From assembly GCA_030019445.1 (NCBI GenBank), contig JASEEU010000012.1, forward strand, positions 1-37,555: 37,555 bases of DNA. Reading direction: 5' to 3'. The stretch's first letter is position 1; each line of letters begins with the position of its first letter. The position numbers were made by a program, and so were the translations under genes. The notes beneath the pieces were generated by a model. The model was not told the DNA's origin. It saw only the letters and a list, made by a program, of their open reading frames with translations, and did not search any database. Positions 1 through 37,555 of this stretch are shown one piece after another. The stretch is from Anaerosomatales bacterium (GTDB lineage Bacteria > Actinomycetota > Coriobacteriia > Anaerosomatales > Anaerosomataceae).

Positions 1-2513
1 CCATCGACCGGCTCGTGCCCGGCTACTTCGCCCGTGCGGGCGGGGACAAGAAGACCGGGTACGACGGCAGGGCGCACAGCGGCGGGCGAGCGTTCACCAC
101 GCGGTGGGACAGCGCAGCGGAGTTCGGGACGTGCGGCGCGGAGAACGTGAGCGTGCAGGGGGCCGGCAGCGTCACGCTTCCGACGACGACCGTCGAGGCG
201 ACCAAGCTCGCGATGCCGACGATCAGCCCCGCACCGCTCCAGGAGATGCCGCCGATGGGCGATGCGCGGGTCGTGTTCGACGGTGATGCGCAGACGTACT
301 GCTACTGGGACGCCTCGAGCGCCGGTGCCACCTCGGCCAACGGGTATCAGGGCTCGGCAACGGTCCAGATCGACCTGGGCGGGCTCATGCAGGTGGACTC
401 GCTCGTGTGGGACTTCGTCTCGTCGACGTACTCTGCCGATGTGATCGAGGTGCTCGGCAGCGTCGACGGCTCGGCGTGGAGCACGATCGCGAGCAAGGGC
501 ACGCTTGGGACGCAGCTCACGGCCGCGGAGACGCTCGCCGCCGACGCGCAGGCGCGCTACGTGCGCTTCGTGTACCGGCGCGTCTTCTCGGGTGGGTCAG
601 GCTACGTGTACCTTGCCGAGCTCACCGTGAACGGCCGTCCTCTGGAGGGGGACATCGTCGCGCACCCCGACGTCGCACGGGCCGCCACCTTCCAGGGCGG
701 CACGGTACGCTGGAAGAGCACGAACCCCGCCGGGACCGCCGTCAGCGTGGCGGTGCGCGCCTCGGTGAACGGCGGCCAGACGTGGACGGCATGGCAGACG
801 GTCGCCAACGGCGGTTCCATCACGCAGCTGGCCAACGGGGCGGATCTCTCCAACGCGCAGCTCGACGTGCGCGCGACGCTCACCACCTCGGCGCTTGGGC
901 AGACGCCGACGCTCGAGTGGCTCGAAGTCACGGTCACGCGCGGTGACATCCCCGGCACGGTGGCCGAGTGGACGGGCGCAGGCGCTTCGACGACGTGCGC
1001 GAACTGCCATGAGCCGCACGGCGGCGACGAGGCCGCGCTCATGGCCGAGAAGAGCACGGTCGTATGCACGCGCTGTCACCAGGCCGCGTACGGAGGGACG
1101 TACTTCGGCGCGGCCGAGGCCACGGCATCGGTGCACGACGCGGTGACGTGCACCGGGTGCCACGGGTCTCACGGGACCCGCAGCGGCAGCACGGGCGCCT
1201 TCGCCTACCTCCTGGAAGATGACCGCCGGGATGCCTGCTTCTCCTGTCATCCCGAGGTGAAGACGGCCTTCGACGCGCCGGTGAGCGTCGCCGCCGAGTG
1301 GGGACGCCATGACGTGTACGCCGTCGACCAGCATGAGACGGGGAGCCGCATCCGTTGCGGCAACTGTCACTCGGTCCACGCGGAGACCGGCCTGGTCGAT
1401 CCCGATGATGTCGATCGCACCTTCGCGCTCTACCGTGACGACCCCACATCCATCCCCACCGGCGAGGTCGTCGTCTATGCGAGCAGGGACACGCTCATCG
1501 AGGGGACGGCAGGCCAGGAGACGTTCAACTTCGGCAGCGCATCCACGGCCACGCTCACCCAGAGCAACGCGCTGCTGCTCTACTTCGACCTCAGCGGCAT
1601 ACCCGCGGGCGCCACGATCCAGCACGCCGCGCTCGTCTTGTGGGCGACATCAAGCCCGAGCGGCGGCTACACGGTGGCTCCGGCCGCACGCGCATGGCAG
1701 GAGGGGACCGGTACCGGGCAGGCGAACAACGCGTCGATCGACGGCGCGACGTGGTACGAGTGGCGCTACGGCGACAACGCCTGGACGGGCGATGTCGCCG
1801 GTGGCGACTGGGCGGCGGCGGGTGGAGACGCGGGGACGCCCTCGGCGACGAACAGCTTCGCGTCCAGCAACACCTCGCTGAATGTGACGGAGATCGTGCG
1901 CGCCCTGCGACAGGGTACGAACAACGGCGTCATCGTCCGCGGGAGCAGCGCGTCGAGCTCGTTCGCGACGTACCTGCGCGAGTACGGCACCGTGCAGTAC
2001 CGACCGAAGCTTCGGATCACCTACCAGACGGGACCCGCCACCCGACAGGTCCTCGACGACCTCGCGTTCTGCCTGAAGTGCCACGACGGCACGATGCCGA
2101 TGGGCCTCTCGGGACAGTCGCTCACGTGGATCGCCAACGCCTACGCGGCGCGCCCGCACGGCGCCGCGCAGGGCCTCGGTCCCGAATCGCGGACGAACAG
2201 CACCGACCGGGGCGGTGGCGGCCTCAAGGCGCCCTACACGTACGGCATGGACCCGCTGCCGTGCACGACGTGCCATGACCCGCACGGTTCGTCGCTGCCT
2301 TTCCATCTCAAGGAGGTCGTGAACGGTCGGGACATGACCGGCCTCGGCGCGTGGGGCTACGCCAACGTGATCCCGCCGGCGATGGGGATGGCGAGCCCGC
2401 CGTCCACCGGGTGGTTCTGCGGTGCCTGCCACATCTACCCGACGAGCCACAACCGGGAGGGCAGCAGCGGCTGCTCCCCGTGCCACGGCCACACCGGCTC
2501 CCGCGGAGGATAG
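1..2513 (+). CDS. Multiheme c-type cytochrome with discoidin-like and DNRLRE-like domains (5' end outside window)
   Basis: The reading frame is open back to base 1, so the true start and any signal peptide lie upstream; residues are numbered from the GTG at 15. Nine CxxCH heme-binding motifs are visible, at nt 996, 1065, 1149, 1236, 1356, 2070, 2262, 2418 and 2472. The order of modules is: a beta-rich F5/8 type C (discoidin)-like domain around residues 80-205; a second beta-sandwich around 215-310; five hemes of the doubled-CxxCH type (328-452); a DNRLRE-like beta domain (about 490-675); and four C-terminal hemes (686-824). Known for such families: covalent heme c attached outside the cytoplasm, and electron transfer at or beyond the cell surface. 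The adhesive-type modules suggest attachment to a surface, wall polymer or extracellular partner (inference). No cytochrome-maturation genes are in the window. It ends 53 bp before the hrcA promoter and has no clear terminator. Confidence 0.85.
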   Translation, partial: IDRLVPGYFARAGGDKKTGYDGRAHSGGRAFTTRWDSAAEFGTCGAENVSVQGAGSVTLPTTTVEATKLAMPTISPAPLQEMPPMGDARVVFDGDAQTYCYWDASSAGATSANGYQGSATVQIDLGGLMQVDSLVWDFVSSTYSADVIEVLGSVDGSAWSTIASKGTLGTQLTAAETLAADAQARYVRFVYRRVFSGGSGYVYLAELTVNGRPLEGDIVAHPDVARAATFQGGTVRWKSTNPAGTAVSVAVRASVNGGQTWTAWQTVANGGSITQLANGADLSNAQLDVRATLTTSALGQTPTLEWLEVTVTRGDIPGTVAEWTGAGASTTCANCHEPHGGDEAALMAEKSTVVCTRCHQAAYGGTYFGAAEATASVHDAVTCTGCHGSHGTRSGSTGAFAYLLEDDRRDACFSCHPEVKTAFDAPVSVAAEWGRHDVYAVDQHETGSRIRCGNCHSVHAETGLVDPDDVDRTFALYRDDPTSIPTGEVVVYASRDTLIEGTAGQETFNFGSASTATLTQSNALLLYFDLSGIPAGATIQHAALVLWATSSPSGGYTVAPAARAWQEGTGTGQANNASIDGATWYEWRYGDNAWTGDVAGGDWAAAGGDAGTPSATNSFASSNTSLNVTEIVRALRQGTNNGVIVRGSSASSSFATYLREYGTVQYRPKLRITYQTGPATRQVLDDLAFCLKCHDGTMPMGLSGQSLTWIANAYAARPHGAAQGLGPESRTNSTDRGGGGLKAPYTYGMDPLPCTTCHDPHGSSLPFHLKEVVNGRDMTGLGAWGYANVIPPAMGMASPPSTGWFCGACHIYPTSHNREGSSGCSPCHGHTGSRGG

Positions 2514-2565
2514 CGGACGCCTCGGGATAGCTGCGGCTCGTCGCAGTGCGACCCTGCCGCCGCGT

Positions 2566-2595
2566 TTGACCCTCGGCGGGTATGCGACCTATCAT
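2566..2595 (+). promoter_or_regulatory. Sigma-70-type promoter of hrcA operon
   Basis: A -35 box TTGACC (2566-2571) and a -10 box TATCAT (2590-2595) are separated by 18 bp. Transcription would start near 2602, inside the CIRCE operator, so bound repressor would block RNA polymerase directly. Confidence 0.75.
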
Positions 2596-2598
2596 CGT

Positions 2599-2625
2599 CT
2601 GGCACTCGGCGCCCGAGAGTGCCAG
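2599..2625 (+). promoter_or_regulatory. CIRCE operator (HrcA-binding inverted repeat), GC-rich variant
   Basis: This is a perfect 9-bp inverted repeat, CTGGCACTC then nine bases then GAGTGCCAG. It matches the CIRCE layout (consensus TTAGCACTC-N9-GAGTGCTAA) with only the outer bases changed toward GC. It lies just downstream of the -10 box, and its last bases begin the Shine-Dalgarno sequence of hrcA (AGGAGGG, 2624-2630). This is direct evidence that HrcA represses its own operon. Confidence 0.93.
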
Positions 2626-2636
2626 GAGGGTATCGC

Positions 2637-3656
2637 ATGCACAGCGAACGCCGGCGGACGGTGCTGTCCGCCCTCATCAACGAGTATGTGGCCAGCAGCC
2701 AGCCGGTGGGCAGCAAGGTGCTCGTCGAGCGCTATCGGCTCGGGTGCAGCCCAGCGACCGTGCGCAACGAGCTCGCCGCGCTCGAGGACGGCGGATACGT
2801 CTACCAGCCGCACGTCTCGGCCGGACGCGTGCCCACCGATAGCGGGTATCGCGCCTTCGTGGACGATGTGGCCGAGCGCCACACCGACGAGCTGCCGGCC
2901 TCAGAGGTGGACGCCATCCACGCGCGCTACGAGCGCGTGGAGCACGAGCTGGCCGAGGTGATGCGCGAGACGGCCACGGTGCTCTCGACGCTCACCGAAT
3001 GCGCGGCGGTCGTCGCGGCTCCGACGCTCCGGCGGGCGCGCATCCGCCGCGTCTCGCTCGTGGGGATCGGTCCGGCGCGCGCGACCGTGGTCGTCGTGAC
3101 GGACTCGGGGCAAGTGGCGAACCGCAGCGTCGAGTTCGACCAGCCGCTCGAGGGCGAGGCGCTCGCCGAGGTCGAACGCTACGTGGACGGCGCGCTCCGC
3201 GACCTGGTAGGCGCCGAGGTGGCGTTCCTGCGCGATCGCATCGAGGGCGTCCCCGGAGCTGAGGCGCAGGCGACGCTCGCGGTCTTCGAGGAGGTCATCG
3301 ACTGCCTGGTGGAGGCCGATGAGGACCGCGTGCTGACACACGGCGTCACCGCGCTGCTGCGCCAGCCGGAGTTCACGGACGCCGACGCGATCCGTCCGGT
3401 CGTCGCGCTGCTGGAAGACTCGATCACGGTGCTGCACGTGCTCTCGGACGTGATGCAGTCGCCCGATGTCGTAGTGCGCATCGGGAGCGAGAACCGGGTC
3501 GACGGCCTGACGCGGATGAGCTTCGTCGCGCACCACTACGGGAGCGGCGACGCCGGCGGCATCGTCGGCGTCCTCGGCCCCACACGCATGGACTATCCGC
3601 GCGCGATGGCCACGGTCCGCACCGTGGCGTCGACGCTCTCAGACCATCTCGGCTAG
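2637..3656 (+). CDS. hrcA: Heat-inducible transcription repressor HrcA
   Basis: This 339-aa protein has the usual HrcA length. The N-terminal winged helix ([18 protein letters not shown], then SQPVGSK and [23 protein letters not shown]) is the classic HrcA DNA-binding signature. It is followed by the GAF-like dimerisation region and a C-terminal segment with the family pattern around GSENRVDGL. HrcA binds CIRCE and represses chaperone genes until heat or unfolded protein titrates GroEL. I chose ATG 2637, seven bases after AGGAGGG, over the in-frame GTG at 2619, which lies inside the operator. It is followed directly by dnaJ, whereas grpE and dnaK, often in the same operon, are absent and presumably lie elsewhere. 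Confidence 0.96.
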
Positions 3657-3681
3657 ACCGGGAGGCGAGGAGACCGACCGT

Positions 3682-4803
3682 ATGGCAGCTGCTAAGGACT
3701 ACTACGCGACGCTCGGCGTCGAGCGGACCGCGTCCACCGACGAGATCAAGAAGGCGTTCCGCCGTAAAGCGCGCGAGTCGCATCCCGACGTCGCGGGCGA
3801 CGACGGCGCCGAGGAGCGCTTCAAGGAGATCAACGAGGCGTACGAGGTCCTCTCGGACCCCGAGAAGCGCCAGATGTACGACCGCTTCGGCACGGCGGAT
3901 CCCCGCCAGGTGGGCTACGGCGGCCCCGGGGACGTCGGCGACTTCTTCGGCGGGTTCGAGGACCTGTTCTCGGTGTTCATGGGCGGCATGGGCAACGTGG
4001 GCGCGACGCGCACCGTGCGCACCGAGGGCCGGGACATGCGGGCCCGGCTGACGGTCACGCTGCTCGAGGCGGCCGAGGGTGTCGAGCGCGAGCTCACCAT
4101 CAGGCGACCGGCGCCGTGCGCGGCGTGCGACGCGAGCGGCGCGGCGCCGGGCGGCGAGGTGAAGACGTGCCCCGACTGCGGCGGCACGGGACAGCGCCGC
4201 ACGCAGCGGCGGACGATCCTCGGCGTCATGCAGTCGGTGACGGCGTGCGATCGCTGCGGGGCGACCGGGCGCGTCGCCGAGCCGCCGTGCCCCGAGTGCA
4301 CGGGGAGCGGTCGCGCTATGGCCGAGGAGACGGTGACCGTTCGGGTCCCCGCGGGCGTGATGGACGGCACGACGCTGCGCATGCCCGAGAAGGGCGAGGC
4401 CGGCCTGCGCGGCGCGAGGGCAGGCGACCTGCTCGTCACGATCACGGTGCTGCCGCACGAGTTCCTGCTGCGCGAGGGCGACGACCTGCACGAGATGGTC
4501 CCCGTCAACATCGCTCAGGCCGCGCTCGGCGCGACCATCAGCGTCCCGGGGCTGTTCGGTGATGTGGAGGCGGCGTTCGGGGGCGGAGCGCAGTCGGGCG
4601 ACGTGGTGCGCGTGAAGGGCGAGGGCATGCCCCGGGTGCGTGGCACCGGGCGCGGCGACCTCGTGGTGCACCTGAAAGTCGAGGTCCCGCGCAAGCTCGA
4701 CAAGCGCCAGAAGGAGCTGCTGGCCGAGCTCGGCGAGACGTTCGGCACCGAGACCGGCCGGCCCACGCCGCTCGACCGGCTGAAGGACTGGTTGACCGGC
4801 TGA
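3682..4803 (+). CDS. dnaJ: Chaperone protein DnaJ (Hsp40)
   Basis: This 373-aa type I J-protein stimulates the ATPase of DnaK and holds unfolded clients. The J domain covers residues 5-70 with the HPD motif at 34-36. It is followed by a Gly/Phe-rich linker ([17 protein letters not shown]) and a zinc-finger domain from Cys146 with four CxxCxGxG-type repeats ([32 protein letters not shown]). The client-binding beta domains and dimerisation end complete the protein. A GGAGGCGAGGAG ribosome site precedes ATG 3682. The gene starts 25 bp after hrcA and is therefore under CIRCE control. Its stop overlaps the rsmE start (TGATG). The linker is short, so this is the DnaJ2-like copy found beside hrcA in actinobacteria; a second dnaJ may sit with dnaK elsewhere (inference). 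Confidence 0.96.
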
Positions 4804-5564
4804 TGGCCCTCCACCGCTTCTTCTGCGAAGGCCCGCTGCCGGCGGAGAGCGGCACGCTGTCTCTCTCGGCGGCGGACATCCACCACGTCCGCGACGTCCT
4901 GCGTCTCGCTCCCGGCGACGAGGTCGTCTGCGTGGGTGCCGACGGCATCGCCGCTCGCGTGCGTCTCACGCTGGTGGCCGAGACGATCGAGGGCACGGTC
5001 CTCGGGGAGCTGCCGCCCGCACGGCTGCCGCGCGTGACGCTCGTGCAGGGGGTGGGCAAGGGCGAGAAGATGGACGCGGTGGTCCGCCAGTGCACCGAGA
5101 TCGGCGTGGAGCGGATCGTGCCGCTCACGAGCTCACGCACGGTGGTGCGCCTCGATGCGCGCAAGGCCGAGGCGCGGCGCGAGCGCTGGCAGCGCATCGC
5201 CGCCGAGGCCGCCAAGCAGGCGCAACGCGACGCCGTCCCGGAGGTGGCTGCGGTCTCGACGCTCGCGGACGTCGCCGCGGAGCTTGGGCGCCACGCGCTG
5301 GCGCTCGTCTGCTGGGAGGACGCCGAGGCCGAGGGTGTGCGCGCCGCCATCGCGCGTCACGCTCCGGCGCCCGGCGCGAGCGTGGCGGTCGTCGTCGGCC
5401 CGGAGGGCGGCTTGTCCGCCGAGGAGGTCGACGCCCTCATCGACGCGGGCGCGGTGCCCGTGAGCCTCGGTCCGACCATCCTGCGCACCGAGACGGCGGG
5501 CGTGGTGGCGAGCGCCCTCGTCATCCACGAGCTCGGAGGGCTGGGGGGCGAGCCGCGTGCGTGA
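4803..5564 (+). CDS. rsmE: 16S rRNA (uracil1498-N3)-methyltransferase RsmE
   Basis: This 253-aa SPOUT-class methyltransferase makes m3U1498 in 16S rRNA. An N-terminal PUA-like domain (HHVRDVLRLAPGDEV) is followed by the catalytic fold with KGEKMDAVVRQCTEIGV, then WQRIAAEAAKQAQR, VVVGPEGGLS and the C-terminal knot segment LGPTILRTETAGVVA, all hallmark RsmE stretches. The start ATG overlaps the dnaJ stop and its own 3' end overlaps mtaB by 8 bp, which indicates translational coupling within the heat-shock operon. The dnaJ-rsmE-mtaB neighbourhood is also known in Bacillus. Confidence 0.95.
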   Translation: MALHRFFCEGPLPAESGTLSLSAADIHHVRDVLRLAPGDEVVCVGADGIAARVRLTLVAETIEGTVLGELPPARLPRVTLVQGVGKGEKMDAVVRQCTEIGVERIVPLTSSRTVVRLDARKAEARRERWQRIAAEAAKQAQRDAVPEVAAVSTLADVAAELGRHALALVCWEDAEAEGVRAAIARHAPAPGASVAVVVGPEGGLSAEEVDALIDAGAVPVSLGPTILRTETAGVVASALVIHELGGLGGEPRA

Positions 5565-6813
5565 CGCGCGTGTCGCCTTTCGGACGCTCGGCTGCAAGGT
5601 GAACCAGGTGGAGGCCGAGTCGATCGCCGCCGAGCTCCTCGGCAGGGGCGTTCAGATCGTGGCCGAGGAGGACGCCGAGGTCGTGATCGTCACGACGTGC
5701 ACCGTGACCGGCGAAGCCGACCGCAAGGCGCGCAAGGCCGTCCGCCATGCGCTCCGGCTTCCCGCCGAACCCGTCGTCGTGGTGACCGGCTGCCTGGCGG
5801 CCACTGACGGCGCCGAGCTCGCGGCGCTCGGCGAGCGCGTGGTCGTGGAGGCCGACAAGACCGCTGTCGCCGCCCGGGTCGGCACGCTCGTGAAGACGTC
5901 CCGGCGGCGGAAGCGGTCGGCGGTGCGAGTAGGCGAGCGGTTCCACACGCGCGCCATGGTCAAGGTGCAGGACGGGTGCGACGCGTTCTGCGCGTACTGC
6001 ATCGTGCCGCACGCACGCGGCGTGCCGACGTCGGTACCGCACGCCGATGTGCTCGCCGAGGTCGAACGGCTCGTCTCGGCGGGTGTGGCCGAAGTGGTGC
6101 TGACCGGCATCAACATCGGCCGGTACGACGATGACGGGATGCGCCTGCCCGGACTGCTGCGCGCGATCGCCGCGACCGGCGTCCCGCGCGTGCGCGTCTC
6201 CAGCATCGAACCCGAGGACGTGACCGAGCCGTTCCTCGCGGCGGCTGCCGAGACGCGCGCGTTCTGCCGCCACCTCCACGTGCCGCTGCAGTCCGGGTGC
6301 GACCGGACGCTCGCCGCTATGGGCCGCCGCTACGACACCGCCGGCTTCGCCGCGATGCTCGCGCGGGCCCGCGCGGCGCTGCCCGACGTCGCGGTCACGA
6401 CCGACGTGCTCGTGGGCTTTCCCGGCGAGACGGACGTTGACTTCGCGCAGACCCTCACCTTCGTTCGGGAGTGCTTCTTCACGCGCCTCCACGTGTTCCG
6501 CTACTCCGTGCGCAGCGGCACGCGGGCCGCCGATCTGCCCGGCCGGGTCCCGCCTGACATCCTCGCGACACGCGCCGCCGCGATGCGCCACCTCGACGCG
6601 GCGTGCCGGCGAGCCTTCTCGGCCTCGATGGTGGGCGAGACGGTCGAGCTGCTCGTCGAGCGCATCGTCGACTCGCCGGACGGCCCCATGGCCGAGGGCA
6701 CGACGCGCGAGTACCTCCATGTGAGCGCTCCGGGCGCGGGGCGGACGGTCGGCGAGGTGGCCGAGGTCCGCATCGAGGCCCTCGAGGGAGGCCGGCTGCG
6801 GGGTAAATGGTAG
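5557..6813 (+). CDS. mtaB: tRNA (t6A37-C2) methylthiotransferase MtaB
   Basis: This 418-aa radical-SAM enzyme converts t6A37 to ms2t6A37 in tRNAs that read ANN codons. The N-terminal UPF0004 half carries three cluster-binding cysteines (in TLGCKVNQ, VTTCTVTG and VVTGCLA). The radical-SAM CxxxCxxC motif is C141-C145-C148 (GCDAFCAYC). A TRAM-like beta domain closes the protein. TLGCKVNQ and PHARG favour MtaB over MiaB or RimO. The GTG at 5557 follows a G-rich ribosome site (GGAGGGCTGGGG) and overlaps rsmE. The stop codon TAG is also the first three bases of a possible -10 box TAGAAT. Confidence 0.93.
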   Translation: MRDARVAFRTLGCKVNQVEAESIAAELLGRGVQIVAEEDAEVVIVTTCTVTGEADRKARKAVRHALRLPAEPVVVVTGCLAATDGAELAALGERVVVEADKTAVAARVGTLVKTSRRRKRSAVRVGERFHTRAMVKVQDGCDAFCAYCIVPHARGVPTSVPHADVLAEVERLVSAGVAEVVLTGINIGRYDDDGMRLPGLLRAIAATGVPRVRVSSIEPEDVTEPFLAAAAETRAFCRHLHVPLQSGCDRTLAAMGRRYDTAGFAAMLARARAALPDVAVTTDVLVGFPGETDVDFAQTLTFVRECFFTRLHVFRYSVRSGTRAADLPGRVPPDILATRAAAMRHLDAACRRAFSASMVGETVELLVERIVDSPDGPMAEGTTREYLHVSAPGAGRTVGEVAEVRIEALEGGRLRGKW

Positions 6814-6816
6814 AAT
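6811..6816 (+). promoter_or_regulatory. Possible -10 box (TAGAAT) for the phoH operon
   Basis: TAGAAT begins on the mtaB stop codon, and the same hexamer is the -10 of the clearer hppA promoter. No convincing -35 lies 16-19 bp upstream. The 97-bp gap up to the phoH start also holds a small hairpin (GCCGCT-GCT-AGCGGC, 6865-6879). A separate transcript start here is plausible but unproven. Confidence 0.35.
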
Positions 6817-6910
6817 ACCCGTGGTCGCGCGACGCGGCCCCGCGGCGGCCCGGTCGGCCGCATCGCCGCTGCTAGCGGCAGAGATGCGACAACGAGACGA
6901 GGTACGATCC

Positions 6911-7885
6911 GTGGCAGACGATACGCAGGTCCGGCTCATCGTCCCGCCGGACCTGGCGATGCTCGATCTTCTCGGCGAAGGCGATCACCTCCTCAAACTC
7001 ATCGAAGCCCAGTTCGAATCGGACATCATCGTCCGCGGCAACGAGATCACCATCTCCGGTGACAGCACCGAAGCCCAGGCGGTCTCGACGCTGTTCACCG
7101 AGCTCATGGCGCTGGTCGAGAAGGGGGAGCGGCTCACGCCGGACAGCCTCGATCGCGTGATCGAGATGCTCAGGCAGGGGGAGTGCTCGCCCACGAGCGT
7201 GTTCTCCGACGTGTTGCTCACGCACCGCGGCAAGACGCTCCGTCCCAAGACCGCAGGCCAGAAGCGCTATGTCGACGCCATCCGCAAGAACACGGTGACG
7301 TTCGGCATCGGCCCGGCCGGCACCGGCAAGACGTACCTCGCCATGGCGATGGCCGTCGACGCGCTGCGCAAGAAGGAGGTCGGCCGCATCATCCTGACGC
7401 GCCCGGCCGTGGAAGCGGGTGAGAAGCTCGGCTATCTGCCCGGCACCCTCTACGAGAAGGTGGACCCGTACCTGCGTCCGCTCTACGACGCGCTCTTCGA
7501 CATGATGGATATCGAGAAGTCGCAGGCGCTCACGGACCGCGGCGTCATCGAGGTCGCGCCGCTCGCCTTCATGCGCGGCCGCACCCTCAACGACAGCTTC
7601 GTGATCCTCGACGAAGCCCAGAACACCTCGCCCGAGCAGATGAAGATGTTCCTCACGCGCCTCGGTTTCGGCAGCAAGGTGGTCGTCACCGGCGACGTCA
7701 CACAGATCGACCTCGCCGGCGGCAAGTCCGGCCTGAAGGAGGTCCGTGACATCCTGTCGGGCGTGCGCGATGTCGCGTTCGTCGAGCTGACGTCCAAAGA
7801 CGTGGTGCGTCATCGGCTCGTGCAGCGCATCGTCACGGCGTACCACGAGTATGAAGAGCGGAAGGCGCAGGAGCCCGATGCCTAG
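6911..7885 (+). CDS. phoH: PhoH-family P-loop ATPase
   Basis: This 324-aa protein has a short N-terminal domain with a KH-like segment (VRGNEITISGD) and a PhoH ATPase core. The Walker A motif GPAGTGKT covers residues 134-141 with Lys140, and the Walker B region is SFVILDEAQNTSPEQMKMFLTR. The family is linked to RNA metabolism (PhoH2 relatives are RNA helicase/RNase proteins) and commonly neighbours ybeY, as here. I chose GTG 6911 because GACGAGG precedes it by about 8 bases and the length fits the family. An in-frame ATG at 6884 and an upstream GTG at 6821 lack a good ribosome site. The 3' end overlaps the next start by 8 bp. Confidence 0.9.
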   Translation: MADDTQVRLIVPPDLAMLDLLGEGDHLLKLIEAQFESDIIVRGNEITISGDSTEAQAVSTLFTELMALVEKGERLTPDSLDRVIEMLRQGECSPTSVFSDVLLTHRGKTLRPKTAGQKRYVDAIRKNTVTFGIGPAGTGKTYLAMAMAVDALRKKEVGRIILTRPAVEAGEKLGYLPGTLYEKVDPYLRPLYDALFDMMDIEKSQALTDRGVIEVAPLAFMRGRTLNDSFVILDEAQNTSPEQMKMFLTRLGFGSKVVVTGDVTQIDLAGGKSGLKEVRDILSGVRDVAFVELTSKDVVRHRLVQRIVTAYHEYEERKAQEPDA

Positions 7886-9989
7886 CCTCCTCGAGCGCGT
7901 CAAGGGCCTCTGGCCCACGACCGGATGGCTCTCCACGGTACCCGGCCAGCGCGTCGCCCTCGGCGTCGCGGTGATCATCCTCGCCGTGGTGCCCATCGCG
8001 GTGCGCGTGGTGCCGATCGGTCTCGAGGTCGGCCAACCGGCGCCCCGGACGTTCCGCGCCACCCGCCCGATCCAGTACGTGGACACCGAGGCTACGCAGG
8101 CGCTCAGAGAGGCCGCCCGAGAAGGCGTCAACCCGGTCTACCAGTTCGACCAGGACGCGCAGACCGAGGTGCGCCGCGACGTGGTGGAGTTCTTCTCCTC
8201 GGCTCTCTCCGTGCAGGCCTCGCTGGACACGAGCGCGCAGGTCGAGTACCTGCTCGACCGCTACGGCAGCCGCGTGGACACCCCGACGGTCGAGGCGCTC
8301 GTGAGCCTCGACACCACGGCCACGGAGGCGGCGGCCCGCAATACGGAGTCGCTCGTGGCCGGCGTCATGGCCTCGCGTATCCAGGAGAACGACCTCGAGC
8401 AGGCGCGCAACCAGCTGGCGCAGTCCGCCGAGCTCATCCCGATGTCGCTCGGTCAGCGCTACGTGGTCATCGGTGTCGGGACGGCGTTCATCGAGCCGAC
8501 GCTCGTGCTCGACCAGGAGGCGACCGAGCAGGCGCGAGAGGCGGCCGCCGAGCGGGTATCGCCCGTGGTGACGCTCGTTCAGGAGGGCGAGAACATCGTC
8601 GCCAAGGGCGAGATCGTCACCGAGCGCGACGTCGAGATGGTGCGCAGCCTCGGCGGCCTCGAACGCGGCGTGGACCTGCAGTCCGTCGTGGCGTCGATGG
8701 TCCTGATGGCGATGCTGATCTTCACCACGGGCGGGTTCATCTACCGCTTCGAGGAGCACGTCTGGCTCCGCATGCGCGACCTGCTGATCATCGCCGCGCT
8801 GCTCCTCGGCATGATGTACCTCACCCGGGGCACGTCGCTTCTGGCACCGGAGCTCTCGCCGTACCTGATGCCGGTCCCCCTCGCGCCCATCCTGGCGACG
8901 CTGCTCGTTGGACCGGTCGCCGGCGTCATCATCACCGTGCTGACGACGATCGGCGGCCTCCTGCTCGGCTTCTCAGGCGGAGTGCAGGTCGTCGCCACCG
9001 TGCTCGCGAGCCTCGCCGCGATCGTCGTCGTTGCCAACATCAACCAGCGCAGCCACCTGTTCTACGCCGGCGGCTACGTCATCGCGCTCCAGGGGGTCGT
9101 ATCGTTCGGCACGTCGCTCGCCTCGGGCAACGCCATCCAGCAGGCGCTCGGCGCGGGCCTGTACGGCCTGCTCGGCGGCCTGGTGACCGCAGTGCTCACC
9201 CTCGGCCTCCTGCCGTTCTTCGAGCACATCTTCGGCGTCACGACCGACATCCGCCTGCTCGAGCTCGGCAACCCGGGTCACCCGTTGCTGCGGCGGCTCA
9301 TGACCGAGGCACCGGGCACGTACAACCACTCCGTGATGACCGGCAACCTCGCCGAGACGGCCGCCGAGGCGATCGGAGCCAATCCGCTGCTCGCCCGCGT
9401 GGGCTCGTACTTCCACGACGTCGGCAAGCTGCGGCGTCCCGCGTTCTTCGTGGAGAACCAGGCCGGTGGGGTGAACCCGCACGACACGACGTCGCCGACC
9501 CTCTCGGCGCTTATCATCACCGCGCATGTACGCGAGGGCCTGGAGCTGGCCAAGGAGTACCGTCTCCCGCGTGAGATCACCGACATCATCATCGAGCACC
9601 ACGGCACATCGATGGTGTCGTACTTCTACAACAAGGCCGCCGAGTCAGGCGGCGCGGTCCACGAGCGCGACTTCCGCTACAGCGGTCGCCGTCCGTCGTC
9701 GCCGGAGGCCGCGCTCATCATGCTCGCCGACAGCGTGGAGGCGGCGGTGCGCGCGCTCGGTAAGCCCACGCCGCAGCACATCGAAGACACCGTGCGCAAG
9801 ATCGTGAAGGGCAAGATCGAGGACCACCAGCTCGATGACGCCCACCTGACCCTTGCCGACATCGAGCGCATCGTGCAGGTCTACACGCGCATGCTGGCGA
9901 GCGTCTATCATCCTCGTATCGAGTACCCTGAGCCGCCCGCTAGGAGGGATCCGGATGCGCGTCAGCGTAACGAGCCATCGCGAACCTGA
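7878..9989 (+). CDS. pgpH: 7TMR-HDED/HD-domain phosphohydrolase (PgpH-like c-di-AMP phosphodiesterase)
   Basis: This 703-aa membrane protein has an N-terminal signal-anchor (about residues 24-48), a large extracytoplasmic 7TMR-HDED domain (about 50-275), a seven-helix membrane block (about 275-470) and a cytoplasmic HD domain. The HD catalytic pair is His513-Asp514 in SYFHDVGK, with upstream TYNHSVM and downstream IIEHHGT. Listeria PgpH with this architecture hydrolyses c-di-AMP to pApA; the same activity here is inferred from architecture. ATG 7878 follows AGGAG by 4 bases and overlaps phoH. The 3' end overlaps ybeY by 35 bp. The position between phoH and ybeY matches yqfF of Bacillus. No diadenylate cyclase gene is in the window. 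Confidence 0.9.
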   Translation: MPSLLERVKGLWPTTGWLSTVPGQRVALGVAVIILAVVPIAVRVVPIGLEVGQPAPRTFRATRPIQYVDTEATQALREAAREGVNPVYQFDQDAQTEVRRDVVEFFSSALSVQASLDTSAQVEYLLDRYGSRVDTPTVEALVSLDTTATEAAARNTESLVAGVMASRIQENDLEQARNQLAQSAELIPMSLGQRYVVIGVGTAFIEPTLVLDQEATEQAREAAAERVSPVVTLVQEGENIVAKGEIVTERDVEMVRSLGGLERGVDLQSVVASMVLMAMLIFTTGGFIYRFEEHVWLRMRDLLIIAALLLGMMYLTRGTSLLAPELSPYLMPVPLAPILATLLVGPVAGVIITVLTTIGGLLLGFSGGVQVVATVLASLAAIVVVANINQRSHLFYAGGYVIALQGVVSFGTSLASGNAIQQALGAGLYGLLGGLVTAVLTLGLLPFFEHIFGVTTDIRLLELGNPGHPLLRRLMTEAPGTYNHSVMTGNLAETAAEAIGANPLLARVGSYFHDVGKLRRPAFFVENQAGGVNPHDTTSPTLSALIITAHVREGLELAKEYRLPREITDIIIEHHGTSMVSYFYNKAAESGGAVHERDFRYSGRRPSSPEAALIMLADSVEAAVRALGKPTPQHIEDTVRKIVKGKIEDHQLDDAHLTLADIERIVQVYTRMLASVYHPRIEYPEPPARRDPDARQRNEPSRT

Positions 9990-10398
9990 GCCCCTGAGCC
10001 TTGACGCGTTCGAGCGGCTCGGCCTGTTCGTCATGCGCATGGAGTCGGTGCCCGACGAGGCCGAGCTCTCCATCGCCCTCGTCGACGTCGACGAGATGGC
10101 GCACCTGAACGAGCAGTACCGCGGCATCCAGGGCCCGACCGACGTGCTCTCGTTCGGCTGCGACGATCCGTGTGCGACCGGCGGGGAGGAGCCGATCACC
10201 CTCGGGGATGTCATCATCGCGCCCGAGGTGGCCGAGGGGCAGGCCGCCGAGCTCGGCACCACCGTGGAGGCCGAGCTGAACCTGCTGCTCGTCCACGGCA
10301 TCCTCCACCTGCTCGGCTATGAGCACGACGCCGATGAGGATGCCGAGGTCATGCAGGCGCGCGAGCAGGTCGTGCTCGACGCGTACGCGGCGGAGTAG
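9955..10398 (+). CDS. ybeY: Endoribonuclease YbeY
   Basis: This 147-aa metalloprotein is involved in 16S rRNA 3'-end maturation and ribosome quality control. The family zinc motif H-G-x-L-H-L-x-G-Y-x-H is present as HGILHLLGYEHDAD. Another conserved stretch is GPTDVLSFGCDDP, where LSF is standard. The start ATG 9955 sits five bases after TAGGAGGGA and lies inside the end of the pgpH-like gene, so the two are translationally coupled. A longer in-frame extension to 9853 is only a shadow of the upstream gene. Confidence 0.94.
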   Translation: MRVSVTSHREPEPLSLDAFERLGLFVMRMESVPDEAELSIALVDVDEMAHLNEQYRGIQGPTDVLSFGCDDPCATGGEEPITLGDVIIAPEVAEGQAAELGTTVEAELNLLLVHGILHLLGYEHDADEDAEVMQAREQVVLDAYAAE

Positions 10399-10405
10399 GC
10401 AGCCG

Positions 10406-11107
10406 ATGCGCAGCAAGTCGCTGCTCTGGAGCTTCAACTACGCCATCGAAGGCATCGTCTACGCGCTCAAGACGCAGCGCAACATGCGGCTGCACATCGC
10501 CGCTGCCGCGCTCGTGCTGGTGGCGTCGTTGTTCTTCCGCATCGGCCGCTTCGAGTTCATCGCCGTCGTGTTCGCGATCACGTTCGTGCTCGTGACCGAG
10601 CTCGTGAACACCGCGCTGGAGGCGGCCATCGACGTCTCGACCGAAGGGTTCGACCCGGTCGCCAAGGTCGCCAAGGACGTGGCCGCGGGCGCGGTCTTCG
10701 TCGCGGCCGTGAACGCGCTCGTCGTGGGATATATCGTCTTCTTCACGCGGCTGTCCTCGATGGCCGACACCCTGCTCGTGCGCGTCCGTCAGATGCCGCT
10801 GCACCTCACGGTCGTCGCGCTCGGCCTCTCGGCCATCGCGGTCCTCGTCTTCAAGGCGATCACCCGCACCGGGACGTTCATGCGTGGCGGCTGGCCGTCG
10901 GGGCACACCGCGCTCGCGACCACCGCGGCCACGGCGATCGCGTACATCACCGACGACGCCAGCGCGACCGTGCTCGCGTTCTTCGCGGCCGCGCTCGTCG
11001 CGCAGAGCCGCGTGGAGTCCGAGGTCCACTCGATCTGGCAGGTGACGTGGGGCGCGATCGTCGGCGCGCTCATCACGACCGCGGTCTTTCAGCTATTCTG
11101 GTTCTAG
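10406..11107 (+). CDS. Bifunctional DgkA-type lipid kinase / PAP2 phosphatase fusion
   Basis: This is a 233-aa integral membrane protein. Residues 1-115 form a DgkA-type domain with the active-site signature LVTELVNTALEAAID and KVAKDVAAGAV. Residues 130-233 form a PAP2-type phosphatase domain with PSGHTA and SRVESEVHS motifs. In Gram-positives DgkA homologues phosphorylate undecaprenol, and PAP2 enzymes dephosphorylate undecaprenyl pyrophosphate or phosphatidyl lipids. A fusion would combine phosphorylation and dephosphorylation of the lipid carrier used for wall synthesis (inference). It takes the place of stand-alone dgkA between ybeY and cdd. ATG 10406 follows CGGAG by about 10 bases and starts 7 bp after the ybeY stop. 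The substrate is not proven. Confidence 0.88.
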   Translation: MRSKSLLWSFNYAIEGIVYALKTQRNMRLHIAAAALVLVASLFFRIGRFEFIAVVFAITFVLVTELVNTALEAAIDVSTEGFDPVAKVAKDVAAGAVFVAAVNALVVGYIVFFTRLSSMADTLLVRVRQMPLHLTVVALGLSAIAVLVFKAITRTGTFMRGGWPSGHTALATTAATAIAYITDDASATVLAFFAAALVAQSRVESEVHSIWQVTWGAIVGALITTAVFQLFWF

Positions 11108-11137
11108 CCGCCACAGAGGAGGCCTGAGCACCGCACG

Positions 11138-12427
11138 ATGCCCGCTGTCACGCTCATCACCGAAGTCGTCATCCTCATCGCCCTCGTCGTGGTCGTCGGG
11201 TTGTTCTCCGCGGCCGAGGCGTCGGTCTTCCTGCTCACACGCAGCCGCGCCCGCCGGCTCATCGAGGCCGATCGCAAGGGCGCGCGCTCCGTCGACGCCG
11301 TGCTCGAGCGTCCGGCCCGCCTCATGGGTGCCGCCGCGGTCGCGCGTGCGCTGGCGTACGGCACCGCCGCGGTGAGCGCCGCATGGGCGGCCGCCGACCT
11401 CGTCGAGTCCGCCGGGGCGTGGCCCTGGATGCTCGTAGCCGCCGGCGTGTCGGTGACCGTGGTCTTCACGCTGGGCGAGACGCTGCCCCGCACGCTCGCC
11501 GTCCACAACCCCGAGCGCGTCGCTCTCGCGATGGCCCCGCCGGCACGGCGCCTGGCGGCGGTGTTCTCGCCGGTGGCGCGTCTGCTCGGTGCTGGCTGGC
11601 TGTGGATCGTCGGTCTGGTGGCCGAGGAGCCGCGCGGCGACGTGTGGGTCACCGAGGACACCTACCGCGCATCCGCGCTCTCGGATGACGAGGAGGTCGC
11701 GCGCGAGGAGGCCGAGGAGGCCTTCATCGACGCCGTCCAGGACTTCACGAGCAAGATCGTGCGCGAGGTGATGGTGCCGCGTCCGGACATGGAGTGCCTT
11801 GAAGACACCGCGTCCGCAGCCGAGGCGGTCGTGGCCATCCAGCGCTCGGGCTACTCGCGGCTGCCGGTCTTCCACGAGTCGGTCGATGACATCCTCGGCG
11901 TCCTGTACGCGAAGGACCTGCTCGTGGCGATGGCGCAGGACGGTGCCGAGCCGGCCGTGGCGAGCCTCGTACGTGAGGCGTACTTCGTGCCGGAGACCAA
12001 GCCGGTGGAGGAGCTCCTCGTCGAGATGCGCTCTCGAACGCACATCGCTATCGTCGCCGACGAGTACGGCGGGACGGCGGGCCTCGTGACGATCGAGGAC
12101 TTGCTGGAGGAGATCGTCGGCGAGATCTTCGACGAGTACGACCGTGCCGAGCCGATGATCGTGCAGCTCTCGGCCGAGCGGTACCGCATCGACGGGCGCA
12201 TGCCCATCGACGACTTGAACGAGCTCTTCGGTACCGACATCGAGATCGAGGCGGATACCGTGGGCGGGCTCTTCGTGGAGCTCGTGGGTCATATCCCTGA
12301 CCCGGGCGAGACGGTCGCGGTCGAGGGCCTGCAGCTCACGGTGGACGAGCTTGAAGGTAACCGCGTACGGCGGCTCGTGGTCGAACCAGCCGCAAACGGC
12401 AGCGACGAGGAGGATGACGATGGCTGA
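11138..12427 (+). CDS. CorC/HlyC-family transporter (DUF21-CBS, CNNM-like)
   Basis: This 429-aa protein has the layout of hemolysin C / CorC / CNNM-type proteins. An N-terminal membrane domain (DUF21; helices near residues 5-27, 65-85 and 92-115) contains VGLFSAAEASVFLLTRSR. A tandem CBS pair (about 200-330) contains VREVMVPRPDM, GYSRLPVFHES and IVADEYGGTAGLVTIEDLLEEIVGEI. The C-terminal CorC/HlyC domain contains RIDGRMPIDDLNELFG. Relatives act in magnesium or cobalt efflux and tolerance; the hemolysin name is historical. AGAGGAGG (11115-11122) precedes the ATG at an unusually long 15 bases. The stop overlaps cdd. The gene is an insertion relative to the Bacillus gene order. Confidence 0.9.
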   Translation: MPAVTLITEVVILIALVVVVGLFSAAEASVFLLTRSRARRLIEADRKGARSVDAVLERPARLMGAAAVARALAYGTAAVSAAWAAADLVESAGAWPWMLVAAGVSVTVVFTLGETLPRTLAVHNPERVALAMAPPARRLAAVFSPVARLLGAGWLWIVGLVAEEPRGDVWVTEDTYRASALSDDEEVAREEAEEAFIDAVQDFTSKIVREVMVPRPDMECLEDTASAAEAVVAIQRSGYSRLPVFHESVDDILGVLYAKDLLVAMAQDGAEPAVASLVREAYFVPETKPVEELLVEMRSRTHIAIVADEYGGTAGLVTIEDLLEEIVGEIFDEYDRAEPMIVQLSAERYRIDGRMPIDDLNELFGTDIEIEADTVGGLFVELVGHIPDPGETVAVEGLQLTVDELEGNRVRRLVVEPAANGSDEEDDDG

Positions 12428-12848
12428 GGTCACGCAGGCGGATCTGGCATTGCTCGCATTCGCGCGCGAGGTCCGCAACCGCGCGTACGCGCCCTACTCG
12501 GGCTTCCGCGTCGGCGCCGCCGTCTTCGCGGGCGGCGACATCTACCAGGGCGTCAACGTGGAGAACGCGGCGTACGGCTCGACCGTCTGCGCCGAGCGCG
12601 CTGCCGCGACCGCGGCGGTGACGGCCGGCAAGACCGAGTTCGACGCCATCGCCGTCGTCGGCGACTCCGCGGACCCGACCGTCCCGTGCGGCGCGTGCCG
12701 CCAGTTCCTCGCCGAGTTCAACCCCCACATGCGCGTCATCATGGGCGGGAAAGGCGAGGAAGTGATGGTTCGCACCCTCGACGAACTGCTCCCCGAAGCG
12801 TTCGTGCGCGCCTACCTCGACCAGGACGATGGTGACGATTCCGAGTGA
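12420..12848 (+). CDS. cdd: Cytidine deaminase
   Basis: This 142-aa enzyme has the size of the homotetrameric type. It deaminates cytidine and deoxycytidine to uridine and deoxyuridine for pyrimidine salvage. Zinc and catalytic residues are visible: Cys57 and Glu59 in VCAERAA, and Cys90 and Cys93 in PCGACRQ. The substrate motif NVENAAYG is intact. ATG 12420 is six bases after GAGGAGG; the ATG at 12414 would overlap the ribosome site. The gene overlaps corC by 8 bp and its stop overlaps the era start (GTGA). The last residues are acidic (DQDDGDDSE). Confidence 0.96.
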   Translation: MAEVTQADLALLAFAREVRNRAYAPYSGFRVGAAVFAGGDIYQGVNVENAAYGSTVCAERAAATAAVTAGKTEFDAIAVVGDSADPTVPCGACRQFLAEFNPHMRVIMGGKGEEVMVRTLDELLPEAFVRAYLDQDDGDDSE

Positions 12849-13771
12849 GCGGTCCTCTTGAGGGCGCCGCGTCCGGCGGCGTCAGAAGCGGCTTCGTCGC
12901 ACTCGTCGGCAGGCCGAACGCCGGTAAGTCGACGCTGCTGAACGCGCTCGTCGGCGTGAAGGTGGCGATCACCTCGGACACTCCGCAGACGACGCGCCAC
13001 CGCCTGCGCGGCATCGTCGACACCGACGACGCCCAGATCGTGCTCGTGGACACCCCGGGGCTTCACAAGCCCATCGACGCGCTCGGCGAGGAGCTCAACC
13101 GCTCGAGTCTCATGGCGCTCGCCGACGTGGATGTGGCGTGCCTCGTGATCGACGGCTCCGTCCCGGTGGGGAAGGGCGACCGCTGGGTCGCGCACCGGGT
13201 GGCCGAGAGCGGCGCGCAGCGCGTCCTCGTGCTCACCAAGGCCGACCTCACCAAGCCCGAGGTCTTGCTGCGCCGCCTCGACGAGGCGCGCAAGCTCGGG
13301 CCGTTCGACGATGAGGTGGTCGTCTCGGCGGTCTCCGGCTTCAACCTGGAAGGTTTCACCGCCGCGGTGAAACGCCTCCTGCCGGAGGGTCCCCGCTACT
13401 TCCCGCGTGACATGCCCACCGACCAGCCCCTCGACGTCATGCTTGCCGAGTTCGTGCGCGAGAAGATCCTGCGCCACACGCGCGACGAAGTGCCGCACGC
13501 GATCGGCGTCGCGGTCGAGGACCTGGAGCGCGACGAGAAGGCGGACCTGACGAGCATCCGGATGCTCATCTACGTGGAGCGGGAGTCGCAGAAGGGCATC
13601 ATCATCGGTAAGGGCGGCGAGATGATCAAGACGATCGGCACCGAGGCCCGTGCCGACCTCGAGCGACTCCTCGGCACGAAGGTGTTCCTCGACCTCCGTG
13701 TGAAGGTGCGCAAGGACTGGCGCCGCGATGCCACGCAGATCCGCCGCTTCGGCTATGGAGAGGGGTTGTGA
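12845..13771 (+). CDS. era: GTPase Era
   Basis: This 308-aa GTPase chaperones 16S rRNA 3'-end maturation and 30S assembly. The G motifs are GRPNAGKST (G1), SDTPQTTRHR (G2), DTPGLHKP (G3) and TKAD (G4). The C-terminal KH domain, which binds the 16S 3' end, holds KGIIIGKGGEMIKTIG and KVRKDWRRD. The GTG start overlaps the cdd stop and no strong ribosome site is seen, so translation probably depends on coupling. Together with ybeY upstream it forms a 16S-maturation pair. The TGA overlaps deoC. Confidence 0.97.
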   Translation: MSGPLEGAASGGVRSGFVALVGRPNAGKSTLLNALVGVKVAITSDTPQTTRHRLRGIVDTDDAQIVLVDTPGLHKPIDALGEELNRSSLMALADVDVACLVIDGSVPVGKGDRWVAHRVAESGAQRVLVLTKADLTKPEVLLRRLDEARKLGPFDDEVVVSAVSGFNLEGFTAAVKRLLPEGPRYFPRDMPTDQPLDVMLAEFVREKILRHTRDEVPHAIGVAVEDLERDEKADLTSIRMLIYVERESQKGIIIGKGGEMIKTIGTEARADLERLLGTKVFLDLRVKVRKDWRRDATQIRRFGYGEGL

Positions 13772-14466
13772 TGGACCGCGCCACGCTCGCGATGCACATC
13801 GACCAGACGCTGCTGAAGCCGACCGTGGGCTACAACGCCGCCGCCGAGTGGATGGAGGCGAACGCCCGCCAGGGCTTCGCCGCGCTCTGCGTCTCGCCGT
13901 TCCTCGTCCCGCTCGCCACCCAGCGCCTGGCCGGCACGGGCACGCTCGTGTGCTCGGTCTGCGGCTTCCCGCTCGGCTACAACAACACGGAGTCCAAGGC
14001 CGAGGAGGCCGCGCACCTCGTGCAGCTCGGATGCCACGAGGTGGACATGGTCATGAACATCGCCGCGCTGCTCGAAGACGAGCGCGAGTTCGTCAAAGAC
14101 GACATCGCGGCGGTCGTCGAGGCGGTGGCCGAGGAGTCGAGCGGCGCGTCGCACGTGAAGGTCATCCTGGAGACCGGCTACCTCTCGCCCGAGCAGGTCG
14201 CGCTGGCGAGCCTGCTCGCCAAGGAGGCGGGCGCGCACTACGTGAAGACGTCGACCGGCTTCGGTCCGCGCGGCGCGTCGACCGAGGACGTCGCCATCAT
14301 GCGCGAGGCTGTCGGCCCCGGGCTCGGCGTGAAGGCGGCCGGCGGCATCCGCGACCTCGACACCGCGCTCGCGATGATCGAGGCGGGCGCCGACCGGCTC
14401 GGCACCTCTTCGGGGCTCGAGATACTCGAAGCGCTCGAGGCGCGTGCGCGCACGTCGGAAGGGTAG
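13771..14466 (+). CDS. deoC: Deoxyribose-phosphate aldolase
   Basis: This 231-aa class I aldolase splits 2-deoxyribose-5-phosphate into glyceraldehyde-3-phosphate and acetaldehyde in deoxynucleoside catabolism. The family motifs are HIDQTLLKPT, EVDMVMNI and KVILETGYLS, followed by the Schiff-base lysine Lys159 (HYVKTSTGFG) and the second active-site lysine Lys188 (GVKAAGGIRD). ATG 13771 overlaps the era stop (TGATG) and has GGAGAGGGG upstream; the adjacent GTG at 13768 is the alternative. Its company with cdd makes functional sense, since both salvage nucleosides. It is inserted between era and recO relative to the Bacillus order. Confidence 0.96.
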   Translation: MDRATLAMHIDQTLLKPTVGYNAAAEWMEANARQGFAALCVSPFLVPLATQRLAGTGTLVCSVCGFPLGYNNTESKAEEAAHLVQLGCHEVDMVMNIAALLEDEREFVKDDIAAVVEAVAEESSGASHVKVILETGYLSPEQVALASLLAKEAGAHYVKTSTGFGPRGASTEDVAIMREAVGPGLGVKAAGGIRDLDTALAMIEAGADRLGTSSGLEILEALEARARTSEG

Positions 14467-14476
14467 GCACGGCCGG

Positions 14477-15238
14477 GTGGCGACGTACCGGGCGCGGGCG
14501 CTCGCGCTCCGCAAGACGCGGCTCGGCGAGTCCGACCTCATCGTGACGCTGCTCGCCGCCGACGGCTGCCAGATCCGCGCGGTGGCCAAGGGGGCGCGCA
14601 AGACCAAGTCGCGCTTCGGCGCGCGGCTCGAGCCGTTCTCGGTCACCGACCTCCTGCTCGCGCGCGGGCGCTCCCTCGACATCGTCACCGAGGCCGAGTG
14701 CGTGACCAGCCACGAGGCGCTGCGTACCGACTACGACCGGACGACCGCCGCGTCGGTGGTCGCCGACTTCCTCGACAAGGTCTCGGTGGAGTGTCAGGCC
14801 GAGGAGCAGCTCTTCCCGCTCGGCGTGACCACGCTCGACGTCATGGAGTCCGCCGCGATAGACGCGCTCCCCGCGCTCGTCGCGGCGTTCCTCGTGAAGG
14901 GCATGGCGATGCACGGTTACCGACCGCAGCTCGCGGCGTGCGCCGCGTGCGGCGAGCCCTTCTCGGCGGAGCGTGGTGCCTCGCGACGCTTCTCGCTCGA
15001 GGGGGGCGGCATCCTGTGCGACGGGTGCGTGGGCGCCGACCCGGCGGCGTTGCGGGTCTCGGCGGAGCTCGCCGAGACGCTCGGCTTGCTGCTGCGCTCG
15101 AAGATGAGCGACGTGGCAGGAGCCGGGCTTCCCGCCGCGAAGGTGAAAGAGGCGCTCGTCGTGGTGCGGGCGTTCGCGGGCTACCACGTTCCGGCCCGCA
15201 TGAAGGCCCTGGAGATGTACGTGGGAGGGATGCAGTGA
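14477..15238 (+). CDS. recO: DNA repair protein RecO
   Basis: This 253-aa recombination mediator helps load RecA on SSB-coated DNA with RecR/RecF. The N-terminal OB fold begins TYRARALALRKTRLGESDLI with the RecO-typical VAKGARKTKSRFGARLEPF. A helical domain follows. A zinc finger is formed by two CxxC pairs (CAACGEPF at about residue 155 and CDGC at about 182). I chose GTG 14477 because the product then starts as RecO proteins do. Its ribosome site (GGAAGGG, about 13 bases away) is poor, so coupling with deoC is likely. It overlaps the next gene by 4 bp. Confidence 0.92.
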   Translation: MATYRARALALRKTRLGESDLIVTLLAADGCQIRAVAKGARKTKSRFGARLEPFSVTDLLLARGRSLDIVTEAECVTSHEALRTDYDRTTAASVVADFLDKVSVECQAEEQLFPLGVTTLDVMESAAIDALPALVAAFLVKGMAMHGYRPQLAACAACGEPFSAERGASRRFSLEGGGILCDGCVGADPAALRVSAELAETLGLLLRSKMSDVAGAGLPAAKVKEALVVVRAFAGYHVPARMKALEMYVGGMQ

Positions 15239-15723
15239 TCGAGTTCGAGTCCCGCATGGACGCGTCGCGCTACACGCGAGCGCTGCTCGTGGCGACGCTG
15301 CTCGATCCGCTCACGCCGCTCATCCTCGTCGGGATCGTCGCGGCGTTTCTCGTGGTGTGGCTCGTGCGCGGTGGGACGGTGGGCGCCGTCGCGGTGGTGC
15401 TCGCCACCGCGGCCGCCCTCGCCATCCTCGTGGGCTCGTACTGGGCGTCCATCAAGCTTGGCATGCGCGACCCGGTCGTGCGGGACCACGCGCTCGCGCA
15501 CCTGCAGGTGCGCGTGGATGAGCGCGAGGTCGTCGTGACGCGGCTCGGGACGGCCGCGGAGACGATCGCGTGGCCCGACGTCCGTCGCGTGCTGTGGCTC
15601 GGCGACCTGCTGCTGTTGCGCGTCGAGCTGCGGCAGTGGCTGCTGCTCGACACGGGCGACCTGGACGACGCGGGGCGCGCCCGGCTGCGCGCGCTCGGAC
15701 GCGCCCGTCGCGACCTGGCCTGA
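15235..15723 (+). CDS. Small membrane protein, YcxB-like (tentative)
   Basis: This 162-aa protein has two N-terminal membrane helices (about residues 26-48 and 52-72), then a cytoplasmic beta-rich tail with AETIAWPDVRRVLWLGDLLLLRVE. That pattern resembles the PH-like half of YcxB-family proteins; the assignment rests only on architecture and the function is unknown. The GTG start overlaps the recO stop and has GGGAGG seven bases upstream. It is the last gene of the long phoH-recO run; the next promoter begins 13 bp downstream. Confidence 0.7.
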   Translation: MIEFESRMDASRYTRALLVATLLDPLTPLILVGIVAAFLVVWLVRGGTVGAVAVVLATAAALAILVGSYWASIKLGMRDPVVRDHALAHLQVRVDEREVVVTRLGTAAETIAWPDVRRVLWLGDLLLLRVELRQWLLLDTGDLDDAGRARLRALGRARRDLA

Positions 15724-15735
15724 GGGCCGCTCGCG

Positions 15736-15765
15736 TTGACCCTCTCGGCCGTGCTCGGCTAGCAT
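15736..15765 (+). promoter_or_regulatory. Promoter of glyQ-glyS-ppsR
   Basis: A -35 box TTGACC (15736-15741) and a -10 box TAGCAT (15760-15765) are 18 bp apart, almost a copy of the hrcA promoter. The leader to the glyQ ATG is only about 68 nt, too short for a T-box. Confidence 0.72.
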
Positions 15766-15839
15766 GACACGCACGCGGGATGCTGCCGGAGCACCGGCAC
15801 GGACCGCACCTCGAGCCGACCGTGAGGGGCCATCACGCG

Positions 15840-16772
15840 ATGAGACCGCACTCGTTCCAAGACATCATCATGGCGTTGCAGCGCTACTGGGCCGAGCAGG
15901 GATGCGTGCTCCTGCAGCCCTACGACATGGAGGTGGGAGCGGGGACGTTCCACCCGGCCACGACGCTGCGGACGCTCGACCCGAAGCCGTGGCGCTGCGC
16001 GTACGTGCAGCCGAGCCGGCGGCCCACCGACGGCCGCTACGGCGAGAACCCCAACCGCCTCCAGCACTACTACCAGTACCAGGTGATCTTGCAGCCGTCG
16101 CCCGATGACGTGCTTGCGCTCTACTGGGACTCGCTGCGCGCCATCGGCATCGAGCCCGCGCAGCACGACGTGCGGCTCGTGGAAGACGACTGGGAGAGCC
16201 CGACGCTCGGCGCGTGGGGCCTGGGCTGGGAAGTGTGGCTCAACGGCATGGAGGTCACGCAGTTCACGTACTTCCAGCAGGTCGGCGGCATCGAGTGCCG
16301 GCCCGTGCCCGCCGAGATCACCTACGGCCTCGAGCGGCTCGCCATGTACATCCAGGGTGTGGACAGCGTCTACGACCTCACGTGGGTGGAGGGACCCGAC
16401 GGCGAGCGGTACACCTACGGTGACGTGTTCCTGGAAAACGAGCGCCAGTACTCGGCGCACAACTTCGAGCTCGCCGATATCGAGATGCTCTACACGCTCT
16501 TCGACACCTATGAGGCCGAGTGCAAGCGGCTGTTGGAGGGCGGCGTCGTGCTGCCCGCCTACGACTACGTGCTCAAGTGCAGCCACGCGTTCAACCTGCT
16601 CGATGCGCGCGGCGCCATCGCCGTGACCGAGCGCGTGTCGTTCATCGGCCGCGTGCGCGAGCTCGCCAAGGCGTGCGCCGAGCGGTACGCCGCGATGACG
16701 CGCGGCGAGGGCGAGGCGCCCGCCGACGCGCCCGGCGGCGACGACGACGCGAAGGGCGGTGAGGCCCGATGA
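15840..16772 (+). CDS. glyQ: Glycyl-tRNA synthetase alpha subunit
   Basis: This 310-aa class II synthetase catalytic subunit of the alpha2beta2 enzyme charges tRNA-Gly. It has the nearly invariant opening [18 protein letters not shown], then [12 protein letters not shown] and [18 protein letters not shown]. These are followed by [20 protein letters not shown] and [22 protein letters not shown] 15840 matches family starts and has GAGGGG 12 bases upstream; the ATG at 15780 would add an unconserved tail. The C-terminus adds an Asp/Gly/Ala-rich tail beyond the fold. It overlaps glyS (ATGA). The two-subunit enzyme argues against Mycobacterium/Streptomyces-type actinobacteria, which have a single-chain form. 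Confidence 0.97.
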
Positions 16773-18844
16773 GCCGCGACCTGCTCTTCGAGATCGGCGT
16801 GGAGGAGATCCCCTCGGCACCGCTCTATGCCGCGATCGCCCAGCTCGCCGAGGCCGTCCCGGTCGCCCTGCGCGACGCTCGTCTCGGCTATGAGCGTATC
16901 GACGTCTACGGCGCGCCGCGCCGTCTCGCCGTGCTCGTGACAGGCCTGGCCGAGCGCCAGGAGGATGTGACCGAGAAGGCCAAGGGCCCCGCCGTCAAGG
17001 CGGCGTTCGACGCCGAGGGTCATCCCACGAAGGCCGCCGAGGGCTTCGCTCGCGGCAAGGGCGTGGACGTCGCCGACCTCGTGACCGAGGAGAGCGGCGG
17101 CGGCACGTACGTCTTCGCCGTCATCGAGCGCGAGGGGCTGCCCGCAGCCGAGGTGCTGCCCGACCTGCTCGCGCGGCTCGCCGCCGGCATCGACTGGCCC
17201 AAGTCCATGCGCTGGGGCTCCGGCTCCACGCGCTTCATCCGTCCCGTTCGCTGGCTTACGGCGCTCTTCGGCCCCGAGGTCGTCCCCGTGCGCTACGCGG
17301 GCCTCGTGGCGGGCGGCGTCACGTTCGGCCATCCGTTCCTCGCGCCCGGTCCGGTGACGGTGCCCGCGCCCTCCGCGTACGTCGAGACGCTGCGCGCCGC
17401 GAAGTGCCTCGTCGACCCCGAGGAGCGCGCCTCGGCCATCCGCGACGCGATCGAGGCGGCTGCCGCCGCACGCGGCGTCACGGCGGTGGTGCCCGAGAAG
17501 ACCTTCGCCGAGGTCGTGAACCTCGTCGAGTGGCCCACGGTGGCCGTCGGGCACTTCGACGAGGAGTTCCTCGCGGTGCCGCGCGAGGTGACCGAGGAGG
17601 CCATGGAGTCGCACCAGCGCTACTTCCCGGTCGAGGGCCCCGGCGGGGCGCTCGCGCCGTACTTCATCGTCGTGCACAACGGCGATCCGGAGCGCACCGA
17701 CGCCATCGCCGCCGGTCACGAGCGCGTCATCCGTGCACGCCTCGCCGACGCCGCGTTCTTCTACCACGAGGACCTCAAGCGCTCGCTCGAGGAGCACGTC
17801 GCCTCGCTCGACAGCATCGTCTTCCAGGAGAAGCTCGGCACGCTCGGCGCCAAGGTCGCGCGCATCGAGGCGCTCGCACGGGCGCTGGCCGAACAGGTCG
17901 ACGCCGACGCGGACGAGGCCGCCTACGCGGCGCGGGCCGCGCATCTCGCCAAGGCCGACCTGGTGACGCATGCGGTCGTGGAGTTCACGTCGCTGCAGGG
18001 CGTGATGGGCTACCACTACGCGCTCGCGAGCGGGGAGAGCGAGGCGGTGGCCGAGGCGATCGTCGACCACTACAAGCCGCGGTTCGCGGGTGACGCCCTC
18101 CCGCGCTCGACGGCCGGCAAGCTCGTCTCGATCGCCGACAAGCTCGATACCATCGCGGGCATCTTCGCCATCGGCCAGGCGCCGACCGGCTCGGCCGACC
18201 CGTACGCGCTGCGCCGGGGAGCCATCGGCATCCTCGCCATGGCGCTCGACGGCGGCGTGCGCATCGACCTCGTGGAGTCCATCGCCGCCGCCCTCGCGGG
18301 CTACGACGGCGTGGTGCCCGGGCTCGATCCCGGCGACGTGGGTCCGGCCGTGCGCGAGTTCTTCCTCGGCAGGCTGGAGGGCGTGCTCAAGGAGCGCGGC
18401 CACGCGTACGACACCGTCGCGGCGGTGCTCGCGGTGTGCGGCGACGATCCCGCGGACGCGCTCGCGCGCGCCGAGGCGCTCACCGCGTTCCGGGCGGCGA
18501 GCGACGCGATGGAGGACCTCTCGGTGGCCTTCACGCGCGCGAAGAACCTCGCGCAGCCCGACCTCGGCACCGGGGCCGACCCCGCGCTCATGGGCGTAGA
18601 GGAGGCCGAGCTCGCCGACGCGCTGTCGGCTGCCGAGCAGACCGCCGGCGAGGCGCTGCGCATCGGCGACTACACGACCGCGCTCGGCACGCTCGCGCAG
18701 CTGCGCGGCCCCATCGACGCGTTCTTCGACGCCGTGCTCGTGATGGACCCCGACGAGGCGCTCAGGGCCAACCGCTTGCGTCTGCTCAACCGCTTCGTCG
18801 CGCTGTTCACCGCGTACGCGGACTTCAGCAAGCTCGCCGGATAG
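16769..18844 (+). CDS. glyS: Glycyl-tRNA synthetase beta subunit
   Basis: This 691-aa partner of GlyQ binds tRNA-Gly. The start [15 protein letters not shown] is the family signature, followed by [48 protein letters not shown] and [17 protein letters not shown]-terminal DALR-type helical domain (about 590-691) binds the anticodon. It is full length for the family. The GGTGAGG site precedes ATG 16769, and the gene overlaps glyQ by 4 bp. The intact pair is followed 9 bp later by the PPDK regulator, as in Bacillus, where yqfL follows glyQS after ccpN. Confidence 0.97.
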
Positions 18845-18853
18845 GACGAGCGC

Positions 18854-19654
18854 ATGCCGGAGCCCAAGACCATCTACATCGTGTCGGACGGCATCGGCGA
18901 GACGGCCCACCAGGTCGCCAAGGCGGCGCTCGGGCAGTTCGCGCAGGGTGCGTTCCGCGTTGTGCGGCTGCCCAAGATCACCACCAAGGCGCAGCTGGCC
19001 GAGGCGGTCGAGGAGTCGTGCCACGAGGGGTGCGTCTTCCTCTACACGCTCGCCAACCCGGCGCTGCGGGCCGAGATGGAGCGGCTTGTCACTGAACAGG
19101 GGCTGGCGGCCGTGGACGTGCTGGGGCCGGTGGTGGCGCAGCTTGCCGAGACGGCCGAGACCGAGCCGCTCGGCGTGGCGGGCACGATGCGACGCATCGA
19201 CCGCAGCTACTTCGAGCGCGTCGCCGCCATGGAGTACACCGTGCACCACGACGACGGGCGCGGTCTCGCGACGCTCGACGAGGCCGACATCGTCCTTCTC
19301 GGCGTATCGCGCTCCTCTAAGACGCCGCTCTCCATGTACCTCGCGTCAAAGGGGTTCAAGGTGGCCAACGTGCCGCTCGTCTACGGCGTGGAGCCGCCGG
19401 CCGAGATCTTCGAACTCGACCCCAAGCGGTGCTTCGGCCTGGTCATCGATGCGGAGACGCTCGCGGAGATCCGCTCGCGGCGCATGACGGGGCTCGGCGG
19501 GTACACCAAGCGCTACGCCGAGCGCGAGACCGTGGAGCGCGAGCTCGAGTGGGCGCGCGGCGTGATGCGGCAGATCGGGTGCGTGGTGGTACGGACCGAG
19601 AACCGCGCGATGGAGGAGACCGCCGAGGAGATCCTGCGCTACGTGCGCATGTGA
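18854..19654 (+). CDS. ppsR: Pyruvate,phosphate dikinase regulatory protein (ADP-dependent kinase / Pi-dependent phosphorylase)
   Basis: This 266-aa protein of the DUF299/RP1 family reversibly phosphorylates the threonine next to the catalytic histidine of PPDK or PEP synthase, switching the enzyme off with ADP and on with Pi. Visible signatures are the start IYIVSDGIGETA, the P-loop-like GVSRSSKTPLSMYLA (from residue 150), KVANVPLVYGVEPP and the tail VVVRTENRAMEETAEEI. The target gene ppdK lies immediately downstream and keeps the target Thr-Ser-His, so this is almost certainly its dedicated regulator. AGGACGAG precedes the ATG by a few bases. Confidence 0.94.
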   Translation: MPEPKTIYIVSDGIGETAHQVAKAALGQFAQGAFRVVRLPKITTKAQLAEAVEESCHEGCVFLYTLANPALRAEMERLVTEQGLAAVDVLGPVVAQLAETAETEPLGVAGTMRRIDRSYFERVAAMEYTVHHDDGRGLATLDEADIVLLGVSRSSKTPLSMYLASKGFKVANVPLVYGVEPPAEIFELDPKRCFGLVIDAETLAEIRSRRMTGLGGYTKRYAERETVERELEWARGVMRQIGCVVVRTENRAMEETAEEILRYVRM

Positions 19655-19685
19655 GCGCCCGCCCCGGAGCGTCAGAGGTTGTACC

Positions 19686-19704
19686 CCCAGCGCGCGTCGC
19701 TGGG
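19686..19704 (+). terminator. Perfect hairpin between ppsR and ppdK (terminator or operator)
   Basis: CCCAGCG-CGCGT-CGCTGGG has a 7-bp perfect stem and a 5-nt loop, 31 bp after the ppsR stop. No T-run follows; the sequence continues TTACGATAGGAAAA. It could end the glyQS-ppsR transcript or be an operator for ppdK, whose promoter is not obvious (TTGTAC at 19679 and TACGAT at 19706 are 21 bp apart, too far). Confidence 0.4.
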
Positions 19705-19775
19705 TTACGATAGGAAAACGCGACGCCGTGCGCGAAGCGTGCCGGTCGACCGAATGCGTGAGAGGGGATCTACCA

Positions 19776-22469
<2,694 letters not shown>

Positions 22470-22476
22470 CACGGCC

Positions 22477-22501
22477 GGGGCGCCACCGCGGGTGGCGCCC
22501 C
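22477..22501 (+). terminator. Strong hairpin after ppdK
   Basis: There is an 11-bp perfect GC stem (22477-22487 with 22491-22501) and a 3-nt loop, starting 7 bp after the ppdK stop. No U-tract follows. The next about 85 bases are C-rich and G-poor, so termination may be intrinsic-like or assisted by Rho. Confidence 0.65.
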
Positions 22502-22600
22502 TCGCACGAACCGCACCGCCCATACCACCCGCGTACCGCCGTTCCACCCCGTGCGACCCGTTCGACCGCATGCCACCCGCTCGACCGTGAAGGAAGTGCC

Positions 22601-22957
22601 GTGGCGAAGCGAACGAAGCTCTATCAGCGGCCGCAGTCGCCTCTGATCCAGGGGCACTCGCGCATCCAGCGTCCTGCCTGGCAGGACGGGGTCTCCGGTG
22701 CCGCGATCGCGTTCATGGCGTGGGCGCTGGCGCTCTCTGGGGACTTCTTCGGCGAGCTCGGCTTCGTGGGATGGGAGCGGGGCGCCTCGGCGATGGAGGC
22801 GCTGGCCGCGCCGATCGGCGCGCTGGCGGTCGCAAGCTTCGCGAGCGCGTGGGCGGCCGCCGCGGTGGGCCACGAGATGGGCTGGCACCGCTGCTGGCGC
22901 GGCGCCGCGGTCGTGGCGGGCATCGTCGACCTGATCGTCCTCGTCATCATGGTGTGA
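22601..22957 (+). CDS. Hypothetical small membrane protein
   Basis: This 118-aa protein is not one I recognise. The N-terminal ~30 residues are basic and polar (KRTKLYQRPQSPLIQGHSRI). They are followed by three probable membrane helices near residues 30-48, 62-85 and 95-118, the last ending VDLIVLVIMV at the C-terminus. GTG 22601 has AGGAAG about six bases upstream. It ends 20 bp before dgt, so the two may share a transcript. Codon use resembles its neighbours. Confidence 0.7.
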   Translation: MAKRTKLYQRPQSPLIQGHSRIQRPAWQDGVSGAAIAFMAWALALSGDFFGELGFVGWERGASAMEALAAPIGALAVASFASAWAAAAVGHEMGWHRCWRGAAVVAGIVDLIVLVIMV

Positions 22958-22977
22958 GGTCTGTGGCCGTGGGGATC

Positions 22978-24003
22978 ATGACACGCGAAGCCTACGAAGC
23001 CGAGGAGCACCGGCGGCTGTCGCCGCGCGCCGCGTTCTCGGATTCGACGCATGGCCGAGAAGCACCCATCGAGCCCGACCCGCTCAGGACGGCCTTCCAG
23101 CGCGACCGCGACCGCATCATCCACTGCAAGGCGTTCCGGCGGCTGTCGCACAAGACGCAGGTCTTCCTCGCGCCCGAGGGCGACCACTACCGCACGCGGC
23201 TCACGCACACGCTCGAGCTCTCGCAGATCGCGCGGTCCATCTCCCGGGCGCTCATGCTCAACGAGGACCTCACCGAGGCGATCGCGCTCGGCCATGACCT
23301 CGGCCATACGCCGTTCGGGCACATCGGGGAGGACGCGCTCAACGACTGTCTCGGCGGACTGCGCGAGCGCTACCCGGACGTACGGTATCCGTTCAAGCAC
23401 AACCTGCAGTCGCTCAGGATCGTCGAGCGGCTCGAGTACGAGGGCAAGGGCCTCAACCTCACATGGGAGGTGCGCGACGGCATCCGGTGTCACACCGGCT
23501 CGCAGCGCGCGGCGACGCTCGAGGGGCAGGTCGTGGCCATCGCCGACCGCATCGCGTACGTGAACCACGACATCGACGACGCCATCCGCGGAGGCGTGCT
23601 TGCCGAGGGCGACCTTCCTGCGGCGCCCACCGACGTGCTCGGCCACAGCCACGGCGAGCGCATCACGACGATGGTGCGCGACATGGTGGAGCACTCGTGG
23701 GACAGCGACGAGATCCGGATGAGCGCCGAGGTCTGGAAGGCGATGATGGACCTGCGCTCGTGGCTGTTCGACAACGTGTACCTCTCGCCGCGGGCGAAGT
23801 CAGAGGAGCCCAAGGCGTACCGCGTCGTGCGGACGCTCTTCGAGCACTACATGCAGCACCCCGAGGACCTGCCGGGCGACCATCGGCCGGAGCGTCCCGA
23901 GGCGCTGCCCGAGCACGTGACGGACTACATCGCGGGCATGACGGACCGCTTCGCGCTGCGCACGTACGAGAAGCTGTTCTTGCCGAGGAACTGGATGGTG
24001 TAG
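22978..24003 (+). CDS. dgt: Deoxyguanosinetriphosphate triphosphohydrolase-like protein (dNTPase)
   Basis: This 341-aa HD-superfamily enzyme hydrolyses dNTPs to deoxynucleosides and triphosphate, which controls the dNTP pool. Visible features are the start [26 protein letters not shown], then [22 protein letters not shown]. The metal-binding HD residues follow in [15 protein letters not shown] and [34 protein letters not shown] and C-terminal [10 protein letters not shown] are also typical. I chose ATG 22978 since relatives begin M-x-R-E; GTG 22969, 8 bases after GAGGT, is a good alternative. In Bacillus-like genomes dgt also lies just before dnaG-sigA in several lineages; here hppA separates them. 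Confidence 0.9.
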
Positions 24004-24070
24004 GGGTCGGGCGGCGCACGGCGGGTGCGCGACGGCGCGCGCCGTCGCCGCGGCGAGCGTTTCCATTCTG

Positions 24071-24099
24071 TTGCCCCCGGACACCGGTTCGCATAGAAT
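24071..24099 (+). promoter_or_regulatory. Promoter of hppA
   Basis: A -35 box TTGCCC (24071-24076) and a -10 box TAGAAT (24094-24099) are 17 bp apart. This predicts a leader of about 120 nt before hppA. Confidence 0.7.
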
Positions 24100-24226
24100 C
24101 ACCGGGACACCGCCCGGGCGCCCCACGCGCATGCCCGACATCGCACGCACGGCATCCGGGTCGGTCGGCACAGACGCCGCTGGGGAGCGGCGCACCCCCC
24201 ATCCGCGCAGGAAGGAGAGGCAGTTC
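24100..24226 (+). other. hppA leader with a small hairpin
   Basis: The leader is about 120 nt and GC-rich. It contains CGCCGCT-GGGG-AGCGGCG, a perfect 7-bp stem, about 30 nt before the ribosome site AGGAAGGAGAGG. I could not match it to a known riboswitch class. It may modulate translation or be unimportant. Confidence 0.35.
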
Positions 24227-26314
<2,088 letters not shown>

Positions 26315-26354
26315 GCCGAGAAGGACGTTCGCGAGCCCACACGTAGGGTAGAAT

Positions 26355-26386
26355 GCTCCCGGGTGCCGGATTCGGTGCCCGGGAGC
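26355..26386 (+). terminator. Probable hppA terminator
   Basis: GCTCCCGGG (26355-26363) pairs with CCCGGGAGC (26378-26386) and is followed by TTCGTCTTCC, a weak pyrimidine tail. The hairpin begins 41 bp after the hppA stop. TAGAAT at 26349-26354 directly abuts the hairpin and could be a dnaG -10, but no -35 is visible. Confidence 0.6.
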
Positions 26387-26470
26387 TTCGTCTTCCCCGG
26401 ACCGCCGCGTCCGCGACGGTCCGTCGCCACAGCCCAGTCGCATACCGCACGCTGGCCGAGAGGAGGTTCG

Positions 26471-28390
26471 GTGGGTCGCATCCCTGACGAGGACATCCAG
26501 CGCGTTCGCGACGCCACCGACCTCGTTTCCGTCGTCTCGGAGACGGTCGTACTGAACAACAAGGGCCGCCTGCTCTGGGGGCTCTGCCCCTTCCACGGCG
26601 AGAAGACGCCAAGCTTCAAAGTCGATCCGGCCACGCAGCTCTGGCACTGCTTCGGCTGCAGCGAGGGCGGCGACGTGTTCGGCTTCGTGATGCGCACGCA
26701 GAACCTCGAGTTCCCCGACGCCGTGCGCATGCTGGCCGAGCGTGCCGGCATCGAGATCCACGAAGAAGGCGGCGGCCTCCCGCCCGGGCGCAAGGAGCGG
26801 CTCATCGCCGCCTGCGAGGCGGCCGCCGACCACTACCACATGCGGCTCACCACCGGTCGCGACGCCGGCGCCGCGGAAGCGCGCGCCTACCTCAAGGGCC
26901 GCGGATTCGGCATCGAGACCGCCAAGCGCTTCCGCCTCGGCTACGCGCCCACGACGCGCGACGAGCTCACCCGTGCGCTCACGCGCGCGGGCTTCACCCG
27001 CGACGAGCTTGTGGAGGCCAACCTCTCGCTGCCCGACGGGCCGCGGCTCAAAGACCGCTTCTTCGGGCGCATCATGTTCCCCATCAGCGACCTCAACGGG
27101 CGTGTGATCGCGTTCGGCGGGCGGGTGATCGGCTCCGGCGAGCCCAAGTACCTCAACTCGCAGGAGACGCCCATCTTCCACAAGTCCTCGGCGCTCTACG
27201 GGCTCGACCGCGCGCGCAACGAGATCGTGGTGAGCGGCTCGGCGGTGGTCGTCGAGGGCTACACCGACGTGATCGCCCTTGCCGAGGCAGGCATCGGCTT
27301 CGCGGTCGCAACGCTCGGCACGGCGCTCACCGAGCGCCACGTCCGGCTGCTCGGGCGGTTCGCCTCTCGTGTCGTCTACCTGTTCGACGGCGACGCGGCG
27401 GGCATCCGTGCGGCCAAGCGGGCGGCGGAGTTCATCGACTGGCACGTGACGCCCGAGGCGGGCAGCGCGCGCGTGGAGCTCGCCGTAGCGGTCATCCCGG
27501 AGGGCAAGGACCCGGCTGACTATGTGGCCGAGAAGGGACCCGAGGCGGTGCGGGCGCTCGTCAAGGAGGCCCAGCCGCTCCTGCGGTTCGTGATCGACCA
27601 GCGTCTGGCCGAGCACGACCTCTCGACGCCCGAGGGCAAGGCCCGGGCGCTCGACGCGGCGGTCAGCGCCCTGGCGTCCGTCAAGGGCTCAATCCTCGCC
27701 CAGGAGTACGCCAACTACGTGGCTGACCGGCTGCTCACCGACTTCGCGGTGGTTCAACGGGCGCTCGCGGGCGTCAGGCCCGAGCGCGGGCGGGGGAGTG
27801 GCGAGACGGCCGACAAGGGCTCCAGCGCGCGGGGAGCGGGAAGCGGGGCGGACGGTGCGAAGGGCGGTGTGACGCCGGCGGGGGGTACCGATCCCGCGGC
27901 GTTCGCCGTCACCGGGGATCCTCGCCAGCACGCCGCCGAACGCGAGCTTTTGCGGCTCGCGGCGGTCTCGGCGCACGCTCGCGGCAAGGCACGAGATTTG
28001 CTTGAGGAGGGACTCGTGCTCGGCGAGGAGAACATCCGCTTGCTGCGGATGGTGCTCGATGCGGGCGCGGCGACGGGGGGAGCGCTCTTCGAGGCGGTCG
28101 CACGGACCGACCGCGAGGCCGCAGAGATGCTCTCCGCGTGGTTGATGGACACCCCGAACGTGGAAGAAGTAGAATACGCGGTCCGGGAAATCGCAGGACG
28201 ACTCAAGGATTTCGCGCTTGCGCGCGAAATACTTGCTAAGAAGGCTCAGATGCGCGGACTCGATCCCGCAAAGGATGAAGCCGCGTTCGATGACTTGTTC
28301 AAGGAGATCGCCGAGTTGCAGCGAAAGCAGCAGGAGCTTCGGCGACATCCGCACGAGGCAGACGGATCTGGAGGCGGACACACAGCGTGA
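26471..28390 (+). CDS. dnaG: DNA primase
   Basis: This 639-aa primase makes RNA primers for DNA replication. The N-terminal CHC2 zinc finger is Cys39-His42-Cys60-Cys63 ([13 protein letters not shown] and [13 protein letters not shown]). The catalytic core has the RNA-polymerase basic motif and TOPRIM motifs ([12 protein letters not shown] and [15 protein letters not shown]). A Gly/Ser/Ala-rich linker near residues 440-475 leads to the C-terminal DnaB-binding domain. The GTG at 26471 follows AGGAGG by four bases and gives the standard DnaG start ([16 protein letters not shown]). The stop overlaps the rpoD start (GTGA), the classic dnaG-rpoD macromolecular-synthesis pair. Confidence 0.96.
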
Positions 28391-29943
28391 CGGCAGCAAA
28401 GAAGACCGACTCCGAGGTGGCACAGAAGTCGACCCCGGCCAAGAAGCAGAGCACCACCAAGAAGGCGGACACGCCGAAGAAGGCGGAGCCGAAAGCGGCA
28501 AAGCCCACCGCCGCCGAGCCCAAGGCTGCCGCAAAGAAGCCGGCACCCACGGCGGCGCCCAAGAAGCCGGCACCCAAAGCGGCGCCCAAGAAGCCGGCGC
28601 CAAAGGCCGCCGCGAAGCCCGCTGATGCGTCCGCACCCGCGGAGGGCGCCAAGGTCGCCCCCGAGCTCGAGCTCTCGGCGGTCAAGACGCTCGCCAAGAT
28701 GGGCAAGTCCAAAGGCAACCTCACCGAGGAAGAGATCCAGGGCGCGCTCTCGGACATCGACCTCACCGACGAGCAGTTCGACAACATCTACTCCCACTTC
28801 GTGGACTCCGGGATCGACATCCTCGACGACAGCGTCTCGCCCGACGAGGACCTCGACGACGTGCCGGATGACGGCGTGGTCGACGAGGATGTCGACGACG
28901 ACGATGACAGCGCGCGCGAGGAGGTGCCCGAGGCCGAGGTGGCCGAGGTGACCAAGAAGCCGAGCACCAAGGCGAAGGCGAAGCCCAAGCGCAAGTCGCG
29001 CGCGACCACGACCGTGGCGCCGCTGACGGCCGACCCCGTGCGCATGTACCTCAAGGAGATCGGCAAGGTCCCGCTGCTCACGGCGCGCCAGGAGGTCGAC
29101 CTCGCCAAGAAGATCGAGGCCGGCGTCATGGCCACCGAGGAGATCGAGAAGGCGGCCGAGAAGGGCGTCAAGCTCGACCGCGCCGAGATGCGCAGGCTGC
29201 AGCGGCTCGAAGCCATCGGCCTCACCGCAAAGAAGCAGCTCGTCGAGGCCAACCTGCGTCTCGTGGTGTCGATCGCCAAGCGCTACGTCGGTCGCGGGAT
29301 GCTCTTCCTCGACCTCATCCAGGAGGGCAACCTCGGCCTGATACGCGCGGTTGAGAAGTTCGACTACAGCAAGGGCTTCAAGTTCTCCACGTACGCGACG
29401 TGGTGGATCCGCCAGGCGATCACGCGCGCGATCGCCGACCAGGCGCGGACCATCCGCATCCCGGTGCACATGGTAGAGACCATCAACAAGCTCATCCGCG
29501 TGCAGCGCCAGCTGCTGCAGGAGCTCGGCCGCGAGCCTACGCCCGAGGAGATCGGCGAGAAGATGGACATGACCGCTGACCGCGTGCGCGAGATCCTCAA
29601 GATCTCGCAGGAGCCGGTGTCGCTCGAGACGCCGATCGGCGAAGAAGAGGACTCGCAGCTCGGCGACTTCATCGAGGACGGCGAAGCGGTCGTCCCGCCC
29701 GAGGCCGCATCGTTCTCCATGCTGCAAGAGCAGCTCTCAAAGGTGCTCGATTCGCTCTCAGAGCGGGAGCGCAAAGTGATCGAGCTCCGCTTCGGACTGG
29801 CCGACGGCCACCCGCGCACGCTCGAAGAGGTCGGCCGAGAGTTCGGCGTCACGCGCGAGCGCATCCGGCAGATCGAGAGCAAGACGCTGTGCAAGCTGCG
29901 CCATCCCTCGCGCTCCGGGAAGCTCAAGGACTACCTGGAGTAG
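28387..29943 (+). CDS. rpoD: RNA polymerase primary sigma factor (RpoD/SigA)
   Basis: This 518-aa housekeeping sigma factor has these regions in order. First comes a Lys/Ala/Pro-rich extension (residues 1-95), then a region-1.1-like domain ([22 protein letters not shown]), an acidic stretch ([22 protein letters not shown]) and a basic patch. Region 1.2 starts at residue 216 ([16 protein letters not shown]). Region 2 has [16 protein letters not shown] and the -10-recognition segment [19 protein letters not shown]. Region 3 follows, and region 4.2 has [20 protein letters not shown]. Its recognition regions fit the TTGACC/TAnnAT promoters seen in the window. GTG 28387 overlaps the dnaG stop; GGAGG lies 12 bases upstream. 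Confidence 0.96.
28534..28614 (+). repeat. 27-bp tandem repeat (x3) in rpoD
   Basis: Three in-frame 27-bp units (28534-28560, 28561-28587, 28588-28614) encode [18 protein letters not shown] and KKPAPKAAA. The DNA copies are nearly identical, so copy number could vary between strains. Confidence 0.85.
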
Positions 29944-29963
29944 CGGCACGGTCTGAACGCACG

Positions 29964-29987
29964 AAGGCCCCGCGGATGCGGGGCCTT
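29964..29987. terminator. Bidirectional terminator of rpoD (+) and tRNA-Asn (-)
   Basis: AAGGCCCCGC-GGAT-GCGGGGCCTT is a perfect 10-bp stem with a 4-nt loop, with A and T ends that read as short T-tails in both directions. It lies 20 bp after the rpoD stop and 11 bp beyond the tRNA-Asn 3' end, so it probably stops both convergent transcripts. Confidence 0.88.
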
Positions 29988-29998
29988 CGGTCATCGAC

Positions 29999-30074
29999 TG
30001 GCTCCTCGGGTAGGACTCGAACCTACAACCCTCCGGTTAACAGCCGGATGCTCTGCCAATTGAGCTACCGAGGA
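29999..30074 (-). tRNA. tRNA-Asn (anticodon GTT)
   Basis: This 76-nt cloverleaf reads on the minus strand. The acceptor stem is TCCTCGG/CCGAGGA, the D-stem GCTC/GAGC, the anticodon arm TCCGG-CTGTTAA-CCGGA with anticodon GTT, and the T-arm GTAGG-TTCGAGT-CCTAC. The discriminator is G and the CCA is encoded. All stems pair perfectly. It is the only convincing gene on the minus strand. Confidence 0.97.
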
Positions 30075-30101
30075 GTACCGGCGCCAGTGGCGCGATTGCC
30101 G

Positions 30102-30130
30102 ATTATAGGGATAGCGGCAAGCCTCCGCAA
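30102..30130 (-). promoter_or_regulatory. Promoter of tRNA-Asn
   Basis: On the minus strand, -35 TTGCGG (30125-30130) and -10 TATAAT (30102-30107) are 17 bp apart. The expected start is about 20 bp before the mature tRNA 5' end. Confidence 0.8.
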
Positions 30131-30228
30131 CCGTAGCGTTCATGTTCTGGTAAGGCCGGGCCGGTACCCTGGCCGTGTCGGGAGGCGCTGACACGGGTGG
30201 GGTGCGGGTGCGGAGGAAGCCTCAGAAG

Positions 30229-31323
30229 ATGACGGTGGGACAGTGGCTCGACGAGTGGCTCGCCACCTACGTCGAGCCCCGGTCGCGCGACGGTGAGCTC
30301 GCGGCCGTGACGGTGGCGGGATATCGCGGGCACGTGCGCCGCTACCTCAAGCCCGAGCTCGGCACGGTCGAGCTGGCCCGGCTCCGACCCGAGGACGTGA
30401 CGGCGCTCTACCTCAAGATGGGCACGCCCAGAGACGAGGGCGGCTACGGGCTCTCGGTCCGGACACGCGAGCTCACCCACGTCACGCTCAGGATGGCGCT
30501 CGAGCGTGCCGTGGCGCTCGGACACGTGGAGCGCAACGTGCTCGTCGACGGAGCGGGGGTGGACCGACCGCGGGTCCGGCGCCGCCGGGTGACCGCGCTC
30601 GAGCGGGACGAAGCCGTCGCGCTGCTCGCCGCGCTCGCCGCCGACGAGCAGGGCGGACGGCGGTTCTTCGTTCCCGCGGTGCTCGCGCTGGCGTGCGGGC
30701 TGCGACGGGGGGAGGTGCTCGCGCTGCGGGTGTCCGATGTCACGCTGCCCTCGAGGCTGCGGCCCCGCGCGCTCGGGCTGCTCACCGTGTCGCGCACCTG
30801 GGACCGGGCCGACGACCTGCGGATCGGCCACGCGCCGGTGGAGCGCTACAGCATCCGCGATGTGCCCAAATCGGGACGGGAGCGCTACGTCGACCTGCCG
30901 CCGGAGGTGGTGCGGGTGCTCCGGGAGGCGATCGACGAGCGCGCGGGCACGCGCGCGCTCGCCGGGCGGGACTGGCGCACGTACGGGATCCGTGCGGACG
31001 GGACCCGGGTCGAGTGGGGAGAGCTGCTCGTCAGCGACGGCTACGGGCGTCCCTGGTGGCCCGACTCGTTCTCGAGCGCCTGGCACCAGTGGTGCCGGCG
31101 GCAGGGACTGCGCTGTCGGTTCCACGACCTGCGCGCGACGTCGGGGTCGGTGTCGCTCGCGGCCGGCACCGACCCGGAGGCGGTGAGCGCGCGCCTCGGG
31201 CACCACTCGGCCGCCTTCTTCCTGGAGCACTACGCCAAGCCGATGCACTCGGCGCGCGTGCATGATGCTGGTATCATGGGCGAGCTGGTGGCCGATGCGC
31301 TCGATGGCCATCCGGGCCCGTAG
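30229..31323 (+). CDS. Tyrosine recombinase / phage-type integrase, no linked cargo
   Basis: This 364-aa protein is numbered from ATG 30229, nine bases after GGAGGAAG; in-frame GTGs at 30175, 30202 and 30208 would add up to 18 residues. The N-terminal part is a SAM-like core-binding domain (TVGQWLDEWLATYVEP and VTVAGYRGHVRRYLKPELG). The usual extra arm-binding domain of phage integrases is missing. The catalytic set appears intact: Arg159 (GLRRGEVLALR), a Lys in VPKSGRERYVDL, His299 and Arg302 (FHDLRAT), His325 (LGHHS) and nucleophile Tyr335 (LEHYAKP). The protein ends in HPGP with a stop that belongs to the downstream tRNA gene. There is no excisionase or other phage gene nearby. It may be a remnant of an integrated element or a domesticated enzyme. 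Confidence 0.9.
   Translation: MTVGQWLDEWLATYVEPRSRDGELAAVTVAGYRGHVRRYLKPELGTVELARLRPEDVTALYLKMGTPRDEGGYGLSVRTRELTHVTLRMALERAVALGHVERNVLVDGAGVDRPRVRRRRVTALERDEAVALLAALAADEQGGRRFFVPAVLALACGLRRGEVLALRVSDVTLPSRLRPRALGLLTVSRTWDRADDLRIGHAPVERYSIRDVPKSGRERYVDLPPEVVRVLREAIDERAGTRALAGRDWRTYGIRADGTRVEWGELLVSDGYGRPWWPDSFSSAWHQWCRRQGLRCRFHDLRATSGSVSLAAGTDPEAVSARLGHHSAAFFLEHYAKPMHSARVHDAGIMGELVADALDGHPGP
31269..31277 (+). promoter_or_regulatory. Extended -10 promoter for the CAU tRNA, inside the recombinase gene
   Basis: TGGTATCAT matches the extended -10 form TGnTAnnAT, with TATCAT at 31272-31277. No -35 is visible, as is allowed for this type. The start would be about 30 bp before the tRNA, so the tRNA need not depend on recombinase transcription. 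Confidence 0.5.
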
Positions 31324-31388
31324 CTCAATGGCGGAGCAGGGGACTCATAATCCCTTGGTTGTAGGTTCGAATCCTACCGGGCCCACCA
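31314..31388 (+). tRNA. tRNA with CAT anticodon (elongator Met or Ile2)
   Basis: The gene is 75 nt including encoded CCA. The acceptor stem is GGGCCCG/CGGGCCC, the D-stem GCTC/GAGC, the anticodon arm GGGGA-CTCATAA-TCCCT and the T-arm GTAGG-TTCGAAT-CCTAC. CAT can mean elongator Met or the lysidine-modified Ile2. The C4-G69 and C5-G68 pairs that favour TilS recognition in E. coli are present, which leans toward Ile2; it is not settled. The first ten bases overlap the recombinase gene, and T8-A9-G10 is its stop codon. Confidence 0.95.
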
Positions 31389-31409
31389 GAGCACCACCCG
31401 GCGCCGTCA

Positions 31410-31427
31410 GCCGCTGTCTGCAGCGGC
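31410..31427 (+). terminator. Hairpin downstream of the CAU tRNA
   Basis: GCCGCTG-TCTG-CAGCGGC is a perfect 7-bp stem 22 bp past the tRNA end, without a T-run. It may aid termination or 3' processing. Otherwise the 87-bp gap to the amidase gene holds only its ribosome site. Confidence 0.4.
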
Positions 31428-31475
31428 CCGGCCCGCCGGCAGCACTGCACCCGCACCTGGAGGTCGGCACGAAGC

Positions 31476-32597
31476 ATGGCTCGTAGCAGGGTTGCACGCC
31501 TGGAGCGCACCAAGGCCCAGCGCAAGCGCACGCGCACCATCGCGATCGTCGCCGCCTCGCTCGTCGTGACGGTCTCGGCGGGCATCGCCATCGCCGTCGC
31601 CGTGCGTGCCGCGCAGGGCGCGAGCAGCCCGGCCAGCGCCCAGGACGTCGGCGCTACGCGCGCCTCGGTCCACGAAGACCTCCTCACCTCCATCTCGCCC
31701 GATCCCACCATGACCGTGAACGGGGCGGGCGCGCCCATCGAGGTGCCGGACGTCGTCGGCACCGCCATCGAGCAGGCCGAGACGCTGCTCGCGCTCGCGG
31801 GCTTCAGCGTGATGCGGGTGCCCACGCCGCCCGGCGAGGCCGCCGAGGGGACCGTGCTCAGCCAGGAGCCCGCCGCCGGCACCAAGCTGCCGCCGGGCTC
31901 GGAGGTCCAGCTCATCTACGCGGACTCGGCTGCCGCCAGCGACGCGCTCGCGGCAAACATCCCGGGCCGTGCCCGGTTCGTCGTCTGCATCGACCCGGGG
32001 CACCAGGCGCGCGCCAACATGACCGTGGAGCCCATCGGCCCCGGCTCTAAGGAGACCAAGCCCAAGGTCACCGGCGGCGCCACCGGAGCGGTCACCAAGC
32101 AGCCGGAGCACGAGCTCGCGCTCGCCGTCTCGCTCAAGCTCAAGGAGAAGCTCGAGGCCGAGGGCATCGAGGTCGTCATGACGCGCACCGCGGCCGGCGT
32201 GGACATCTCCAACCGGCAGCGCGCCGAGGTCGCCAACAACGCCGGCGCGGACCTGTTCGTGCGCGTCCACGCGGACGGCAGCACCAACGGCGACGTGCGC
32301 GGGATCTCGGCGCTCTACCCGTCGGGCAACGAGTGGGTGCGGCCCATCGAGGCGCGCAGCCTGCGGGCCGCCCGCATCATCCACGGCTCGCTCATCAACA
32401 GCACCGGCGCCGAGGACCGCGGCATCACGCCGCGCGCCGACATCGCCGGCTTCAACTGGTCGCGCGTGCCTGTCGTGCTCGTGGAGTGCGGCTTCCTCTC
32501 CAACCCCGTGGAGGACAAGCTGCTCGCCACCGACGAGTACCGGCAAGAGCTCGCCGACGCCATCGCTCGCGGTATCATGGAGTATCTCGGGACGTGA
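31476..32597 (+). CDS. N-acetylmuramoyl-L-alanine amidase with a PASTA domain
   Basis: This 373-aa protein begins with a basic cytoplasmic start and one membrane anchor (residues 23-45). One PASTA domain (about 88-150; VPDVVGTAIEQAETLLALAGF and GTVLSQEPAAGTKLPPGSEV) precedes an Amidase_3 catalytic domain (about 168-372). Zinc ligands and catalytic residues are visible as His in CIDPGHQA, Glu in KQPEHELAL, His in VRVHADGS, and Glu in VLVECGFLSN. It cleaves the stem peptide from peptidoglycan. PASTA modules bind uncrosslinked peptidoglycan, which would target the enzyme to growing wall or septum. TGGAGGTC lies 11 bases before the ATG. The whole enzyme is predicted to face outward. Confidence 0.93.
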   Translation: MARSRVARLERTKAQRKRTRTIAIVAASLVVTVSAGIAIAVAVRAAQGASSPASAQDVGATRASVHEDLLTSISPDPTMTVNGAGAPIEVPDVVGTAIEQAETLLALAGFSVMRVPTPPGEAAEGTVLSQEPAAGTKLPPGSEVQLIYADSAAASDALAANIPGRARFVVCIDPGHQARANMTVEPIGPGSKETKPKVTGGATGAVTKQPEHELALAVSLKLKEKLEAEGIEVVMTRTAAGVDISNRQRAEVANNAGADLFVRVHADGSTNGDVRGISALYPSGNEWVRPIEARSLRAARIIHGSLINSTGAEDRGITPRADIAGFNWSRVPVVLVECGFLSNPVEDKLLATDEYRQELADAIARGIMEYLGT

Positions 32598-32639
32598 CCG
32601 GGCGCCATCCGGCGCCACTCGGAGGGGGAGTCAGGCAGC

Positions 32640-33356
32640 ATGGTTCGTCGCGCGCTCGTCTGGATCGGCGGCATCCTCGTGCTCGCCGTGCTCGGGTATT
32701 CGGCCTACACCTATCTCGGTGGGGAGACGCCATTTCAGCTCGGCGGCGTGGAGGAGGCCGATCGCGTGCTCATCATGGCGGCGGCGCCCGACGATACCGG
32801 CGCGCTCGTGGCGCAGGTGATCGCCGAGGCGGACCTCACGCAGTCGCCGGCGGTCATCGCCAGCATCGAGCCGTCGCTGACGGTCACCATCCCGGGCGTC
32901 ACGTACGACGCGCTCAAAGACGCGTACGCGTTCGGGGACGGTCGCGCGGTGGCCGAGGCGTACGCGGGCGCGCAGCAGGCCCCATCCGAGCCGCTGCCCT
33001 ACATCGCGGTGCCCGCCGAGGCGCTCTACGACGCCGTGGGCGCGCAGGGCGGCATCACCGTCACGATCCCGGCGCAGATGAACGTGTTCGACGGCGAGCG
33101 GCTCTTCACGTTCGAGCCCGGCGAGCGGACGATCACAGCCGAGGAGCTCCCGGCGCTCTTCCGAGGCGCCCCGTACCTTGCGCCCCGCGAGCGCGCGCAG
33201 CTGCAAGAAGACCTCAGCGTGGAGCTCGCGCGGCTTGTTGCGGCGTGGCCGGGAGGGCTTGCCGTGGCGGTGGAGGAGGGGGTGCTCGCAAGCGATCTGG
33301 CGGCCGAAGCGCTCGACACCGCCGAGACGCGCCTTACCGAAGCGCACGTCCGGTAG
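32640..33356 (+). CDS. Membrane-anchored LCP-like protein lacking the usual catalytic arginines
   Basis: This 238-aa protein has one N-terminal anchor (about residues 6-24). The rest follows the LytR-CpsA-Psr pattern in order. SIEPSLTVTIPG (from Ser75) sits where LCP enzymes have SIPRDTxVxIPG. YDALKDAYAFGDGRAVAEAY matches the KINxAYAYGG region. GGITVTIPAQMNVFDGERLF is followed by FEPGERTITAEELPALFRG and APRERAQLQEDL. The arginine of the PRDT motif is replaced (Glu-Pro), and the later D-x-x-R-x-x-RQ motif is only partly kept. Known LCP enzymes transfer lipid-linked polymers to peptidoglycan; a catalytic role here is doubtful, and a regulatory or binding role is possible. GGAGGGGGAG is nine bases upstream of ATG 32640. 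Confidence 0.65.
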   Translation: MVRRALVWIGGILVLAVLGYSAYTYLGGETPFQLGGVEEADRVLIMAAAPDDTGALVAQVIAEADLTQSPAVIASIEPSLTVTIPGVTYDALKDAYAFGDGRAVAEAYAGAQQAPSEPLPYIAVPAEALYDAVGAQGGITVTIPAQMNVFDGERLFTFEPGERTITAEELPALFRGAPYLAPRERAQLQEDLSVELARLVAAWPGGLAVAVEEGVLASDLAAEALDTAETRLTEAHVR

Positions 33357-33405
33357 CGCCCGGCGCGCACCTGAGGCGCTCGCGGTCGCCGCAACCGTAA
33401 CTCAC

Positions 33406-33437
33406 GTGCATACCCCATGGCGCCGATACCTATGCAC
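33406..33437 (+). promoter_or_regulatory. Perfect inverted repeat upstream of the stalk-protein gene
   Basis: GTGCATA (33406-33412) and TATGCAC (33431-33437) are perfect inverted repeats separated by 18 bp, in the 197-bp gap between the LCP-like gene and the next gene. This gap is less GC-rich than its surroundings. The layout could be an operator. A weak -10 candidate TAGACT lies at 33478-33483. Confidence 0.35.
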
Positions 33438-33553
33438 AGCGATGCAAAACCGCTGGTACCGCGTGACCCGGAAGTGATAGACTACCAGCACGCACGTCTG
33501 GCACAGAGAGACCCGCATCCGGTCCAGTGGAACGCAGGGGGGCGTTTGGACCC

Positions 33554-34459
33554 ATGGCCAAGGGTAAGGACACGAACGTGAACGGTAGCGCGGGGGGCGG
33601 CAACGGCGGCCCCGCCGAGAAGCAACACGTCGCCAAGAGCCAGCGCAAGCTGATGGGCGTCTTGGTGGCGCTCCTGCTCGTCTTCGGCGCGCTCGCGGTC
33701 GCCTACACCTTCTTCGACGGAGCTGATCTCATCGCCGATCTCATGAACGGCGGCGATGAAGTGGCCGAGACAGACATCCCGCCCAAGCCCGATGTCCCGG
33801 CAGACGACGAGCCCGCTTCCGAGGAGCCCACGCAGACGGCTGATGAGCCGGCTTCCGAGGAGCCCACGCAGACGGCCGAGGAGCCCGCAGACGAGACGCC
33901 CGCGCCGTCGACCGGCACCGACACCGGCAGCGCGGCCGTCCCGCCGCCCGGCGACGCCCAGGCGCGCATGTACTGGGAGCAGGTCGCCAGCCAGGAGAAC
34001 ATCGGCAGGCTCGTGCGCGGGCAGATCTCAAGCTTCGCGCTCGGGACGCCTTCCAACAACGGGTCCACCGCGAGCATCCCGGTCACCGCGTTTTACACCG
34101 ACGGCGGCAGCCTGAACGGCACGATGGTGCTGCGCAACTACAACGGCACGTGGTACTTCTCCAGCATCACGCGCGCCGGCGGCAGCGGGGGAGCGCCCTC
34201 GGGCGTGCCCGCGGACTACGGCGTGGTCTCCACCATCGTGAGCCAGCAGGCCACCAACCAAGACATCCCTAAGGCCATCGTGAGCGGCGGCTACAAGACC
34301 ATGACCGTGAACTCCGCCTCCGGCGGCTCGGGCACCGCGACGCTCGGTATCACGCTCTCGGGCGGGACCGCGCCGCGCACCTCCGGCTCGGTCGTCTGCA
34401 TCACCAAGACGATCGGCGGCAAGAAGTACTGGTTCATCACGTCGTTTGCGAAGCGGTGA
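33554..34459 (+). CDS. Membrane-anchored surface protein with Pro/Glu repeat stalk
   Basis: This 301-aa protein has no function I recognise. A basic, Gly/Asn-rich cytoplasmic start (about 35 residues) leads to one membrane helix (KLMGVLVALLLVFGALAVAYTFF). Next come an acidic Pro/Glu/Thr-rich stalk (about 70-140) and a C-terminal part with two similar beta-rich halves. Each half has an N-terminal YWEQVA/YGVVSTIVSQQA helix and ends in NGTWYFSSI or GKKYWFITSF, suggesting a duplicated domain of the kind seen in small secreted folds such as DUF4878 (tentative). ATG 33554 follows GGGGGG by about 11 bases. It stops 4 bp before the Wzz/BY-kinase gene, so it probably acts in the same export or surface process. 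Confidence 0.75.
   Translation: MAKGKDTNVNGSAGGGNGGPAEKQHVAKSQRKLMGVLVALLLVFGALAVAYTFFDGADLIADLMNGGDEVAETDIPPKPDVPADDEPASEEPTQTADEPASEEPTQTAEEPADETPAPSTGTDTGSAAVPPPGDAQARMYWEQVASQENIGRLVRGQISSFALGTPSNNGSTASIPVTAFYTDGGSLNGTMVLRNYNGTWYFSSITRAGGSGGAPSGVPADYGVVSTIVSQQATNQDIPKAIVSGGYKTMTVNSASGGSGTATLGITLSGGTAPRTSGSVVCITKTIGGKKYWFITSFAKR
33806..33877 (+). repeat. 36-bp tandem repeat (x2) in the stalk
   Basis: Units 33806-33841 and 33842-33877 both encode DEPASEEPTQTA and differ at only a few third positions. A partial third copy (EEPADE) follows. Such repeats can change stalk length. Confidence 0.88.
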
Positions 34460-34463
34460 GCAA

Positions 34464-36293
34464 TTGGAACTTCGCGACTACCTGAACGTCATCCGGGCCC
34501 GCAAGTGGATCATCATCCAGGCAGTTGTGATCGTGACGCTCACCGCGGTGGTCGTGAGCCTCGTACAGCCGCCTGTCTACGAGGGCACCGCTAAGGTTCT
34601 CATAGCCGAGAAGGACACCGGCGCCGCGCTGCTGGGCACGGTGTTCTCGGAGTTCAGCCAGCCGGAGCGCGGCCTGCAGACGCAGGTGCAGCTCATGCAG
34701 ATGCGCCCCATCTACGAGGACACCATCCGCACGCTGGGGCTCGGTATCACGCCTGACGCCCTCGCCGGGAAGGTCGAAGTCGCTGCGGTGGGCCAGACCA
34801 ACGTCGTGGAGATCACCGCGCGGGACACCGATCCCGCGCTCGCGGCCCAGATCGCCAACACCGTGGCCGGCGAGTTCGTGCAGTGGAGCCGCGACTACAA
34901 GCGGGAATCCATCCAGGCGGCGATCACCGAGGTGGAGTCGCGGCTTTCCGAAGCCGAGTCCGACATCCTCGAGCTCGCCGACCGCATCGACGCGTCCGGT
35001 CGTACCGACCAGCTCGACGCCGAGCTCGCCATCGCCACCGGCAGCTACACGGAGCTCGCCGCGCAGCTCGAGCAGCTCAAGATCAACGAGCAGCTCGAGC
35101 GCGGCACCGGCGCTGTCGTGAGCCCCGCCGTCCAGGCGGAAGATCCCGTGGAGCCGAGCCCTGCGCGCAACGGCGCGCTCGGGCTGGCAGTCGGCCTCGT
35201 CTTCGGGCTGGGCATGGCGTTCCTCTACGAGTACCTCGATAACACCATCAAGTCGTCGGATGAAGCCGAGAAGCTTCTCGACGCGCCGGTGCTCGGGCTC
35301 ATCCCCGCCGAGAAGTTCGAGAAAGGCGAGAAGCGCCGCGTCACGCTGCTCACGCACCCCACGAGCGCGGCGGCTGAAGCGTACCGCGTGCTGCGCAACA
35401 ACCTGGACTTCGTGAACTTCCAGCACGACATCACCACACTGCTCGTCACGAGCGCCGCGCCCGCCGAGGGCAAGTCCACCGTGGCGGCCAACCTCGCCGC
35501 GGGTCTGGCGCAGGCCGGCAAGAAGGTCGTGCTCGTGAACTGCGACTTCAGAAAGCCGGTCACGAGCCAGTTCTTCCCGGTGAGCAACATGATCGGGCTC
35601 TCCGATGTCCTCCTGGGCAAGAACTCGCTCAAAGCCGCGCTGCAGAAGCCGAACGAGAATCTCGAGCTCCTCGTGCTCACCGCCGGCAAGCTCCCGCCCA
35701 ACCCGAGCGAGCTGCTCGGATCCGAGAAGATGGATGAGCTCATCGCGAACCTCGAGGAGTGGGCCGACTGGGTCATCCTCGATACCCCGCCGCTCTTGGC
35801 GGTCGCCGACGGCGCCAGCGTCGCCCGCTGGGCAGACGGCGTCCTGCTCGTCACCAAGGGCGGCGAGTCAACCCGCGAGGCCGTCAAGCGCGCGCACGAC
35901 ATGCTCGGTCAGGTGGGCGCGCGTGTCGTGGGCAGCGTGGTCTGGGGCCTTGAGCCCGGTCCCGGCGGTGGCGGGTACGGCTACTACTATGGCCGAGGCA
36001 AGTACGGCGGCTACTACTACTACGCGGACTACTACAACGCCACGCAAGACGATGGCCGCAGGCGCACGGGCGGCGGGCCGCCACGGGGCGGAGTTGCGTC
36101 TGCCGAGAGTACGACCCGAGAGGTCTACCTGCCGCCCACGTCGCCGGGGCGGAAGCTCGCCGAGAGCGTGGGGAAGGTGCTCACGGGCGGCCTGGCAGCT
36201 GCCGCGATCCTCGCGATTCTGGCGCTGGTGGTGTACTTCCTCGATCAGGCGCTGGGGTGGGGGATCGTCGTGGGGCTGGTGGGGGCGTCTTAG
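34464..36293 (+). CDS. Polysaccharide co-polymerase / BY-kinase fusion (Wzz-CpsD type)
   Basis: This 609-aa protein starts at TTG 34464, giving the family-typical M-ELRDYLNVIRARKW; GGTGAG is close upstream, and TTG 34446 is a less likely alternative. A Wzz domain (membrane helices about 18-38 and 236-256 flanking a coiled extracellular part) is followed by a bacterial tyrosine kinase. Walker A is APAEGKSTVAANLA, the Walker A' region is VVLVNCDFRKP and Walker B is WVILDTPPLLAVAD. A tyrosine cluster with 11 Tyr lies in residues 505-524. Unusually, about 85 residues follow it, including one or two further membrane segments (VLTGGLAAAAILAILALVVYF and GWGIVVGLVGAS). It controls chain length and export of capsule or exopolysaccharide. 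The stop overlaps the flippase start. Confidence 0.92.
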   Translation: MELRDYLNVIRARKWIIIQAVVIVTLTAVVVSLVQPPVYEGTAKVLIAEKDTGAALLGTVFSEFSQPERGLQTQVQLMQMRPIYEDTIRTLGLGITPDALAGKVEVAAVGQTNVVEITARDTDPALAAQIANTVAGEFVQWSRDYKRESIQAAITEVESRLSEAESDILELADRIDASGRTDQLDAELAIATGSYTELAAQLEQLKINEQLERGTGAVVSPAVQAEDPVEPSPARNGALGLAVGLVFGLGMAFLYEYLDNTIKSSDEAEKLLDAPVLGLIPAEKFEKGEKRRVTLLTHPTSAAAEAYRVLRNNLDFVNFQHDITTLLVTSAAPAEGKSTVAANLAAGLAQAGKKVVLVNCDFRKPVTSQFFPVSNMIGLSDVLLGKNSLKAALQKPNENLELLVLTAGKLPPNPSELLGSEKMDELIANLEEWADWVILDTPPLLAVADGASVARWADGVLLVTKGGESTREAVKRAHDMLGQVGARVVGSVVWGLEPGPGGGGYGYYYGRGKYGGYYYYADYYNATQDDGRRRTGGGPPRGGVASAESTTREVYLPPTSPGRKLAESVGKVLTGGLAAAAILAILALVVYFLDQALGWGIVVGLVGAS

Positions 36294-37543
36294 TGTCTCT
36301 TGTCAGGACGCTGCGACGTCACGCTACGACTGGCGCATTCGCAGTTGCCGACCAGTCGCTTATCGCCGGATCCAACTTCCTATTGAGCGCCCTTCTTGCC
36401 CGTTGGCTCACAGCCGCTGAGTACGGGGCATTCTCAGTCATCTACACAGCATTTCAGCTGCTCATGACGATGCACATGGCCATGACCAGCGAGCCGTTGC
36501 TTGTTCTTGGCTCGACACGCTACTCCGGCAGGTTGCGGCCGTACATCGCCCTCTTATCTCGGCTGCAGTGGATCCCGGGGCTGGTCGTCTCCGCAGTCAG
36601 CCTTGTCGTCGCCGTAGTCGCTAACGTACGCGGGTCGGGCTTGCTCGGGGCGGCGGCACTGGGATTGGCGATCGCGGCACCGGTCGTCCTAAGTCAGCAG
36701 TTCATGCGACGCGCGTTCTACGCGGAACTGAAGCCATCACGGTCGGTCTGGGGAGGCGCGGTCTATCTGGTCACGATGCTGGGCGTGCTGTTCTTCATGT
36801 TTGAGAGTGGGAGTCTATCGGTTACGGGTGGGTTCCTAGCGATGGGTGTCGCCAGCCTCTCAGCTGTCGCGCTGTACAGCCAGTGGTTGAGGACTCCTCA
36901 GGGAGAGCAGTCAGTGGACACCCGCGATGTTCTCAGGGAGCACTGGCGCTATGGTCGCTGGTCAGTGCCGACAACGCTTCTTACGTGGGTTCCCGGGAAT
37001 ATCTACTACACTCTGCTCCCGGTGTGGCATGGTCTGGGTGCCACCGCTGACCTGCAGGCTCTGATGAACCTCGTTCTTCCGGTTCAGCATGCAATCTCAG
37101 CAGTCGCCGTCCTGCTGGTGCCCGTGTATGGGCGACGGCTGTCGCAAGACGGTGTTGTCGGTCTTGCGCGAGGCATTCGATGGGGCCTCATGCTCCTGGT
37201 GGGCATCGCATGTGCGTACGGGGTAGTGATTGTGGGTGTTGGCCCCGCGATTGCCGATTGGCTGTACGGTTCAGGCAAGTACGCCCTCAACAGCGGACTG
37301 CTAGCACTTGCGTCGCTGCTTGCGATCGGGGGAGCAATGACCAGCGTGCTCGGGGGGGCATTGCGGGCCCTGAACAGCCCAAGGCGCGTGTTCTTCTCCT
37401 ATGGTCTGTCATTCCTCTTCAGTGTCACTGGTGGTCTGTTCTTGATGTATCAGTACAGAGTGTGGGGAGCTGTGGCGAGCTTGGTTGCATCGTCCGCACT
37501 GTTAACGTCCCCGGTAGTGGTGTACGAAGGCCCGGCCGCCTGA
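36293..37543 (+). CDS. Wzx-type polysaccharide flippase / oligosaccharide exporter (tentative)
   Basis: This 416-aa hydrophobic protein has about 12 membrane segments. It begins VADQSLIAGSNFLLSALLARWLTAAEYGAFSV, the usual opening of MATE/MOP-superfamily polysaccharide transporters; LNSPRRVFFSYG near the end is also typical. Such proteins flip undecaprenyl-linked repeat units outward, which suits the Wzz/BY-kinase before it. The GTG at 36293 overlaps the kinase stop (TAGTG), with GGTGGGGG seven bases upstream. Codon use and GC are clearly lower than upstream (more A/T third positions, codons such as TTA, CTA and AGA appear). At 416 residues it is slightly short, so the last helices may be missing. 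A possible next ATG at 37545 is cut by the window end. Confidence 0.8.
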   Translation: MSLVRTLRRHATTGAFAVADQSLIAGSNFLLSALLARWLTAAEYGAFSVIYTAFQLLMTMHMAMTSEPLLVLGSTRYSGRLRPYIALLSRLQWIPGLVVSAVSLVVAVVANVRGSGLLGAAALGLAIAAPVVLSQQFMRRAFYAELKPSRSVWGGAVYLVTMLGVLFFMFESGSLSVTGGFLAMGVASLSAVALYSQWLRTPQGEQSVDTRDVLREHWRYGRWSVPTTLLTWVPGNIYYTLLPVWHGLGATADLQALMNLVLPVQHAISAVAVLLVPVYGRRLSQDGVVGLARGIRWGLMLLVGIACAYGVVIVGVGPAIADWLYGSGKYALNSGLLALASLLAIGGAMTSVLGGALRALNSPRRVFFSYGLSFLFSVTGGLFLMYQYRVWGAVASLVASSALLTSPVVVYEGPAA

Positions 37544-37555
37544 CATGAGGCGGCC

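Follow-up and report, generated by a model that had tools for sequence, protein, structure and literature searches.

A large multiheme cytochrome of the order Anaerosomatales with two binding-type domains in its predicted heme chain

The locus and the joined gene

The window, the stretch of 37,555 bases that was analysed, is the beginning of contig C3 in the genome of an uncultured subsurface actinobacterium of the order Anaerosomatales (Coriobacteriia; 2.09 Mb in 23 contigs). Its first gene encodes a large multiheme cytochrome that belongs to a family from this order, and is followed by an hrcA-like gene and dnaJ (Table 1), a neighbourhood that is also present in two relatives (G015 and G023). 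The cytochrome frame is truncated at its 5' end because the window starts where the contig starts. It is open on this side, comprises 836 aa up to the stop codon at 2511-2513 and has a GC content of 90% at the third codon position.

Table 1 Features at the beginning of the window
Feature	Position	Strand	Basis and details
55 bases identical to C19:9758-9812 (-); downstream end of the collapsed 1,199-bp repeat	1..55	+	
3' part of the multiheme cytochrome gene, 836 codons and stop	3..2513	+	open frame, CxxCH count, relatives, joined frame
F5/8 type C (discoidin-like) domain	261..581	+	PF00754, aa 87-193
Putative strand-rich segment without hemes, behind the discoidin domain, limits approximate	636..956	+	conservation; strands in a low-confidence model
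Five-heme module, CxxCH at 996, 1065, 1149, 1236, 1356	996..1370	+	non-motif invariant His at aa 339, 378, 390, 436, 459
DNRLRE domain separating hemes 5 and 6, as counted in the window part	1518..2021	+	NF033679, aa 506-673
Four-heme C-terminal module, CxxCH at 2070, 2262, 2418, 2472	2070..2486	+	non-motif invariant His at aa 719, 761, 768, 816
hrcA-like gene, downstream of the cytochrome gene	2619..3656	+	translation and gene order, not family search
dnaJ, after the hrcA-like gene	3682-4803		translation and gene order, not family search

The truncation is an assembly break at a 1,199-bp repeat that is common to the window gene and a giant neighbouring cytochrome gene on contig C19. Just as the first bases of the window recur within C19, the first 55 bases of C19 itself are found again at C19:10902-10956. 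Since exactly 55 bases are shared at both places, which fits the overlap of a de Bruijn assembly, the repeat of the two cytochrome genes has evidently been collapsed. On its minus strand, C19 carries leuS, comEC, a 7-heme gene, the giant cytochrome gene, lepA, hemW and, at the contig end, the start of a gene with a signal peptide (names taken from translations, not from family searches). Only one linear order retains lepA and hemW, and the chromosome should therefore continue from the signal-peptide start through the repeat into the window gene and on to hrcA.

Joined via the shared 55-mers, the frame stays open over 1,313 aa and contains 12 CxxCH motifs and one CX3CH motif. The full-length gene thus appears to encode 1,313 aa, by a join drawn from the assembly and not from a read, and for about 363 residues in its N-terminal part the sequence comes from the collapsed repeat. 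The joined protein consists of a signal peptide, a heme-free N-terminal region, a CX3CH and three CxxCH motifs, the discoidin and beta domains, five hemes, the DNRLRE domain and four hemes. A sequence-only reading of the window had supposed that the truncated side might hold more hemes, and the joined gene, like three relatives, bears this out with three CxxCH motifs and a CX3CH motif on that side. Of the features for which it had suggested an upstream extension, hemes and a signal were found, but an anchor motif was not.

It is very unlikely that this 5' junction is wrong and that the window gene is a strain variant or a pseudogene fragment instead of the whole 1,313-aa gene. Such a reading could point to the collapsed repeat, which holds much of the N-terminal part, and to a frame shift near the internal repeat of the giant neighbour. 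However, the identity with the contig ends is exactly 55 bases at each repeat end, the joined frame is open, its length and motif number match three independent relatives, and lepA and hemW are kept in the chromosome by this linear order only.

C19:9758-10956 and the deduced 5' part of the window gene are identical over all 1,199 bases and lie in direct orientation around lepA-hemW. The identity between the two genes suggests recent gene conversion, and direct repeats in this arrangement could allow excision by recombination. When cytochromes are counted in fragmented genomes, genes with a repeat that collapses in this way can be missed or cut. In three genomes (L005 together with the window, L051 and L053), the lepA/hemW/hrcA neighbourhood is home to several distinct multiheme cytochrome genes, whose order varies; it is a hot spot for such genes.

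The giant gene on C19 of the same genome (G000; L005:4315-11340, minus strand) has a frame of 2,341 aa with an internal, near-exact 1.25-kb repeat, the copies of which are 2,454 bases apart. As five further CxxCH motifs lie in another frame (3554-5125), there is a frame shift near the repeat boundary, which may be either an assembly error or real. Even larger open frames with 75 CxxCH motifs each were observed in Anaerosomatales C14-13 (L060:4356-16712; 4,118 aa) and in UBA2184 (L061:3-15188; 5,061 aa). Both have near-periodic heme repeats downstream of Ig-like domains and a heme number comparable to that of the ANME giants.

Heme core and inserted domains

The nine CxxCH motifs in the frame of the window start at aa 332, 355, 383, 412 and 452 and at aa 690, 754, 806 and 824, which confirms the 5 + 4 arrangement noted before. 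They are not a matter of composition: in 2,000 shuffles of the residues, CxxCH occurred 0.0135 times on average and never more than once, and the other reading frames contain none or one. The Paired_CXXCH model (PF09699) matches the window protein with 55.3 bits (cut-off 20.6; E 5e-15).

All four proteins compared, the joined protein and its three full-length relatives, have 13 heme motifs. The last one (2472-2486 in the window) varies: the window gene has CxxCH, its three relatives have CX3CH, and at the same aligned place the compact homologues G056 and G042 carry CX4CH. For ImcH and some CymA homologues, CX3CH has been described as an atypical putative heme motif (PMC6295460). Among the four proteins 27 of 32 histidines are invariant, 13 within motifs and 14 elsewhere, the latter distributed 5/5/4 across the three heme groups. 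As 14 invariant non-motif histidines face 13 motifs, there are enough of them for bis-His ligation of every heme, and distal axial ligands for all 13 would be available. Up to 13 hemes are predicted, grouped as CX3CH + 3, 5 and 4. The invariant proximal and distal histidines, together with the System II ResB genes of the genome, argue for motifs that are heme-competent, as had been presumed.

Both non-heme domains that had been suspected from the letters alone, a discoidin-like one in front of the hemes and a DNRLRE-like one splitting the heme groups, exceed the curated cut-offs of their models. PF00754 scores 36.3 bits on the window protein (cut-off 28.2; E 6.9e-9, and 5.8e-12 on the sub-sequence), and profile matches of the segment include the PDB discoidin domains of 8ayr and of bacterial sialidases. 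Discoidin (F5/8C) domains are a binding-type family in other proteins. The NCBIfam model DNRLRE_dom (NF033679) reaches 46.3 bits (cut-off 34); a search of this segment against the PDB gave no match. The strand-rich segment behind the discoidin domain (Table 1) matched no family. An AlphaFold2 model of the window protein, built with four relatives, has a mean pLDDT of 35.6 and a pTM of 0.28 and was not used for fold searches.

The full-length relatives come from HGW-Actinobacteria-1 (G015), HGW-Actinobacteria-6 (G023) and Coriobacteriia E6 bin 92 (G048). They are 45-51% identical over the window part and about 1,260-1,321 aa long (ends approximate), and in the first two the gene lies in the same lepA/hemW to hrcA neighbourhood. 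The Gram-positive host assumed in the sequence-only reading agrees with the affiliation of the named relatives to the Actinobacteria, Coriobacteriia and Anaerosomatales. A partial relative from another family (G041, 31% identity) also displays the order F5/8C, five hemes, DNRLRE, four hemes, with a DNRLRE match of 31 bits that is just below the cut-off of 34. Orthologs were detected in only five of the 69 genomes of Anaerosomatales (E 1e-30), so this is an accessory cytochrome.

Five compact homologues (G060, G056, G042, G027 and G049) lack the DNRLRE domain, and their heme motifs follow each other without large gaps. If the discoidin block and the DNRLRE domain are excised from the window protein, the remaining core aligns across the junctions to these homologues (E 2e-21 to 1e-16). 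Even when the C and H of the motifs are masked, the match across the DNRLRE site persists for three of the five (E 7e-5 to 5e-4). Since the heme core is continuous in the compact homologues, the simplest interpretation is that both domains were inserted into an older core at fixed sites; support is better for the DNRLRE site than for that of the discoidin block. Giant paralogues contain different large inserts (about 850 aa), one of which occupies the DNRLRE site. Domain order, conservation of motifs and histidines, and insertion sites can be read directly from the sequences, as can the export signal and ResB.

Export and likeness to known cytochromes

A hydropathy scan of the joined protein revealed a hydrophobic, signal-peptide-like segment at aa 9-27, which speaks for export, in line with the sequence-only reading. 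ResB of System II cytochrome c maturation is encoded in the genome (above cut-off), next to many Paired_CXXCH genes. The proposal of a surface-anchored conduit fared less uniformly: export is backed by the signal segment, but covalent anchoring is not. The joined protein has no LPXTG-type motif, no strongly hydrophobic stretch besides the signal segment and no lipobox cysteine in the signal; an SLH domain was found nowhere in the host genome and no S-layer-type Pfam domain in the window protein. Anchoring by sortase was dropped for want of an LPXTG-like motif, despite one sortase gene in the genome, and anchoring by SLH domains for want of any SLH match.

At the sequence level, the window protein matched no PDB sequence at E 0.01 that would indicate an OcwA/NrfA-like relation, and no PDB sequence of the nanowire cytochromes OmcS, OmcE and OmcZ. 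The MtrC/MtrF domain model PF22113 is absent from the window protein and matches the giant neighbour. The PDB match 6r2q_A, labelled as cystathionine beta-synthase in the match table and presumably an Mtr complex, covers heme-motif regions only and was rejected as a family assignment.

Cultured Anaerosomatales (Anaerosoma, Parvivirga) are reported to possess 17-18 multiheme cytochromes per genome, both scattered and clustered (PMC9686372). Parvivirga is described there as obligately Fe(III)-reducing, whereas for Anaerosoma tenue, despite its 18 multihemes, the discussion of that paper states that Fe(III) is not used as an acceptor. These cytochromes belong to the same order as the window protein and are predicted to be membrane-bound or at the surface; they were named MtrA-, OmcH-, OcwA- and SmhB-like, and the part of the paper at hand does not mention discoidin or DNRLRE inserts (PMC9686372).

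The multiheme cytochromes of ANME archaea (types A, B and C) resemble the window protein in being large, extracellular and fused to S-layer or carbohydrate-type domains, and they have been proposed as conduits for cells that lack an outer membrane. However, they are archaeal, carry 20-86 hemes and possess S-layer, peptidase-M6-like or pectin-lyase-like domains and some a C-terminal transmembrane helix, none of which is present in the window protein (PMC9012536). OcwA from Thermincola potens is likewise a Gram-positive cell-surface multiheme protein and a proposed terminal reductase, but packs nine hemes into 525 aa, is kin to NrfA/MccA and has a methionine-coordinated heme (PMC6703420). OmhA, SmhA, SmhB and SmhC of the Gram-positive Fe(III) reducer Carboxydothermus ferrireducens are secreted or surface multihemes without a tie to porins or pilins; by the partial description considered here they have 6-12 hemes (PMC7829351). 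For the insert at aa 506-673, the nearest characterised likeness is CBM96, whose founder has been proven to bind alginate and shares about 30% identity with DNRLRE domains (PMC9971899). The known binder sits in an alginate lyase, whereas binding by the DNRLRE domain of the window protein is putative.

In the open-access literature we found neither a multiheme cytochrome with a discoidin domain nor a DNRLRE domain together with a cytochrome, and experimental work on this protein or on close relatives did not come up either. The modular extracellular multiheme cytochrome as such is a known kind, and the present combination of domains was not found described there. A heme chain interrupted by two domains of sugar- or surface-binding type is unusual for proteins of this kind, which are otherwise common in iron-respiring microbes.

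Proposed role in electron transfer

On balance, the gene probably encodes a secreted cytochrome for extracellular electron transfer, about 1,313 aa long with up to 13 hemes, that is held to polysaccharide by its inserts. An older, continuous heme core would have gained beta-domain inserts at fixed sites, the discoidin-like block between the N-terminal and the five-heme group and the DNRLRE domain between the five- and the four-heme group. The protein would be exported by the Sec route, System II would attach the hemes, and the distal histidines would complete their bis-His ligation. Outside the membrane, the inserts may hold the cytochrome non-covalently to a polysaccharide, which might belong to the wall or exopolymer of the cell itself, to a partner cell or to organic matter on mineral surfaces. 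Respiratory electrons could then pass along the hemes to an extracellular acceptor, for instance Fe(III). We infer heme loading, location and ligand as well as the direction and the acceptor of the electrons. That the two domains in the heme chain are both glycan-binding, making the protein a carbohydrate-docking conduit whose single core is retargeted by swapping inserts between paralogues at fixed sites, is a tentative idea that we consider rather doubtful.

The inserts might also bind neither sugar nor surface and act as structural spacers that set the distance between the heme groups of a wall-spanning intermediate carrier, a relay within the cell envelope. Their fixed sites between heme groups, the other large inserts of the giant paralogues, including the one at the DNRLRE site, and the absence of an anchor motif would all suit this explanation, which is possible but not likely: the families F5/8C and DNRLRE/CBM96 are of binding type where they occur in other proteins (PMC9971899 for CBM96), and the sequences of the inserts have been kept above the curated cut-offs.

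A surface terminal reductase or a contact cytochrome for interspecies electron transfer, with inserts that recognise the glycans of another cell, appears improbable. An analogous architecture with pectin-lyase-like domains and a corresponding proposal exist for ANME MHC-C (PMC9012536), but this is an analogy only, and we found no reports of syntrophy for the lineage. Least of all do we expect a polymerising nanowire, which a secreted protein with many hemes might bring to mind; large beta inserts separate the heme groups, and a search of PDB sequences brought up no nanowire cytochrome. The nanowire or adhesin role that had been considered initially gained no positive evidence.

With regard to the preferred reading, a secreted cytochrome held to polysaccharide, it is poorly known how electrons pass through the wall of cells without an outer membrane and how cytochromes are held outside such cells. 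If the inserts bind polysaccharide, this would explain how an unanchored cytochrome is retained at the surface. The Anaerosomatales family, in which one heme core occurs with and without binding-type inserts in a single bacterial order, offers a testable case.
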